Below, piece after piece: positions 1 through 64,000 of a DNA stretch of 64,000 bases. The notes under the pieces are model-generated. The model was not told the DNA's origin. It made no database searches and saw only the letters and a program-made list of their open reading frames with translations. Made by a program: the position numbers and the translations under genes. Origin of the DNA: Hyphomicrobiaceae bacterium (GTDB lineage: Bacteria > Pseudomonadota > Alphaproteobacteria > Rhizobiales > Hyphomicrobiaceae); NCBI GenBank assembly GCA_022844275.1, contig JALHMB010000004.1, forward strand, positions 496,001 through 560,000. The letters are read 5' to 3'. Position 1 is the stretch's first letter. Every line of letters begins with the position of its first letter.

Positions 1-2
1 CG

Positions 3-743
3 AACGGCGGGCAGCTCATCATCTCGACGCGAAATGTCGGCGAGGCCGAGACGCGGAACATGCGTCAGCAGGGCATGGTGCCAGGTGAGTACGTCGAGCT
101 GTCAGTCTCCGATACGGGCCACGGCATGACGCCCGAGATCATGGCCAAGATCTTCGAGCCCTTCTTCTCGACCAAGGAGGTGGGCAAGGGTACAGGCCTC
201 GGCCTCTCGACGGTCTACGGTATCGTCAAGCAGACGGGCGGCTTCATTTTCTGCGATAGCGCGCCGGGGCAGGGGACGACGTTCCGCATTCTGCTACCGC
301 GCTACGTGCAGACAGAGGCGGACGTCAGGGCGGCTCAGCGACCCGTGAAGAAGGAGAAGGCGCGCGACCTCACGGGTAGCGGCCGCGTGCTGCTGGTCGA
401 GGACGAGGATTCCGTGCGCAGCTTCGCGGTCCGCGCGCTGAAGCGTCAGGGGTATGATGTGATCGAGGCGACGTCCGGCGCCGAGGGGCTCGAAAAGTTC
501 GAGGAGGTCGGCGGGCAGGTGGACCTCGTCGTCAGCGATGTCGTCATGCCCGAGATGGATGGGCCGAGCATGCTGAATGAGCTGCGCAAGAAGCGGCCGG
601 ATATCAAGATCATCTTCATGTCCGGCTATCCGGACGATGCCTTCAAGCGCAATCTCAATCCGGGCGAGACCTTCGCCTTCCTCGCCAAGCCGTTCACACT
701 CCCGCAACTCGCGGCGAAGGTGAAGGAGGAGCTGGAGAGGTAG
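3..743 (+). CDS. cckA: Hybrid sensor histidine kinase CckA, C-terminal part (5' end outside window)
   Basis: The reading frame is already open at base 3, so the gene enters from outside the window. What is visible is the end of a HATPase domain (N box residues, DTGHGM, then FEPFFSTK and GTGLGLSTVYGIVKQ) followed after a charged linker by a receiver domain from about nt 385, with LLVEDED, the phosphoacceptor Asp in VVSDVVMPEMDG and the Lys in LAKPF. This kinase-then-receiver order and the TVYGIVKQTGGFIF stretch match alphaproteobacterial CckA, which passes phosphate through ChpT to the cell-cycle and flagellar regulator CtrA. The PAS and membrane segments are not in view. The identification is by recalled similarity; another hybrid kinase of the same subfamily is possible. 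Confidence 0.85.
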   Translation, partial: NGGQLIISTRNVGEAETRNMRQQGMVPGEYVELSVSDTGHGMTPEIMAKIFEPFFSTKEVGKGTGLGLSTVYGIVKQTGGFIFCDSAPGQGTTFRILLPRYVQTEADVRAAQRPVKKEKARDLTGSGRVLLVEDEDSVRSFAVRALKRQGYDVIEATSGAEGLEKFEEVGGQVDLVVSDVVMPEMDGPSMLNELRKKRPDIKIIFMSGYPDDAFKRNLNPGETFAFLAKPFTLPQLAAKVKEELER

Positions 744-784
744 GGGCGATGAGGAGCGGCAAACGCCGATGTCGCGCAAGCTCC

Positions 785-830
785 CGCCCCTCATCCCGAC
801 CTTCTCCCCGTGAAGGACGGGGAGAAGGGG
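785..830 (+). repeat. REP-like palindrome R1
   Basis: A leader ending in CCCTCATCCC is followed by a hairpin with arms CTTCTCCCCGT and ACGGGGAGAAG around a 5-nt loop. The same layout recurs at 1411-1459 and, inverted, near 891, 28024 and, direct again, 28097. It lies right after the cckA stop codon. Confidence 0.8.
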
Positions 831-890
831 AAGTGGGCGCCGAACTCGGGGCGAGGGGCGGCAAGAAGCAAGGTCGGCGCACCTTACTTT

Positions 891-935
891 CCCCTCTCCC
901 CGTTCTTACGGGGAGAGGGTTAGGGTGAGGGGCGG
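891..935 (-). repeat. REP-like palindrome R2, inverted relative to R1
   Basis: Hairpin with arms CCCTCTCCCCGT and ACGGGGAGAGGG around a TTCT loop, followed by the complement of the R1 leader (GGGTGAGGGGCGG). With R1 it forms a head-to-head pair as in bacterial interspersed mosaic elements. Confidence 0.8.
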
Positions 936-1034
936 CGGCGCACGCCGACGTTCGCACAAGCTCCTCTCCCTGCGTCTGCGGGGAGCGAGTACAGTAGCGG
1001 GCGTCGGCAATCTCTTAGGCATGGTCGAAACTCC

Positions 1035-1400
1035 ATGCGGCACTCACAACCTTGGCGTACCAATCGATCGCGCATCCTGCGTGCAAACGAGACGTCGGCA
1101 GAGGCCAAGCTCTGGGCAGAGTTGCGCAGTCGCCAGCTTGGTGACCTGAAGTTCGTGAGACAGGCACCGGTCGGCGACTACTTCGTGGATTTCCTTTGTC
1201 GCGAGCGAAAGGTCGTTGTGGAACTCGACGGTGGGACGCATTCAACGGAGGTCGAAATCGCAAGAGACGTTGCGAGATCGGCTGAGTTGAGCGGCCGAGG
1301 CTACCGTGTCTTCCGCGTTTCGAATGCAGACGTGTTCGAGCACCTGGATGAAGTGCTTGCAGCGTTGCTGGCATTCATAGAGCTGGATGGGGAGACGTAG
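1035..1400 (+). CDS. DUF559 domain protein (Vsr-like endonuclease fold)
   Basis: A 121-residue protein covering almost only a DUF559 domain. Visible marks are an N-terminal helix (NETSAEAKLWAELRSRQL), KFVRQAPVGDYFVDFLC, VVVELDGGTH and the C-terminal GYRVFRVSNADV. DUF559 belongs to the PD-(D/E)xK nuclease group related to very-short-patch repair endonucleases; the D in VDF and the E-x-D of VELDG are the expected acidic residues. No substrate is known for the family. It stands alone between REP-like palindromes and converges on ecm. ATG start; no strong ribosome binding site. Confidence 0.75.
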   Translation: MRHSQPWRTNRSRILRANETSAEAKLWAELRSRQLGDLKFVRQAPVGDYFVDFLCRERKVVVELDGGTHSTEVEIARDVARSAELSGRGYRVFRVSNADVFEHLDEVLAALLAFIELDGET

Positions 1401-1410
1401 GAATTTGGGG

Positions 1411-1459
1411 CCGCCCCTCATCCCGGCCTTCTCCCCGTGAAGGACGGGGAGAAGGGGAA
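1411..1459 (+). repeat. REP-like palindrome R3
   Basis: Near copy of R1 (leader plus CTTCTCCCCGT / ACGGGGAGAAG hairpin) in the same orientation. It lies between the convergent ends of the DUF559 gene and ecm, about 10 bp after the first and 26 bp from the second, where it could also act as a shared transcript end. Confidence 0.8.
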
Positions 1460-1484
1460 GGAATGGCGCGCACGCACACTTGAC

Positions 1485-3488
1485 CTAGCCCGCCCCCCGC
1501 TCCACCAATCCGACGATATCGCTCATGATGGCGTTGAGCTCGAAATTACGTGGCGTGTAGACGCCCGCGACGCCGAGGCCCTTCAGAAGCTCCGCATCCT
1601 CCGGCGGAATGATGCCGCCGATGACGACGGGAATGTCGCCCGCGCCCTCCTGCTTCATGCGTTCGAGAACGTCGCGCACGAGCGGTACGTGACTGCCCGA
1701 GAGGATCGACAGGCCGACGACGTGGGCGCTTTCCTCGACGGCGGCACGCACGATCTGCGCAGGCGTGAGGCGAATGCCCTCGTAGACGACTTCCATGCCG
1801 CAATCGCGTGCGCGAACCGCAATCTGCTCGGCGCCGTTGGAATGGCCGTCGAGGCCCGGCTTGCCGATCAGGATCTTGATGCGCCGGCCGAGGCGGTCGG
1901 ACACGTCGTCGACACGCTTGCGGACGGCATCCACGTCGCCGGTCGTCGATGCGGCGACCTTGCCGACGCCCGTCGGCGCGCGGTACTCGCCGAACACGCG
2001 ACGGAGTGTCGTGCCCCACTCGCCGGTCGTCACGCCCGCCTTGGCGCAGACGATGGAGGCTTCCATGATGTTCGCGCCCGAGCGGGCATCCTGCTCGAGC
2101 GCGGCGAGCGCTTTCTCGCAGGCCGCAGTGTCACGCGCCGCGCGCCACGCTTGCAGCCCGGCAATCTGGTCGGCTTCGACGCCTTCGTCGACGGTGAGGA
2201 TCGCGCCCGTCCCGGCGGAGAGCGGCGAAGGTTCGGACTCGCCCCAGCGGTTCACGCCGACGACGATCTGCTCGCCGGCCTCGATGCAGGCAACGCGCGC
2301 GGTGTTCGATTCGACAAGGCTGCGCTTCATGTAGTCGATGGCAGCGACGGCACCGCCCATTTCCTCGATGCGGCGCAGCTCGGCCAAAGCCTCTTCCTTC
2401 AGCTCCGCGACCTTGCGCGCGATCTCCGTCGAGCCGTCGAAGATGTCGCCGAATTCGAGGAGATCCGTCTCGTAGGCAAGAATTTGCTGTGTCCTGAGCG
2501 ACCACTGCTGATCCCAGGGACGCGGCAGGCCCATGGCCTCGTTCCAGGCGGGAAGCTGCACGGCGCGGGCGCGCGCGTTTTTCGAGAGCGTCACGGCGAG
2601 CATCTCGAGCAGGATACGCGGGACGTTGTTCTCGGGCTGCTGCTCCGTGAGGCCGAGTGAGTTCACCTGCACGCCATAGCGGAAGCGGCGGTGCTTGATA
2701 TCCTTGACGCCGTAGCGCGTGGCGGTCAGTTCATCCCAGAGCTCGGTGAAGGCGCGCATCTTGCAGATCTCGGTGATGAACCGGAGACCCGCATTCACGA
2801 AGAAGGAAATGCGGCCGACGACCGTGCCGAATTCCTCGTCCGGCACCACGCCCGACTTTTTCACCGTGTCGAGCACGGCAATGGCCGTCGCGAGCGCGAA
2901 GGACAGCTCCTGCACCGGCGTCGCACCCGCTTCCTGCAGGTGGTAGGAGCAGACGTTCGTCGGGTTCCAGCGCGGCACTTCCTTGTAGGTGTAGGTGATC
3001 GTGTCGCGGATCAGCCGCAGCGAGGGCTCGGGCGGAAAGACGTACGTGCCGCGCGAGAGATATTCCTTGATGATGTCGTTCTGGATGGTGCCGGTGAGGC
3101 TCGTGCGCGGTGCGCCCTGCTCATCGGCGACGGCGATGTACAACGCAAGCAGCCACGCCGCCGTCGCATTGATCGTCATGGACGTGTTCATGCGGTCGAG
3201 CGGGATGCCGTCGAGCAGCGCGCGCATGTCGCCGATGTGGGAGATGGGCACGCCGACCTTGCCGACCTCGCCGCGCGCGAGGACATGGTCGCTGTCGTAG
3301 CCCGTCTGAGTCGGAAGATCGAAGGCGATGGAGAGGCCGGTCTGGCCCTTGGCGAGGTTGGTCTTATAAAGCGCATTCGACTTGGCGGCGGTCGAATGGC
3401 CGGAATACGTGCGGAAGATCCAGGGCTGCTCGATAGGCTTCACGGGCTTCTGCATGGCCTCACCCACCGCGGCGGCGGCGCTCCCCAT
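1485..3488 (-). CDS. ecm: Ethylmalonyl-CoA mutase (coenzyme B12 dependent)
   Basis: A 667-residue single-chain acyl-CoA mutase. The N-terminal barrel begins with PWIFRTYSGHSTA and contains QTGLSIAFDLPTQTGYD and GTIQNDIIKEYLSRGTYVFPP. The C-terminal B12 domain carries the cobalt-binding DxHxxG motif as GLDGHSNG. The RTYSGHS opening, length and layout match Ecm/MeaA of Rhodobacter and Methylobacterium rather than the longer methylmalonyl-CoA mutase large subunit. In the ethylmalonyl-CoA pathway it converts (2R)-ethylmalonyl-CoA to methylsuccinyl-CoA, allowing acetyl-CoA assimilation without isocitrate lyase. The start at 3488 keeps clear of the riboswitch upstream; a second ATG at 3455, with a GGTGAG upstream, is equally possible. 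It diverges from the thiC transcript. Confidence 0.9.
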   Translation of the reverse strand: MGSAAAAVGEAMQKPVKPIEQPWIFRTYSGHSTAAKSNALYKTNLAKGQTGLSIAFDLPTQTGYDSDHVLARGEVGKVGVPISHIGDMRALLDGIPLDRMNTSMTINATAAWLLALYIAVADEQGAPRTSLTGTIQNDIIKEYLSRGTYVFPPEPSLRLIRDTITYTYKEVPRWNPTNVCSYHLQEAGATPVQELSFALATAIAVLDTVKKSGVVPDEEFGTVVGRISFFVNAGLRFITEICKMRAFTELWDELTATRYGVKDIKHRRFRYGVQVNSLGLTEQQPENNVPRILLEMLAVTLSKNARARAVQLPAWNEAMGLPRPWDQQWSLRTQQILAYETDLLEFGDIFDGSTEIARKVAELKEEALAELRRIEEMGGAVAAIDYMKRSLVESNTARVACIEAGEQIVVGVNRWGESEPSPLSAGTGAILTVDEGVEADQIAGLQAWRAARDTAACEKALAALEQDARSGANIMEASIVCAKAGVTTGEWGTTLRRVFGEYRAPTGVGKVAASTTGDVDAVRKRVDDVSDRLGRRIKILIGKPGLDGHSNGAEQIAVRARDCGMEVVYEGIRLTPAQIVRAAVEESAHVVGLSILSGSHVPLVRDVLERMKQEGAGDIPVVIGGIIPPEDAELLKGLGVAGVYTPRNFELNAIMSDIVGLVERGAG

Positions 3489-3648
3489 CGACGGTCGATC
3501 CGTCAGAGTCCAGACTAGCCGAGCCATATTGCAATGCAACAGAGACCTTTGCCTGATTTCGCGCCTGCGAACCGCGCGCATTCGCAGGAGAGGGCTCTGC
3601 ATTGCTGTGAACGGCCTTGCAAAGGTCGTGGTCGGACCGCAATATAAC

Positions 3649-6114
<2,466 letters not shown>

Positions 6115-6133
6115 GGTGAATTAAGGCGTGCCC

Positions 6134-6277
6134 ATGATCCGCTATGATGAGCACGCCGAATTTCAGATCGAGCGACGTGGTATCGAGAATGCCTGGGTGG
6201 AGGAAGCGATCCTCCACCCCGATGTCACGGAAATACGAAGCCGCAGGCTGTCCCATCCGGAACTCCGGCTGGCGTGA
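6134..6277 (+). pseudogene. DUF4258-like fragment (47 codons)
   Basis: A short frame encodes MIRYDEHAEFQIERRGI followed by WVEEAILHPD and then stops. This is the typical start of DUF4258 proteins (H..QM.ERGI..EWVEE.L..PD), but the C-terminal half, including the usual R-V-V-Y strand and the final V-T-AY, is missing. Full members are about 80-95 residues. No continuation in another frame was found before 6302, so it looks like a remnant, though a genuine miniprotein cannot be excluded. It follows thiC by 19 bp on the same strand. Confidence 0.5.
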
Positions 6278-6301
6278 GCCATTTCGGCAGACCCGATGGC
6301 C

Positions 6302-7024
6302 TCAGAATGGCGCCAATGGTTCACTGGCTATGCCGAGCCGCTTGGCAATCTGCCGAGCGGTGCGCTCTCGTTGCTCGGTTATGCTGCGGACGGCGCTTCT
6401 CGACACGTCGAGGATGACTTTGGGTGCCACTTCGGGGGTACCGCTGTTGAATGGCGGCTCGGGTGCATAAGCCATATAGAGCTGAATGGCTCGGGCGACA
6501 TCTTCGCCACGCAAATTGGCAGCGAGCCGCAGGGCACCGTCAATGCCTGCGGTGACACCGGCGGCAAATACCCATTTATCATCGACGACGACGCGCTCGT
6601 TGACCGGCGTCGCGCCGAACAGCGGCAGGAGATGAAAGGAAGCCCAGTGCGTCGTGGCACGGCGCCCCACCAAGAGGCCGGCTGCTCCGCAAAGTAACGC
6701 GCCCGTGCAAACGGAGAAGACGGAATGCGCACCCCTGGCCTGAGCCGCAATCCAATCCAGCACGAAGTTATCGTACATGAGTGCTTCTTGGCCAAACCCG
6801 CCAGGGACATGCAGCACGTCGAGCTGAGGCGCTTCGTCTAGCGTGGCGTCGGCAATCAGGCGCAAGCCCTTCACGTCGCGAACGGGCTCCTTCGACTTCG
6901 CATAAATGCGATAAGTCGAATTCGGCAATCGGCTGAGCACTTCGAATGGGCCGGTCAGATCGATCTGATCAATGCCCTCGAACAATAGAGAGCCAATCTC
7001 AAGGTGTCTGTCGGGCGGAATCAT
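6302..7024 (-). CDS. DJ-1/PfpI family protein, isonitrile hydratase-like
   Basis: A 240-residue protein of the DJ-1/PfpI (class I glutamine amidotransferase-like) fold. The nucleophile elbow is SVCTGAL with Cys106, followed by AAGLLVGRRATTHW; GIDQIDLTGPFEVL near residue 17 supplies an Asp used in this subfamily, and AAGVTAGID closes the domain. These marks fit cyclohexyl-isocyanide (isonitrile) hydratase InhA, which hydrates isonitriles to N-substituted formamides; the exact substrate is not established here. The start at 7024 has AAAGGGA seven bases upstream and is preferred over in-frame ATGs farther 5'. It diverges from the GlxA-type regulator, which carries a related domain. Confidence 0.8.
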   Translation of the reverse strand: MIPPDRHLEIGSLLFEGIDQIDLTGPFEVLSRLPNSTYRIYAKSKEPVRDVKGLRLIADATLDEAPQLDVLHVPGGFGQEALMYDNFVLDWIAAQARGAHSVFSVCTGALLCGAAGLLVGRRATTHWASFHLLPLFGATPVNERVVVDDKWVFAAGVTAGIDGALRLAANLRGEDVARAIQLYMAYAPEPPFNSGTPEVAPKVILDVSRSAVRSITEQRERTARQIAKRLGIASEPLAPF

Positions 7025-7055
7025 TGTGATTTCCCTTTTACGATCTGGGCTGGAC

Positions 7056-8075
7056 ATGACCACCGTAGCCGATCATCTTCTGGCTAGAATGCCAAAGAGC
7101 CCACCAATCCCGCCACCAAAGATTCGCAGGGTCGACATTGTCGTCTTCCCCGGCGTGCAGCTCCTCGATGTCTCGGGGCCACTGCAGGTCTTTGCGACCG
7201 CGAACGACGAAGCCGACAAGGAATTGGGATTTCGTCCTTATTCGTTGCATGTTGTCGCCAACGGCGCGTCGGTGACATCTTCGTCTGGATTGAGAATCGA
7301 AGTCGAGCCTCTGGCCTCCAAGTCATCGCTGGACACGGTGATCGTCGCAGGCGGTCCGGGCTCTGACAACGCTGCGAATTGCCCCGAGGTCCGCGCGTGG
7401 CTTCGCAAGCGAGCGCCGCAAGCGCGACGGGTCGCGTCGGTATGCACTGGCGCCTTCGTGCTGGCGTCTGCCGGACTGCTGGAGAAATGCCGAGCGACAA
7501 CGCATTGGGCCTATTGCGACGAGCTATCTCGGCGGTTCCCAACGATAACCGTCGAGCCGGATCCCATATTTGTGCGCGATGGACGAGTTTGGACCTCTGC
7601 CGGAGTAACGGCGGGCATCGACCTGGCGCTTGCGCTCGTCGAGGAGGATATGGGCCGCGCGATCGCACTGGCGGTGGCGCGCTACCTCGTTGTTTTCCTG
7701 AAGCGACCGGGAGGGCAGGCGCAGTTTAGCCGAGCTCTTTCCCTGCAACGCGCCGACGACCGGTTCGGTGCGCTGCACGATTGGATTGACAGCAACTTGG
7801 TTGGCGATCTTTCACTCGCGGTGCTTGCAGAGCGGTGCGGCATGAGCGAGCGAAGTTTCAGCCGTCACTACCTCGCAGCTACCGGCAACACACCTGCGCG
7901 CAGCATCGAACGTCTGCGCGTCGACGCTGCTTGCAGATTGCTCACGGATACTGGACTGCCGGCGAAGCGCATTGCGAAGCGCTGTGGGTTTCGAAGCGAA
8001 GAGACGATGCGACGAAGTTTTGTCAGAACCGTCGGTGTAGCGCCGCAACAGTATCGGGCGCGCTTCGGCACCTGA
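7056..8075 (+). CDS. GlxA-type transcriptional regulator (DJ-1/PfpI domain plus AraC helix-turn-helix)
   Basis: A 339-residue regulator. Residues about 25-190 form a DJ-1/PfpI-like domain (VDIVVFPGVQLLDVSGPLQVF, VASVCTGAFVLASAGLL, ATTHWAYCDEL, SAGVTAGIDLALALVEED). Residues about 240-335 form an AraC-type double helix-turn-helix (LAERCGMSERSFSRHY, AKRCGFRSEETMRRSFVRTVGVAPQQYR). The N-terminal domain probably senses a small molecule, as in GlxA and ArgR-like relatives. It lies head to head with the isonitrile hydratase-like gene, start codons only about 30 bp apart, so it likely controls that gene and itself. The ATG at 7056 is chosen to avoid overlap; 7089 is an alternative. Confidence 0.85.
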   Translation: MTTVADHLLARMPKSPPIPPPKIRRVDIVVFPGVQLLDVSGPLQVFATANDEADKELGFRPYSLHVVANGASVTSSSGLRIEVEPLASKSSLDTVIVAGGPGSDNAANCPEVRAWLRKRAPQARRVASVCTGAFVLASAGLLEKCRATTHWAYCDELSRRFPTITVEPDPIFVRDGRVWTSAGVTAGIDLALALVEEDMGRAIALAVARYLVVFLKRPGGQAQFSRALSLQRADDRFGALHDWIDSNLVGDLSLAVLAERCGMSERSFSRHYLAATGNTPARSIERLRVDAACRLLTDTGLPAKRIAKRCGFRSEETMRRSFVRTVGVAPQQYRARFGT

Positions 8076-8428
8076 CCCAATTGTCGCAGAAGGGGGATCT
8101 TTCCGCACCCGTCTGAGGTTGCCGTGATCTGGCGCCGGCCGCGGGCTGACACCCCTCACCCACCAACTTATCCCCACCCACCTCGCTTGCCCCACACTCC
8201 CTCCCACTCTTCCCACGAGGGGCGCTGTCGACGCGCGCTCACGGTGCTGGACGAGGCCGCAAGACGGGATGACGCCAAAGGGCGCGCCCAGGAAAGAACG
8301 TAGAGGCCGGATCGGCTCTGCCGGCTGCCGTGCCTGGAGACCGTTCTTGCGGCGCAAGGCGCGGCGGTTGTTCTTCGCCGGCATTAGAGAGTCTGGCCTC
8401 CGCGCCTTGCTCCCCTCATTTCATTCAA

Positions 8429-8449
8429 CAGCCCGGCGCAGCGCGCCGG
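8429..8449. repeat. Perfect GC-rich hairpin
   Basis: Arms GCCCGGCGC and GCGCCGGGC flank a 3-nt AGC loop. No T-tract follows on either strand, so it is not a classical intrinsic terminator. Confidence 0.6.
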
Positions 8450-8460
8450 GCGCGTAGGGA

Positions 8461-8505
8461 TTCCCCCCACCCCTAACCCCTCCCCACAAGGGGGAGGGGG
8501 AAAGG
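8461..8505. repeat. Variant REP-like palindrome R6
   Basis: The hairpin CCCTCCCC / GGGGGAGGGGG with a short ACAA-type loop, preceded by CCACCCCTAA, resembles the other REP-like elements but is C-richer. Confidence 0.5.
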
Positions 8506-8659
8506 CGCGGCGCGTGCCTGGATGATCCGCATCCGAAGCGGGCGGCGTGTCGCGTGCGGAGTGCGCGTCTGTGGTGTCGGCACTGAAGCCCAAGCTGATC
8601 GTGCTGACATCCGGTTCCGTATGGTGCAGATAGTCCCACTGGATTGGGGGACTCATCAC

Positions 8660-9082
8660 ATGCGCCTACGCACCCATCAAGTCGGCGAGCTGATCGGCAT
8701 ACTCCTGCTGCTCGCGTCGACGGCCATGCAGCTCTTCTATCTCGAACCGCTGAAACGCGAGATCGAGATGCGGCTCGTGGCTTTCAACATCCAGCAGTCG
8801 GCGCAGATCCAGTTGCGGACGGCGTATGAGAACCAGCTCGCGTTGCTGAAGGTGATGAACGCGCCTGCCGAGCAGATCAGCGCGGCGGAGGCGCAGCGGA
8901 CGAAGGTGCTCGGGCAGTACAAGTCCTCCGACGCTGATATCGCGGATGTCGTGCTCGCGAAGGAAGACGTCGAGAACTATCTCGAAATCGTCGTGGTCGT
9001 GCTGTTCGCGCTCGGCAGCGTCCTCGCAGGCCTCGGCCGCCTCATCGAATTCCAGGTGGCGACGCGGCTGCAGCGAGAGTGA
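8660..9082 (+). CDS. Small membrane protein with two transmembrane helices
   Basis: A 140-residue protein with a hydrophobic helix at about residues 9-27 and another at about 109-129. They are separated by a long charged and helical region rich in Gln, Glu and Ala that is probably coiled coil. No known domain was recognised. The ATG at 8660 has GGGGGA eight bases upstream; an ATG at 8621 would add 13 residues. Its stop codon is 1 bp from the end of the convergent MORN protein gene. Confidence 0.65.
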   Translation: MRLRTHQVGELIGILLLLASTAMQLFYLEPLKREIEMRLVAFNIQQSAQIQLRTAYENQLALLKVMNAPAEQISAAEAQRTKVLGQYKSSDADIADVVLAKEDVENYLEIVVVVLFALGSVLAGLGRLIEFQVATRLQRE

Positions 9083-9083
9083 G

Positions 9084-9302
9084 CTAGAAGCGCGTGATCT
9101 TATAGATCTCGCCATCTGCGTCGTAGGTGGTCCAGTCGCCGATCTGGGTGCCCATGTCGAAGTGGCCCGAGCGCAGGATGGTGCCGTCCTTGCGGAACCA
9201 CTCCCAGTAGCCGTCGAGTTGCCCATCGCGCAGCCAGCCTTGGGCGCGGACGCTGCCGTCCTTGTGGAAATGCATCTCGCGCTTGCGTGGTGGTTTGGCC
9301 AT
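9084..9302 (-). CDS. MORN-repeat small protein (YwqK-like)
   Basis: A 72-residue protein made of about three MORN-like strands: KDGSVRAQGWLRDGQLDGYWEWFRKDG, ILRSGHFDMGTQIGDWTTYDADG. MORN repeats of the YwqK type are often found in small accessory proteins, some described as antitoxin-like, but a specific role cannot be read here. It starts 8 bp after the ankyrin gene ends, so the two are probably co-transcribed. No clear ribosome binding site is visible, consistent with translational coupling. Confidence 0.65.
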   Translation of the reverse strand: MAKPPRKREMHFHKDGSVRAQGWLRDGQLDGYWEWFRKDGTILRSGHFDMGTQIGDWTTYDADGEIYKITRF

Positions 9303-9310
9303 GCCGCAAG

Positions 9311-9706
9311 CTAGTCGAGAGACTGCAGATATTCCAGCAACGGCCGAGCTTTTTCGCCACCCATCTTGGCGTGCGTGACGAGGGGAATGCCGTGCGGGCC
9401 GGGTGCATTGGCGGCTAGCGGGTAAGTCGAGATGGCGGCCTTGACGACATCGAGGTGGCCGAGCATGGCAGCAGCGAAAATGTCGAGGCGCGCGCCATTG
9501 TCGAGCAGAAACTCTGCGATCTCGCGACGGCCCGTATGAGCGGCCGCTCCGAGCGCGGTCTCGAAGTCGCCGCCGCCCCAGTCCCAGCACGCATTGACGA
9601 GCTTCGGCTCCTGCGCGAGCAGCTCTTTGACCCGGTCCAGATCCTTGTGCGCCTTGAGCACGAATTCGTTGACCAGCTCGGGCGCGATGGGAGGGGGTCG
9701 TTCCAT
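9311..9706 (-). CDS. Ankyrin-repeat protein
   Basis: A 131-residue protein with about three ankyrin repeats: VKELLAQEPKLVNA, ETALGAAAHTGRREIAEFLLDNGARLD, IFAAAMLGHLDVVKAAI, then HGIPLVTHAKMGG. There is no signal peptide or transmembrane helix, so it is likely cytosolic and binds a protein partner that the sequence does not reveal. It is first in a two-gene unit with the MORN protein gene. Confidence 0.75.
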   Translation of the reverse strand: MERPPPIAPELVNEFVLKAHKDLDRVKELLAQEPKLVNACWDWGGGDFETALGAAAHTGRREIAEFLLDNGARLDIFAAAMLGHLDVVKAAISTYPLAANAPGPHGIPLVTHAKMGGEKARPLLEYLQSLD

Positions 9707-9849
9707 GTCGAGATCTCTGCTTTCCGCGAATGCTGACGCCGACCGTAGCGGCTCCGCGCAATACCGTCAGCAGCATTTGGGCGCTTGCATGGCTGCTCGT
9801 TCTGGATTGATGTGCGCATGGCGAATTGGTCGGAGTGAGAAGGACGGCG

Positions 9850-10197
9850 ATGACGACGCTCTACGGCATTCCCAATTGCGACACCGTCAAGAAGGCGCGG
9901 ACGTGGCTCGATGCCAAGGGCATCGCGTACGAATTCCACGACTACAAGAAAGCGGGCATCACGGCGGCGAAGCTGAAGGCCTGGAGCAAGGTGCTCGGTT
10001 GGGAGACCGTGCTCAATCGCGGCGGCACGACCTTCAGGAAGCTGCCCGATGAGGCGAAGGCGGACCTCAATCAGACCAAGGCGATCGCGCTGATGATCGA
10101 GCAGCCGTCGATGATCAAGCGTCCGGTCGTCGAATACGAGGGTGGACTGCTCATCGGCTTCAAGCAACCGGAGTGGGAGGCCGCATTCGGGAAGTGA
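9850..10197 (+). CDS. ArsC/Spx family reductase-like protein (YffB type)
   Basis: A 115-residue thioredoxin-fold protein. It opens with LYGIPNCDTVKKARTWL, where the single Cys is followed by D-T-V-K rather than a CXXC pair, and ends with MIKRPVV. This pattern is that of the YffB/Spx-related branch of the arsenate reductase family, usually glutathione-dependent thiol reductases of unknown substrate. True arsenate reduction is not implied. GAAGGA lies upstream of the ATG. The gene ends 2 bp before the convergent DUF2277 gene. Confidence 0.8.
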   Translation: MTTLYGIPNCDTVKKARTWLDAKGIAYEFHDYKKAGITAAKLKAWSKVLGWETVLNRGGTTFRKLPDEAKADLNQTKAIALMIEQPSMIKRPVVEYEGGLLIGFKQPEWEAAFGK

Positions 10198-10199
10198 GA

Positions 10200-10475
10200 C
10201 TAGAGGACTCTCGTGAACCGAGCTTTGGATCGCTCGCGCGCCTTTTGCGCCTCGACCTCGCGATCCTTGGGTGGAGCATTCGTCTCCAGGGATGCGAGCA
10301 GGCGCGTTGCGGCGGCGGTCACCTCATCGATGGCCTGCGCGAATGCGGCGGCATTGGCCTGCGATGGCGCATTGAAGCCACTGAGCTTGCGGACGAACTG
10401 CAGAGAGGCCGCGCGGATTTCGTCTTCCGTCGCCGGCGGATCGAAGTTGAACAGCGTGCGAATATTGCGGCACAT
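10200..10475 (-). CDS. DUF2277 family protein
   Basis: A 91-residue protein that matches DUF2277 over its whole length: MCRNIRTLFNFDPPATEDEI at the start, ASLQFVRKLSGF, and an Arg-rich end (RERSKARFTRVL). The family is uncharacterised. A strong AAAGGAGG site sits 7 bases before the ATG at 10475, which rejects longer upstream starts. It diverges from the DUF72 gene with 76 bp between start codons. Confidence 0.85.
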   Translation of the reverse strand: MCRNIRTLFNFDPPATEDEIRAASLQFVRKLSGFNAPSQANAAAFAQAIDEVTAAATRLLASLETNAPPKDREVEAQKARERSKARFTRVL

Positions 10476-10551
10476 GGGCGTCCTCCTTTGCGTTAGAGAT
10501 AGGGGGCATGGCCCTCGGCGTCGAGGGGAGCAACAGTCGAGGAGGGCCGCC

Positions 10552-11358
10552 GTGGCCAAGAACGCGACGGGCAAGATCTACATCGGCGTCGGCGGCTGGA
10601 CCTTCGAGCCGTGGCGGGGCACTTTCTATCCCGACAAGCTGCCGCAGAAGCGCGAGCTCGAATATGCCGCGAGCAAGCTTACGTCCATCGAGATCAACGG
10701 CACGTACTACGGTTCGCAGAAGCCGGAGAGCTTCGCGCGCTGGCATGACGAGACGCCGGACGGATTCATCTTTACGCTCAAGGGCTCGCGCTTCACGACC
10801 AACCGTCGCGTGCTCGCTGAGGCGGGTGAGTCCATCGAGCGGTTCATGACGGGTGGCGTCCTGGAGCTGAAGGACAAGCTCGGGCCGATCGTCTGGCAGT
10901 TCATGCCGACCAAGAAATTCGATCCCGCCGACTTCGAGGCCTTCCTGAAACTCCTGCCGAAGAGTGTCGAGGGAAGAAAGATCCGCCACGCCGTCGAGGT
11001 GCGTCACGAGAGCTTCCGCGTGCCAGAGTTCGTCGCCATGGCGCGCGAATATGGCGTCGCGATCGTGATCGCGGGAGACAGTGATTTTCCGCAGATTGCC
11101 GACGTCACCGCGCCCTTCGTCTACGCGCGCATCATGGGGACGGAGGAGAAGGAAAAGGCCGGCTATTCGAAGAAGGCCCTCGATCAGTGGGCGGCGCGCG
11201 CGAAGGATTGGTCCGTCGGCAAGGTGCCTGCGGGCCTCGATGCTGTGAGCGCTCAGAAAGCCGATGGCAAGGCGCGCGACGTCTTCCTCTATGTCATCAG
11301 CGGCTACAAGACGCACAATCCTGCCGCCGCCATGGCGCTCATCGAGCGCGTTGGTTAG
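10552..11358 (+). CDS. DUF72 (YecE-like) family protein
   Basis: A 268-residue DUF72 protein, a TIM-barrel family related to YecE. Marks are IYIGVGGWTFEPWRGTFYP, YAASKLTSIEINGTYYG, WHDETPDGFIFTLKGSRFTTN, GPIVWQFMPT, HAVEVRHESF and YARIMG. The biochemical role of the family is not established. The start is a GTG at 10552 with GGAGGG just upstream; ATG codons farther 5' would run the gene through the divergent DUF2277 gene. Confidence 0.85.
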   Translation: MAKNATGKIYIGVGGWTFEPWRGTFYPDKLPQKRELEYAASKLTSIEINGTYYGSQKPESFARWHDETPDGFIFTLKGSRFTTNRRVLAEAGESIERFMTGGVLELKDKLGPIVWQFMPTKKFDPADFEAFLKLLPKSVEGRKIRHAVEVRHESFRVPEFVAMAREYGVAIVIAGDSDFPQIADVTAPFVYARIMGTEEKEKAGYSKKALDQWAARAKDWSVGKVPAGLDAVSAQKADGKARDVFLYVISGYKTHNPAAAMALIERVG

Positions 11359-11363
11359 GGCCG

Positions 11364-12539
11364 CTATCTCAGGCGATCGTACACCCGTCCAATCAGCGAG
11401 CGGCCAGATGTGGGGCGCGGCGCTTTTGCTGGAGGTAACTGGGTTACCGGAGCAGGAGCGCTCACCTGCGTCTGACTGACAGCGGCCTGCGGCGGGTTCG
11501 CGACATACTCGCGGATAGCGCGGTGAACGAACGCGAGCTTATCATAGGCGGGCGCGGGGATCACGAAGGGATAGAAGTCGTTGTGGCCCATGCCGCGGCT
11601 CATGTTGTTGAGCGCGATCGTGAGCGGGACCCACCGTTCCATGAGTGCTTCGAAGGATTCCTCGCGGTGCACGTCATAGGCCTTGAACGGCCATGCGGCG
11701 CCAAAGAGAAGGCCGGAAGCGCGCGGCTCCATGCCCTCGGCCTGTGCCGTGTCAATCGACGAAACCATGTGCAGGTAGTGCGCCCAGGTCTCCGCCCAGT
11801 CCTCCCACGGATGTGCGCTCGCGTAGGCGGAGACGTGCCGCGCGGACCAGTCGGGCGGTGGTCCTTCCGAGTGATGGCGCGCAAGTGCGGTGCCGTAGTC
11901 CTCGCGCTCGTCGCCGAAGAGCGCGCGGAAAGCCTCTTGACGCCCGCTCTCCGCGATCAGCACGTTCCAGTAGAAGTGTCCGCTCTCGTGGCGGAGATGG
12001 CCGAGCAGCGAGCGGTAAGGCTCGCCGAACTGCTGGCGCTGACGCTCACGCTCGACGGCGTCGGCCTCCAGAACGTTGATGGTGATGACGCCATCGAGAT
12101 GGCCGGTCGCAGCGTCGACGAGGAAATCGAAGGCGAGACGCTCGCCGCCCGAGGCGGTCGTGTCGAGCGGCAGGCCGAAGCGCAGCAGATCGTAGACGAG
12201 GCGCTTTTTGGCGCGCTCCAGCTCCTGCCACGCCGTGAGGTTGCCGTTGGCGGAGAGGTCGGGGATTGTCCGGTTGAGGTCGCAGGCAAGACAGAAGCCG
12301 TCGCCCGTATCGGCAGGGGTCAACCAGTTGCATGCGGCATGGGTGGCGTTGGCGCAGTAGCGTAAATCCCCGCCTTCGTGACCAATCGTACGATAGTTGC
12401 CGGCGACCTCACCTGCAGGTTCGAGCGCGACCACGGAAAGCCGCTCGGGATGGAACCCGAGCTCGGCCGCGCATTTCACGCACTGGACATTCTCGAAGTA
12501 GACCTTGTTGCCGCACTTCGAGCACGCATAGTTCTTCAT
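11364..12539 (-). CDS. Zinc-ribbon zinc-dependent metallopeptidase (COG4307-like)
   Basis: A 391-residue protein. The N terminus is a zinc ribbon (Cys6, Cys9, Cys20, Cys23), followed by a second Cys-rich stretch (Cys62, Cys70, Cys83, Cys86). The zincin motif HESGH is at 184-188, with WEDWAETWAHYLH further on as a likely third-ligand region. This layout fits the family annotated as putative zinc-binding metallopeptidase; no substrate is known. It diverges from the transglutaminase/ATP-grasp operon across a 496-bp gap. I recall the family often lying near such operons, but that association is from memory. The tail after about residue 350 is Pro/Ala-rich. Confidence 0.8.
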   Translation of the reverse strand: MKNYACSKCGNKVYFENVQCVKCAAELGFHPERLSVVALEPAGEVAGNYRTIGHEGGDLRYCANATHAACNWLTPADTGDGFCLACDLNRTIPDLSANGNLTAWQELERAKKRLVYDLLRFGLPLDTTASGGERLAFDFLVDAATGHLDGVITINVLEADAVERERQRQQFGEPYRSLLGHLRHESGHFYWNVLIAESGRQEAFRALFGDEREDYGTALARHHSEGPPPDWSARHVSAYASAHPWEDWAETWAHYLHMVSSIDTAQAEGMEPRASGLLFGAAWPFKAYDVHREESFEALMERWVPLTIALNNMSRGMGHNDFYPFVIPAPAYDKLAFVHRAIREYVANPPQAAVSQTQVSAPAPVTQLPPAKAPRPTSGRSLIGRVYDRLR

Positions 12540-12862
12540 GGTGCAATGCCATTCATTTCCGGCCGGTCGTCCCCGGGATGTGCCACTGGATGCGCTACCG
12601 TTCGAACGTCCTGTGTCGCAGAACTCTTATCCGCCCGCCTGCCTAACGTGCCAAATTTTTCGGCAGCCAGGTGGCCATTTTTCAGCAGTGTGCCCGCGGG
12701 CTGGACGGCGCGCCACGTAAGATGCGTTTACCAATCGATTGCACTTGTGGCCTCGCAGCGGACTCTGTATCGGAATCCTGACCTGCCCACCAACGCCCGG
12801 CCGCCCGGTTCGTTCCGGACCGGTGCTCGGCCATGGCCTCGGAGGCGGCTCGCGGAAAGGCC
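12540..12862. other. Intergenic region without recognised gene
   Basis: Between the divergent metallopeptidase gene and hairpin element A. The short frames here show no family resemblance or good ribosome binding sites. The promoter of the metallopeptidase gene must lie here, but no box is clear enough to name. Confidence 0.5.
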
Positions 12863-13030
12863 GCTAGCGTGATGATCGAGAAATTCGCCAGATCTCGCGG
12901 CATGGTGCCCAGCGAATTTCTCGATCTGAATCACACTAGCAAGTTCATGATTCTAGTGTCCCTTTTGATTCCGAAGTTCGCTCGGGACGCCGGCATCGAG
13001 GCATGGCGAACTTCGGAATCGGGACACTAG
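12863..13030 (+). repeat. Bipartite hairpin element A (78 + 12 + 78 bp)
   Basis: Two consecutive imperfect palindromes. Hairpin 1 (12863-12940): outer arm GCTAGCGTGA against TCACACTAGC, a 3-nt bulge on the right arm, inner arm GATCGAGAAATTCGC against its exact complement, 23-nt loop. Hairpin 2 (12953-13030): outer arm CTAGTGTCCC against GGGACACTAG, a 4-nt TTTT bulge on the left arm, inner arm GATTCCGAAGTTCGC against its exact complement, 24-nt loop. The spacer is 12 bp. The element ends 5 bp before the ATG of the DUF2126 gene. The same element, reversed, is at 41781-41948 with compensating stem changes. The shape recalls the Rhizobium-specific intergenic mosaic elements (RIME), which also have two large palindromes. 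Confidence 0.9.
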
Positions 13031-13035
13031 CACCC

Positions 13036-16000
13036 ATGGCACTTCATGTTGCGCTGAAGCACGAGACGATCTACCGCTACGATCGGCGCATCGGCATGGG
13101 ACCTCAGGTCATCCGGCTGCGGCCCGCGCCACATGCGAGGACGCCGATCCTCAGCTATTCGATGAGAATCGAGCCGGCGCTGCATTTCCTGAACTGGCAG
13201 CAGGACCCATTCGGCAACTATCTCGCGCGGGTCGTGATCCCGGAGGAGACGGAAGTCTTCTCGGTCACCGTCGACCTGATTGCCGATATGGCAGTGATCA
13301 ATCCGTTCGATTTCTTCGTCGAGGAGAGCGCCACCGAGTGGCCCTTCGAATATGACGCCGCACTGACGAAAGAGCTCCAGCCGTATCTGGATATGGAGCC
13401 CGCCGGCCAGCGGCTTACCAAATACTTGGCGGGGATCGACAAGCGTAAGCAGACCACGATCGACTTTCTCATCGATCTGAACCGCAATCTTCAGCACGAG
13501 ATTCGGTATCTCATCCGCATGGAGCCCGGCGTGCAGACGCCGGAAGAGACGCTCGGCAACGCTTCCGGGTCGTGCCGCGACAGCGCGTGGCTGCTCGTCC
13601 AGATCCTGCGCAATCTTGGCCTCGCCGCTCGGTTCGTGTCCGGCTATCTCATTCAGCTGACGCCCGACGTGAAGTCGCTCGATGGTCCGACGGGCACGGA
13701 CATCGATTTCACGGATTTGCACGCGTGGTGCGAGGTCTATCTGCCGGGGGCCGGCTGGATCGGACTCGATGCGACCTCGGGTCTGCTGACTGGCGAGGGG
13801 CATATCCCGCTTGCCGCAACACCAAGTCCGACGAGCGCGGCCCCGATCACCGGCAGCCACGGCCGCGCCGAGGTCGAGTTCGAGCACCGCATGGGGGTGA
13901 CGCGCGTGCTCGAGACGCCGCGCGTGACGAAGCCCTACAGCGATGAGCAGTGGCAGGCCATTCTCGATGCTGGCCATGCCGTGGACGAGCGCCTCAAGAG
14001 CGGCGATGTACGCCTCAGCATGGGTGGCGAGCCGACATTCGTCGCGGCGGATGACATGGAGGGCGCGGAGTGGAATACCGGTGCGGTCGGCCCGAACAAG
14101 CGGCGCTATGCGGATGATCTCGTGCGCCGCCTGCGGGACCGCTTCGCGAAGGGCGGCCTGCTCCATTATGGCCAGGGCAAATGGTATCCCGGCGAGCAGC
14201 TCCCGCGTTGGGCATTCGCGCTCTATTGGCGCGCGGACGGCGAGGCGCTTTGGGAGGATCAGGGCCTCATTGCGCGCGAGACCACCGGGCGGCCACCGTC
14301 GCCCAACGATCTTCAGTTCTTCATGCGCGGGCTCTGCACGCAGCTCGGCCTGCCGACGGAGAGCGGCATGGCGGCCTACGAGGACCCCGTCCACTTCATG
14401 GCCGTCGAGCAGAAGCTGCCGCTCAATGTGACGGTCGAGGACAACAAGCTCGAGGATCCCGCCGAACGCCAGCGCGTTATGCGCACGTTCGAGCGCGGGC
14501 TCGGCGCGCCGGTCGGCTATGTGCTGCCTGTGCAGGTCTGGCATACGCAGGATCGTGGCCGGAGATGGGTGACGGAGCGCTGGGCACTCCGGCGCGGCAA
14601 GCTGTTCCTCGTGCCGGGCGACTCGCCCGTCGGCTTCCGCCTGCCGCTCGGCTCCGCGCCTCTGGTGTCGCCGATCGACTATCCACACGTACTGCCGCGC
14701 GATCCCTTCGCGCCGGCACCAGCATTGCCGGAGCGCCGCGTTCTCATGCAGCGCCGCCGCACGGTCGCGTTGGAAGGGCCACAGGCGCTGCCTGACTTGC
14801 CCCACGACGTCGTCGCCGGCTCGGTACGCACGGCACTTGCTGTCGAGGCGCGCGATGGCCGCGTCTGCGTGTTCATGCCGCCGCTCGAGGATGCCGAGGA
14901 CTATGCAGCCATGATCGCGGCGATCGAGGAGACGGCGCGCGCGACCGACCTCGCCATCCACATCGAAGGGTACGAGCCGCCACGTGACCCGCGCCTCAAT
15001 GTCATCAAGGTGACGCCCGATCCGGGCGTGATCGAGGTCAATGTTCAGCCGGCCATGTCCTGGGACGAGGCGGTGAATATCACGACCGGCCTTTATGAGG
15101 ACGCGCACTTCTGCCGCCTGAGCGCAGAGAAGTTCATGCTGGATGGCCGCCACTCCGGCACGGGCGGCGGCAACCACATCGTGCTCGGTGGTGCGACACC
15201 GGCCAACAGCCCCTTCCTGCGCCGGCCCGATCTGCTCGCATCGGTCATTACCTACTGGCAGAACCATCCTTCGCTCTCGTACCTCTTCTCGGGCCTCTTC
15301 ATTGGTCCGACCAGCCAGGCGCCGCGCGCGGACGAGGGTCGCCACGAAGCGCTCTACGAGTTGGAGATCGCGCTCTCCGAGGTGCCGGATCTGGGCGCCG
15401 GCAGCATACCGCCGTGGCTCGTCGACCGGCTCTTCCGCAATCTGCTGATCGACGTCACCGGCAACACCCATCGTGCCGAGATCTGCATCGACAAGCTCTA
15501 CTCGCCGGATGGCCCGACGGGTCGGCTGGGGCTCCTCGAATTCCGTTCCTTCGAGATGCCGCCACACGCGCGCATGAGCCTTGCCCAGCAGCTTCTGCTG
15601 CGGGCGCTCGTCGTGATGTTCTGGGAGAAGCCCTACCGGCAGAAGCTCGTGCGCTGGGGCACGGCGCTGCACGACCGATTCATGCTGCCTCACTTCCTGT
15701 GGTCGGACTTCTCCGATGTGGTCGGTGATCTCAAGGCGGCCGGCCTGCCCATCGAGCTCGATTGGTTCCTGCCGCACGCCGAATTCCGCTGTCCGGTGCT
15801 CGGCAAGATCGCGACGCATGACATCGAGCTGGAGGTGCGTCAGGCCCTCGAGCCATGGCATGTGCTCGGCGAGGAAGGCGCTCCCGGTGGCACGGCCCGC
15901 TACGTCGATTCCTCGCTCGAGCGGGTGCAGGTTGCGGTGCGCGGTCTGACTGGCGACCGCTTCGTCATCACGTGCAATGGCCGCACGCTACCGCTGAGCC

Positions 16001-16332
16001 CGACCGGGACCTTCGGCGAGGCCGTCGCCGGCGTACGCTACCGCGCCTGGCACCCGCCATCCGCACTCCATCCGACCATTCCGGCGCACGTCCCCCTGAC
16101 GTTCGACGTCTTCGACAGCTGGACGGGGCGGTCGATCGCGGGCTGCCGCTATCACGTCTCGCATCCCGGTGGACGCAGCTTCGATGTTTTCCCGGTGAAT
16201 GCCTATGAGGCGGAGGGGCGGCGCCTCGCACGCTTCGAAGCGCACGGTCATACGCCCGGCCAGATGACCCCGCAGCCGGCGCGAATCAACCCGGATTACC
16301 CGGTGACTCTCGACCTGCGCCGGAATGCTTGA
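13036..16332 (+). CDS. Large transglutaminase-like protein with DUF2126 domain
   Basis: A 1098-residue protein. Residues about 1-280 are a bacterial transglutaminase-like N domain plus core with an intact triad: Cys180 in SGSCRDSAW, His229 in LHAWCEVY, Asp245 in GLDATSG. The remaining about 800 residues are DUF2126 (LSMGGEPTFVAADD, GRHSGTGGGNHIVLGG, LEFRSFEMPPHARM), which I recall as carrying a glutamine-synthetase-like amidoligase fold. It starts an operon with the ATP-grasp/alpha-E and second transglutaminase genes. Such clusters are proposed to form and cut amide bonds on an unknown peptide. The ATG at 13036 has no normal ribosome binding site because element A ends 5 bp upstream. Confidence 0.85.
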   Translation: MALHVALKHETIYRYDRRIGMGPQVIRLRPAPHARTPILSYSMRIEPALHFLNWQQDPFGNYLARVVIPEETEVFSVTVDLIADMAVINPFDFFVEESATEWPFEYDAALTKELQPYLDMEPAGQRLTKYLAGIDKRKQTTIDFLIDLNRNLQHEIRYLIRMEPGVQTPEETLGNASGSCRDSAWLLVQILRNLGLAARFVSGYLIQLTPDVKSLDGPTGTDIDFTDLHAWCEVYLPGAGWIGLDATSGLLTGEGHIPLAATPSPTSAAPITGSHGRAEVEFEHRMGVTRVLETPRVTKPYSDEQWQAILDAGHAVDERLKSGDVRLSMGGEPTFVAADDMEGAEWNTGAVGPNKRRYADDLVRRLRDRFAKGGLLHYGQGKWYPGEQLPRWAFALYWRADGEALWEDQGLIARETTGRPPSPNDLQFFMRGLCTQLGLPTESGMAAYEDPVHFMAVEQKLPLNVTVEDNKLEDPAERQRVMRTFERGLGAPVGYVLPVQVWHTQDRGRRWVTERWALRRGKLFLVPGDSPVGFRLPLGSAPLVSPIDYPHVLPRDPFAPAPALPERRVLMQRRRTVALEGPQALPDLPHDVVAGSVRTALAVEARDGRVCVFMPPLEDAEDYAAMIAAIEETARATDLAIHIEGYEPPRDPRLNVIKVTPDPGVIEVNVQPAMSWDEAVNITTGLYEDAHFCRLSAEKFMLDGRHSGTGGGNHIVLGGATPANSPFLRRPDLLASVITYWQNHPSLSYLFSGLFIGPTSQAPRADEGRHEALYELEIALSEVPDLGAGSIPPWLVDRLFRNLLIDVTGNTHRAEICIDKLYSPDGPTGRLGLLEFRSFEMPPHARMSLAQQLLLRALVVMFWEKPYRQKLVRWGTALHDRFMLPHFLWSDFSDVVGDLKAAGLPIELDWFLPHAEFRCPVLGKIATHDIELEVRQALEPWHVLGEEGAPGGTARYVDSSLERVQVAVRGLTGDRFVITCNGRTLPLSPTGTFGEAVAGVRYRAWHPPSALHPTIPAHVPLTFDVFDSWTGRSIAGCRYHVSHPGGRSFDVFPVNAYEAEGRRLARFEAHGHTPGQMTPQPARINPDYPVTLDLRRNA

Positions 16333-16496
16333 TGGAGGCGAGCTGTGTGTGGCCGGCGTCACAGGCTTGGAGGCAAAACCTGCGGCAGGTCGGCGCCTGT
16401 TGCAGGGGTGACGATTCGGCGTGCTAGACACGACGTGTTCGGCGCTTTGATGCAGCGGCGCCGCGGCGGGGAAAAGCTAAGCAAGGTCCGGCTCTG

Positions 16497-19061
16497 ATGA
16501 ACACGATCGCCTCCGCCGTCCGGGATGGCGGACCGAACCTCGTTGACCGCTATCTCACCTCCACTGGCGGGGGCTACGACGAGCTGCGGGCATCGGGCGA
16601 CGCCCGCCGCCATTGGCGCCTCTTCATCGACGGTATCGGCAACCTGCCGCCCGCCGATCTCGCGGCGCGGGCGGTAAGCATTGACCGGCGCGTGCGCGAG
16701 ACCGGCATCGCCTACGACATGTTCGCCGATCCCAATGCGGCGACGCAGAAGTGGCAGCTCGACCTCATGCCGGTCGTGCTTTCCAGTGTCGAATGGCGCT
16801 GGCTGGCGACGGCGCTCACGCAACGGGCGCGATTGTTCGATGCCCTACTCGCGGACCTGTACGGCGAGCAGAAGCTTATGCGCGCCGGCCTCGTGCCGCC
16901 CGAGCTCGTTTTCTCCGACAATGCTTTCCTCAGACCCTGTCAGGGCATTCTCGACAGAGCGGGGCCGCTCCGCTTCTACGCTGCGGATCTCGCACGCGGC
17001 GCGGACGGGCAATGGCGCGTAATCGACAACCACCTTGAGACGCTCGCCGGTCTCGGCTTCGTGCTCGCGAACCGGGTTGCTCACACGCATGTGACGGGTG
17101 ACCTCTTCAAGCATGTCAATGCAGTGCGTCTCGCCGCACACTGCCAGCGCCTGCAGAACGCGCTCGCTGCGCACGCCGGCCGCGACAACGCAGCGATCGC
17201 GCTGCTGACGCCGGGCCCGCACCACGAGGACTATTTCTCGCACGCCTATCTCGCCCGCTACCTCGGCCTGCTGCTGATCGAGGGCTCGGATCTGCGGACG
17301 CGTGGCGGCCACGTCTACCTGAAGACGCTCGAAGGCTTGAAGGAGATCGACCTCATCGTCCGCTGCGTCGACGGCCGCCAGATCGATCCGCTGGAGCTCG
17401 ATCCTGGTGGCTTCATGGGGCCGGCGGGTCTGCTGCGCGTGAACCGCGAGATGCCGCGCTTGGTCGTCAATGCCGTCGGCTCCGCAGTGGCGCAGAACCG
17501 CGGGCTCGGTCCCTATCTGCCGGCACTCGCCAAGCACCTCCTCGGCGAGGATCTGCTGCTCTCGGATGCACCGCGCTGGTGGCTCGGCGACCCTGCGGCA
17601 CGGCGCCATGTGCTCGAGAACCTCGACGACCTCGTGATACGGACTGCGCAGGAAGGCACCGGACGGCCGGGGCAGGCGGCGCTCGGTCAGGCGCCGCGTG
17701 AGATTTCCGCTGCCGAGCGCGAGCGGCTCAAGGCCGAGATCGCGCTGCATGGGGCGCGGCTCGTCGCTGAGGAAAAGATCGGCTTCAGCACGTCGCCCGC
17801 TTTCGAGGGTGATAGCCTCTTGTCGCGACCGTTCGCCATGCGCATCTTCGTGGCGCACACCGGCAATGCCTTCGAGGCTATGCCGGGCGGACTTGCCATG
17901 ACGGTCGACCCGGCAAGGGCCGTGGCGCTAAGCGCGCCCGATGGCCACACGCGCGATGTCTGGGTGCTCTCGGACGCGCAGCAGGCGCCGCACGTCAGCC
18001 TCTGGCGGCCGAAGCTCGAGATGGCCCGCGTCGAGCGCTCGCAGCGTGTGGTGCAGAGCCGCGTCGCCGATGATCTCTACTGGCTTGGGCGCTACAGCGA
18101 ACGCGCCGACTGGACCATGCGGCTGCTGCGCGGCGCGCTGCGTCGCATCGGAGAGGACAGCGGGGCCGTCGGTGGGCTCGACGCCGTGCGCCGCTGCCTC
18201 GATATGCGGCTGACCGATCCCGAGACGGCGGACGCCGGCGTGCACGCCCATTCCGCCAACGGTGATATCGAAGGCCGCTGCCTCGATCTCGTATCGCGCG
18301 CCCGCAGTCCGCGGACGCTCGCGCGGACGTTGGAGGGGCTCTATCAGGTCTCTTATCTCGTGCGCGACCGCCTCTCGCACGAAGCCTGGCAGACGCTGAG
18401 CCGCTTCCGTCCCGGCGAAGCCTGGATGCGTGCGCTCAACAAGGCGGGCCCTGCCGCGTTGCTCGATCTGCTCGACGAGGGTCTTGCCGCGCTCTCCTCG
18501 TTCAACGGTCTGACGCACGAAAACATGACGCGGAACTACGGCTGGTCGTTCCTCGACATGGGCCGGCGCCTCGAACGCGCTTACAACCTGAGCGAGGCGA
18601 TCCTCACGCTGTTCATTCCGCCGCCCGATCCCGAGGAGGAGACGAGCAGCCTGCTGCTGCTGTTGGAACTGGCCGACAGCTTCATTACCTACCGCTCGCG
18701 CTACCGTCTTGATCCGATGCTGGCGCTGGTGCTCGACCTCCTGCTGCTTGACGAGGCCAATCCTCGCGCGCTCGCCTATCAGCTGGCGGCGATCTCCAAG
18801 CACCTGGAGATGCTGCCCGATGCGCGCCAGGGCGTCAGTCTCGCTGAGGACCGGCGGCTCATTCTCTCGCTCTTGACGTCCGTGCGACTTGCCGATGTGA
18901 TGGCCATTGCGGACGAAGAGGATCGCGCGACGCTCGAGCGGCTCATGCGGGAAGAGCTGCAGATCCTGCCCGAGCTTTCCAATGCTGTCGCGCGCCACTA
19001 TTTCAACCTGACCGAAGAGACCCCGCACAGAGTTTTGACGCGTATCGAGCCGCGGCCATGA
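16497..19061 (+). CDS. Circularly permuted ATP-grasp and alpha-E domain fusion protein
   Basis: An 854-residue fusion. Residues about 70-500 match the circularly permuted type 2 ATP-grasp family (RFYAADLARGADGQWRVIDNH, GPHHEDYFSHAYLARYLG, EGSDLRTRGGHVYLKTL, PRWWLGD, ATP-grasp end LSRPFAMRIFV). Residues about 525-850 match the helical alpha-E domain (SRVADDLYWLGRYSERADWTMRLLR, NMTRNYGWSFLDMGRRLERA, YRSRYRLDPMLALVLDLLLLDEANPRALAYQL). The two domains are commonly separate neighbouring genes, so the fusion supports a physical partnership. A peptide or amide ligase role is proposed for the family; the substrate is unknown. It overlaps the next gene by 4 bp (ATGA), indicating coupling. Confidence 0.88.
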   Translation: MNTIASAVRDGGPNLVDRYLTSTGGGYDELRASGDARRHWRLFIDGIGNLPPADLAARAVSIDRRVRETGIAYDMFADPNAATQKWQLDLMPVVLSSVEWRWLATALTQRARLFDALLADLYGEQKLMRAGLVPPELVFSDNAFLRPCQGILDRAGPLRFYAADLARGADGQWRVIDNHLETLAGLGFVLANRVAHTHVTGDLFKHVNAVRLAAHCQRLQNALAAHAGRDNAAIALLTPGPHHEDYFSHAYLARYLGLLLIEGSDLRTRGGHVYLKTLEGLKEIDLIVRCVDGRQIDPLELDPGGFMGPAGLLRVNREMPRLVVNAVGSAVAQNRGLGPYLPALAKHLLGEDLLLSDAPRWWLGDPAARRHVLENLDDLVIRTAQEGTGRPGQAALGQAPREISAAERERLKAEIALHGARLVAEEKIGFSTSPAFEGDSLLSRPFAMRIFVAHTGNAFEAMPGGLAMTVDPARAVALSAPDGHTRDVWVLSDAQQAPHVSLWRPKLEMARVERSQRVVQSRVADDLYWLGRYSERADWTMRLLRGALRRIGEDSGAVGGLDAVRRCLDMRLTDPETADAGVHAHSANGDIEGRCLDLVSRARSPRTLARTLEGLYQVSYLVRDRLSHEAWQTLSRFRPGEAWMRALNKAGPAALLDLLDEGLAALSSFNGLTHENMTRNYGWSFLDMGRRLERAYNLSEAILTLFIPPPDPEEETSSLLLLLELADSFITYRSRYRLDPMLALVLDLLLLDEANPRALAYQLAAISKHLEMLPDARQGVSLAEDRRLILSLLTSVRLADVMAIADEEDRATLERLMREELQILPELSNAVARHYFNLTEETPHRVLTRIEPRP

Positions 19062-19951
19062 TTTTCGAGGTCAGTCACCGGACACACTACCGCTATGCGA
19101 CGCCTGTCGCGCAGTCGCAGCACCTCGTGCACATGACGCCGCGCCCGGTGCCGCACCAGACCACGCTTCGTCATAACCTCATGGTCGAGCCGGCGCCGGC
19201 CATGCGCCACGAGGGCGTCGACAGCTTCGGCAATCGCTTCGTGGAACTCGAGGTGGAGGTCCCGCACAAGGAGCTGGTGCTGCTCGCGCGCAGTGCCATC
19301 GAGACGCGCGCACCGGTGGCGGCCGATCTGGCTGCGACGACGCCGTGGGACAGGCTAGACGACCTGCTCGGCAATGGTCCGGACGGCCTCGATCTCGATG
19401 TGATCCAATATCAATGCACCACGCGCATCACGGGGGCATCGCTCGCGATCGCGGATTATGCGCGGGCATCGTTCGGGCAGGGGCGGCCGGTCCTCGACGG
19501 CGCGATGGACTTCACGCGGCGCATCTATGCCGACTTCCATTTCGATCCTGGTGCAACCGACGTCTCGACGCCAGTGGAGCAGGTCTTCATGCAGCGCCGC
19601 GGTGTCTGCCAGGACTTCGCGCATCTGGCCTTGGCGGGCTTGCGTGCGCTGCGCGTGCCGGCGCGCTACGTCAGTGGCTATATCCTGACGCATCCGCCGC
19701 CCGGCCAGCCGAAGCTCGCAGGCGCCGATGCTTCGCATGCCTGGATATCCGTGTGGTCGCCCGAGACGGGATGGCGCGATTTCGATCCGACCAACGGCAT
19801 CGAAGTCGGCGAGGAGCACATTACGATCGCCCATGGCCGCGACTACAACGACGTAAGCCCGATCAGCGGCGTGCTGATCGGGGGCGGCGAGCATGTCGTC
19901 ACGGTCGGCGTCGATGTCGTGCCGCTGTCGGCAGCGCCCGCCGCCAACTGA
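19058..19951 (+). CDS. Transglutaminase family protein
   Basis: A 297-residue protein with the bacterial transglutaminase-like N domain (HRTHYRYATPVAQSQHLVHMTPRP) and a core with intact triad: Cys184 in GVCQDFAH, His228 in SHAWISVW, Asp243 in FDPTNG. It is last in the operon with the DUF2126 and ATP-grasp/alpha-E genes. These enzymes usually act as cysteine peptidases or isopeptidases; with a ligase upstream it may remove or trim the product. No signal peptide is visible, so it is probably cytosolic. Confidence 0.88.
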   Translation: MIFEVSHRTHYRYATPVAQSQHLVHMTPRPVPHQTTLRHNLMVEPAPAMRHEGVDSFGNRFVELEVEVPHKELVLLARSAIETRAPVAADLAATTPWDRLDDLLGNGPDGLDLDVIQYQCTTRITGASLAIADYARASFGQGRPVLDGAMDFTRRIYADFHFDPGATDVSTPVEQVFMQRRGVCQDFAHLALAGLRALRVPARYVSGYILTHPPPGQPKLAGADASHAWISVWSPETGWRDFDPTNGIEVGEEHITIAHGRDYNDVSPISGVLIGGGEHVVTVGVDVVPLSAAPAAN

Positions 19952-19962
19952 GGCAACGTTCC

Positions 19963-20634
19963 TCAACCGGCGAGATGAAAATCGGGCGGCTCGACGTGCT
20001 TCTCGAAACCAGGGCGCGCCGCAAGGCGCTCGAGCCACGCCTCGACATGAGGGAATTTGGGGCGATTGTTGGCAAGAAGCGTCCAGCGGTAGACCGCGCA
20101 CCCTACCGGAATGTCGCCGACGGAAAAGCGATCACCCGTTACGAAATCGCGTTGAAGAAGATGCGCGTCGAGTAGCGCCAACGGCTTCTTGAGCTCGGTG
20201 AATGCATCCTCGGCCGCTGCCGCATTCCGCTGTGCGGGCGGCAGTCGAAGCAGCTCCATGACGAGCGTGTGCAGATGCGGCTCCAGATATTCGTTGGTCC
20301 AGGCCATCCACTGGCTGGCCTGTGCGAGCACTTCAGGCTTCGATTGATACATGGCTTCCGGTGCGTACTTGAGCGCCAGATACATCAGGATCGCGTTCGA
20401 TTCCCAAAGAATGAAACCGTTGTCGTTGATGGTCGGCACCGTGCCGTTCGGATTGAGCTTGCGATATTCGGGGGTATTGACGATTCCGAAGGGAGGACCG
20501 CCTTTCGACACGTGCCCCTGCGACCCCATGGTGCCGCTCGCAAGTGTGAGCACATATGGAACGTCTGCTTCGGCCATGCCCCAGAGCACACGCTCCGTGC
20601 AGATTGACGTGGGTCGCCCCCAAACCTGTATCAT
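19963..20634 (-). CDS. Glutathione S-transferase family protein
   Basis: A 223-residue protein with a thioredoxin-like N half (VWGRPTSICTERVLWGMAEADVPY, then NPNGTVPTINDNGFILWESNAILMYLA, the cis-Pro and ESNAI glutathione-binding region) and a helical C half (DRFSVGDIPVGCAVYRW). The WGRPTS start with Ser/Cys is common in proteobacterial GSTs of unknown substrate. It converges on the transglutaminase operon with an 11-bp gap and stands alone. Confidence 0.85.
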   Translation of the reverse strand: MIQVWGRPTSICTERVLWGMAEADVPYVLTLASGTMGSQGHVSKGGPPFGIVNTPEYRKLNPNGTVPTINDNGFILWESNAILMYLALKYAPEAMYQSKPEVLAQASQWMAWTNEYLEPHLHTLVMELLRLPPAQRNAAAAEDAFTELKKPLALLDAHLLQRDFVTGDRFSVGDIPVGCAVYRWTLLANNRPKFPHVEAWLERLAARPGFEKHVEPPDFHLAG

Positions 20635-20708
20635 TTCGCGTCCTGCTCAAGACTTTCGTGGCAAAGGCCTAGCATGTGCCTGTCAATGCGGGCAATCGAG
20701 CTGCGAGG

Positions 20709-21818
20709 TCATGAGAGCACGGCGATCTGCTTTCTCTTGATCAGGTCGAAGTCGATCTCGGCGCCGATTCCCGGCGTCTCGGGACAGTGTGCCATGCCGT
20801 CCTTATCGATCGTCACGTCGTTCAGGACACCGTACTTGTGCGCGCCGTGCGGCAGCAGTACCTCGAAATACGTCGTGTTGCGTAGCGAGCAGGCAAAGTG
20901 GAGCTGCGCCATGTTGTTGAGCGAGTTGCCGCCATGATGCACCTCGTAGTTCATGTGGAAGGCCTCGGCGAGGTGCGCGGTCTTGATCATGGTCGAGAGG
21001 CCGCCTTTAACCGGAATGTCACCGCGCAGATAGTCGGTCGCGCGTTCGGTCAGCCAGATGGCGTACGTTCCGATGTCGCCCGCCGGGTATTCGGTCGCGA
21101 GGATTGGGATCGAGAGCTTCTGGCGCAGCTTGACGTAGGAATAGATGTCTTCCTCGTTGAGCGGGTCCTCGTACCAGAGAAAGCCCATCTCCTCGATCGC
21201 GCGGCCGACCTTCAGCGCTGCCGGGTAGCGATAGCTCCACGTGGAATCGAGCATCAGCGTATAGCCGTCGCCCACTGACTTACGCACGGCCTCGCACACC
21301 TTGATATCCTCCTCCGGATCCTGCGGCGGATGGATCTTGTAGGCCTTCCAGCCGGCTGCTTTGAACTCGGCCGCTTCGCCGGCATAGGCCTGCCGACCGT
21401 CGAGGATCTGGCTCGAGGCATAAGCGCCGATCGACGCGCGTCCGGCGCCGAGGAATTTGTAGAGCGGCAAGTTCGCGGCCTTGGCGGCGATGTCCCAGAG
21501 CGCGGTATCGCAAGCACCGACCGTGCGCAGGCCCGCCGTGCGCTGCTTGGCGCGCAGTGCAGCATGAAGATCCGTGCGCGCGAGCGGGTCCTTGCCCACG
21601 AGAACGGGCTTAAGGAAGCGGATGAGGGCGCCGGCATCTGTATCGGCGGGGTTCGTTGCGCCACCGAGAAAGGCGTGGCCTTCGATACCCTGATCGGTGC
21701 GCACGGTCAGCAGGCCGAGGTTGCTCCGTCCGCCCGAGTTCTGCGAACCGGCGTGATAGCGCGTCGGCGGGATGTCATCCCAGTTGAATAGCGTGAGCTC
21801 GACGTCGGTGATCTTCAT
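20709..21818 (-). CDS. Mandelate racemase/muconate lactonizing enzyme family protein
   Basis: A 369-residue enolase-superfamily enzyme. The capping domain is followed by a barrel with a K161-I-H163 pair after beta strand 2, and likely Mg ligands Asp191 (LMLDSTW), Glu217 (WYEDPL) and Glu243 (ATEYPAGD). A His in VHHGGNSL near residue 315 may be the other acid/base. The K-x-H rather than K-x-K arrangement is a variant, so racemase versus dehydratase activity cannot be assigned; sugar-acid dehydratases are plausible. The ATG at 21818 is preferred over one 9 bp upstream because GGAGG lies at the right distance. Confidence 0.8.
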   Translation of the reverse strand: MKITDVELTLFNWDDIPPTRYHAGSQNSGGRSNLGLLTVRTDQGIEGHAFLGGATNPADTDAGALIRFLKPVLVGKDPLARTDLHAALRAKQRTAGLRTVGACDTALWDIAAKAANLPLYKFLGAGRASIGAYASSQILDGRQAYAGEAAEFKAAGWKAYKIHPPQDPEEDIKVCEAVRKSVGDGYTLMLDSTWSYRYPAALKVGRAIEEMGFLWYEDPLNEEDIYSYVKLRQKLSIPILATEYPAGDIGTYAIWLTERATDYLRGDIPVKGGLSTMIKTAHLAEAFHMNYEVHHGGNSLNNMAQLHFACSLRNTTYFEVLLPHGAHKYGVLNDVTIDKDGMAHCPETPGIGAEIDFDLIKRKQIAVLS

Positions 21819-21962
21819 GGGCAGCATTCCTCCACTTGGTCATTGTTTGTTGCGACCACGATCGATCGTCGCTTAGGCGACGTCAAGCAATCGCTGCACG
21901 CATTGACGTCCGCGCTGTTCTCGTCTTCACTCAGGACAATGCTCGGATGTTGGAGCACAATC

Positions 21963-22592
21963 ATGAGGCACACGCGACGCGAGATGCTCTCTCTGACGGG
22001 CGCGGGTCTGCTACTCCCGCTCGCATCTGCCGTGGTCGAGGCCACCGAGAAGCCCGAGCCGCAGCGGAACGATGACGGCCTCTACACGCAGCCGTGGTTT
22101 CACGAGTCCTTCCTCGATCTCAAGGACGACCTTGCGGAGGCGGAAAAATCGGGGAAGAGCCTCGCCATTCTCTTCGAGCAGCGCGGCTGCCCCTACTGCA
22201 AGGAAACGCACGTCACCAATCTTTCCGATCCCGAGATCGCGGCCTACATTCAGAAGCACTTCCTCGTCATTCAGCTCAATCTGCACGGCGCGCGGACGGT
22301 GACGGACTTCGACGGCGCGGCGCTGGAGGAGCGGGCGCTCGCCCGGCGGTGGGGTGTGAACTTCACGCCGACCATCTTCTACTTTGTGCCGCCGTCCGAT
22401 GCGCTTGCGGGCAAGGATGGCGGCTCGGCAGCCGCCTGGAAGCTCATCGGCTACTGGAAGCCATTTCACTTTCACTCGACATTCGTCTATGTGCACGAGC
22501 GCGCCTACAAGGAACCGGGCGGGTTCCAGAAATGGCTCGGCGAGCGTGCCGAGAAGCTGCGCGCGGAAGGCAAGGGCGTGCGGCTCTGGTAG
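21963..22592 (+). CDS. Exported thioredoxin-fold protein (SoxW-like)
   Basis: A 209-residue protein with an N-terminal twin-arginine-like signal (TRREMLSLTGAGLLLPLASA) and a thioredoxin domain with the active site RGCPYCKE (Cys76, Cys79) and the cis-Pro region FTPTIFYF. Length and the GCPYCKETHV context resemble SoxW-type thioredoxins, which keep periplasmic cysteines reduced, but no sox genes lie nearby. The ATG at 21963 is chosen because the signal peptide begins there. The SnoaL-like gene follows after 43 bp and may be co-transcribed. Confidence 0.8.
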   Translation: MRHTRREMLSLTGAGLLLPLASAVVEATEKPEPQRNDDGLYTQPWFHESFLDLKDDLAEAEKSGKSLAILFEQRGCPYCKETHVTNLSDPEIAAYIQKHFLVIQLNLHGARTVTDFDGAALEERALARRWGVNFTPTIFYFVPPSDALAGKDGGSAAAWKLIGYWKPFHFHSTFVYVHERAYKEPGGFQKWLGERAEKLRAEGKGVRLW

Positions 22593-22635
22593 ATTGGCTA
22601 AGAGAGATCACGAGCAAACGGAAGGAAGAAGGAAG

Positions 22636-23019
22636 ATGGCACGACAGGTCACGATGGCGCTGCTGGACGAGATCCAGGACGGTTTCAACAAGCAGGATGT
22701 GAAGGCGATCCTCTCGCACTTCGCGGATGACTGCGAATGGGTCATGGCGCGCGGGCCGAATGCCCCCGAGGGGCGCCGCCTCATCGGCAAGGCCGAGATC
22801 GGCGAGGTGCTGAGCGCCCGCTATCGCGATATCCCCGACATGCGTTGGGAGGAGATGCGCCACTGGATCGTCGACCAGACGAAGGCCATCTCCGAGTGGG
22901 TCGTGCGCGGTACGCCGAAGAACGGCGGCGAGCCGATCAATCTCGTAGGCTGTGATCTTTGGGAGTTCCGCGACGGCTACGTGACGAAGAAGGACACGTA
23001 TTGGAAGACCATCACTTGA
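22636..23019 (+). CDS. SnoaL-like / NTF2-fold protein
   Basis: A 127-residue protein with the SnoaL-like pattern: LLDEIQDGFNKQDVKAILSHFADDCEW, GRRLIGKAEIGEVL, and VGCDLWEFRDGYVTKKDTYWK. This fold is used by isomerases, cyclases and unknown small-molecule binders, so the function is open. The ATG at 22636 is preceded by a purine-rich AAGGAAGAAGGAAG. It follows the thioredoxin-fold gene on the same strand. Confidence 0.8.
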   Translation: MARQVTMALLDEIQDGFNKQDVKAILSHFADDCEWVMARGPNAPEGRRLIGKAEIGEVLSARYRDIPDMRWEEMRHWIVDQTKAISEWVVRGTPKNGGEPINLVGCDLWEFRDGYVTKKDTYWKTIT

Positions 23020-23063
23020 CGTTCAGCGATTGTTTGTAATTTTCTGGTCGACTAACGAAATCC

Positions 23064-23083
23064 CTCCTCGCGTCTGCGAGGAG
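23064..23083. repeat. Small REP-like hairpin
   Basis: CTCCTCGC and GCGAGGAG pair around a GTCT loop. A degenerate relative with the same GCGTCTGCG centre lies near 966-987. It follows the SnoaL-like gene stop codon by about 45 bp. Confidence 0.5.
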
Positions 23084-23196
23084 AGGACCACGGCGGGGGG
23101 CGACGAATGGTGCCGATCAAGCGTCGCTCCCCGTCCTGCTTCTGGCGCCGATGATCTGAGCAAAAGCCGGCGGCACCCTTCAGGTAAGCTCCCCAA

Positions 23197-24135
23197 ATGC
23201 GCATCGAGTATCATCGCTCGCTCATCGCGGACACTGGGCGTCTCGCGGCATTCGAGCGCGCGCTTGCAAAGGTCATCCGCAAGGGCGAGACGGTCGTCGC
23301 CGATATCGGCACCGGCAGCGGCGTTCTCGCCATGATTGCAGCCAAGCTCGGGGCGCGCAAAGTCATCGCCTACGAATTCGCGGAGATCGGCGCGCTGGCC
23401 GAGCGCCTCGTCAAGCTCAACAAGCTGCGCAACATCGAGCTCGTTCCCATGCGCTCGACCGAGATCATCGAGCCGGAGCGCGCCGATGTCGTGGTCACCG
23501 AGACGCTCGGCAACTACGCGCTGGAAGAGTTCCTCGTCGAGACCATGAACGATGCGGCTGCGCGCCATTTGAAGCCGGGCGGGGTGCTCATCCCGGGCGG
23601 GCTAGAGCAGATGGTCGCGCCGGTCATCGCGTCGCGCTGCCGCGATGAGCTCGTCGCCTGGGAGCGACTCGGCCGCGGTCTCGACTTCGGGCCGGCCAGC
23701 GTCATGAGCCTCAACAATGCCTATGTGCGCGCTTTTCCTCAGGCAGAGCTTTTGGATGGTGGTCGTACGGCCGTGACCTGGGACAAGCTCGATTTCCACG
23801 TTCGCAATCGCTTCGCGCGCAAGGGTGCGGGGGAATGGCAGATCCGCGAGCCCGTCACGGTCCACGGGCTCGCCGTGTGGTGGTCGGCCGAGCTGGTGCC
23901 AGGCGTGGTGCTCTCCACATCGCCGCTCGCGCAGCCGACGCACTGGGAGCAGCTTTTCCTACCGGCGCTGGAGCCGATCGCACTCAGGACGGGCGAAACT
24001 CTGGTGGCGCAATTGCGCTCGCACTCCTCCGAGGAGGGGGGAACGGATCTCGCCTGGGGCTTCCGCGCGAAGACGGCAAAAGGCAAGCAGCGCCTTGCTC
24101 AGGACCTGAGCCTCGAGAAGGGCTTCCTGCCCTAA
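23197..24135 (+). CDS. PRMT-like protein (putative protein arginine methyltransferase fold)
   Basis: A 312-residue class I methyltransferase. The SAM-binding motifs are VVADIGTGSGVLAM (residues 33-46) and the acidic end of strand 2, AYE60. The double-E loop of arginine methyltransferases is seen as TETLGNYALEEF, with Glu102 and Glu111. At residues 240-251 the sequence LSTSPLAQPTHWEQ carries the THW loop that is nearly diagnostic for PRMTs. The N terminus (HRSLIADTGRLAAFERAL) matches the PRMT entry helix. Ribosomal L11 methyltransferase lacks the THW loop. Target and neighbours are unknown. Hairpin element C begins at the base after the stop codon. Confidence 0.75.
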   Translation: MRIEYHRSLIADTGRLAAFERALAKVIRKGETVVADIGTGSGVLAMIAAKLGARKVIAYEFAEIGALAERLVKLNKLRNIELVPMRSTEIIEPERADVVVTETLGNYALEEFLVETMNDAAARHLKPGGVLIPGGLEQMVAPVIASRCRDELVAWERLGRGLDFGPASVMSLNNAYVRAFPQAELLDGGRTAVTWDKLDFHVRNRFARKGAGEWQIREPVTVHGLAVWWSAELVPGVVLSTSPLAQPTHWEQLFLPALEPIALRTGETLVAQLRSHSSEEGGTDLAWGFRAKTAKGKQRLAQDLSLEKGFLP

Positions 24136-24290
24136 AGCGTCGGACCTTAAGTGCGACCCACGATTGGGTCGAGCTCACAGTCGCATTTGAGGTCCAAAGA
24201 CGCTTCAGATGCACAGCGTTCTAAAGCAACTTTGGACTTGAAATTCACGCTCCGCCTGGCCTCGATCTGAGGTGAATTTCTTGTCCGTTG
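24136..24290 (+). repeat. Bipartite hairpin element C
   Basis: Two consecutive imperfect palindromes. Hairpin 1 (24136-24204): outer arm AGCGTC against GACGCT, a 3-nt bulge, inner arm GGACCTTAAGTGCGAC against a near-complement, 22-nt loop. Hairpin 2 (24227-24290): outer CAAC against GTTG, a TTT bulge on the left arm, inner GGAC...GAAATTCAC against GTGAATTTC...GTCC, 23-nt loop. Sequence differs from elements A and B, but the shape (short outer stem, asymmetric 3-4-nt bulge, long inner stem, 22-24-nt loop, twice) is the same. It starts at the first base after the stop codon at 24135. Confidence 0.75.
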
Positions 24291-24445
24291 CCATAGGCCT
24301 CCCAGAAACGTGAGCAAGTGTGAGCGGATTTACCCGGCGGGCGGCAGTAAGTTCATGCTGCTTGACCATCAATATCTTGCCCGCCGTTCACTCCAGTCCT
24401 ACGTTTTTCCCTAATTGATCAGATTAGCGAAGCCGAGGCATTGCC
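24291..24445. other. Leader region of msrB
   Basis: 155 bp between element C and msrB. It presumably holds the msrB promoter; no -35/-10 pair stood out with confidence. No coding frame. Confidence 0.5.
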
Positions 24446-25000
24446 ATGCGCGACACGACGCGACGCCAGTTCATAGCTCTTTCCAGCGGCATTGCCATAG
24501 CAGGCAGCGCAGACCTGCTCCTTCGCTATGTGCCAGCCGCCGCAGCGGACAAGCCGGGCAAGAAATTTGAGATCGAGCGCACACCCGATGAGTGGCGCAA
24601 GCTGCTGACGCCCGCGCAATACTATATCCTGCGCGATCACGGCACCGAACGCGCCTTCACGCATCCCTATGACAAGCTCTACGAGGCCGGCGTGTATAAC
24701 TGCGCCGGCTGCGATCTGCCGCTCTATTCCTCGACAACCAAGTATGACAGCCGCACTGGGTGGCCAAGCTTCTGGAAGCCGCTCGACAATGCCATCGGCA
24801 CCAGGGAGGATCGCACGCTCTGGCTGATGGTGCGCACGGAGGTGCACTGCCGGCGTTGCGGCGGCCATCTCGGCCACGTGTTCGATGATGGTCCCCCACC
24901 GACACGTCTGCGCTATTGTATCAACGGCGAGGCCATGAAGTTCGTGCCGACACGAGCGGATGCGAGCCAGGATCCGAAGAGTGCCGAGAAGAAGCTCTGA
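24446..25000 (+). CDS. msrB: Peptide-methionine (R)-S-oxide reductase MsrB, exported
   Basis: A 184-residue enzyme that reduces methionine-R-sulfoxide in proteins. The N terminus has a twin-arginine-like signal (TTRRQFIALSSGIAIAG). The domain shows zinc ligands Cys86, Cys89, Cys135 and Cys138 (CAGC, CRRCGGHLGH) and the catalytic Cys158 in RYCING, with GWPSFW as substrate region. The signal places it in the periplasm. msrA follows after 38 bp, so both stereoisomers are covered by one unit. GAGG lies upstream of the ATG. Confidence 0.93.
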   Translation: MRDTTRRQFIALSSGIAIAGSADLLLRYVPAAAADKPGKKFEIERTPDEWRKLLTPAQYYILRDHGTERAFTHPYDKLYEAGVYNCAGCDLPLYSSTTKYDSRTGWPSFWKPLDNAIGTREDRTLWLMVRTEVHCRRCGGHLGHVFDDGPPPTRLRYCINGEAMKFVPTRADASQDPKSAEKKL

Positions 25001-25038
25001 GCGCACGGCGCGCGAAGTCGATTGCAGGAGGAAGCACG

Positions 25039-25686
25039 ATGCGAGCGCACTTCGGTAAGGCCTTTTCGCTGTTTGCCGGCGTACTGGCCGCTGCTCTGAT
25101 CATGGCCCCGGCGGCGAATGCGCAGTCGGCGTCACCACAAGCCGAGAAATCAGCGACACTTGCCGTGGCGACATTTGCAGGTGGCTGCTTCTGGTGCATG
25201 GAGCCGCCCTACGACGCATTGGAGGGCGTGGTCTCGACGACCTCCGGCTTCATGGGCGGGACGACGCCGAACCCGACCTACCAGCAGGTCACCAGCGGCG
25301 GTACGGGCCATATCGAGGTGGTGCAGGTCCGGTACGACCCGGCAAAAGTCACCTACGAGAGGCTGCTCGAAGTCTATTGGAAGAATGTCGACCCCTACGA
25401 TCAGGGCGGGCAGTTCTGCGATCGTGGCGAGTCCTACACGACCGCGATCTTCACGCACACGCCGGAGCAGAAGAAACTCGCCGAAGCCTCGAAGGCATCG
25501 CTTGCTGCGTCGGGTCCGTTCAAGCAGCCGATCGCAACGGTCGTGCGCGACGCCGGTCCTTTCACAGCCGCCGAGGACTATCACCAGGACTACTACGTCA
25601 AGAATCCGGTGCGCTATAAGTACTACCGCTATCGCTGCGGACGCGATGATCGTCTCCAAGCGATCTGGGGTAAGGCGACGAATTGA
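25039..25686 (+). CDS. msrA: Peptide-methionine (S)-S-oxide reductase MsrA, exported
   Basis: A 215-residue enzyme with the catalytic GCFWCMEPPY motif (Cys50), GGTGHIEVVQV and EDYHQDYY. A Sec-type signal peptide of about 28 residues ends at APAANAQS, so it acts in the periplasm beside MsrB. The C-terminal Cys in RYRCGR may be the resolving residue. The ATG at 25039 has AGGAGGA nine bases upstream. Unlike its partner it carries no twin-arginine motif. Confidence 0.93.
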   Translation: MRAHFGKAFSLFAGVLAAALIMAPAANAQSASPQAEKSATLAVATFAGGCFWCMEPPYDALEGVVSTTSGFMGGTTPNPTYQQVTSGGTGHIEVVQVRYDPAKVTYERLLEVYWKNVDPYDQGGQFCDRGESYTTAIFTHTPEQKKLAEASKASLAASGPFKQPIATVVRDAGPFTAAEDYHQDYYVKNPVRYKYYRYRCGRDDRLQAIWGKATN

Positions 25687-25710
25687 GTGCGGCGATCGCC
25701 AGGCGCGCCC

Positions 25711-26544
25711 TCACTTGCTGCGCGAGCGTGGCTTACGGATTGCCGGCGTTGCCGACCCGACATCACGCTTGATGCGCATGTTGTACGAGAAGCGGTTGGC
25801 AGGGTGGAGGTTGATCGACAATTCGACCAGCCTGCGTCCGGTGACGTAGTAACGACGGATGACGCGGAGCGCCGGGGTACCTTCCGCAACCTCGAGCAGT
25901 TGCGCGTACTCTCCATTGAGGGTGACCGCGTCGATCTGCTGCTCGACCTCGACCAAGGTCTCGCCCGAATGGCGCTCAATCATTTCCCAGATAGCTGTTC
26001 CGACCGTCGGGATCTCGGCCTTGATGGCGCTGAAGGCATCGTCGATGAAGATCTCGGCGTGACTGACCGGCTTGTTGTCGCGATCGCGCCGGCGGATGCC
26101 CGTGATGCGAAGGAAGCGCCGGCCGGGACGCGCACCGATCAGCGCTGCCTTGCTGCCGCGCAGAACCGTCTCGTCGACGTCCTGGATCTCGAGTCGCATG
26201 CCGGTCGCATACTGGCGGATATCGCCAACCGAATGCATGGTGAGTAAGAAGCGCGCGGCGGCCTGGCGTGCTTCGACGCGCGTGCCAACACCCTTGCGGG
26301 CCGTCACCAGCCCCATGGATCTGAGATGCTGGATGGCCTGGCGCACGACGTAGCGCGAGACGTGGAACTGCTGCTGCAGCTCGGCCTCGGTCGGCAGCAG
26401 AGAACCCACGGGATGGGCGCCCTTGGCGATCTGCCCCGCGAGCGTCGCTGCAATCTGCACGTAGAGCGGCTGGCGACGGACGGTGCCCGGCGAAGTCGCG
26501 TCGGTGCCCTGCGGTGCGACGTCCTCTGCCTCGAATTCGTCCAT
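25711..26544 (-). CDS. GntR family transcriptional regulator (HutC/UTRA subfamily)
   Basis: A 277-residue regulator. Residues about 25-95 are a winged helix (PLYVQIAATLAGQI, GSLLPTEAELQQQFHVSRYVVRQAIQHLRSMGLV, RKGVGTRV). Residues about 105-250 are a UTRA ligand domain (EIFIDDAF, GETLVEVEQQIDAV, LEVAEGTPALRVIRRYY). The tail is basic (KPRSRSK). No obvious target gene lies beside it; the downstream gene is convergent msrA. The ligand is unknown. Confidence 0.85.
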   Translation of the reverse strand: MDEFEAEDVAPQGTDATSPGTVRRQPLYVQIAATLAGQIAKGAHPVGSLLPTEAELQQQFHVSRYVVRQAIQHLRSMGLVTARKGVGTRVEARQAAARFLLTMHSVGDIRQYATGMRLEIQDVDETVLRGSKAALIGARPGRRFLRITGIRRRDRDNKPVSHAEIFIDDAFSAIKAEIPTVGTAIWEMIERHSGETLVEVEQQIDAVTLNGEYAQLLEVAEGTPALRVIRRYYVTGRRLVELSINLHPANRFSYNMRIKRDVGSATPAIRKPRSRSK

Positions 26545-26675
26545 GCGCCCTGCCGAGCCGAAGGAAAGTTATGAGTACCCTAACCGCAATTGGCAGCCCG
26601 TACATCAATCAAAAGTCATAGATACGCCAATAAACGCCGTCCCGGCAAAAAGGTAAACGCGTGATCTGCGCGAGA

Positions 26676-28004
26676 TTATGTCAATGTCGGAAAGATGTCC
26701 CGATAGCCCATGGCGGCAGGATCGAAGAGAATGTCACTCGGCTTCAGCGGCCGAGCCAGCGCCAGTCCTTCGAGCGTGCGGCAGCGGGAAAGAGCCACAT
26801 AGGCCTGTCCATGGGCGAAGGTGCCACGGCCGAGGTCGATGTATACGCGATCGAGGGTAAGGCCCTGTGATTTGTGGATCGTCAGCGCCCAGGCGAGGCG
26901 CAGCGGGAACTGCTTGAAGGTGCCGGCGACAGTCTCGACGATCTTCTGCGCGGTCGTATCATACGCATAGCGGCGCGATTCCCACGTGACCGGCTCGACC
27001 TCGTGCTCCTTGCCGTCGACCTCGATCCACACGCGCTTTTCGTCGAGGCGGGAGATGCGCGCAATCGTGCCGTTGACCCAGCGGCGTTCGGAATCGTTGC
27101 GCAGCAGCATGACTTTGGCGCCGGCCTTGAGCATCAGCGTCGTGTCGGTCGGCTGCGCGCCCTGAGAGAACTCTCCGGTCATGGTGGCCGAAAACGTCAC
27201 CGTCGCGGCAGGGAGCGCATCGAGATAGGCCATGTTGATGCGGTTGGCGGCGGCATTGGTCGGCGTCAGGATGACGTAAGGCTCGCCCTCGGCGAGCGTG
27301 CGGATCGGCGCGACGCGAGAGTTGAGCAACTCGAGATGCTCCGGCTCCACGTCCCCGCCGCGGATGTGCGTCAGCACGTCGATCAGCGCCTCGTCGCTCT
27401 GGCGGAAGACGCGTGAGAGCTCGAGCAGATAGGTGCCGACGCCTTCGCGCAGCGCGCCGATGCTGAAAAAGAACGGTCCACCGTGCGTCTCTTCGAGGTG
27501 CGCCGCGACTTCCGCCTCCTGCACGACGGGCGGGAGCTGGTGCAGGTCGCCGAAGAGCACGAGGCGCACGCCGCCGAAAGGTTCGCGCGGGCGACCGCGG
27601 TTGATGCGCAGCGACTGGTCGATGGCCCACATGAGATCCGAGCGAACCATGGAGACCTCGTCGATGACGAGCATCTTCAGCTTTCGCATCACCGCGCCAT
27701 TGCGGCTGCGACGGATATCCTCGGGGTTAATGAGGCGCGGCGGCAGGCCGAAGAAGGAGTGGATCGTCTGGCCGCCGACGTTGACCGCCGCAAGCCCGGT
27801 CGGCGCGACGATGACGTGCTCTGCTTCGAGCATTTCACAAAGCGCGCGGAGCAGTGTCGATTTACCCGTGCCTGCGCGTCCGGTGACGAAGAGGTGGCCG
27901 CCGTCCTCGCTCAGATAGTCGAGCGCAGCATCGTATTCGGCCGTCGCGCCGAGATGGGACGGCCATTGGCGCTCAATTGGTCTGGCCGACAGTTCCTGCG
28001 CCAA
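26676..28004 (-). CDS. PIF1/RecD-like superfamily 1 helicase (AAA family ATPase)
   Basis: A protein of about 442 residues with Walker A GRAGTGKST (residues 42-50), Walker B LVIDEVSM, GGVRLVLFGDLHQLPPV, and the C-terminal helicase motifs LTIHKSQGLTLDRVYIDLG and GQAYVALSRC. This is the PIF1-like group of DNA helicases. An ATG-initiated frame would start at 28073, but its first 15 residues are a translation of a REP-like palindrome. A TTG at 28004 with AAAGGAA eight bases upstream is the better start. Start confidence is moderate. Confidence 0.8.
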   Translation of the reverse strand: MAQELSARPIERQWPSHLGATAEYDAALDYLSEDGGHLFVTGRAGTGKSTLLRALCEMLEAEHVIVAPTGLAAVNVGGQTIHSFFGLPPRLINPEDIRRSRNGAVMRKLKMLVIDEVSMVRSDLMWAIDQSLRINRGRPREPFGGVRLVLFGDLHQLPPVVQEAEVAAHLEETHGGPFFFSIGALREGVGTYLLELSRVFRQSDEALIDVLTHIRGGDVEPEHLELLNSRVAPIRTLAEGEPYVILTPTNAAANRINMAYLDALPAATVTFSATMTGEFSQGAQPTDTTLMLKAGAKVMLLRNDSERRWVNGTIARISRLDEKRVWIEVDGKEHEVEPVTWESRRYAYDTTAQKIVETVAGTFKQFPLRLAWALTIHKSQGLTLDRVYIDLGRGTFAHGQAYVALSRCRTLEGLALARPLKPSDILFDPAAMGYRDIFPTLT

Positions 28005-28023
28005 GAGTGTGTTCCTTTGCTTC

Positions 28024-28070
28024 TCCTTCTCCCCGTACTTCACGGGGAGAAGGTCGGGATGAGGGGCGGC
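28024..28070 (-). repeat. REP-like palindrome R4
   Basis: CTTCTCCCCGT and ACGGGGAGAAG pair around an ACTTC-type loop, followed by the inverted leader GTCGGGATGAGGGGCGG. It lies just 5' of the helicase gene and converges with R5. Confidence 0.8.
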
Positions 28071-28096
28071 CACACGCGCAGACGTTAGTGTATGTC

Positions 28097-28143
28097 GCCG
28101 CCCCTCACCCTGGCCCTCTCCCCGTGAGAACGGGGAGAGGGGA
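28097..28143 (+). repeat. REP-like palindrome R5
   Basis: Leader CGCCCCTCACCCTGG, then CCTCTCCCCGT and ACGGGGAGAGG around a GAGA-type loop. It is direct, next to the inverted R4, and lies 5 bp from the end of pdeM, between pdeM and the helicase gene. Confidence 0.8.
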
Positions 28144-28148
28144 AAATC

Positions 28149-28877
28149 TCAGTCACCATAGAGCTGGCGTGTGGCGACAGGATAGACGCCTTCCTGCCCG
28201 AGCATCCATACGCCGAAACCATCATTCCCGAAGAGCGGCTGGAAGGCCGCATCAAGCACGTTGAGGCCGCCCGTGAAGGCGCCGAATGCCGGCAGCACGA
28301 GCCGTAGGCGATTGCCGACGAAACAGGGGCGGCGCAGCGTGTGACCATAGAGCGAAAGACGCGCGGCCGGATGGAGATGGCCTGCGATCTCGTGTGTCGC
28401 ATGACCTTCGGTCGGCAGGTGGACGAGTCGCAGGCCGCCGACGGTGATCCCATCCACGACCTCGCCGCCGAGCTGGCGGCCGATCTCGGGGTCATGATTT
28501 CCGGTCACCCAGATCCAGCGTCGGTCCTCCTGCAGAATGCGCAGCGCTGCGAGGTCGCCGGCGGCAATGCGTTCGGCCGCGCCGCAATCATGCAGGCTGT
28601 CGCCGAGCGCGACGACGATCTCGGGATGGTAGCGCTCGATGGCGATCGCGAGGCGCTCGAGCGTCTCGCGCGTGTCATAGGGTGGCAGCAGCGTGCCGCG
28701 CGCGGCATGGGCCGACGCCTTCTCCAGATGCAGATCGGCGACGATCAGCATCCGCTCTCCCGGCCAGTACAGCGCCCCCGACATATCGGCCACGAGCTGC
28801 TTGCCGCAGATCGAGAGCGTCTGCGCGGCGGCATCGTCGATCCGCGCCCGCTCGGGGCTCAATGCAAGAACGCTCAT
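28149..28877 (-). CDS. pdeM: Ligase-associated DNA damage response endonuclease PdeM
   Basis: A 242-residue calcineurin-like metallophosphoesterase with motifs LIVADLHLEK, VALGDSLHD, WVTGNHDPE, and GHLHPAARLSLYGHTLRRPCFV. It matches PdeM, which usually lies with an Lhr-type helicase, an exonuclease and an ATP-dependent ligase in a DNA repair locus. Here it overlaps the helicase gene by 4 bp, with GGAGG before the ATG. The ligase and exonuclease are not in the window. Confidence 0.88.
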   Translation of the reverse strand: MSVLALSPERARIDDAAAQTLSICGKQLVADMSGALYWPGERMLIVADLHLEKASAHAARGTLLPPYDTRETLERLAIAIERYHPEIVVALGDSLHDCGAAERIAAGDLAALRILQEDRRWIWVTGNHDPEIGRQLGGEVVDGITVGGLRLVHLPTEGHATHEIAGHLHPAARLSLYGHTLRRPCFVGNRLRLVLPAFGAFTGGLNVLDAAFQPLFGNDGFGVWMLGQEGVYPVATRQLYGD

Positions 28878-31468
28878 CGGGCCTCCAGGTGTTCGGGACT
28901 GTGTTCGGGCTCGGCGGCTTCGGCGATCAATTCCTCGGCCGCCTCCTTGAGCAGGGCCTCGGCGGATGCGCCGATAACCGCCTCGCGGCCAAGCTCGACG
29001 ATCAGCGGCACGGCCAGCGGCGAGACGCGATCGAGGGCACTATGCCTGATTCTCCCCTTGATTCGCGCCAGGAAGCCGGCGAGGCGCTGGATATCCAGGA
29101 GCCCCGTCGCCGCATCCTGGTATGCGGCCTCGAGGAGAATGTGGTGGGGGTCGTGACGGCGCAATACGTCATAAATGAGGTTGGTCGAGACCGAGAGCTG
29201 GCGGCTGTTTTTCTTGTGCTTGGGCGCGCGCCTCTCGACCAGGCCGGCAATGACGGCGCAGGTGCGGAACGTGCGCCGCATGAGGCTCGTCTCGGCAAGC
29301 CAGGCTTCGAGGTCGTCGCCGAGCATGTCCTCGTCGAAGAGGCGGGCGAGATCGAGTTCGCCGTCGGCGAGCATCCGGCCGATGTCGCGGGCTGCCCAGA
29401 CGGAGAGTGCATAGTCGTTGGCGACGAAGCCGAGCGGCAGCGCACCGGCGCGATGCAGGCGGCGGGTGAGCAGCATCCCGAGCGTCTGATGTGCGATGCG
29501 CCCCTCGAAGGGGTAGATGGCGAGATAGTGACGCCCGCCGCGCGGAAAACTTTCGATGAGCACTTCGTCGGCAGCGGGGATCGTCGAGACGCGCTGCTGA
29601 ATCTCGAGCCAGTGCGCGACCGATGGCGGCAGGCTTCGCCAGTGCACGGGATCGGCGAGCATTCGTCTTACGCGCTCGGCTAGGTGGGTCGAGAGGGGGA
29701 ACTTGCCGCCGGGATAGCTCGGCACTTTCGGGTCCTTTGCATTGGAACGCGAGACAAGCAGCTCCTCGTCGGTCAGACCCTCCATGCGAAGGATGTAACC
29801 GGCAAAGGCAAAGGTATCCCCGGGGCTCAGCTCGGCGGCAAAATCCTCGTCGATCTCGCCGAGCATCCGCCCCCCCAACAGGCTCTGCGCCGAGCCAGGA
29901 CGCCGGCGGCGCGCGCTGACGAGGCGTACTTTGAGCAATGGCTTCTCGACGATGGTACCGACATTCATGCGGTACTGTTGCGCAAAACTCGGATGTGTCA
30001 GGCGCCAGCGGCCTTCGCTATCGGGCTTCAGGCGTGCAAAGCGCTCGTACTGGCGCAGCGCATAGCCGCCGGTCGCGACGAAATCGACGGCGCGGTCGAA
30101 ATCGACGCGCGAGAGATCCGTATAGGGCAGTGCCGTGCGGACTTCGGCGTGGAGCGCATCAGCGTGAAAAGGGCCTGCGCAGGCCGTGCCCAGAATGTGT
30201 TGTGCGAGCACATCCATGGTGCCCCTGCGGCGGATCACGGCATCCTGCTCGCCGGCGAGCGCGGCTTCGAGCGCGGCGCGGCATTCGAGCACCTCGAAGC
30301 GATTCGCCGGAACCAGGATCGCCTTAGAGGGCTCGTCGAGGCGGTGATTGGCGCGGCCGATACGCTGGATGAGGCGCGAGGCGCCCTTGGGCGCGCCGAG
30401 ATGGATGACGAGATCGACATCTCCCCAGTCGATACCGAGGTCGAGCGTCGAGGTGGCAACGACAGCGCGGAGCGCGCCGCGCGCCATGGCTGCCTCGACC
30501 TTGCGTCGCTGACCGACATCCAGCGAGCCGTGGTGAAGTGCGATGGGCAGGCTTTCCGTATTGGCCTTCCAGAGCTCCTGGAACATGAGCTCGGCTTGCA
30601 TACGCGTATTGACGAACAGCAGCGCGAGGCGATGACGCGAAATCGCTTCGAGCACGTCGGGGACAGCATAGCGCGCGGTATGACTCGCGATGGGCATGCC
30701 GCCCTCGGTCTCGATGATGCTGATCTCGGGCTTGGCACCGCCGTCGACTGTCACGATATCGGAGAGCTGGATCGCGTTGTCCGGCGTCATCTGCGGCGTC
30801 AGCCAGGCTCTGAGTTCGCTCGGCTGGGCGACCGTTGCCGAGAGGCCGATCGACATCAGGTCCGGCGCAAGCGTTCTGAGGCGCGCGATGTCGAGCGCGA
30901 GCAGGTCGCCGCGCTTGGAGGGGGCGAGCGCGTGCAGCTCATCGAGGATCAGCGTGTCGAGATCGCCGAAGATGTAGGCCGCATCCGGGCTCGCCAGTAG
31001 GAGAGCGAGCTGCTCCGGCGTCGTGAGCAGGATCTCGGGCGGGCTCAGCCGCTGGCGCTGGCGCTTGCTCGCCGGCGTGTCACCGGTGCGCGTCTCGACG
31101 CGGATGTCGAGGCTCATCTCGGCAATGGGCGAGAGCAGATTGCGCGCGATGTCGACGGCGAGCGCTTTCAGCGGTGAAATATAGAGCGTTCGCAGGCCGG
31201 CTGCTCGCGCCGGCTGCTCGCGCTTCGTGTGCAGCGAGACGAGGCTCGGCAGGAAACCGGCGAGCGTCTTGCCGGCGCCGGTCGGCGCGATGAGGAGCGT
31301 CGAGCGGCGGGCCTCGGCCTGGGCGAGCAGGGTGAGCTGGTGCGGGCGCGGCTGCCAGCCTTTGGCGCGGAACCAGCCGGCGAACGGCTCGGGCAGCACG
31401 ACCGCGGGTTCGGCCTTGCTACGTGGCCGCGTCGAGCTCAGGGGCCGGGATTTGGGGCGCGCGCGCAT
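28874..31468 (-). CDS. Ligase-associated DNA damage response DEXH-box helicase (Lhr family)
   Basis: An 864-residue superfamily 2 helicase. Walker A is APTGAGKT (residues 61-68), the DEXH box is LDELHAL, motif III is GLSATV, then LHHGSLD, VVATSTLDLGIDWGDVDLVIHLG and QRIGRANHR. The remaining 400 residues are the Lhr-specific winged helix and C-terminal region. It sits directly upstream of pdeM with a 4-bp overlap, the standard pair of the ligase-associated damage response set. No good ribosome binding site is seen at 31468; an N-terminal basic stretch of about 20 residues may be optional. Confidence 0.9.
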   Translation of the reverse strand: MRARPKSRPLSSTRPRSKAEPAVVLPEPFAGWFRAKGWQPRPHQLTLLAQAEARRSTLLIAPTGAGKTLAGFLPSLVSLHTKREQPARAAGLRTLYISPLKALAVDIARNLLSPIAEMSLDIRVETRTGDTPASKRQRQRLSPPEILLTTPEQLALLLASPDAAYIFGDLDTLILDELHALAPSKRGDLLALDIARLRTLAPDLMSIGLSATVAQPSELRAWLTPQMTPDNAIQLSDIVTVDGGAKPEISIIETEGGMPIASHTARYAVPDVLEAISRHRLALLFVNTRMQAELMFQELWKANTESLPIALHHGSLDVGQRRKVEAAMARGALRAVVATSTLDLGIDWGDVDLVIHLGAPKGASRLIQRIGRANHRLDEPSKAILVPANRFEVLECRAALEAALAGEQDAVIRRRGTMDVLAQHILGTACAGPFHADALHAEVRTALPYTDLSRVDFDRAVDFVATGGYALRQYERFARLKPDSEGRWRLTHPSFAQQYRMNVGTIVEKPLLKVRLVSARRRRPGSAQSLLGGRMLGEIDEDFAAELSPGDTFAFAGYILRMEGLTDEELLVSRSNAKDPKVPSYPGGKFPLSTHLAERVRRMLADPVHWRSLPPSVAHWLEIQQRVSTIPAADEVLIESFPRGGRHYLAIYPFEGRIAHQTLGMLLTRRLHRAGALPLGFVANDYALSVWAARDIGRMLADGELDLARLFDEDMLGDDLEAWLAETSLMRRTFRTCAVIAGLVERRAPKHKKNSRQLSVSTNLIYDVLRRHDPHHILLEAAYQDAATGLLDIQRLAGFLARIKGRIRHSALDRVSPLAVPLIVELGREAVIGASAEALLKEAAEELIAEAAEPEHSPEHLEAR

Positions 31469-31531
31469 TGCCGTGAGCTTAGCACGGCAGTGTGCAAGTC
31501 TACTGCGGCGATTGGTGAGCTGGCGCTCCCC

Positions 31532-32434
31532 TTAGCCCTTCATCTTCGGGTCGAGCCAGTCGCGCAGGCTGTCGCCGAAGAGGTTGAAGGCGAAGACGGC
31601 GAGCGTGATCGCGAGGCCGGGGAACAGGATCATCCACGGCGCGGCCTTGTAGAAATCGGCGGAGGCGCCGGACAGCATGAGACCCCAGGCTGGTGTCGGC
31701 TCGGTAACGCCGAGGCCGAGGAAGGAAAGGCTTGCCTCGAGCAGAATGGCCTGGGCGATGAATGCCGTGACCATGACGAGGTAGGGCGCCACGATGTTCG
31801 GCGCGATGTGACGCAGGATAATGCGGGCGTCGCTATAGCCGGCCGCGCGGGCGGCGTCGATGTACGGCATCTGAGCGATCGACAGGGTCGATGATCGGGC
31901 GATGCGGGCCATCTTCGGCACCATCGGGAGGGCAATGGCGATGATCAAGTTCGCGTCGATGCCGAACCAGAGATTCTTCCCGAGCACCGCGACGACGACC
32001 ATGGCCAGCACGATGATCGGGAAGGCCAGCATGATATCGACGATACGCTGGATGATGTTGTCGATGCGGCCCCCGAAATAGCCGGACGTGGCGCCGATGA
32101 GCGCGCCGGCGGTGCAGCCGACGAAGGCGGAGAGAATGCCGACGGCCATGGCCGTGCGGGCGCCGTACACGAGGCGCGAGAAGACGTCGCGCCCGTACTG
32201 GTCGGTGCCCATGGGATGCTCGGCGCTCGGGGCCGTTAGCATGGCGGCGAAGTCGATCTCTTCGGGATGGAAGGGCGAGATCCAGTAGGCGCCGATCGCC
32301 AGTCCAAAATAGGCGAGGATGATCAGGAAGCCGACAAAGCCGAGCGGCTGCTTGCGGATGAAGTGCAGCACCGGATTGGGACGACGAGGGCGTGCCCGGG
32401 CAATTGTTGATGGTGTGAGGGCAACGTCGGCCAT
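31532..32434 (-). CDS. Peptide/nickel-type ABC transporter permease (DppC-like)
   Basis: A 300-residue inner-membrane permease with six predicted helices and the inner-membrane component motif around ARAAGYSDARIILRHIAPN. The N terminus has the OppC-type segment (MGTDQYGRDVFSRLVYGARTAM). It is last in the operon SBP-DppB-DppC; GGGAGA precedes the ATG. The substrate is likely a peptide or other small oligomer. Confidence 0.9.
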   Translation of the reverse strand: MADVALTPSTIARARPRRPNPVLHFIRKQPLGFVGFLIILAYFGLAIGAYWISPFHPEEIDFAAMLTAPSAEHPMGTDQYGRDVFSRLVYGARTAMAVGILSAFVGCTAGALIGATSGYFGGRIDNIIQRIVDIMLAFPIIVLAMVVVAVLGKNLWFGIDANLIIAIALPMVPKMARIARSSTLSIAQMPYIDAARAAGYSDARIILRHIAPNIVAPYLVMVTAFIAQAILLEASLSFLGLGVTEPTPAWGLMLSGASADFYKAAPWMILFPGLAITLAVFAFNLFGDSLRDWLDPKMKG

Positions 32435-32448
32435 GGTGGGTCTCCCGC

Positions 32449-33402
32449 TCAGTTAAGGCGGATGCGCGGATCGAGCCATGCATAGAGCAGGTCGACCACG
32501 AGATTGACGAGGATGAATGTCACGGCAATCAGGAGCACGAGGCCCTGGATCAGCGTGAAATCGCCACGGGTTGTGGCGTCGACGAAGAGCTTGCCGATGC
32601 CGTTGATGTTGAACACTTGCTCGGTCACGACGAGACCGCCGATGAGGAAGGCAAACTCGAGCCCGATGACCGTGACGACCGGCAGCATGGCATTGCGCAT
32701 GGCATGGCGGCGCGTAATTATGCGACGAAAGACACCTTTCGCGCGCGCCGTGCGGATGTAGTCCTCGCGCATGACCTCGAGCAGCGCCGAGCGCATCATG
32801 CGCGTCGCAACTGCGGCATAGCGATAGCCGACGGAAAGCGCCGGCCAGAAGAGCGCAGCGAGATTGGCCATGGGATTCTCGAAGATCGAGACGTAGCCAA
32901 TCTGAGGTAGCCAGCCGAATATGGTGATCAAGCTCATGACAATGATCATGCCAAGCCAGAAGCTCGGTATGGCGAGCCCGGAGACGGCCAGCACGCGCAC
33001 CGTGTAGTCGATCCAGGTATCTCGATAGAGCGCGGATATGGTGCCTAAGGGTATGGCTATGAATACTGCGATCAGCGTCGCCATGATCGCGATCTGCAGC
33101 GATACCGGAAAGCGGATCATGATCTCGTTGACCACCTTGTCGCCTGTCCAGAGCGACTTGCCGAGATCGAAGTGTGCAAGCCCCCACATGTAGTCGACGA
33201 ACTGGTAGCCGATCGATTTGTCGAGGCCGAGCCGCTTGCGCTCGGCGATGATGGCGTCCTCGCTGACCGCGACGCCGTCGGCGCGGAGTTTCACGACGAC
33301 CACGTCACCTGGCATCACGCGGATGAGGAAGAAGACGGCGACGGCCACCCCGATCAATGAAGGGATGACGAGCAGCAGGCGCCTGATGATGTAGCCGGTC
33401 AT
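32449..33402 (-). CDS. Peptide/nickel-type ABC transporter permease (DppB-like)
   Basis: A 317-residue permease beginning MTGYIIRRLLLVIPSLIGVAVAVFFL and carrying the coupling-helix motif YIRTARAKGVFRRIITRRHAMRNAMLPVV. It forms the membrane channel with the DppC-like subunit, which starts 14 bp downstream. GGAAG precedes the start. A hairpin separates it from the upstream substrate-binding protein gene. Confidence 0.9.
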   Translation of the reverse strand: MTGYIIRRLLLVIPSLIGVAVAVFFLIRVMPGDVVVVKLRADGVAVSEDAIIAERKRLGLDKSIGYQFVDYMWGLAHFDLGKSLWTGDKVVNEIMIRFPVSLQIAIMATLIAVFIAIPLGTISALYRDTWIDYTVRVLAVSGLAIPSFWLGMIIVMSLITIFGWLPQIGYVSIFENPMANLAALFWPALSVGYRYAAVATRMMRSALLEVMREDYIRTARAKGVFRRIITRRHAMRNAMLPVVTVIGLEFAFLIGGLVVTEQVFNINGIGKLFVDATTRGDFTLIQGLVLLIAVTFILVNLVVDLLYAWLDPRIRLN

Positions 33403-33438
33403 GAGCTTCCGATTCTGGCCGAGCGAAGTTCAGTTGAT

Positions 33439-33466
33439 CCCCTCTCTCCGCTTATGGAGAGAGGGG
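33439..33466 (-). repeat. Intercistronic hairpin (REP-like R7)
   Basis: Perfect 11-bp stem CCCCTCTCTCC / GGAGAGAGGGG with a 6-nt loop, between the substrate-binding protein gene and the DppB-like gene. No T-tract follows on the transcribed strand, so it is more likely a transcript-stabilising or processing hairpin than a terminator. Confidence 0.7.
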
Positions 33467-33476
33467 ACGGGTTCGC

Positions 33477-35057
33477 CTATTCGTCGAGCCAGACGTGGGT
33501 CAACTGCTGGCCGGTGAAGTGGCTCGGCGTGAGTTCCCAGCCCTTCACCTTCGCGTTGTTGACGACGATGCGCTGATACCAGAGCAGCGGGATATTATAG
33601 GCTTGGCTCAGAACATACTTTTCGAGATCGTTCACGACCTTGAGACGGGCCGTCGGATCGACCATGCCGGACTGCTGCGTGTACATGTCGTCGATCTTGG
33701 TATCGGTGTGTCGCGAGTAGGCGATCGCGGACACTTTCTTACTCAGCAGCGTGTTGTACTGAGCGTTCGGGTCGTCGGTGAAGTCCGAGATGTTCTGCAC
33801 GCAGACATCGAAGTTGCCGCTCTCCATGCCGTCGTACCAGAGCTTGGTCTCGACCTGCACGTGCTCGGTCTCGACGCCGATACGACGCCACTGGTCGATG
33901 GCGAAGATGCCGGCCGGCGTGAAGGGCTGCGCGATCGTGCGGTTGAGCAGCTTCACCTTCAGATTGCTGACGCCGGCCTCCTTGAGCAGGCGCTTTGCCT
34001 CCTCGCGCGACTTGTTGATGTCCGGCCAGAAGCCCGGAATCTTTTTCAGCTCTTCATCTGAGATCGAGAAGGGTGAGCCAGGTCGGAAGACGCCGCTCAC
34101 GCCCTTGATCAGTGACACCTTGCCGAGGCTTTCCGAGCCGCCCCAGCGGTCGATGGCGAGCGTCAAAGCTTGACGAACACGCACGTCGTCGAACGGCTTC
34201 TTCTCGGTGTTGAAGGAGAGGAGGATGTTGGTCACCCACGGCCCTTCCATGACCGTGACCTTGTCCTTCATCGCGGCGACGAGCTGATCACGCTCCTGCG
34301 GTGTGCGCCCGCGGAACTCTGCGTCGAACTGGCCGCCTTGCATGCCCGCGACGACCGCCGTGCCGCGCACGAAGAAGAGGCGGTATCCGTCGAGGTAGGG
34401 CCTCGGCTTATCCCAGTAGTCCTCGAAGCGGGTTGCGACCCAATGCGAGCCCTTCACGTACTCCACGAACTTGAAAGCGCCCGTGCCCATGACCTCCTTG
34501 GAAGGATATGTCGGATCCTTGGCGAGCTTGGCGGCGCTGTAGACGCAGTTGAAGGGCGAGCCGAAATGCAAAATCATCGATGCATTGGGTTGCTTCAACT
34601 TGAAGACGACCGTGTAGTCGTCAGGCGTCGTGATTTCCTTGATGTCCTGGTGCACGGCCTTGCGCGAGGAGACCACGCCTTCGGGCGGGTTCACGATGCG
34701 CTCATAGGTGGCCTTGATGTCCGCCGAGGAGAAGGGCGAGCCGTCATGCCACTTCACGCCGCGGCGTAGCTTGAAGGTGTAGGTCAGTCCGTCCGGCGAG
34801 ATCTCCCACGATTCGGCGAGATCGCCCTCGATCCTCGACTTGTCGTGCGGGCCGACGATTTTGAGCAAAGTCGAGTACTGCGGCACGACCGGATGGATCA
34901 TGGCGAACGTCGTCGTGCCGTGACAGTCGGTTGTGGGCGGCTCGGCGACTGATGCGAACTTCAGAATGCCGCCGCGCTTGGGCGTCTCGGCGGTGGCTGG
35001 CGCCGCGGCCAGCGTCATAGCAGCCAGGGCAATAGCCAGACTTGTCGTGCTTCTCAT
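33477..35057 (-). CDS. ABC transporter substrate-binding protein, family 5 (peptide/nickel type)
   Basis: A 526-residue periplasmic binding protein with a signal peptide ending at AAAPATAETPKRGG. Family 5 marks include LAESWEISPDGLTYTFKLRRGVKWHDGSPFSSADIKATYERI, DDVRVRQALTLAIDR and GVETEHVQVE. It captures the substrate for the permease pair downstream. The start at 35057 has GGAGG eight bases upstream and places the signal peptide at the N terminus; an ATG-like codon 24 bp upstream lacks this. The specificity cannot be read from sequence. Confidence 0.9.
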   Translation of the reverse strand: MRSTTSLAIALAAMTLAAAPATAETPKRGGILKFASVAEPPTTDCHGTTTFAMIHPVVPQYSTLLKIVGPHDKSRIEGDLAESWEISPDGLTYTFKLRRGVKWHDGSPFSSADIKATYERIVNPPEGVVSSRKAVHQDIKEITTPDDYTVVFKLKQPNASMILHFGSPFNCVYSAAKLAKDPTYPSKEVMGTGAFKFVEYVKGSHWVATRFEDYWDKPRPYLDGYRLFFVRGTAVVAGMQGGQFDAEFRGRTPQERDQLVAAMKDKVTVMEGPWVTNILLSFNTEKKPFDDVRVRQALTLAIDRWGGSESLGKVSLIKGVSGVFRPGSPFSISDEELKKIPGFWPDINKSREEAKRLLKEAGVSNLKVKLLNRTIAQPFTPAGIFAIDQWRRIGVETEHVQVETKLWYDGMESGNFDVCVQNISDFTDDPNAQYNTLLSKKVSAIAYSRHTDTKIDDMYTQQSGMVDPTARLKVVNDLEKYVLSQAYNIPLLWYQRIVVNNAKVKGWELTPSHFTGQQLTHVWLDE

Positions 35058-35129
35058 TTTCGGTTTCCTCCAGAGCGTCAATTTTCTGTTCGCGGCGCTT
35101 TGTGATGTGCGCCGTTCTTCGGTAGCGAT

Positions 35130-37160
<2,031 letters not shown>

Positions 37161-37255
37161 CCCCGCGCTGGCCTCGATGCCTGCGGTCTTTGCGACTTCG
37201 TCTTGCAACACGGCCCCCACGCCAATCCGAGGCTGGCGCGCGGGCTCAGCCGTGA

Positions 37256-37624
37256 CTAAGTCCGGACTATTGTCGGCGAACAATGGGGGGCGTTCAAGGC
37301 TTCTGTGCCATCTATTTCTTCCGCAGTGCAGCAAGCATTGCTGTTATCCCAGGTGTGCAGTGCGGCATCTGTCCGAGAGCGCAGTAATTCGAAGAGCTTC
37401 AGGTTCGGGCAGAAGTCCGGCGTATCCTGCGTTCGCGCTTCATGCTCGAGCCATCGCCAGCACTCATCGGCTGCAATGCAAAACAGGCAGCGCTTACGTG
37501 CTTCGGCGTAGGCCTCGCCCTGCGCCAGTCGGACAAAGGCGAGCGGTTCGACGCCGAGGCGATCCATCATGCGGTGCAGGCGTACGGCCTGATGCTCTAC
37601 GCGACGGTACATTGGCCAGTCCAT
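37256..37624 (-). CDS. DUF6455 family protein
   Basis: A 122-residue protein with MMDRLGVEPLAFVR, CLFCIAADECWRWL and DTPDFCPNLKLFELLR. The Cys-x-x-Cys...Cys and PDFCPN pattern is that of DUF6455, whose conserved cysteines suggest metal or iron-sulfur binding. Function is unknown. It is the first gene of the minus-strand transporter cluster, about 95 bp before the ATPase start, but could have a separate transcript. Confidence 0.7.
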   Translation of the reverse strand: MDWPMYRRVEHQAVRLHRMMDRLGVEPLAFVRLAQGEAYAEARKRCLFCIAADECWRWLEHEARTQDTPDFCPNLKLFELLRSRTDAALHTWDNSNACCTAEEIDGTEALNAPHCSPTIVRT

Positions 37625-37795
37625 CGCCAGCCTCCTTCGATCAAGGCATTCGCGACGCTATCGAAGAGAGCCATGGCCACGCCTGTCATTGATGCAGATC
37701 AAGGGCGCGGCGAAGCGCCGTTGCGACGACCGTGCGACTTGACGTCTAATTCACGTGGAGGCGCGCCAAGCGCCGCAGATCGAGGGAGATCGCCC

Positions 37796-38926
37796 GTGAA
37801 GATCAGCGAAGTTCGCACCCACGTTCTCGAAGCGCCGCTCTCCGAGCCCTTCGGCTGGTCCTTTTCCTCGACGGCCGTTCGCGCGAGCTGCCTGGTCGAG
37901 ATAACGGCGGATGACGGAACGATCGGTTGGGGCGAATGCTACGGTCCGGCGCGTATCAACGCCGCGATCACTGAAGCGCTGAAAGGGCGCCTGATCGGCC
38001 GCGATCCGCGCGCGACCGACGTCATCTGGATGGATCTCTACAATCACTTCCGCGACTACGGGCAGAAGGGCGTCGTGATCTCGGCAATCAGCGGCATCGA
38101 CATTGCACTCTTCGATCTGAAGGGGCGGCACTTTGGTGTTCCAGCGTCGATGCTTCTCGGCGGCGCTAGTCGGACGTCCGTCGATGCTTATGCGACCGGC
38201 ACCTATCGTCTCCGCGAAGGCGATCCGCTCGACTATGTGGTCAAGGAGGTGCAGGGCTACGTTCGTGAAGGCTTCAAGGCCGTCAAGCTGAAGATCGGGT
38301 TCGGCGTCGACGAGGACGTTGCGCTCATACGCGCTGTACGCGCGGCGGTCGGTCCGAAGATCGGCGTGATGCTCGATGCCAATCACGGCTTCGATGCGCT
38401 GGAGGCCATCGCGCTCGGTCGGGCCGTCGCCGATCTCGATATCGGCTGGTTCGAGGAGCCGGTCGTGCCTGACGATCTCGACAGCTATATCGAGGTGCGG
38501 CGTGGCCAGCCGATCCCGGTCGCGGGCGGTGAGTGCGAGTTCACGCGCTGGGGCTTCCGCGAAGTATTCATGCGACGTGCAATCGACATCGTGCAGCCGG
38601 ATACCTGCGCCTCCGGCGGACTCTCCGAATGCAAGAAGATCGCCGACATGGCGGCGGCGTTTGGCGTGCGCTATGTGCCGCACGTCTGGGGTACAGGCAT
38701 CGGTCTCGCAGCGTCGCTACAACTGCTTGCTGCACTACCGGACGTTCCGCCGCGTCATACGCCCCGACCACCGATTCTCGAATTCGACCGTTCCGAGCAT
38801 CCCTTCCGGCAGGCCGTGCTCAAGACGCCCATCGAGCACCAGAACGGTCGTGTCGCGATTCCCTCGGGGCCAGGACTTGGCATCGAGATCAATCGCGACA
38901 CGATCGCGCGCTATCGCGCGGTGTGA
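37796..38926 (+). CDS. Mandelate racemase/muconate lactonizing enzyme family protein
   Basis: A 376-residue enolase-superfamily enzyme. Visible active-site residues are K164-L-K166 (KLK), Asp194 and Asn196 (LDANHG), Glu220 (WFEEP), Glu246 (GGECEF), Asp269 and His296 (VPHVWGT). The K-x-K plus Asp/His dyad fits the mandelate racemase subgroup, typically acid-sugar dehydratases or racemases. The GTG start at 37796 has GAGGGAG eight bases upstream. It diverges from the transporter cluster, which may import its substrate. Confidence 0.85.
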   Translation: MKISEVRTHVLEAPLSEPFGWSFSSTAVRASCLVEITADDGTIGWGECYGPARINAAITEALKGRLIGRDPRATDVIWMDLYNHFRDYGQKGVVISAISGIDIALFDLKGRHFGVPASMLLGGASRTSVDAYATGTYRLREGDPLDYVVKEVQGYVREGFKAVKLKIGFGVDEDVALIRAVRAAVGPKIGVMLDANHGFDALEAIALGRAVADLDIGWFEEPVVPDDLDSYIEVRRGQPIPVAGGECEFTRWGFREVFMRRAIDIVQPDTCASGGLSECKKIADMAAAFGVRYVPHVWGTGIGLAASLQLLAALPDVPPRHTPRPPILEFDRSEHPFRQAVLKTPIEHQNGRVAIPSGPGLGIEINRDTIARYRAV

Positions 38927-38968
38927 CAAAGCCGGCACTATCAGAAAGATGACACCGGCACTTCCTCA

Positions 38969-39580
38969 CTAGAGCGGCTTGATCGCCACCTTGCGGAACT
39001 TCATCACGCCGCTGCCGTGCTGCAGCGCGAGATGGCCATCCATGAGCAGTTCACTGCGGAGCCGCGAAGTTTCCTTCCCGTTGAGCACCAGGATGATGTC
39101 ACGGCCTTTGGCCGTAATCTCGTAGGTGTTCCATTTGCCGCCGGCCTTGGGCATTGGATTCACTTCGGCGAAGCGGACGATGGCGCCGGTGCCGTAGGTC
39201 GGATCCGGGCGCTGGTCGAAGATGTTGGCTTCGTAGCAGTTGCGATCCGTGATGTTGGTCGGTTCCTGGCAGCGCAGGAAGACGCCGCTGTTGGCGTCAT
39301 CACTCGACCAGAACTCCACATAGACCATGAAGTCCTTGAGCTTGTCCTTGCTGACGAGATAAGCGGGATCTTTGCTGGTACGCTTGTCGGCGACGATTGC
39401 GCCGTCCTCGACACGCCAGTTCGTTTCGCCGACCAGATTCCAGTCGCCGACTGTCTTGCCATCGAAGAGCTGGGTCCAGCCGTCGCCGCTTTGTGCCGAA
39501 GCGAGCTGTGGCAGGCAGGTCATGGAAAGCGCAAAGCAGAACAGCCCTGCGAAGAGGGCGCGGATAGAAAATCGAGTCAC
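38969..39580 (-). CDS. DUF1080 (3-keto-disaccharide hydrolase-type) exported protein
   Basis: A 203-residue protein with a signal peptide of about 30 residues (LFAGLFCFALSMTCLPQLASAQS) and a DUF1080 domain: GWTQLFDGKTVGDWN, WRVEDGAIVAD, SGVFLRCQ, GKWNTYEITAKGRDIILVLNG. The fold is concanavalin-like; related proteins hydrolyse 3-keto-glycosides or bind carbohydrate. GTG start with GGAGG seven bases upstream. It converges on the enolase-superfamily gene. Confidence 0.82.
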   Translation of the reverse strand: MTRFSIRALFAGLFCFALSMTCLPQLASAQSGDGWTQLFDGKTVGDWNLVGETNWRVEDGAIVADKRTSKDPAYLVSKDKLKDFMVYVEFWSSDDANSGVFLRCQEPTNITDRNCYEANIFDQRPDPTYGTGAIVRFAEVNPMPKAGGKWNTYEITAKGRDIILVLNGKETSRLRSELLMDGHLALQHGSGVMKFRKVAIKPL

Positions 39581-39821
39581 GGTTATTCCTCCCAGGATGC
39601 GAAATCGAACGATTGTTCGTGGACGTTGACGTCTCTTGCTTCGCGGACCGTGCAGTAGCGTGTGTCGGCTCTCCTCCTCTCGGTTGACGGATATGACTTC
39701 GCTCACGGCCGTTGTGGTCCGCGCGCGGATGGTAGGAGCTTTCGAAATCTTGCGGAAGGCGGGGCGCGGCGCCAGCTGATCACCAGCGTGTGATGGCGCA
39801 CTGCAGCGTCAAACAGGCCGT

Positions 39822-41777
39822 TCAGCGCATGACGCGGCCGAGCGTCGCCGCTGCGACGCGGGCCGGCACGATGCGCGGGACATCGGCCGAGAAGCGCCCG
39901 GAATAGATGAAGCGGATGAGCTTCGCTTTGGTTTCGGCCGTTTCCTCGAAGCGCACGACGAAGTCCTCGGCGCCAACGCGTAGGACTGTGCCTCTTATGC
40001 TCATGCCGTCGAGAACGAGCGTCACGCTCTTGCCCTGAAGGGCCGGCGCGGCGCCGGCAATACGTGCACCACCGAGCGAGACATCGATGACGCGCACCTC
40101 TGAGCTCTCGCCATCCACATCGATCAGTGCGAGGTTGCGCGCGCTCAGCCGCTCGGAGGCGCGCAGGCGCGGCTGCTCGATGCAGACGATGCAGGCGATG
40201 GTTAGCACGACGATATTGTACCAGCTCCAGAAGAGGCAGAGCGCAGCGGAGTCGCGCAGCCTGCTGCCGTCCTCGAAAATGAAAGCCCACATGAGCCCGC
40301 CGATGGTCAACGCGAGATAGATCAGGAAGACGCGCATGAGCGGCCATTGGACGAACAGCTTGCTGCGGTCGCCGCCTTTGGCCGTGACCTGGAACTTGTG
40401 GCCCTTGGGCTTGATGATGCCGTGAACAACGGCACGCGCGATCTGCGACGCGGCGAGCAGCTGCGTCACGTCGGACAAGATCGGCATGACGCGACCGCGC
40501 GCCATCCAGCCCATGATCGTGATCTGCGAGATGAAATAGGGGAGGTAGTAGCCGAGCGTATCCATGACGTCGGCTTGCACGGCGTGCACGTCCAGCCACA
40601 AATAGAGGATTGGAATGATGATGCCGAACAAGCGGAAGGAGTGGGCCGCCGACCAGTAGAGGAAGGTTTCGCTCAGGCTGATGCGATCGATGAGTGTGAG
40701 GCCGTTGTTGCGCCGAAACGGACCAAGCTCGCCGCGGCAGATCTGCACGAATCCGAGCGCCCAGCGGCTGCGCTGGGTCACATACTCCTTGAGGCCTTCG
40801 GGGGCGAGACCGAGCGAGAGGCGCTCATTGAGATAGACCGTGCGATAGCCGACGACCTTCATCTTGAGCGTGACGAGATAGTCCTCGGTCACGGACTCGG
40901 TCGGAAAGCCGCCGATCTGCTGGAGGATCGGGAAGCGGATCACCGAGGACGTGCCGCAACAGAAGGAGGCACCCCAGGCGTCCTTCGCGGCCATGACCAC
41001 ATCGAAGAAATAGCGCTGCTCGTCCGGCCACACGCGCGCAATGGAGAGATTGCTCTGCAGCGGGTCGGGATTGATGAAGTGCTGCGGGGTCTGGACGATG
41101 CCGACATTCTCTTCGCGAAAGAGGCTTAGTGCACGGCGCAGGAAGTGCGGTGCGGGCACGAAGTCCGCATCGAGAATGCTGATGAAGTCCGGCGGTTCGA
41201 CAAGCGTCGCGACGTGGCGGAGCCCGTTGTTGATATTGCCCGCCTTGGCATGGGCATTGTCGGAACGTGTCAGATAGTTCGCGCCGAGGCGGCCAGCCAA
41301 GGCCTCGAGCCACGGGCGGCGGCCGTCGTCGAGCACCCAGACGCGGTAGCGCGGATAATCGAGTGCGAGCGCGCCGACGATCGTGCGCTCGAGAATCGCC
41401 TCTTCCTCGTTATACGTGCAGATGAAGACATCGACGAGCGGCGGGCGCGCCTGCCCCATGAGCCACGGCTCGTTGCGATCGGCATCGCCTGAGCGATTGG
41501 TGAGCTTGATCAGGAAGGTGAGGCTGATCGTGGCGCCAATGACGACCAGGGTCTCGATGATGACGAAGACGAGGCCGACGACGAAATCGACGCTGAGGCC
41601 GATGGGGGGCAGCGTCACGATCCAGCGCCAGGCCATATAGCGCCACATGAGCACGAGCATGACCGCGACCATGGCCGCGCGAGCACGCTCGTCCTCGGCC
41701 TTCAGCCATGGCAGCACGGTCCAGGCAAAGCCCAGGACGATGAAACCCGGAACAAGGGCCTCGATAAGAAGCGGCAT
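39822..41777 (-). CDS. Family 2 glycosyltransferase with C-terminal PilZ-like domain (BgsA/CrdS-like glucan synthase)
   Basis: A 651-residue membrane synthase. Helices at about 6-25, 34-55 and 63-92 precede the GT2 domain, with Asp150-Asp151 (VLDDG), DAD at 203-205, TED at 297-299 and the processive motif QRSRW at 335-339. More helices follow at about 370-540. Residues about 545-640 look PilZ-like (RASER, DVSLGGARI), suggesting c-di-GMP control. With the HlyD-like gene upstream, the order matches Sinorhizobium bgsBA for mixed-linkage beta-glucan; curdlan synthase CrdS and BcsA are alternatives. Hairpin element B ends 3 bp before the ATG. Confidence 0.82.
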   Translation of the reverse strand: MPLLIEALVPGFIVLGFAWTVLPWLKAEDERARAAMVAVMLVLMWRYMAWRWIVTLPPIGLSVDFVVGLVFVIIETLVVIGATISLTFLIKLTNRSGDADRNEPWLMGQARPPLVDVFICTYNEEEAILERTIVGALALDYPRYRVWVLDDGRRPWLEALAGRLGANYLTRSDNAHAKAGNINNGLRHVATLVEPPDFISILDADFVPAPHFLRRALSLFREENVGIVQTPQHFINPDPLQSNLSIARVWPDEQRYFFDVVMAAKDAWGASFCCGTSSVIRFPILQQIGGFPTESVTEDYLVTLKMKVVGYRTVYLNERLSLGLAPEGLKEYVTQRSRWALGFVQICRGELGPFRRNNGLTLIDRISLSETFLYWSAAHSFRLFGIIIPILYLWLDVHAVQADVMDTLGYYLPYFISQITIMGWMARGRVMPILSDVTQLLAASQIARAVVHGIIKPKGHKFQVTAKGGDRSKLFVQWPLMRVFLIYLALTIGGLMWAFIFEDGSRLRDSAALCLFWSWYNIVVLTIACIVCIEQPRLRASERLSARNLALIDVDGESSEVRVIDVSLGGARIAGAAPALQGKSVTLVLDGMSIRGTVLRVGAEDFVVRFEETAETKAKLIRFIYSGRFSADVPRIVPARVAAATLGRVMR

Positions 41778-41780
41778 CGC

Positions 41781-41948
41781 CTAGTGCCCCAATTCCGAAG
41801 TTCGCCTGACCTCGCTGCTGGTGGCGGGAGCGAACTTCGGAAACTGAAGGGGCACTAGCAGCAAAACACTGCTCGTGCGATTCAGATCGAGCAATTCGCT
41901 CGGTACGGCATCGCAAGCACTGGCGAATTGCTCGATCATCGCACGAGC
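41781..41948 (-). repeat. Bipartite hairpin element B (78 + 12 + 78 bp), reversed copy of A
   Basis: Hairpin a (41781-41858): outer arm CTAGTGCCCC against GGGGCACTAG, a 4-nt bulge, inner arm ending CCGAAGTTCGC against GCGAACTTCGG, 24-nt loop. Hairpin b (41871-41948): outer arm GCTCGTGCGA against TCGCACGAGC, a 4-nt bulge, inner arm GATCGAGCAATTCGC against its exact complement. The spacer is 12 bp, so total length equals element A exactly. Relative to A, paired positions change together (T-A to C-G in the CTAGTG arm; A-T to C-G in GATCGAG). The element fills the gap between the HlyD-like gene (stop 1 bp away) and the synthase gene (start 3 bp away). Confidence 0.9.
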
Positions 41949-41949
41949 C

Positions 41950-43371
41950 TCAACCGCCGAACGTGACGCGACCCGTGCGGCCGACGCTGCACCGGCCGTT
42001 GGTGGGCATGGCGGGCAGGGTGACCATGACGCGATAGGGTTCCTTGGCGAGAGCCGCCGGCTGGATGGCGAGATTGGCCGGCGCCGTCGCGACGCCCGTG
42101 AGGCTGACGATGCGGCCCTCGTAGTCGGTGCTTTCGCCGCGGAAGCGGAAGCGCGCCGGATGGCCGACTCGGAGCTGATTGTAGGCGGCTTCGCCAACGG
42201 TCGCAGTCACGACGAGTCCAGAGCAGTCGAGCAGACGGACGAGATCCTGGCCGCGCACGACCGACTCGCCGGGGGCGGTCATGACCTCCCAGATGGTGCC
42301 GATAACCGGCGCTACGAGGCCGGCAGCCGAACGCTGGGCATAGCGCATGTTTTCGGCTGAAAGCTCGGTGCGCAGGCTCGCGAGGCGTGCTTCACGCTGG
42401 GTGATGTCGGCATTGATCTCGTTGAGGCGAAGCGCGATCTCGTCGGCGCGCTGCAGGGATTGCGGGCGGTCGTTGTAGCTGTCGCCAATATAGATGCCGC
42501 GGCGCAGGGCGGAGAGCTCGACGTCGAGGGTATTGCGGCGGTGGCCGAGAGCTTCGAGCGTCTGGCTGGCGACGGTCGCATCACGACGCGCGCGCTCGAG
42601 TGCGACGACAGTGCCGGTGCCCGCGTCGGCAAGCGCCTGCGATCGTTCTAGCGTCTGCTGCGCCTCTTCGTGGCGGGCCGTTGCGGCAGCGATCTCGCTG
42701 CGCGTCTCGGCCATGCGCGATTCGAGCTGGGCGATGCGACCCGTCCGGAAAGCCTCGCCGTTGGCGGTGTGCTCGTCATGGAGCTTCAGGAGGCTCTCGC
42801 GGCGGGCTGTTTGCGCCTTGATGTCGCTTTCGAGTTCGCTAACGAGCTGGGCGACCGCATCGAGCCGGCCGCGGTCGGCACGCGGATTGACAATGCCGAG
42901 GACTTCGGCGCCCGGCTTCAGTTCGGTGCCGACGGCGACCTGTCCGAGCCAGGATACCTGGCCTTCGATCGGGGCGCGCAGCGTGATGAGGCGCGCGTTG
43001 ATGATCGCTTCGGTGCTGGTCGTCTGCATGAGTGCCTGTAGCGGCATCCACCCTGCGACGACGACGAGAATCACGCCGGCGAGCGTCTTCAGGATGCGCC
43101 GGTCGACGGCACGGAGCTGCGGCGGCCCCTTCGCGGTGGGAGCTGCAGCCGGCGCTGACTTGGGTTGGGGACCGGCTTCGGGTGCGGGCTCCGAGACCGG
43201 CGCGAAGGCTTTGTCGAGAGCGGCGAGGCGGCCGAGTGCGTCCAGTTCGGCGAGTGGCAGGCTGTCCGACTGCGTTCCGGCAGCGCTCTCGCTCGACACA
43301 CGCGGCAGCGAACCTGTCGCTTCGATATCCTCGCGTTTCTTCTGCAGCGGCAAACTCGATACGCGGCTCAT
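41950..43371 (-). CDS. HlyD-like membrane fusion protein (BgsB-like)
   Basis: A 473-residue protein with a cytosolic Pro/Ala-rich N terminus of about 90 residues, one membrane helix (LKTLAGVILVVVAGWMPLQAL), then a periplasmic HlyD-type arm. A beta lipoyl-like half is at ARLITLRAPIEGQVSWLG, long coiled coil follows (about 180-330), and a return half at GLVAPVIGTIWEVMTAPGESVVRGQDLVRLLD. It probably helps export the polysaccharide made by the synthase downstream. The start at 43371 has TTGGAG upstream; an ATG at 43416 would add 15 residues. Confidence 0.8.
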   Translation of the reverse strand: MSRVSSLPLQKKREDIEATGSLPRVSSESAAGTQSDSLPLAELDALGRLAALDKAFAPVSEPAPEAGPQPKSAPAAAPTAKGPPQLRAVDRRILKTLAGVILVVVAGWMPLQALMQTTSTEAIINARLITLRAPIEGQVSWLGQVAVGTELKPGAEVLGIVNPRADRGRLDAVAQLVSELESDIKAQTARRESLLKLHDEHTANGEAFRTGRIAQLESRMAETRSEIAAATARHEEAQQTLERSQALADAGTGTVVALERARRDATVASQTLEALGHRRNTLDVELSALRRGIYIGDSYNDRPQSLQRADEIALRLNEINADITQREARLASLRTELSAENMRYAQRSAAGLVAPVIGTIWEVMTAPGESVVRGQDLVRLLDCSGLVVTATVGEAAYNQLRVGHPARFRFRGESTDYEGRIVSLTGVATAPANLAIQPAALAKEPYRVMVTLPAMPTNGRCSVGRTGRVTFGG

Positions 43372-43909
43372 GGCGGCTCCAAGGCCCTGGGAAAGCGGAG
43401 ATGCTTGGGCGGGCATACCAGGGGACGCGGCCTGCTCAGCTGTCTGATCAGTTTGAAAGTGTAGGCATCGAGATTTGCTTTAGCGTTAATTCATCGAGCA
43501 ATTTCTCGAGAATTGCGGATGATGAATCTATGCGGATGCAATTTATGATTGCATTATTTGAGTGCGCTACTTTTGAGTGTATTGCGGATCGCAGAAGAAG
43601 CACAAAAGTGCTTTTAGAACCAGCTCAGTAAGTGTTGGTGGAGCGCAGCGCTCAAAATGTTGCCGAAAAGCCGCCGTTGCTGAACTTCCTCCAGTATCAA
43701 AATAATCACGAAGGTGCTTTGTGCCGGAATCAACCTAACCTCGCAAAAGGTGATGCAGAGAAGAGTCCCGCCATAAACTAGATGTCAGCAAGCCTCTGTC
43801 CCAGCACTGATCGTGCGACGTCGGACAAGATGAAATCTGTCATGGGCTGTGGCAGCGCGGATTTGCTGATCTGGTGGACGCGGGTGCTTTTCGGGGCTGA
43901 GGGAATTTG
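43372..43909. other. AT-richer intergenic region with small hairpins
   Basis: About 540 bp between divergent genes, visibly poorer in G+C than its surroundings from about 43460 to 43640. It contains short perfect hairpins: ATGCAAT/ATTGCAT near 43538 and AAGCAC/GTGCTT followed by TTT near 43600. No coding frame is convincing. It should contain promoters for the HlyD-like gene and the GntR regulator gene. Confidence 0.6.
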
Positions 43910-44695
43910 ATGTCCAACCGGGGACGCTTCGGCGCGGCGGCGCAGCGCGTGAGCATGGGGCAAAACGAGATTCACAATTTCTCGGGGCCCCTTCACGAGC
44001 AGGTGCGCGCTCTGATCCTGTCCAGGATTGAGAGGGGCGATTGGCAGGCTGGAGCGCCGATACCGCCCGAGGTGGAGCTTGCCCGCGAGCTCGGCGTCAG
44101 CATCGGAACTGTTCGCAAGGCTTTGGATCAGCTCGCACGCGACCGCATTCTCGTGCGCGAGCGCGGACGCGGCACATTCGTCAAGGACGGCGAGGCCTGG
44201 CGCACGGGACCGGCTCTACGCCTTTGTCGCGCTGATGGGGCGCCGATCGATCTGAAGATCGTCCTCGCCGCAACGGACTACGCCGTCGCTACGGCTGCGG
44301 AAGTGTCATCCCTCCGGATGTTGAGGCCGGCATCAATCGTGCCGCGCGCCCTCAAGCTGCGCCGCGACTGGCGGCACGAAGGTGCGCTTGTCGTGAGCGA
44401 AACGATCACTGTCGATGCAGCCCGCTTTCCCAATCTGCAATACGAGATCGACGCGGCGGCGGAGGTGTTCTTCCCTGTCTATGCGGAGAAGTACAACGCG
44501 ACCGTGGACCGCACGGTGTGGACCATGATGCCGCTGGCGGCGCAAGACGCCCTTGTGCGCCAGCTCAGCGGCGACCGCGACCTCACCATCATGCGATGCG
44601 TGCGCATGGCCTACGACACCAAGGACACGCCGCTCGAGATGTCGGAGCAGATCATCCTATTCAACGGCGATGTCGCGTTGACGGCCAGCCAGTAG
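43910..44695 (+). CDS. GntR family transcriptional regulator (HutC/UTRA subfamily)
   Basis: A 261-residue regulator with a winged helix at about residues 22-95 (PLHEQVRALILSRIERGDW, PIPPEVELARELGVSIGTVRKALDQLARDRILVRERGRGTFV) and a diverged UTRA domain (ALVVSETITVDAARFPNL, RCVRMAYDTKDTPLEMSEQIILF). ATG start with GAGGGA upstream. It ends 8 bp from fliI on the opposite strand and may control the polysaccharide pair across the divergent region. Confidence 0.85.
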   Translation: MSNRGRFGAAAQRVSMGQNEIHNFSGPLHEQVRALILSRIERGDWQAGAPIPPEVELARELGVSIGTVRKALDQLARDRILVRERGRGTFVKDGEAWRTGPALRLCRADGAPIDLKIVLAATDYAVATAAEVSSLRMLRPASIVPRALKLRRDWRHEGALVVSETITVDAARFPNLQYEIDAAAEVFFPVYAEKYNATVDRTVWTMMPLAAQDALVRQLSGDRDLTIMRCVRMAYDTKDTPLEMSEQIILFNGDVALTASQ

Positions 44696-44703
44696 GGGCA
44701 GCC

Positions 44704-46149
44704 TCACGCCGGCGCCCGCGTCGCAACCTGGGTGCCTGCGGATTCGCTCGCCGGGCGCCCACCGTTGCGCATCTCCGAGAGGACAGAGGCCAGCTCGCCG
44801 AATACGCCGGAACAGGGCGGATCATCGGGTAGCTGCGTCAGGAAGCGATAGAGCACAGGCGTCAAAGTCACGGCCTGATCGAGCTCGAAATCGGCCTCGG
44901 CTTTGTAGGCGCCGACCGCGCGCAGATCGCGCGTCTCCTCGTAGCGGGCGACGATTCCCCTCAATCGGCGCACGAGTTCGGCCTCCTCCTTGCTCCAGGC
45001 AAGCGGCGCGAGGCGCGAGATCGATGTCAGTGGATTGATCGCCGGATAGCGCCCTTGGTCGGCAATGTTGCGGTCGAGCACGATGTGGCCATCGAGAATA
45101 CCGCGTACGGTATCGGCAACTGGCTCGTTGGAATCCTCGCCGTCGAGCAGCACCGAGAACACGCCAGTGATCGAGCCGGAGCCCGGTTTGCCGGGCCCCG
45201 CGCGTTCGAGAAGTCTCGGCAACTCGGCGAAGACGGAGGGCGCATACCCGCGGGCGACGGGGGGCTCGCCGGCCGCAAGCGCCACTTCGCGCAATGCATG
45301 AGCAAAGCGCGTGATCGAGTCGACCACCAGCAGGACATTGTCGCCACGGTCGCGAAAGTACTCGGCAACGGACATGGCGGTCTTGGCCGCATTCTTGCGC
45401 ATCATCGCGCCTTCAGAACTCGACGCGACGACGGTCACCGCGCGGGGCGCATGTGGCTTCACCACGTCATCGAGGAACTCGCGTACCTCGCGGCCGCGCT
45501 CGGCAACGAGTGCGATGACGATCGTGTTGAAGCCGTTGGTACGTGCGAGCATCGACACGAGCGTGGATTTGCCGACGCCCGAACCAGCAAAAATGCCGAT
45601 GCGTTGACCGGCGCAGATCGGCGTGAAGAGATCGATAGCTTTCACGCCAGTGACGATCGGCCTGCGAATACGGTCGAGCGCCATGGGCGGGATCGGCTCA
45701 TGGTCAATGGAATAGGGGACGGCGCCGCTCGCGAGCGTGCCCAAATCGTCAATCGGCTGGCCGAGCGCATTGATCACACGGCCAAGCCAGCTCACGTCGG
45801 GGCAGATCTCGAGGTTGTCGCGCACCCAGACAGGCGCGCCAAGGCCGAGCCGCGGCGATGTCGAGAAGAGCTTTATGTTGGCGCAGTCGGCCTCGATGCC
45901 GATGACCTCGCCGAGCCAGCGGGAGCCGCCGCCCTCGACTTCGACCGAGGTTCCGAGTTCGACCCGGCGTTCGATGCCGCGCACGAGCACGTGGCTCGGC
46001 GCGACTTCAGCAACGCGACCGCCGTAGCGCACGAGCGGAAGCTTGCTCGGATGCCCTGAGAAGAGTCCGGCGAGACGCTCGAGCGGGTCGCTCGCATTCT
46101 TGGCCGCTATGGGAAGGGGTGTTTGGTCGTTTGTCTTGGGTGTGGTCAT
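44704..46149 (-). CDS. fliI: Flagellum-specific ATPase FliI
   Basis: A 481-residue type III export ATPase. Walker A is FAGSGVGKS (residues 187-195), followed by VIALVAERGREVREFLDD and VVDSITRFAHALREVALAAGEPP; SVFAELPRLLERAGPG is the FliI/F1-like signature. It energises export of flagellar subunits with FliH. It is last in the minus-strand set DUF1217-flgF-fliI, 49 bp after flgF. Confidence 0.96.
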   Translation of the reverse strand: MTTPKTNDQTPLPIAAKNASDPLERLAGLFSGHPSKLPLVRYGGRVAEVAPSHVLVRGIERRVELGTSVEVEGGGSRWLGEVIGIEADCANIKLFSTSPRLGLGAPVWVRDNLEICPDVSWLGRVINALGQPIDDLGTLASGAVPYSIDHEPIPPMALDRIRRPIVTGVKAIDLFTPICAGQRIGIFAGSGVGKSTLVSMLARTNGFNTIVIALVAERGREVREFLDDVVKPHAPRAVTVVASSSEGAMMRKNAAKTAMSVAEYFRDRGDNVLLVVDSITRFAHALREVALAAGEPPVARGYAPSVFAELPRLLERAGPGKPGSGSITGVFSVLLDGEDSNEPVADTVRGILDGHIVLDRNIADQGRYPAINPLTSISRLAPLAWSKEEAELVRRLRGIVARYEETRDLRAVGAYKAEADFELDQAVTLTPVLYRFLTQLPDDPPCSGVFGELASVLSEMRNGGRPASESAGTQVATRAPA

Positions 46150-46198
46150 GTCGAATGCAAAGTGATTTGCCCTCGCCCTTGCCGGACGTCGTCAGGTG

Positions 46199-46924
46199 CT
46201 AGCGTCCGGTACCCAGTGCCTTGATGGCATCGGTCAGTTTGCGGTCGGATTGCTCGCCGGCGGCCGACATGGCCTCAAAGGCGCGCGTCACCGAGATGAG
46301 GCGGGTCATCTCCATGACCGGATCGACATTTGCTTTCTCGATGTAGCCCTGCGCAAAACCCTTGCTCACGAAATCGACGACGGGCTCGGCCGGCGTATCG
46401 GGTACGACAGCCGCGCCCTCGTGGCGTACGAGCTTGGCATTGGCGGGAATCTGGAAGAGCCCGAGACGGCCCACACGCGTGCCGTTCTGGCTGATAGTGC
46501 CGTCGCGCGAGATCTGGACAGGCCCAAGGCTGGGATTGATCTGGATGGGGCCACCGGACTGATCGAGAACCTGCTGCCCGTTCATGTTCTCGAGATCGCC
46601 CTGCGTCGAGATGCGCATACGGCCGTCGCGCGTGTAGACCGGACCATTCGCGCCGTTGACGCTCATGAAGGCATCGCCATGGATGGCGACGTCCAGCGGA
46701 TTGGTCGTTTGCACGATCGCGCCGCTTGTCCGCGAGAAAGTGCTCTCGCCCGCGCCAGAGTAAGCGACCGACGAGCTCTGGGTCTGCGAGAGCACGGTCT
46801 CGAAAGTCACGTTCTCGGCGCGGAAGCCGGGCGTGGTGCTGTTTGCGACGTTGTTCGCGATCGTGTCGAGGCGCCGCTGTAACGCGAGCTGCCCGGACAG
46901 CGCAACGTACATGCTAGCTTCCAT
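46199..46924 (-). CDS. flgF: Flagellar basal-body rod protein FlgF
   Basis: A 241-residue rod protein. The N terminus MYVALSGQLALQRRLDTIANNVANSTTPGFRAENV is the rod-protein motif, FMSVNGANGPVYTRDGRM marks the FlgF/FlgG core, and the C-terminal helix is NVDPVMEMTRLISVTRAFEAM. Shorter than FlgG (262 residues), it fits FlgF in the proximal rod. It starts 3 bp after the DUF1217 gene ends. Confidence 0.93.
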   Translation of the reverse strand: MEASMYVALSGQLALQRRLDTIANNVANSTTPGFRAENVTFETVLSQTQSSSVAYSGAGESTFSRTSGAIVQTTNPLDVAIHGDAFMSVNGANGPVYTRDGRMRISTQGDLENMNGQQVLDQSGGPIQINPSLGPVQISRDGTISQNGTRVGRLGLFQIPANAKLVRHEGAAVVPDTPAEPVVDFVSKGFAQGYIEKANVDPVMEMTRLISVTRAFEAMSAAGEQSDRKLTDAIKALGTGR

Positions 46925-46927
46925 GGC

Positions 46928-47707
46928 TCACACCTTCCTGATGTTCTGCATCTGCGTGAGCAAGTCGTAACCGATCGTGAGGTCATAGCCACCGAAGAGC
47001 TGCGTGATGCCGCTCGACGCGGCCGTCGTCGTAGGGTTCTCGAGCTCCCAGAGGGCCGTGAAGCGACCTATGAATTTGTCGAGCTTCTCCGGATCCTTGA
47101 GATCCTCGATATCCAGCTTCTTGCTGATCATCTCGACCTGACGGTCGATGTCCATGGTCGCCGTCGCCTCCGGAATGCCGAGCGCGATCTGCGTAACCTT
47201 GAGGAGGGCGCGGTCGGCCAGGAGGTGTAGCGGTGTTGTGACGCTTGCCACCTTGCGCTCGAAGTAGAGTGCGAGGCGAACGCCCTCGTTCGATGCGCCC
47301 GCGTCCAACTCGAGCGTCTGACGGGTGTAGCGGTCTACGGTGCCCTGGCGTGCTTTCTCGAATATTGTCGCCGTGGTTCCATGGCGCGCGAAATTGAAGG
47401 TCTCGGCAAATTCCCGGTATTTCGTATCGGACAGCTTGTTGGCGAAGCTCTGAGGATTGTCGATGCCCTCCTTCAGCACTTTGCGCATGAAGGCCTTGGC
47501 GTAGTCCATATCCTGCAGGCCGTGCGCCTTCATCGCGTATTTGAAGACACGATCGTTCGCGATGAAATCTTCGACCGTTTTGATGGTCTTGATCGTTTCC
47601 AGGTAGTACTCGCTCTCGCGCTGCACGATGGGCTGCTCGGAGGTGCGCTTGAGCGCCGCCGTCATATCCGAAGCGATGAGCTTGTAGCCGATCGGCGTGC
47701 TGAACAT
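46928..47707 (-). CDS. DUF1217 family flagellar-locus protein
   Basis: A 259-residue protein of DUF1217 (TIKTVEDFIANDRVFKYAMKAHGLQDMDYAKAFMRKVLKEGID, FANKLSDTKYREFAETFNF), a family known mainly from alphaproteobacterial flagellar loci, one part similar to itself. Its function is not established. It is first in the minus-strand set DUF1217-flgF-fliI and diverges from motA with 180 bp between start codons. It looks soluble, helical and without signal peptide. Confidence 0.85.
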   Translation of the reverse strand: MFSTPIGYKLIASDMTAALKRTSEQPIVQRESEYYLETIKTIKTVEDFIANDRVFKYAMKAHGLQDMDYAKAFMRKVLKEGIDNPQSFANKLSDTKYREFAETFNFARHGTTATIFEKARQGTVDRYTRQTLELDAGASNEGVRLALYFERKVASVTTPLHLLADRALLKVTQIALGIPEATATMDIDRQVEMISKKLDIEDLKDPEKLDKFIGRFTALWELENPTTTAASSGITQLFGGYDLTIGYDLLTQMQNIRKV

Positions 47708-47887
47708 TCCGTACCATCCCCGCGAAGCGAACTAATCTCAAGAAGCGCACGCGGGACTTGCACGAAGCTGGTGTAGTCACATCCGGATGGCCGACGGTGG
47801 TCCGGCTGCCGCTGCTACAGCCTCGCGCAAGGCATTCGCCGCATCGTCGTGCGTCAATCAGATCCGATCCGTTGGCGCAGGACACGC

Positions 47888-48781
47888 ATGACCATCCCGC
47901 TAGGCCTAGTTGTGACGCTCGCGTGCATGTTCGGCGGCTTTGCGGCCATGGGCGGCAAGCTCGGGGTCATCTGGCAGCCGTGGGAGTACGTCATCATTCT
48001 GGGTGCCTCGATCGGGACCTTCATTGTCGCCAACCCGATGAAGACGATCAAGGACAGCGGTGTCGGCTTCATCGAGGCGCTGAAGAATGCCGTGCCCCAT
48101 AAGGAAGACTATCTGGTCATCCTGACATGCCTGTTCACCCTGATCCGCGAGCTGAAGTCGAAGTCGCGGGCCGAGGTCGAGAAGCACATCGACAATCCGG
48201 CCGAGTCGGCAATCTTCACCGCCTATCCGAAGGTCCTGAACGACGAGAAGATGCTGACGTTCATCTGCGACTACTTCCGCCTGATCCTCATGGGCAATGC
48301 CCGCACGCACGAGATCGAGGCGCTGATGGACGAGGAGATCGCCACCATGCGTGGCGACAAGCTCAAGGCCTATCACTCGCTCGTCGCCATGTCGGAGGGC
48401 CTGCCGGCGCTCGGGATCGTCGCCGCCGTGCTCGGCGTCATCAAGGCCATGAGCGCCCTCGATCAGCCGCCCGAGGTTCTCGGCGCCTATATCGGGGCCG
48501 CGCTCGTCGGAACCTTTGCCGGCATCTTCTTCTCCTATGGAGTTGTCACGCCAATCGCGACGCAGGTCAAAATCGTGCGCGAGAAGCAGATGCGCCAGTA
48601 TATCGTGATCAAACAGACGCTGCTCGCGCTGATGAACGGCGCCATGCCGCAGATTGCGGTGGAGCACGGTCGCAAAGCGATCTCGGCATCGGACCGCCCG
48701 TCTATCGACGAGCTCGAGAACGCTACGCTGAACTCCGGCAATGCCGGCGCGGCTGGTGGTGCCGAGAAGAAGGCCGCCTAG
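47888..48781 (+). CDS. motA: Flagellar motor stator protein MotA
   Basis: A 297-residue stator subunit with four membrane helices (IPLGLVVTLACMFGGFAAMGG, WEYVIILGASIGTFIVANPMKT, then LPALGIVAAVLGVIKAMSAL and GTFAGIFFSYGVVTPIA). The cytosolic loop carries the charged torque-generating region. AGGA precedes the ATG at 47888. It begins the rightward flagellar operon and is followed by fliN after 28 bp; fliM is not between them. MotB lies 13 kb downstream. Confidence 0.96.
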   Translation: MTIPLGLVVTLACMFGGFAAMGGKLGVIWQPWEYVIILGASIGTFIVANPMKTIKDSGVGFIEALKNAVPHKEDYLVILTCLFTLIRELKSKSRAEVEKHIDNPAESAIFTAYPKVLNDEKMLTFICDYFRLILMGNARTHEIEALMDEEIATMRGDKLKAYHSLVAMSEGLPALGIVAAVLGVIKAMSALDQPPEVLGAYIGAALVGTFAGIFFSYGVVTPIATQVKIVREKQMRQYIVIKQTLLALMNGAMPQIAVEHGRKAISASDRPSIDELENATLNSGNAGAAGGAEKKAA

Positions 48782-48809
48782 TAAATCGGGCGGTGGGAGC
48801 CGAACGCGC

Positions 48810-49193
48810 ATGAATAATGTCGAGAGTGACGGCGCCACCGCAAATGCGGGTGGCGGTCAGCAAGGCGACTGGAGGTCCGACTTGACGCAGGTAGCGGCTG
48901 CTGGCGGGCAGGAGGGGAAATCCGCCGAGGCTTGGGGCGGGCGCGGCCACGACGCCGTGATGCGCATCCCCGTATCAGTTCGCTTCGTGCTTGGCGCGAC
49001 GCGAATGCCGGTTGCCAAACTCATGAGCCTGACGCGGGGGGCGATCATTCCGCTCGACCGCAAGGTCGGGGATCTGATCGACATTGTGGTCAACGATCAG
49101 GTCGTCGCCCGCGGCGAGATCGTCGCGCTCGACGAGGAGGCAACGCGCTTCGGCATTTCCGTGCGCGAGGTCATGCAGCAGGGAAGCGAATAG
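48810..49193 (+). CDS. fliN: Flagellar motor switch protein FliN
   Basis: A 127-residue protein: a low-complexity N terminus of about 45 residues, then a SpoA domain (MRIPVSVRFVLGATRMPVAKLMSLTRGAIIPLDRKVGDLIDIVVNDQ, then VVARGEIVALDEEATRFGISV). FliN forms the bottom of the C-ring and docks export cargo. GGGAG precedes the ATG at 48810. Its usual neighbours fliM and fliG are missing here. Confidence 0.92.
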   Translation: MNNVESDGATANAGGGQQGDWRSDLTQVAAAGGQEGKSAEAWGGRGHDAVMRIPVSVRFVLGATRMPVAKLMSLTRGAIIPLDRKVGDLIDIVVNDQVVARGEIVALDEEATRFGISVREVMQQGSE

Positions 49194-49286
49194 CGTTCCC
49201 GCAGCAGGTCATGCACTTCTCTCGCCGTTGCGTCTGGCTAAGCCGCGGCGCTCGCTCTCTCTCTTCGATCTCAGGTATCGAGCGCC

Positions 49287-50381
49287 ATGGCTGAGGAACA
49301 GGACAAGGAGTCCAAAACAGAAGAGGCGACACCTCACAAGATCGACGAGGCGATCAGGAAGGGCAATACGCCCGTCTCCCGTGAGATCGCGCAGTTTGCC
49401 TCGATCCTGGCTATCGCCGCGTGCGTGCCGATCGTCGCGCAGGCGTTTGGGGCGAGGCTGCTTGGCAGTCTCATGGCCCTGATCGAAAGGCCCTACGATT
49501 TCCGCATGGATGTTGGTGCGGACGCGGTGCTCCTGCTTGCCACCGTCGGATCGGCATCGGCGGCGGTGCTGGCACTGCCGCTGTTCGTACTGATGATCTT
49601 CGGCATCTTGGTGTCGGTGCTGCAGAACCCGCTGAGTATGGTGGGCCACCGCATTAAGCCCGAATTCTCGCGAATATCACCCTTCAAGGGCTTCACTCGC
49701 ATGTTCGGCTCCCAGGGGCGCGTCGAGTTTCTGAAGTCGGTCTTCAAGCTCACGATCCTTTCAGCGTGCGCGGTCGCATTCCTGCTCAATTACAAAGCGG
49801 ATCTCGTCAATTCCATCCTGCTCGAGCCGTCGGCGCTGCCGCAGGCGCTCGCGCGTCAGATGCTCAACGTGCTGCTCGCAGTAGGGCTCAGCCTCTCCGG
49901 CATCGTCGCAGCGGACCTCATTTGGAGCCGCATGAAGTGGCGCATGGATCTGCGCATGAGCAAGCAGGAGATCAAGGACGAGCACAAGCAGAGCGAGGGC
50001 GATCCGCTGCTCAAGGCGCGGCGACTGTCGCTCGCGCGTGACCGTGCGCGCCGGCGGATGCTGTCCTCGGTGCCCAAGGCGACGGTGGTGATCGCCAATC
50101 CGACGCACTACGCGGTGGCACTGCGCTATATGCAAGGCGAATCGGGGGCGCCGATGGTCGTCGCCAAAGGCATGGACAACATCGCCCTCAAGATTCGCGA
50201 AATCGCCGAGGCGCACGAGATCCCGGTCATCGAGGACAAGGCGCTCGCGCGCAGCCTCTATGCTGCCGTGTCATTGGATCGCCCGATCCCGCCCGAGTTC
50301 TACAAGGCGGTTGCCGAAATCATCCTCTACCTCATGTCGCGTTCCGCCTCTCAAGCCGCTCCCATCCCCCGAGGTGCCTAA
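49287..50381 (+). CDS. flhB: Flagellar export apparatus protein FlhB
   Basis: A 364-residue inner-membrane export protein with the N-terminal KTEEATPHKIDEA motif, four membrane helices, the linker DEHKQSEGDPLLKARRR-like stretch and the autocleavage site NPTH at residues 271-274. Cleavage there switches export specificity from rod/hook to filament. It starts 93 bp after fliN and ends exactly where the next gene begins (stop codon followed directly by ATG). Confidence 0.96.
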   Translation: MAEEQDKESKTEEATPHKIDEAIRKGNTPVSREIAQFASILAIAACVPIVAQAFGARLLGSLMALIERPYDFRMDVGADAVLLLATVGSASAAVLALPLFVLMIFGILVSVLQNPLSMVGHRIKPEFSRISPFKGFTRMFGSQGRVEFLKSVFKLTILSACAVAFLLNYKADLVNSILLEPSALPQALARQMLNVLLAVGLSLSGIVAADLIWSRMKWRMDLRMSKQEIKDEHKQSEGDPLLKARRLSLARDRARRRMLSSVPKATVVIANPTHYAVALRYMQGESGAPMVVAKGMDNIALKIREIAEAHEIPVIEDKALARSLYAAVSLDRPIPPEFYKAVAEIILYLMSRSASQAAPIPRGA

Positions 50382-50858
50382 ATGCAGCCCGATGTCAGTG
50401 ATCTCACCTCGAGCTTCGAGGCGCTTCTCGCGACCAGCATTGCGGAGCTGACGACCGAGTTCCGCAATCATGACGTCGCGGACCTCGTGGCACTCATACG
50501 GCTCGACCGTATGGCGACGCTGCAGAGCCTGCTCGATGGTGAGTGCGAGCTGTTCTTCAAGCCCGGCACCATGCAGTTCAGCGGCCACGCCGAAGCTATC
50601 GTCGGTTGGCGCGTGCCGCCCTCCGTGCGCCTCGCCATGTCGTTCACTCATCACGGTGTCGAGCTCTACTACCGGCTGACTCTCGAGGCAGCCCATGCTC
50701 ATGTGCAACTCGATCTCATCCGCTTCGAGCCACAGGAGGCTGGCGAGGACAGCCGGCGCCGGCGTCTGGCGTCGGCTCTCGGTGCCGCGCGCGCAAATCG
50801 CCTGCCACGTCAGGGCGGCCAGCTTCAGGCAAGAGACGTCGGCTATCAGGAAAGCTAA
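50382..50858 (+). CDS. Uncharacterised protein in flagellar operon
   Basis: A 158-residue soluble protein with no recognised domain. The N half is acidic and helical (SFEALLATSIAELTTEFRNHDVADLVALIRLDRMATLQSLLDG), the middle is strand-rich (CELFFKPGTMQFSGHAEAIVGWRVPPSVRLAMSFTHHGVELYYRLTLE), and the C terminus is basic. Its ATG follows the flhB stop directly, and flgB starts 17 bp later, so it is embedded in the operon and likely has a flagellar role. Family membership could not be named. Confidence 0.7.
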   Translation: MQPDVSDLTSSFEALLATSIAELTTEFRNHDVADLVALIRLDRMATLQSLLDGECELFFKPGTMQFSGHAEAIVGWRVPPSVRLAMSFTHHGVELYYRLTLEAAHAHVQLDLIRFEPQEAGEDSRRRRLASALGAARANRLPRQGGQLQARDVGYQES

Positions 50859-50875
50859 AGCCGAAGGACTCCCTG

Positions 50876-51256
50876 ATGGACGAACTCGCCCTCTTCTCCA
50901 TTGCCAGCGACCGCAACCGCTGGCTCGCGACGCGCAGTGCGGCGCTCGCCGACAATATCGCCAATGCAGATACGCCGAACTTCAAGGCCAAGGACGTGCC
51001 GTCGTTCGAGGCCGCGCTCAGCTCTGCGAACGTCGCGATGCTGCGCACGAACTCCAACCACTTGGCGCCAACCCAGTTTGGCGCTCGCGCTTTCGACACG
51101 GTCGCGCGCCCAGGTGAGGTGCCGAAGCATTCGGGCAACACCGTCAGCCTCGAGACGGAGCTCGCCAATCTCGGTGAGACCCGCTCGCAGCACTCGATGG
51201 TCTCGGGCGTAATCAGCGCTTTCCATCGCATGCTGCTCTCGAGTGTCAGGGGATAG
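50876..51256 (+). CDS. flgB: Flagellar basal-body rod protein FlgB
   Basis: A 126-residue proximal rod protein with the motif RSAALADNIANADTPNFKAKDV at the N terminus and a C-terminal helix (ETRSQHSMVSGVISAFHRML). GAAGGA precedes the ATG. It is followed by flgC after 3 bp, the standard flgB-flgC-fliE order. Confidence 0.93.
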   Translation: MDELALFSIASDRNRWLATRSAALADNIANADTPNFKAKDVPSFEAALSSANVAMLRTNSNHLAPTQFGARAFDTVARPGEVPKHSGNTVSLETELANLGETRSQHSMVSGVISAFHRMLLSSVRG

Positions 51257-51259
51257 CCG

Positions 51260-51679
51260 ATGGCTGACGAGCTCAAGGCCGCGATCATCTCCTCCTCCTC
51301 CGGTCTGCGCGCACAATCAACGCGCATTCGTGTCGTCTCGGAGAACCTTGCGAACGCGAGCGCAACGGCGACCGTGCCGGGCGGCGATCCTTACGCGCGC
51401 AAGACGATCAGCTTCGCCCAGGAGCTCGACCGTGCGAGCGGGCTCAATCTTGTGCGCATCAATGCTATTGGCCGGGATTCGGCGCCCTATCCTGCGCAAC
51501 ACATGCCCGGGCATCCGGCGGCCGACGCGAACGGCTATGTGAAGCTCGCCAACGTCAATCCGTTGGTCGAGCTTTCGGACATGCGTGAAGCGCACCGATC
51601 CTATGAAGCGAACCTGCAGATGGTGCGGCAGGCGCGCGAGATGATTGGCGACCTCATCGACCTTTTGAAAGGTAAGTGA
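51260..51679 (+). CDS. flgC: Flagellar basal-body rod protein FlgC
   Basis: A 139-residue rod protein with SSSGLRAQSTRIRVVSENLANASAT at the N terminus and the FlgC-specific VKLANVNPLVELSDMREAHRSYEANLQMVRQAREM at the C terminus. Its stop codon overlaps the start of fliE (TGATG). Confidence 0.94.
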   Translation: MADELKAAIISSSSGLRAQSTRIRVVSENLANASATATVPGGDPYARKTISFAQELDRASGLNLVRINAIGRDSAPYPAQHMPGHPAADANGYVKLANVNPLVELSDMREAHRSYEANLQMVRQAREMIGDLIDLLKGK

Positions 51680-52032
51680 TGATCGACTCGATTGCAGGTG
51701 TGGGCGGACGCGCGCTGCCGGCCGGGCCGGTCGGCGGAATGGCGGACTCAACTCCCGTGTCGGCGCCAAAGATGGCGCCTGTCGCGCCCGGTGTTACGCC
51801 CGTCAGCCAGACGGACAACGACTTTGCGGCGCTCCTCGGCAATGCGATCAGCGAGTTCGGTCAGAAGATGCGCCAGGCCGAGGCCGTCTCGATCGGCGGC
51901 GTCAAGGGAACGGCGGCGCTGCAGGATGTCGTCGAGCACGTGATGTCGGCCGAGCAGAGCCTGCAGACGGTGATCGCGGTGCGCGACAAGGTCATCTCGG
52001 CCTACCAGGAAATCAGCAGAATGGCGATCTAA
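51679..52032 (+). CDS. fliE: Flagellar hook-basal body complex protein FliE
   Basis: A 117-residue protein. The last 75 residues match FliE (DFAALLGNAISEFGQKMRQAEAVSI, DVVEHVMSAEQSLQTVIAVRDKVISAYQEISRMAI), the adaptor between MS-ring and rod. The N-terminal 40 residues are Gly/Pro-rich. The ATG overlaps the flgC stop; an in-frame GTG one codon earlier is unlikely. Confidence 0.93.
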   Translation: MIDSIAGVGGRALPAGPVGGMADSTPVSAPKMAPVAPGVTPVSQTDNDFAALLGNAISEFGQKMRQAEAVSIGGVKGTAALQDVVEHVMSAEQSLQTVIAVRDKVISAYQEISRMAI

Positions 52033-52050
52033 CCGGAGCGGAAACAGGCT

Positions 52051-52839
52051 ATGCGCGCACTATCCATCGCCGCGACCGGCATGACGGCCCAGGCGCTCAA
52101 TGTCGAGGTCATCGCCCACAACGTCGCGAACATCAACACGACGAGCTTCAAGCGCTCCCGCGCCGAGTTCGTCGATCTGCTCTATCAAACGCAGCTCGCC
52201 GCGGGCACGCCTGCCGCGGGCGGCGTCGAAGTTATACCAGAGGGTGCGCGAGTCGGACTTGGCGTGCGCGCGGCCGCGATCCGCAATCTCCACCAGCAGG
52301 GTGCTCTCGCGCAGACCGGCAACTCGCTCGATCTGGCCATGATGGGACGCGGGTTCTTCCGCGTTACCGGACCCGAGGGCGAGACGCTCTATACGCGCGC
52401 TGCCGCCTTCAACAAGGACGCGACGGGCCGCGTCGTCACAGCCGAGGGCTATCTCGTGCAGCCTCAGATGTCGGTGCCGCCCGAGGCGACGGCCATCACC
52501 GTCAACGAGCGCGGCGAGGTCTACGCTACCATACCGAACGAGATCGAGCCGCGTCTGCTCGGCCAGCTTTCGGTTGCGAGCTTCGTCAACGAAGTCGGCC
52601 TCGAGCCGCTCGGCGGCAACCTGTGGCGCGAGACCTCGGCCTCCGGTGCGGCGGTGGTTGGCATTCCCGGTGAGAACGGCCTCGGTCGGATCAAGCAGGG
52701 CTACCTCGAGTCTTCCAACGTCGATCCGGTCAAGGAGATCACCGAGCTGATCTCGGCGCAGCGTGCCTATGAGATGAACTCCAAGATCATCCAGGCGTCG
52801 GACGACATGATGGGCATCGTCACCAAGGGTATCCGGTGA
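52051..52839 (+). CDS. flgG: Flagellar basal-body rod protein FlgG
   Basis: A 262-residue distal rod protein beginning MRALSIAATGMTAQALNVEVIAHNVANINTTSFKRS and ending with SSNVDPVKEITELISAQRAYEMNSKIIQASDDMM, both textbook FlgG. Length is the usual 262. It is 18 bp after fliE and its stop codon touches the start region of flgA. Confidence 0.97.
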   Translation: MRALSIAATGMTAQALNVEVIAHNVANINTTSFKRSRAEFVDLLYQTQLAAGTPAAGGVEVIPEGARVGLGVRAAAIRNLHQQGALAQTGNSLDLAMMGRGFFRVTGPEGETLYTRAAAFNKDATGRVVTAEGYLVQPQMSVPPEATAITVNERGEVYATIPNEIEPRLLGQLSVASFVNEVGLEPLGGNLWRETSASGAAVVGIPGENGLGRIKQGYLESSNVDPVKEITELISAQRAYEMNSKIIQASDDMMGIVTKGIR

Positions 52840-52892
52840 TGAGCGGCGCCCCACCGTGCCGGGTGGGGAGCGTGACAAGTCAGAGGGGAGCC

Positions 52893-53357
52893 ATGCGACG
52901 CATTCTGCAAGCGGCTGCGGTCAGTCTCGCGGTCGTGTTCGCGCTTTCCGGGGATGCGCAGAGCAGCGGCATGGCCCTGCCCGTGCCGACCGTCACCATT
53001 CTTCAAGGCGACATTGTTTCCGAGGAGTTCATCGGGGAGCAGCGCTTCCTTGTGAGCGCGCGCCAGGTGCAGGGCTTCCACACAACGCGCGAAGCTGTGG
53101 TCGGCAAGGTGGCTCGGCGCGTGCTTCAGGCAGGTCATGCCATCCCGATCAACGCGCTGCGCGATCCCTGGGTGTTCAAGGAGGGAGAGCGCGTGTCGAT
53201 CGTGTTCGCCTCGGCCGGGCTCAGCATCGAGGCGACGGGTATCGCGCTCGAACCTGGCGTCGCCGGCAAGCTCATCAGCGTGCGCAACGCGGATACCGGC
53301 CTGATCGTCCGCGGTGTGGTGAATGCCAGCGGCCGCGTGCATGTGGGAGGGGATTGA
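52893..53357 (+). CDS. flgA: Flagellar P-ring formation chaperone FlgA
   Basis: A 154-residue periplasmic protein with a Sec signal peptide (MRRILQAAAVSLAVVFALSGDAQSSG) and a SAF-type domain (EFIGEQRFLVSARQVQGFHTTREAVVGKVARRVLQAGHAIPINALRDPWVFKEGERVSIVF) and a Gly-rich tail. It helps assemble the FlgI P-ring. An ATG at 52839 overlapping the flgG stop would add 18 residues before the signal; the start at 52893, preceded by GAGGGGAG, is preferred. Confidence 0.88.
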   Translation: MRRILQAAAVSLAVVFALSGDAQSSGMALPVPTVTILQGDIVSEEFIGEQRFLVSARQVQGFHTTREAVVGKVARRVLQAGHAIPINALRDPWVFKEGERVSIVFASAGLSIEATGIALEPGVAGKLISVRNADTGLIVRGVVNASGRVHVGGD

Positions 53358-53361
53358 GGGA

Positions 53362-54474
53362 ATGGTGTCCCAGTTGCGAACGCTGCTCCTTGCCGTCGTC
53401 TCGCTCGCGTTGATCGCGAGCGAGGTGTGGGCGGAGGTGCGCGTCAAGGACATCACGACCGTGCGCGGCGTCCGACCGAACCAGCTTGTCGGTTACGGCC
53501 TGGTCACCGGCCTCAAGGGCACCGGCGACAGCCTGCGCAACGCGCCTTTCACCGAGCAGTCGATGAACTCGATGCTCGAGCGGCTCGGCGTCAATGTCCG
53601 CGGCCTCGACATGCGTACGAAAAATGTCGCCGCTGTTCTGGTGACGGCTGAGCTGCCGGCGTTCTCTGTAGGTGGTAACCGTATTGATGTTTCCGTTGCC
53701 TCACTCGCCGACTCCACTTCGCTTGCCGGTGGCACGCTCGTCATGACCCCACTCCAGGGGGCCGATGGGCAGATCTATGCCGTGGCGCAAGGGTCGGTCG
53801 TCGTTGCCGGCTTCCAGGCCCAGGGGCAGAGCGAGAGCCTGACGCACGGCGTGCCGACCTCGGGGCGCATCACGGGCGGCGCGCTTGTCGAGCGCGATGC
53901 GCCGGATCTGCTCGCCTCGACGCGCACGCTCCACCTCGAGCTGAAGAATCCAGATTTCAGCACCGCCGTTGCCATCGTCGATGCCATCAACACGTACACC
54001 CTGCAGACGACGAAGCGCCGATTGGCCAAGGAGGCGGGGCCGAGTTCTCTGGCTGTCGAAGTGCCGAGCGGAACGAGTGCTGCCCGTTTCCTCGCGAATC
54101 TCGGCCAGCTCAAGGTGGAGCCGGATGTGCCGGCCCGCATCATCGTCGACGAGCGCACGGGCACGATCGTCATCAGCCGCAATGTGAAGGTCAGCCGCGT
54201 CGCCGTCACGCACGGCAATCTGACCGTGCGGGTGATCGAGACGCCGGCCGTCTCACAACCGGCGCCGTTCTCGAAGGGCCAGACGGTCGTCACCTCGACG
54301 ACGGAGATCTCGGCCAGTCAGGAGAACGGCAACTTCGCGATTGTCGATGGCGTCGATCTGCAGAGCCTGGTGACCGGTCTCAACCGCATGGGGCTGAAGC
54401 CGCTCGGCATTATCGCAATCCTACAAGCTATCAAGTCGTCGGGTGCGCTGCAGGCCGAACTCGTAGTGCAGTGA
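53362..54474 (+). CDS. flgI: Flagellar P-ring protein FlgI
   Basis: A 370-residue P-ring subunit with a signal peptide ending near EVWAEVRVKDI and the FlgI marks VRGVRPNQLVGYGLVTGLKGTGDS and NMRTKNVAAVLVTA-type (here DMRTKNVAAVLVTAELP), VVTSTTEISASQE, and the final LQSLVTGLNRMGLKPLGIIAILQAIKSSGAL. The ATG at 53362 has GGAGGGG ten bases upstream and comes 4 bp after the flgA stop. Confidence 0.96.
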   Translation: MVSQLRTLLLAVVSLALIASEVWAEVRVKDITTVRGVRPNQLVGYGLVTGLKGTGDSLRNAPFTEQSMNSMLERLGVNVRGLDMRTKNVAAVLVTAELPAFSVGGNRIDVSVASLADSTSLAGGTLVMTPLQGADGQIYAVAQGSVVVAGFQAQGQSESLTHGVPTSGRITGGALVERDAPDLLASTRTLHLELKNPDFSTAVAIVDAINTYTLQTTKRRLAKEAGPSSLAVEVPSGTSAARFLANLGQLKVEPDVPARIIVDERTGTIVISRNVKVSRVAVTHGNLTVRVIETPAVSQPAPFSKGQTVVTSTTEISASQENGNFAIVDGVDLQSLVTGLNRMGLKPLGIIAILQAIKSSGALQAELVVQ

Positions 54475-54484
54475 GGCGCGGCGC

Positions 54485-55129
54485 ATGGAGAAGATCATGA
54501 AGGCAGTGCGGCAAGGGAGGTCCAAGAGTGCGGCGGCGATTGCCCTGCTGCTGGCCTTCGGCGCGCTGACGGAGTCCGCTTCAGCTCAGACGCCGCCCGC
54601 GAAGGACGCCACGAAGGTCGCGCCGAAGGCGGCGGTGGCTACGCGGCCACCCGCGCCGCCGCGCATGGTGCCGATCGTCCCCGAGCCCAAACGCACGCCG
54701 CCGGTTCGCGAGCCGGAAAAGCCGCTCTCCGTCTCCGACCAGTACTGCCGTGCTGTGCTCGAGCCGGCCCGCGAGGCACGCTACGCGCACCAGACGGCGG
54801 AGATCGAGGCGCTGAGCCGAGCGCTCGACGACCGCATGGCCAAGATCGAGTCGCGAATCGCGGAGCTCAAGGAATGGGTGGCGCGGCGCGAGGACTTCGC
54901 CAATCGCACCAACGAGCAGCTCGTTACGATCTACTCCGGCATGCGCCCGGAGGCAGCTTCCGAGCAGCTTGCGAAGCTCGAAGAGAGTGCCGCGGCTGCG
55001 ATCCTAAGCAAGCTCGCGCCCCGAGTAGCCAGCCAAATCCTCAATGACATGCCGCCCGAGAGGGCCGCGAAGCTCGCCATGATCCTCATGGGGGCATCGC
55101 GCAAGAACGACCCCGGAGGCGGATCGTGA
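54485..55129 (+). CDS. motE: MotE family flagellar protein (periplasmic MotC chaperone)
   Basis: A 214-residue protein with a signal peptide (SAAAIALLLAFGALTESASAQ), a Pro-rich segment, a coiled coil at about 95-150 (EIEALSRALDDRMAKIESRIAELKEWVARREDF) and the MotE C-terminal pattern MRPEAASEQLAKLEESAAAAILSKLAPRVASQILNDMPPERAAKLAMIL. In Sinorhizobium MotE is a disulfide-linked chaperone for MotC, which is also in this window. It sits between flgI and flgH as in that genome. Confidence 0.85.
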   Translation: MEKIMKAVRQGRSKSAAAIALLLAFGALTESASAQTPPAKDATKVAPKAAVATRPPAPPRMVPIVPEPKRTPPVREPEKPLSVSDQYCRAVLEPAREARYAHQTAEIEALSRALDDRMAKIESRIAELKEWVARREDFANRTNEQLVTIYSGMRPEAASEQLAKLEESAAAAILSKLAPRVASQILNDMPPERAAKLAMILMGASRKNDPGGGS

Positions 55130-55926
55130 TCACATTTCGCGACACTTCAAGTCGCTCAGCGACGGTGCGCAATGTCTCTGGGGCGCTCTGGCGGGCGCGT
55201 GTCGGCCTGCTGGCGCTTGTCGCGACGGTAGGGGTCGGCTGCTCAGTGAAGACCGACGAGATCAACAAGGAGCCGTCCTTGAGCCCGGTGGGCGCCGGCA
55301 TCGAACAAAAAGCTGTGACGCCGGCGACGTACGATCACATGCACCGGGCAGCCTTTCAAACACCGACAGGACACAACAGCTCATCGCTCTGGACGCAGCG
55401 TGGCGCGGACCTTTTCCGTGATCGCCGCGCGCGCCGCCTCGGCGACATCCTGACGGTCAACATCTCCATGAAGGACAAGGCGATCATGGACAACCGCTCG
55501 AAGCGTACGCGCGATTCCGCGCATGGCTTCGGGCTCGACTGGGCGCACGACGTGGCTACCTTCGGGGTCGCGTCCTCAGGCAAGGCAGCCGTCAATTCCG
55601 CCCTCAAGTCCAATACGGCCTCGGACGGCAAGGGCGAGATCGAGCGTTCCGAAAACATCGATCTGAGGCTCGCTGCCGTCGTCACCGACGTGCTGCCCAA
55701 CGGCAACCTGCTGATCCAGGGATCGCAGGAGGTACGCGTCAACTACGAGCTGCGCGTGCTCACGTTCACCGGTGTCGTGAACATCAGCGACATCCGCGCC
55801 GACAATACGATCCCCTACGAGCGCATTGCGGAGGCGCGCATCTCATACGGGGGTCGCGGACGCTCGATGGAGGTCCAGCAGCCGGCCTGGGGCCACCAGA
55901 TCATCGATCAGGTCAGCCCGTTCTGA
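55126..55926 (+). CDS. flgH: Flagellar L-ring protein FlgH
   Basis: A 266-residue outer-membrane lipoprotein. A lipobox (VGVGCSV, Cys near residue 39) follows an unusually long N terminus, so the true start may lie downstream. Core marks are LWTQRGADLFRDRRARRLGDILTVNISMKDKA and INYELRVLTFTGVVNISDIRADNTIPYERIAEARISYGGRG. The GTG start overlaps the motE stop (GTGA). Confidence 0.92.
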   Translation: MITFRDTSSRSATVRNVSGALWRARVGLLALVATVGVGCSVKTDEINKEPSLSPVGAGIEQKAVTPATYDHMHRAAFQTPTGHNSSSLWTQRGADLFRDRRARRLGDILTVNISMKDKAIMDNRSKRTRDSAHGFGLDWAHDVATFGVASSGKAAVNSALKSNTASDGKGEIERSENIDLRLAAVVTDVLPNGNLLIQGSQEVRVNYELRVLTFTGVVNISDIRADNTIPYERIAEARISYGGRGRSMEVQQPAWGHQIIDQVSPF

Positions 55927-55948
55927 AGCACCAGGGATCGTCGGGTAG

Positions 55949-56482
55949 ATGGCTGAGGAAACCGAAGGCAAGGCAGCGGGAAGGGGCGGAAAAGGCGCCT
56001 TTATCATCGCCGTGGTCCTGCTCGCAGTCGTTGGCGCCGGTGCGGGTGCGGGCTTCAGCCTGATGTTCCTAAATGCCGGCGCCGCGCCGCATGATGCTGG
56101 GGCGGGCAAGCGCGATCTGCAGATCGTTCAGGGATCGGCCAAGCATGGCGAAGGGGGCGCCGCTCCCAAAAGTGCCAGTGAGCCGAGCAAGGTCTTGATC
56201 TCGAATCTCGATCCGATCCTCGTGACGCTCTCCGGCCCGCAGCGGAGCTGGGCGCGGCTCGAGCTCGGTGTCATCCTCGATGCCCCGGCTGCGGCCGATG
56301 ACGGCGTGCTCCTCAAGTCCATGACCGAGGACATCATGAGCTACATGCGCACCGTGCCGCTCACTCACGTCGAGAGCGCCGCTGGCGTCGAGTACCTGCG
56401 CGAGGATATCGAGGAGATCGCACGCCTGCGCAGCAAAGGGCGGGCCCGCAGCGTTGTCTTGCGTTCGCTGGTGGTCGAATGA
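55949..56482 (+). CDS. fliL: Flagellar basal body-associated protein FliL
   Basis: A 177-residue single-pass membrane protein. The helix is FIIAVVLLAVVGAGAGAGFSLMFL after a basic N terminus. The periplasmic FliL domain shows DPILVTLSGPQRSWARLELGVIL and DDGVLLKSMTEDIMSYMRT. FliL surrounds and stabilises stators. Its stop overlaps fliP by 4 bp. Confidence 0.88.
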   Translation: MAEETEGKAAGRGGKGAFIIAVVLLAVVGAGAGAGFSLMFLNAGAAPHDAGAGKRDLQIVQGSAKHGEGGAAPKSASEPSKVLISNLDPILVTLSGPQRSWARLELGVILDAPAAADDGVLLKSMTEDIMSYMRTVPLTHVESAAGVEYLREDIEEIARLRSKGRARSVVLRSLVVE

Positions 56483-57234
56483 GGCGCCTTGCAGTCATAG
56501 TCGCCGTTGTGGCGCTGCTTCTGCCGGGGGCGGCCCTGGCGCAGACGATCAACCTGCAGGACCTGATCCCGGACGGTCAAGGCTCGACCAGCGCGCGCAT
56601 TCTCCAGCTCATCGCCCTACTCTCAGTGTTGTCGGTGGCGCCGGGGTTGCTCGTCACGGTCACGTGCTTCACACGCTTTATCATCGCCCTGTCGTTCCTG
56701 CGCTCGGGCGTCGGTCTCCCCTCGACACCATCGAATATCGTTCTGATCAGCCTCGCGCTCTTCATGACTTTCTTCGTGATGTCGCCGGTCTTCGACCGCA
56801 TGTGGACCGAGGGCGTGCAGCCGCTCATGGAGAACCGGATCAACGAGCGCGAAGCCTACCAGCGCATGACGCGACCTCTGCGTGAGTTCATGCAGGCGAA
56901 CGTGCGCGAGAAGGATATTCAGCTCTTCGAGGGCATCTCGCGAGGCCGCACGCCGCAGGCGACGCCCGACGCTTCGGGCCAGCCCGTCGAGGTCGACATG
57001 CGCGTGCTGGTCCCGGCCTTCATGATCTCGGAGCTGAGGCGCGGCTTTGAAATCGGCTTCCTGATCATCCTGCCGTTCCTGGTCATCGACCTCATCGTCG
57101 CTACGCTCGTGATGTCCATGGGCATGATGATGTTGCCCCCGACGGCGATCTCGTTGCCGTTCAAGGTGCTGTTCTTCGTATTGATCGACGGCTGGAATCT
57201 GCTCGTTGGCGGGCTTGTGCGCTCATTCGGGTAG
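56479..57234 (+). CDS. fliP: Flagellar export apparatus protein FliP
   Basis: A 251-residue export-gate protein with a cleavable signal peptide (LLLPGAALAQTINL) and four helices. Marks are LLVTVTCFTRFIIALSFLRSGVGLPSTPSNIVLISLALFMTFFVM, LVPAFMISELRRGFEIGFLIILPFLVIDLIVA and MGMMMLPPTAISLPFKVLFFVLIDGWNLLVGGL. It is the last gene before the flagellin leader. Confidence 0.96.
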   Translation: MRRLAVIVAVVALLLPGAALAQTINLQDLIPDGQGSTSARILQLIALLSVLSVAPGLLVTVTCFTRFIIALSFLRSGVGLPSTPSNIVLISLALFMTFFVMSPVFDRMWTEGVQPLMENRINEREAYQRMTRPLREFMQANVREKDIQLFEGISRGRTPQATPDASGQPVEVDMRVLVPAFMISELRRGFEIGFLIILPFLVIDLIVATLVMSMGMMMLPPTAISLPFKVLFFVLIDGWNLLVGGLVRSFG

Positions 57235-57294
57235 GTGCGACGAAAAAATTCCTAAGTGTGTGCAGATAAGGATTGGCTAATCCGACGAACAAAG

Positions 57295-57309
57295 TTAACT
57301 GGGGGTTAG
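57295..57309 (+). promoter_or_regulatory. Candidate CtrA binding site upstream of flagellin gene
   Basis: TTAA, seven bases, TTAG matches the CtrA consensus TTAA-N7-TTAA at seven of eight positions. It lies about 140 bp upstream of the flagellin start codon in the 216-bp gap. A chance match in one of many gaps is possible. Confidence 0.4.
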
Positions 57310-57396
57310 TACATCAACGGTACAACTTGCGTCGATAGCGGGCCGGAGGGGGGCGTCCTACAGGGATGCACGCCGGGGGCATGATGCCGACTCGCT

Positions 57397-57415
57397 ATAC
57401 CGGACGATCCGGTAT
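57397..57415 (+). other. Perfect palindrome in flagellin leader
   Basis: ATACCGGA and TCCGGTAT pair around a 3-nt CGA loop, 35 bp before the flagellin ATG. It would form a hairpin in the mRNA leader. In Caulobacter and Sinorhizobium flagellin mRNA leaders are controlled post-transcriptionally (FlbT/FlaF), so a target role is possible but inferred. Confidence 0.5.
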
Positions 57416-57450
57416 GTCCCAACCAGTACATCTCCTTACGGGGCATACGA

Positions 57451-58491
57451 ATGGCCAACAGCATTAACACCAATTTCGCCGCGCAGACCGCGCTGCAGAG
57501 CCTCAACAGCATCAACAAGAACATGCTCACGACGCAGAACCGGATCTCGACCGGTCTTCGCGTCGCGTCGGCTGAGGACAGCGCCGCCTACTGGTCGATG
57601 GCGACCTCCATGCGCGCCGACAACAAGTCGCTCTCGGCCGTCAACGACGCGCTCGGAATTGGCGCCGCCATGATCGACACGGCCTACACCGGCATGAACG
57701 CCGCGATCGACGTCGTCAAGGAGATGGGCTCGCTGCTCGTTGCCGCGCGCCAGCCGGGCGTCAACAAGGCCGATATCCAGACCGAAATCGACGAGCTGCA
57801 GAACCAGCTCCGCACAATCTCCAAGTCGGCCTCGATCGCCGGTGAAAACTGGCTAGCCGTCGACACTGGCGGTGCCTCCTACCAGGCGTCCGAGTCGGTC
57901 GTCGCTTCGTTCTCGCGCAGCACCGGCGAGTTCGGCTCTCAGGTTTCTGTTGGCACGATGTCGGTCAGTGTCTCGACCTTCTTCCTGCTCGACGCCAACA
58001 CCGATGGCGCTGCGGGCTCTGATCCGGACACGGGCAGCGCCGGCCCCGAGGCGCTTGGCATCCTTGGCTCGACGCGCCTGACGCGCGCTGACTCCGACGC
58101 TGGCGGCGTGGCGCGCGGCTCGATCGATGCGGCTGGCACGATCGTGCTCGTGAACTACGACGTGGATACCGCTGCCACGGCCGAGATCGACATCACGAAC
58201 GCAACCGACGAGGAGCTGGAGGACTACATCCAGGCCGTCGACGCGGCGCTGACCGAGATGACCGGTGCGGCCACCATCGTGGGTTCGACGAAGAAGCGCA
58301 TCGACATCCAGAAGTCCTTCGTCGGCAACCTCATGGACGCCCTCGATCGCTCGATCTCGACACTCGTCGACGCCGACATGAACGCCGAGTCGACCCGCCT
58401 CCAGGCGCTGCAGGTCCAGCAGCAGCTCGGCATCCAGGCGCTGTCGATCGCCAACTCGAGCAGCCAGAACATCCTCTCGCTGTTCCGCTAA
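57451..58491 (+). CDS. Flagellin
   Basis: A 346-residue filament protein. Conserved N-terminal helix region INTNFAAQTALQSLNSINKNMLTTQNRISTGLRVASAEDSAAYWSMATSMRADNKSLSAVNDALGIGAAMIDTA and C-terminal region GNLMDALDRSISTLVDADMNAESTRLQALQVQQQLGIQALSIANSSSQNILSLFR match rhizobial FlaA-type flagellins. The variable centre (about 160-270) is Asp/Ala/Gly-rich and short. It has its own leader and terminator, so it can be expressed independently. No flaF or flbT is next to it in this window. Confidence 0.95.
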   Translation: MANSINTNFAAQTALQSLNSINKNMLTTQNRISTGLRVASAEDSAAYWSMATSMRADNKSLSAVNDALGIGAAMIDTAYTGMNAAIDVVKEMGSLLVAARQPGVNKADIQTEIDELQNQLRTISKSASIAGENWLAVDTGGASYQASESVVASFSRSTGEFGSQVSVGTMSVSVSTFFLLDANTDGAAGSDPDTGSAGPEALGILGSTRLTRADSDAGGVARGSIDAAGTIVLVNYDVDTAATAEIDITNATDEELEDYIQAVDAALTEMTGAATIVGSTKKRIDIQKSFVGNLMDALDRSISTLVDADMNAESTRLQALQVQQQLGIQALSIANSSSQNILSLFR

Positions 58492-58502
58492 GAAACCTGA
58501 AG

Positions 58503-58542
58503 ACGCGCGGGCTCCCGATCGGAGCCCGCGCGTTTTCTTTTT
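58503..58542 (+). terminator. Intrinsic terminator after flagellin gene
   Basis: A perfect 13-bp stem (ACGCGCGGGCTCC / GGAGCCCGCGCGT) with a 5-nt CGATC loop is followed by TTTTCTTTTT. It begins 12 bp after the flagellin stop codon and isolates the highly expressed flagellin transcript from fliF. Confidence 0.95.
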
Positions 58543-58707
58543 GAAGGCTGCTACTGCAGAATAGAGCGGTGCGTTCCCGACATCTTGCCATGCGATATGG
58601 CAACGCCACGACGCGTCCCGCGCTCTCCGCACGCATACCGACAACTTCGCGCAAGGTTCCTGGCCGATGGTTGATCCTCGAGCCATTCCTCATGCGCATG
58701 TGTGGTG

Positions 58708-60375
58708 ATGCCCAGCAGTGAACAACTCTCTCGACTGATGTCGGGCCTGGCGGCGCTCGGTGCCCGCCGTCTCATGCTTCTTGCGCTGGTCGGCCTCTCC
58801 GTGATGGCGGCGGTGGTGACCGCGGCCGTGCATCTCGGCCGACCCGCCATGCAGCCGATATACACCGGCCTTTCAGCCCAGGACGTCTCGCGCATTACGG
58901 CCGCGCTGGCCGAGGCAGGCATCTCCTTCGATGTCAATGAGCAGCGCAGCGCTGTCATGGTAGCCTTCGGGCAGACGGCGCGCGCGCGGTCTCTTCTCGC
59001 GCAGAAGGGACTGCCGAACAGCTCGCGCGCGGGCTACGAGTTGTTCGATCAGATGGGTTCGATCGGTCTCACCTCGTTCATGCAGGAAGTGACGCGCGTA
59101 CGTGCGCTCGAGGGTGAGATCGCACGCACAATCCAGGCCCTCGATGGTGTTGCCGCAGCGCGCGTGCATCTCGTGCTCGCCGATCCCGGTTCCTTCCGTC
59201 GCGAGCGCCGCGATCCCTCTGCCTCCGTTCTGCTGCGCATCGACGAGCGCTGGCAGAACTCGGCCTCGCAAGCCGTTCGCCATATTGTTGCGGCGGCGGT
59301 GCCCGGCATGAAGATTGAGCAGGTCAATGTCGCGGCAACTGATGGCCGCCTGCTCGCTTCCGGCGGTGACGAGCTTACGCTTGGCACGGCCAAGCACGCC
59401 GAAATGGAGCGAGCGATGGCCGCCGAGCTCGAGCAGCGCGCAAGCCGCACGCTCTCGGCCATGCTCGGGACCGGCAACTACCAGGTGAGCGCCACGGTTC
59501 GCCTCGATGTCGACCGTCAGCAGGTCAATGAGACCACCTTCGATCCGAAGTCGCGCATCGAGCGCTCGGTCCGCACAGTCAAGCAATCGGGCCAGTCGGA
59601 AGACAGCGGCACGAAGCCCGCAGTCGGCGTCGTGGCCAACCTTCCCAAAGAGGAGACCTCGCAGGCAGAGGGCGAGAAGCGCCGTCAGCGCGAGGATCGG
59701 CGCGAAGAGCTGGTCAACTACGAGCTCAACACAAAGACGACGCAGACGGTGCGCGAGGGCTACCGCGTAAAGCGGCAGGCCATCGCGGTCGTCATCAGCC
59801 GCAAGCACCTTGCCGAAACGCTTGGCGGTAACGCGACGCCCGAAGCGCAGGAGGCGCGACTTGGCGAGTTGAAGCGTCTTGTTGCCGCGGCGACCGGTGC
59901 CAGCGCCGAGCGCGAGGATCTGGTCGAGATCGCGGCTGTCGACTTCACGGCCGGCGATGGCGCGCTGTCGCCGGTGCCCGGGCCTGGAATTCGCGACTAC
60001 CTGCTCATGAATGCCGGCACGGCGATGAATGCGATCGCCATGCTCGGCGTCGTCTTCCTCGTCGTCTGGTTCGGTCTTCGGCCGATGACCAGAATGCTTG
60101 GTGAGCAACCGGCCATTGCGCTCGATTCAGCTGCTTCGCATGCTCTGGAGCATCAGGCGGGCGGGGCCGGCGGCGCGCCTGCTCTCGCGCCCCCGCAGGG
60201 CGAAGTCACCAGTCTCGTGCCGGATCACTCGCATGACGGCGGGGGGCAGCAGGCGCCGCGGCGCAAGAACAATGCGGCGATGCGCGAGAAGCTTGAGGCG
60301 CTCGTCGAGTCGGATGCAGCCGAGGTGACGAAAGTGCTCAAGGGCTGGATGCAGAACGCGAAGACCGCAGCATGA
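58708..60375 (+). CDS. fliF: Flagellar MS-ring protein FliF
   Basis: A 555-residue inner-membrane ring protein with N-terminal helix (LMLLALVGLSVMAAVVTAAVHL), the PIYTGLSAQDVSRITAALAEAGISFDV region, ALDGVAAARVHLVLADPGSFRRERRDPSASVLLR, C-terminal helix (NAIAMLGVVFLVVWFGL) and the FliG-binding tail (REKLEALVESDAAEVTKVLKGWMQ). In related genomes fliF heads the flagellar cluster; here it lies between flagellin and motB. ATG at 58708 preferred over the GTG codons two and one positions earlier. The next gene overlaps by 4 bp. Confidence 0.95.
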   Translation: MPSSEQLSRLMSGLAALGARRLMLLALVGLSVMAAVVTAAVHLGRPAMQPIYTGLSAQDVSRITAALAEAGISFDVNEQRSAVMVAFGQTARARSLLAQKGLPNSSRAGYELFDQMGSIGLTSFMQEVTRVRALEGEIARTIQALDGVAAARVHLVLADPGSFRRERRDPSASVLLRIDERWQNSASQAVRHIVAAAVPGMKIEQVNVAATDGRLLASGGDELTLGTAKHAEMERAMAAELEQRASRTLSAMLGTGNYQVSATVRLDVDRQQVNETTFDPKSRIERSVRTVKQSGQSEDSGTKPAVGVVANLPKEETSQAEGEKRRQREDRREELVNYELNTKTTQTVREGYRVKRQAIAVVISRKHLAETLGGNATPEAQEARLGELKRLVAAATGASAEREDLVEIAAVDFTAGDGALSPVPGPGIRDYLLMNAGTAMNAIAMLGVVFLVVWFGLRPMTRMLGEQPAIALDSAASHALEHQAGGAGGAPALAPPQGEVTSLVPDHSHDGGGQQAPRRKNNAAMREKLEALVESDAAEVTKVLKGWMQNAKTAA

Positions 60376-61049
60376 TGGCGCGCCCCATACACCATTTCCT
60401 GAGGGAGTTCGGGAGCGGGAGCGGCGAGGCACCATTCCAGCCGCCGCTGGCAAGGCCGGCACTCGTAGCGGCGCAGGTGTCGGCCGCGGAAGTGGTGCCG
60501 ACGCCAACGCCCCCGCCCGATACGCTCGCGATTAAAGTGAAAGATGCTTACCAGCAAGGGCTGGCGGCAGGCCGTGCTCTCGAGCGCGAGGCAAGCGAGG
60601 CACAGGCCGCAGAACTCGCGGTCGACCTCGAGAGGCGCCTCGAAAGCGTACGAAGCACATTCTCGACGGCCCTTGCCGAAAATCTCGCGACAGAGCTGCG
60701 TGCGGGAATAGAAGCCGCCAGCGCACGCATGTCGTCGCACGTCGCGACGGCGCTCGCTCCTTTCCTGCGCGAGGGGCTCGCACAGGCCGCTATCGAGAGC
60801 TTCGTCAAGGAGATCGGCGGTATGATCGACACGACGGAGGGGCTGTCGGTCGAAGTCGCGTGTCCGAAGGAGATCATCGAGCCGCTGCGCGAGCGGCTGG
60901 CGGAGACCATGGCAGCTCGCGGCGCACCGCCTGGCAGCGTGCGCTGTGTTCCCGGCGACACGGCCGATATTCGCGTCACGCTCAATGAAACGGTGATCGA
61001 GACGCGACTTGCCGAGTGGCTGTTGCGGCTCGAGGGAGTGCTTCGCTGA
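60372..61049 (+). CDS. FliH-like flagellar assembly protein
   Basis: A 225-residue soluble protein. A Pro-rich N terminus of about 50 residues is followed by a helical region (YQQGLAAGRALEREASEAQAAELAVDLERRLESVRSTFSTALA) and a C-terminal domain ending with TADIRVTLNETVIETRLAEWL. The YxxGxxxG repeat-like helix and the C-terminal pattern resemble FliH, the regulator of the FliI ATPase, but the sequence is diverged and length and charge are the main support. It overlaps fliF and motB, so a flagellar role is secure. Confidence 0.65.
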   Translation: MMARPIHHFLREFGSGSGEAPFQPPLARPALVAAQVSAAEVVPTPTPPPDTLAIKVKDAYQQGLAAGRALEREASEAQAAELAVDLERRLESVRSTFSTALAENLATELRAGIEAASARMSSHVATALAPFLREGLAQAAIESFVKEIGGMIDTTEGLSVEVACPKEIIEPLRERLAETMAARGAPPGSVRCVPGDTADIRVTLNETVIETRLAEWLLRLEGVLR

Positions 61050-62629
61050 TGTCGCAGGCTCCCGACGCGCCGGCAGAGCCCGTAATGCTCATTGTTCGTC
61101 GTCGCCATGACGAGGACGAAGGGCACCACGGCGGCGTGTGGAAGATCGCCTACGCCGACTTCATGACGGCGATGATGGCCTTCTTCCTGGTCATGTGGCT
61201 GGTCAATGCGTCGAACACCGAGATGAAGTCCTCGGTCGCGAGCTACTTCAATCCGATCAAGCTTTCCGACACCGTGATCCGCAAGAAGGGTCTTCTCGAT
61301 GTCGATGGCAAGGCCAATGCTGACGAGGCTTCGCAAGCGCGCGACAATAAAACGCCGGGCATGTCCGAGAGCAAGGTCAAGGATGGCAAGCGCGTCCAGC
61401 CGGGCGATGCCGGTGACCTCGGTGTCGAAGATCAGCACGGCAAGGCGGCCGCTCCCGAGCCGACCGATGAGCCGCTCGGCCGCGACGGCACCTCGGTAAA
61501 TGCCGGCCGCGCGAGCGAGGCAGGTCGCGCCTTCCGCGATCCTTTCAACCCGTTCGCGCCGGGGCAACTCATGTCCAAGGAGGGCGGCGACAAGGAGCAG
61601 ATTTCTGGGCGGATCGCAGGATTGCCCAAGGCTGGCGGCGAAGCCGCGCCATCCGCGGCGCGCAGCTCGGAAACGGCTGCGGCACCACCCTCGCAGACGG
61701 CGCGATCCGAGCGCGCGCAGGAACCCGCTGCATCCTTGCCGTCAATGCCGCGGTCCGAACGGGGCGCGACGCAGCCATCCGGAGCGGATGGCGGCAAGCA
61801 ACCGGCTTCCGGGCGCATGGCAAGTGATGGAGACCGGCGACCGGGACCGGACGACGATGCGCAGCAGGCCGCGCGCCGTTTTGGTCCAGCTGGCGAAGCG
61901 CAGGGCGGGCGCCTGCTGAAGCCGGAGGGGGACACTGCTGGCGGGCGCCGGCCAGGACCGTTGGGCGACGCGGAAGAACAGCGGCTTCCGGGCATTGCGG
62001 ATGCTGCGCGGCAAGTCGTGCAAGGTCCCGACGGGTCGGCGGGCAAGGCCGCGAGTGCGGGGACAACGCAGGCAGAGGTCCGCCAGCCTTCGGCGACCGC
62101 ACAGCAGGATGCGGCCGCGGGTAGCCGGCCTGAGGCGCCTGCTGCCGCTGCTGAGAAAGCGCTCGACCGGGCCGCGGCTGAAGTGCTGCGCGATGTCCAG
62201 CAGGCGGCGAAGCCGATCGCGGGATCCGGGGGACCGGGCATCGAGGTTACGATCGAGGGCAACGGGATCGTGTTGAGCCTTACGGACACGAGCACGTTCG
62301 GAATGTTCGCGATTGGCTCGTCCGATCCGAGCCAGCAGACGATCGACCTGATTGCACGCATCGCGCCGGTGCTGACCGCCAACAGCAAGCGCATTGTCGT
62401 GCGTGGGCACACCGATAGTCGCGCCTATCGCACCGACCGCAACAACAACTGGCGCCTCTCCATGACGCGCGCCGAGGCGGCCTACGCGATGCTCGTGCGT
62501 GCAGGCGTGGACGAGAAGCGATTTACGCGTATCGAGGGATATGCCGACCGCAAGCTGAAGATCCCGAGCGACTCCGAGGCAGCGGGCAATCGCCGGATCG
62601 AGATCCTCCTGCAGCAGGTGGATGAATGA
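61049..62629 (+). CDS. motB: Flagellar motor protein MotB
   Basis: A 526-residue stator protein. The membrane helix contains the proton-binding Asp37 (YADFMTAMMAFFLVMWL), after a short cytosolic tail. The C-terminal OmpA-like peptidoglycan domain shows FAIGSSDPSQQTIDLIARIAPVL, VVRGHTDSRAYRTDRNNNWRLSMTRAEAAYAML and IEGYADRKLK. Between them are about 300 low-complexity residues rich in Ala, Gly, Pro, Gln and Arg, far longer than in Escherichia coli MotB (308 residues in total). ATG overlaps the previous stop; motC follows with a 4-bp overlap. Confidence 0.93.
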   Translation: MSQAPDAPAEPVMLIVRRRHDEDEGHHGGVWKIAYADFMTAMMAFFLVMWLVNASNTEMKSSVASYFNPIKLSDTVIRKKGLLDVDGKANADEASQARDNKTPGMSESKVKDGKRVQPGDAGDLGVEDQHGKAAAPEPTDEPLGRDGTSVNAGRASEAGRAFRDPFNPFAPGQLMSKEGGDKEQISGRIAGLPKAGGEAAPSAARSSETAAAPPSQTARSERAQEPAASLPSMPRSERGATQPSGADGGKQPASGRMASDGDRRPGPDDDAQQAARRFGPAGEAQGGRLLKPEGDTAGGRRPGPLGDAEEQRLPGIADAARQVVQGPDGSAGKAASAGTTQAEVRQPSATAQQDAAAGSRPEAPAAAAEKALDRAAAEVLRDVQQAAKPIAGSGGPGIEVTIEGNGIVLSLTDTSTFGMFAIGSSDPSQQTIDLIARIAPVLTANSKRIVVRGHTDSRAYRTDRNNNWRLSMTRAEAAYAMLVRAGVDEKRFTRIEGYADRKLKIPSDSEAAGNRRIEILLQQVDE

Positions 62630-63924
62630 AATCTGCCTTACGACATACCGGCCGGACTAGAGGAGGGGAGGCACTGATCGCGCTTTTTCTCCTGGCCGTG
62701 GTTTTGGGTAGTGCGGAGGTGGCGTTCGCCGCGTCGCCGTCACCAGCAGCGGGAAGCGGCGGGAGTGCGGATCGATCCTTTGCGGTAGACGCCGTGCGCC
62801 AGCCATACCACGCCGTGCGCACGCTCAGCCTGCTTCAGGAGCGTATCGCGCAAGGTGACGAAGCCGCCTTCGCGATGCAGCGTGAGGTCGTTCAGGAAAT
62901 TGCCGACGAGCTCAAGGCGTTTGCGCCCGCAGTTTGGCGCGCACCTCGTAATCGCGAGGCTCTGGTCAAGTACGCACTGAGCGGCGGCGACCCGGAGCCG
63001 CTGCGCGTCGTGCTCTCCCAGAAACTTTTTGGGCAGGAAGAGCTGCCGCTTGCAGAGGGCGCGCTTGCCTATGCCGAAGGACAGCGCACTAGCGCTCTCC
63101 GTCATCTGGAAAAGGTCGACGTCTTTGCTCTTCCGCCGAGCCTTGCGGGCCATGTCGCACTCGTCAAGGCGCTGGTGCTGGCAAACACGGATCTCGCGCG
63201 CGTCATCCACCTTGCCGACCAGGCGCGCCTTCTTTCGCCTGGGACGCTGATCGAGGAGACCGCCCTTCGCCTTGCCATGGAAGGTGCGATCTCGCGTGGC
63301 GACCGCCCGAAGTTCGAAGCTCTCGCGTCGCGATATTTCCGGCGCTTTCCGCGCTCACCCTATCTGAATGCGGTCATGCGGCCGGTTGCGACGGCGATGG
63401 TCGAGCACGGCTATGGCGAGAAGTCCGAGGGTGTGCAGTGGGTGCGCGGCGTCGTGCACTACCTCAATCCACAGAAACTCGTGCAGTTCTATGCAGCCTT
63501 TGCCGAGATCGGGCTGCGATCAGGCAAGCTCGCAACCGCGGTCAATGCCGCGCGCCTGGCGCGAAAGTATGCCCGTTATGGCTCGCCCGAGTATGCCTGG
63601 ACACAAGCGTATGAGGGCGCGGCGCTCGCCATCGGGCTTGCGCCTGAGGACGGCCTCGCGCTGCTCAATGCTGCCGAGACCGCCGGTGTCACCGAGCCCG
63701 TGAGCGAGCTGATCGCAAGCGCGCGCGCGATCTCGCATCTCATCCGTTCACCGCCGCAGCCGCGTCCGACGCCCGTCGCCGAGGCTTCCGCGCCAGTTGT
63801 TACTCCGGTGCCAATTGCCAGCAAGGCGGCGATCCTTGCACCGGCGGATCAGAATCCTACTGCCGCCAAGGTGCAGGCGCGCATTGCTCAGCTCGATAAG
63901 ATGTTCAAGGAAATTGACGAATGA
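62626..63924 (+). CDS. motC: Chemotaxis/motility protein MotC
   Basis: A 432-residue periplasmic protein with a signal peptide (ALIALFLLAVVLGSAEVAFAASP) and helical repeats (REVVQEIADELKAFAPAVWRAPRNREALVKYALSGGDPEPLRVV, EGALAYAEGQRTSALRHLEKVDVFALPPSLAGHVALVKALVLA, AVNAARLARKYARYGSPEYAWTQAYEGAAL). In Sinorhizobium MotC binds the periplasmic part of MotB and is needed for rotation. It overlaps motB by 4 bp and the next gene by 4 bp. Confidence 0.9.
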   Translation: MKSALRHTGRTRGGEALIALFLLAVVLGSAEVAFAASPSPAAGSGGSADRSFAVDAVRQPYHAVRTLSLLQERIAQGDEAAFAMQREVVQEIADELKAFAPAVWRAPRNREALVKYALSGGDPEPLRVVLSQKLFGQEELPLAEGALAYAEGQRTSALRHLEKVDVFALPPSLAGHVALVKALVLANTDLARVIHLADQARLLSPGTLIEETALRLAMEGAISRGDRPKFEALASRYFRRFPRSPYLNAVMRPVATAMVEHGYGEKSEGVQWVRGVVHYLNPQKLVQFYAAFAEIGLRSGKLATAVNAARLARKYARYGSPEYAWTQAYEGAALAIGLAPEDGLALLNAAETAGVTEPVSELIASARAISHLIRSPPQPRPTPVAEASAPVVTPVPIASKAAILAPADQNPTAAKVQARIAQLDKMFKEIDE

Positions 63925-64000
63925 ACGTTCTTCTTCCTGCTTCCCCATCTGGGGCCAAGGGTGTGCCGGGCGCTGGTGAGGGGCCGCAAGGCCGGCACGA
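63921..64000 (+). CDS. Start of next flagellar gene, probably hook-length control protein FliK (runs off window)
   Basis: Only 26 codons are visible (MNVLLPASPSGAKG and following). The ATG overlaps the motC stop codon (ATGA), so it continues the motB-motC operon. In rhizobial genomes fliK follows motC, and the Ser/Gly/Pro-rich start is compatible, but the visible sequence is too short to identify by itself. Confidence 0.5.
   Translation, partial: MNVLLPASPSGAKGVPGAGEGPQGRH

What the first reader, a model, noticed from the sequence alone, without database searches (positions are those of the whole stretch)
12863..13030. 168-bp two-hairpin element, conserved in size and shape with covarying stems (copy A; copy B at 41781-41948)
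Both copies consist of two 78-bp imperfect hairpins with a spacer of exactly 12 bp. Each hairpin has an outer stem of about 10 bp, a one-sided 3-4-nt bulge, an inner stem of 11-15 bp and a 23-24-nt loop. Between copies, stem changes come in pairs: CTAGTGTCCC/GGGACACTAG becomes CTAGTGCCCC/GGGGCACTAG, GATCGAGAA becomes GATCGAGCA with its complement also changed, and GCTAGTGTGA becomes GCTCGTGCGA at two positions with both partners changed. Loops are not conserved. That is the signature of a structure being preserved. The family may be related to the RIME elements of Rhizobium, which also have two large palindromes, but the paired-bulge geometry and stem covariation deserve a description of their own.
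Basis: partly seen in the sequence, partly recalled or inferred. Interest (0 to 1): 0.85.

Follow-up and report, generated by a model that had tools for sequence, protein, structure and literature searches.

The report
Two-hairpin transposon relic, IS630 family
The 167-base double hairpin is a tiny jumping DNA element without genes, present in dozens of copies, whose two ends match those of a known transposon family and one of which often sits directly in front of the start of a gene.

Summary
Copies A and B belong to a repeat family with at least 44 full or nearly full copies in this genome, which lies in the GTDB genus of Hyphomicrobium sp. CS1BSMeth3. A covariance model also matches 17 of 150 genomes of the order. 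In 49 aligned copies, 16 of 50 stem pairs change on both sides.

Best explained as a non-autonomous IS630/Tc1-mariner-type element (MITE): CTAG...CTAG, with empty sites of CTAG size in relatives. Its left and right tips match the upstream and downstream tips of 5 of 11 IS630 elements examined. Each tip is doubled into a hairpin with a 3-4-nt bulge on the inner arm only.

Covariation does not point to RNA: G.U and A.C mismatches are equally common on the transcribed strand. Nothing found here supports RIME kinship.

New: the right end carries a Shine-Dalgarno-like GGGA. In 153 copies of the genus, by my own ORF calls, the start codon lies 0-9 bp away in 33 of 103 right-end and 0 of 69 left-end cases. 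Young copies in another genus do not show this. Terminal CTAG often supplies the upstream stop codon. Where copy B was deleted, two of four relatives keep the GGGA end. Translation was not tested.

The parts
12864..13030 (+). Copy A, whole element CTAG...CTAG (167 bp)
   Evidence: absent at the orthologous place in G002, G003, G004
12863..12940 (+). Copy A hairpin 1 (left, IS630 upstream-tip type CTAGTGTGATGATCGAGAAATTCGC)
12941..12952 (+). Copy A 12-bp spacer
12953..13030 (+). Copy A hairpin 2 (right, IS630 downstream-tip type; 4-nt bulge TTTT on inner arm)
13021..13024 (+). GGGA, Shine-Dalgarno-like, with 11 bases between it and the ATG at 13036 (the ORF, 13003-16332, is also open from an ATG inside the element)
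   Evidence: duplex of the right end with the anti-SD -4.0 kcal/mol
41781..41947 (-). Copy B, whole element, between the stop of ORF 41950-43416(-) and the start of ORF 39822-41777(-)
   Evidence: remnants of the right end in G004 and G001
24132..24296 (-). Third, highly divergent copy with the same two bulged hairpins; its terminal CTAA contains the stop codon of ORF 23197-24135(+)

Best explanation
The element is a non-autonomous miniature transposon (MITE) derived from an IS630-family (Tc1/mariner-type) insertion sequence. Shown: its left and right tips correspond to the upstream and downstream tips of several IS630 elements; it lies in CTAG; some relatives without it have a CTAG-sized site, so one TA is duplicated; many copies are not shared between species. 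Inferred: an IS630 transposase acting in trans cuts at the outer TA-GTGT ends and inserts into TA of CTAG. Each end has been doubled into an inverted repeat; the 3-4-nt bulge changes spacing in the inner copies only, so the outer ends are probably the active ones. CTAG is rare and often spans stop codons, and the element remakes CTAG at both ends, so such insertions leave the upstream stop intact. The right end also brings GGGA at ribosome-binding distance, so insertions just before a start codon survive only in that orientation, and some may now serve as the gene's initiation signal. Stem symmetry is kept at DNA level, by constraint on the arms plus arm-to-arm copying, not visibly by RNA folding.
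For: IS630 tips: left cTAGTGTCCTGATCGAGAAGTT and right cTAGTGTCCCGATTCTGAAGTT (Komagataeibacter plasmid); the same left/right contrast in the Bradyrhizobium, Roseomonas, G006 and G045 elements, 5 of 11 looked at; MITE left cTAGTGTGATGATCGAGAAATT, right cTAGTGTCCCGATTCCGAAGTT. Three of the transposases hit NF033545 IS630 at 275-288 bits. The right end reads ACT TCG GAA TCG GGA CAC TAG = TSESGH-stop, the C-terminus of the G006 transposase (my reading of the letters). Empty sites: CTAG in G000 where G001 has a copy, CTGG in G000 where G003 has one, 4 bp at copy A in three relatives (alignment). Of 153 copies 93 have CTAG at both ends. Tandem copies in G011 share one CTAG. Recent burst in G006: 40 of 40 scored copies (111 candidates) at least 97% identical, and G006 carries IS630. 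Start codon 0-9 bp: 33 of 103 right-end, 0 of 69 left-end, Fisher 4e-9. TAG of terminal CTAG is the stop codon in 43 of 122 stops. IS630 preference for CTAG: title of a cited paper in PMC2170065.
Against: The own genome has no IS630 transposase above cut-off; of the 5 genomes of the genus only G004 has one, with different tips. Of 11 IS630 elements, the Rhodovastum one has left-type sequence at both tips and five have other tips. No IS with doubled, bulged ends was found, so their origin is unexplained. Of 16 comparisons with a place lacking the full element (two double fetches left out), only 5 have exactly 4 bp; the rest run from -9 to 53 bp. Inner arms are as conserved as outer ones, which transposition by the outer ends alone does not require. 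GGGA lies in the hairpin-2 stem, which would hide it in folded mRNA, and is a weak signal. Young G006 copies show no start adjacency (0 of 12 right-end, 0 of 14 left-end).
Confidence: 0.87

Rival explanations
1. A structured RNA element (riboregulator or stabilising 5'/3' UTR hairpins) that was spread and is kept for its RNA fold.
For: Covariation. In 11 orthologous insertions stems differ at 84 of 1098 sites, loops and spacer at 142 of 654; 14 pairs changed on both sides to another Watson-Crick pair, and one-sided changes involve G.U 20 times and A.C 11 times on the element's + strand. The outer stem of hairpin 2 looks more conserved in start-adjacent copies (14 of 660 against 97 of 2275 in the two other main classes, no test run).
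Against: G.U no commoner than A.C on the transcribed strand of tandem copies, 71 to 65. Both orientations occur. The copies of the ortholog set were mostly picked by model score, which favours intact stems. In G006, picked by whole-element similarity, single-copy mutations are 10 in 98 stem sites and 11 in 61 loop/spacer sites, p = 0.23. No Rfam match at gathering score.
Confidence: 0.12
2. Stem symmetry is purely mutational: quasi-palindrome correction by template switching copies one arm onto the other.
For: G003 copy L189 has no hairpin-1 bulge and is a perfect palindrome there while its G001 orthologue has the bulge. Two of 164 copies lack bulge 1, one lacks bulge 2. Inverted hairpin 2 in L306 and L238.
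Against: Bulges are 3 nt in 161 and 4 nt in 152 of 164 copies and are present in the copies printed from other genera, which free correction would erase. By my reasoning neutral correction should not lower the substitution rate in stems.
Confidence: 0.3
3. A RIME, REP/REPIN or ABC-type palindromic element of rhizobia mobilised by another enzyme.
Against: Ends, target and likely parent are of IS630 type. A separate CCCCTCATCC...GGGGAGAAGG repeat in the window looks more like what I recall of RIME. RIME sequences and RAYT genes were not searched for.
Confidence: 0.03
4. A transcription terminator shared by neighbouring genes.
For: Strong hairpins, intergenic, often next to stop codons.
Against: Only 7 of 142 classified copies of the genus lie between convergent genes, 103 between tandem and 32 between divergent genes; in G006 it is 10 of 31. 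Not tested with the terminator scan.
Confidence: 0.05

Closest known systems
RUP (repeat unit of pneumococcus), proposed to be mobilised in trans by IS630-Spn1
   Same: Short gene-less element, about 110 copies, tips like an IS630 element, TA-containing target (passages of PMC2229807 and PMC3049150)
   Different: 107 bp and described as simple; here 167 bp with two bulged hairpins, separate left and right tip types, CTAG target, orientation-specific link to start codons
IS630 family (Tc1/mariner type), e.g. IS630 and ISY100
   Same: CTAG/TA target, tip sequences with left and right variants (passages of PMC2170065)
   Different: No transposase gene here; each tip doubled as an inverted repeat
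Yersinia palindromic sequence YPAL/RU-2
   Same: About 168 bp, intergenic, palindromic (passage of PMC2229807)
   Different: Its termini lack TA and its inverted repeats are internal
MITEPsy1 of Pseudomonas syringae
   Same: 100-nt MITE, target CTAG or YTAA (passages of PMC3189936)
   Different: 4-nt duplication, listed as 'IS5?', 18-nt inverted repeats of one kind
RIME of Rhizobium
   Different: Sequence not compared; no IS630 link known to me

Membership tests
IS630-derived MITE | Short, no transposase gene, many dispersed copies | tested here: met
   161-171 bp in 168 elements, 4 of them fetched twice; 40 scored of 97 candidates in own genome
IS630-derived MITE | Terminal sequences match those of an autonomous IS630 element | tested here: met
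   left and right types matched in 5 of 11 IS630 elements; none from the own genome, where no transposase passes the cut-off
IS630-derived MITE | Insertion into TA with duplication of TA | tested here: met
   empty sites CTAG, CTGG and 4 bp, 5 of 16 comparisons; CTAG at both ends in 93 of 153
IS630-derived MITE | Moved in trans by an IS630 transposase | not testable with these tools
   needs a transposition assay
Structured RNA family | Covarying stems | tested here: met
   16 of 50 pairs
Structured RNA family | Excess of G.U over A.C on the transcribed strand | tested here: not met
   71 against 65 in 103 tandem copies; 20 against 11 on the element strand in 11 ortholog pairs, orientation to genes not considered
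Structured RNA family | Match to a curated RNA family | tested here: not met
   at gathering score only a TPP riboswitch elsewhere in the window
RIME | Sequence similarity to RIME1/RIME2 | not testable with these tools
   no consensus seen in the listing and passages looked at
REPIN/RAYT | Cognate REP-associated tyrosine transposase in the genome | not tested
   searches spent on IS630

The most novel reading that the evidence does not exclude
The element is a mobile translation-start module: its right end installs a ribosome-binding site inside a bulged hairpin directly before host genes, so tens of genes per genome share a structured, possibly regulated leader; its doubled, bulged ends would also be a new end architecture for a Tc1/mariner-type element, spread across an order.
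Probability: 0.22. Interest if true: 0.82.

Novelty: new variant of a known kind. Interest (0 to 1): 0.58.

Why it matters
It gives a natural experiment: the same short DNA dropped many times beside start and stop codons, in both orientations, with the outcome depending on which end faces the start. That makes it testable how ready-made initiation signals are spread by transposons and kept by hosts. It also shows that strong stem covariation can arise in a mobile DNA palindrome without a clear sign of RNA selection, a warning for covariation-based RNA discovery.

Tried and rejected
Element in plasmids and phages by blastn (distant): no match in either. BLAST in relatives found it only in family f1 (16 of 40 genomes; 0 of the 16 genomes from other families). 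The first G006 sample of 21 copies (0 singletons in 98 stem sites, 7 in 61 others) was set aside because the copies had been picked by similarity to copy A, which favours intact stems; the 33 copies replaced it. In one search, four of 15 listed pairs were the same insertions fetched twice and were dropped; 11 pairs were used. In some searches I dropped 15 of 168 elements (4 double fetches, 11 second members of orthologous pairs). Gene starts and stops come from my own codon-usage ORF caller, not from annotation; for copy A an in-frame ATG inside the element is also possible. A promoter in the spacer or right end was looked for by eye only and not seen. Papers: searches; in their listings I saw no description of this element or of orientation-specific start-codon adjacency of a MITE; most subscription literature is not held. 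Only passages of PMC3049150, PMC2229807, PMC2170065, PMC3189936 and PMC2873474 were seen.

Full report
What is there. Copy A (12863-13030) and copy B (41781-41948, minus) are as described. By its insertion limits the unit is 167 bp, from CTAG to CTAG. In the own genome a BLAST search with copy A scored 40 of 97 candidates; all 40 are full or nearly full length, 83-100% identical. Copy B and two further copies appear with B as query, one more with the model, so at least 44. The covariance model R1, from 49 copies (A1), gives 145 matches in the own genome among 150 scored candidates, but both strands of a palindrome can match, so that number is not a copy count. All 5 genomes of the genus have the element. 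In the order 17 of 150 genomes, in 11 families, have model matches at E <= 0.001, with full-length matches of up to 133 bits outside the family; only 19 candidates per genome were scored and these sequences were not inspected.

Structure. With the two-hairpin structure laid on A1, 97.3% of 2445 cells pair and 16 of 50 pairs show a change on both sides; no shuffle in 500 reaches the observed value on any measure, and slid partners give 23-42% paired. Divergence from consensus in 121 copies is 2-6% in stems and about 20% in loops and spacer, and nearly equal in the two arms. The bulges lie only on the inner arms, usually 3 nt in hairpin 1 and 4 nt in hairpin 2.

Origin. In G009 the last 24 bases of the element turned up as the tip of a repeated stretch at contig ends, with an open frame whose full-length relatives in G006, G045 and G070 are IS630-family transposases. 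In five of eleven IS630 elements (Komagataeibacter, Bradyrhizobium, Roseomonas, G006, G045) the two tips differ from each other in the way the two outer tips of the element differ: upstream tip of the type TAGTGTCCTGATCGanAAAtt, downstream tip of the type TAGTGTCCTGATTCtGAAGTt. The Rhodovastum element has the upstream type at both tips; Rhizobium, Sphingobium and the G047, G070 and G004 elements have other tip sequences, but all eleven have CTAG borders. The downstream tip of the G006 element encodes the last residues of the transposase, TSESGH-stop, and the right end of the MITE still reads so in the same frame. The own genome has four weak IS630 hits, none above cut-off, so the source of transposase for these copies is not known.

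Movement. At copy A, G002, G003 and G004 have seven bases between conserved flanks where the filled site, less the element and one TA, predicts seven (4 bp when counted to the element's borders). G000 has exactly CTAG where G001 has a copy, and CTGG where G003 has another. Other comparisons are less clean: of 16 places without the full element, 5 have 4 bp and the rest -9 to 53 bp, the copy-B site among them. Of 41 own copies only 2 had an orthologous copy among 80 fetched from G003. Two copies in G011 sit head to tail sharing one CTAG. In G007 a second kind of two-hairpin element is nested in a CTAG of the first. Single hairpin-2 units bordered by CTAG exist (L299, L309). In G006, 40 of 40 scored copies are at least 97% identical.

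Where the copies lie. Among 153 non-redundant copies of the genus, 103 lie between tandem genes, 32 between divergent and 7 between convergent ones, 11 unclassified, none inside a called ORF; in G011 one of 10 lies inside one. The TAG in the terminal CTAG is the stop codon of the neighbouring gene in 29 of 78 stops faced by the left end and 14 of 44 faced by the right end. CTAG is rare in the window, 32 sites against 93 expected. Start codons are quite different: 33 of 103 faced by the right end lie 0-9 bp away (in fact 0-7), 0 of 69 faced by the left end (Fisher 4e-9); four left-end starts were called inside the element; from 30 bp on the two ends are alike, 49 and 54. The junction reads CGGGACACTAG-N0-7-ATG in most. 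GGGA can pair with the anti-Shine-Dalgarno sequence (right end -4.0 kcal/mol, left end +0.3, canonical -15.4), so it is a weak signal, 6-13 bases before the start. Both window copies are of this class: A 5 bp and B 3 bp before an ATG. In the copy-A empty sites a GGAAAGG lies before the ATG and the insertion has displaced it. At copy B, G004 and G001 have lost most of the element but keep GGGACACCAG just before the ATG; G003 does not, and G002 is unclear. Against this: young G006 copies show no start adjacency for either end (0 of 12 and 0 of 14), but do show stop codons overlapping CTAG by 4 bases (19 of 38) and more convergent places (10 of 31, against 7 of 142; p = 7e-5). I read this as insertion preference in G006 and survival after selection in the older copies of genus g1, but the groups are different genera and G006 is a small sample. 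In G011, 3 of 6 right-end and 0 of 3 left-end starts are within 0-9 bp.

Does the RNA fold matter? In 11 orthologous insertions stems changed at 84 of 1098 sites and loops plus spacer at 142 of 654, with 14 pairs changed from one Watson-Crick pair to another. That looks like structure kept in place, but the copies were mostly listed by model score, which favours intact stems. The G006 set, chosen by whole-element similarity, gives 10 singletons in 98 stem sites and 11 in 61 others (p = 0.23). On the transcribed strand of the tandem copies G.U is not favoured over A.C (71 and 65); in the ortholog pairs one-sided changes lean to G.U, 20 to 11, on the element's strand. Template switching is seen: bulge lost in L189 against L053 and inverted hairpins. 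So the symmetry is real, its cause is at DNA level as far as I can see, and RNA-level selection is neither needed nor excluded.

Third copy. The model finds 24132-24296 (minus) at 72 bits: the same two hairpins with 3-nt inner bulges but other arm sequences, its terminal CTAA holding the stop codon of ORF 23197-24135. The architecture therefore seems to outlive the tip sequence.

Noticed in passing
window 784-833, 1411-1460, 28020-28147: CCCCTCATCC...CTTCTCCCCGT...GGGGAGAAGG palindromic repeats, a second family, resembling what I recall of RIME-type repeats of rhizobia.
   Followed up: no
window 3649-3760: TPP riboswitch, 69.1 bits.
   Followed up: no
L307 414-582 (G007:C136): A two-hairpin element with quite different arms (CTAGTGTAGC / CTAGTGTTCC) nested in a CTAG of the known one; same spacer type.
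   Followed up: partly
L306 310-472 (G003:C4) and L238: Copies whose hairpin 2 is inverted in place.
   Followed up: partly
L053/L189 (G001/G003): Orthologous copies only 3 substitutions apart in the counted sites, though flanks are 83-89% identical; cause unknown.
   Followed up: no
L366, L367, L368, L369 (IMG/VR contigs): Element or single hairpins in four contigs classed as viral; L368 seems to hold three hairpins in a row.
   Followed up: partly
L100 1498-2673 and on (G006:C84): Two IS630 copies in tandem sharing one CTAG.
   Followed up: no
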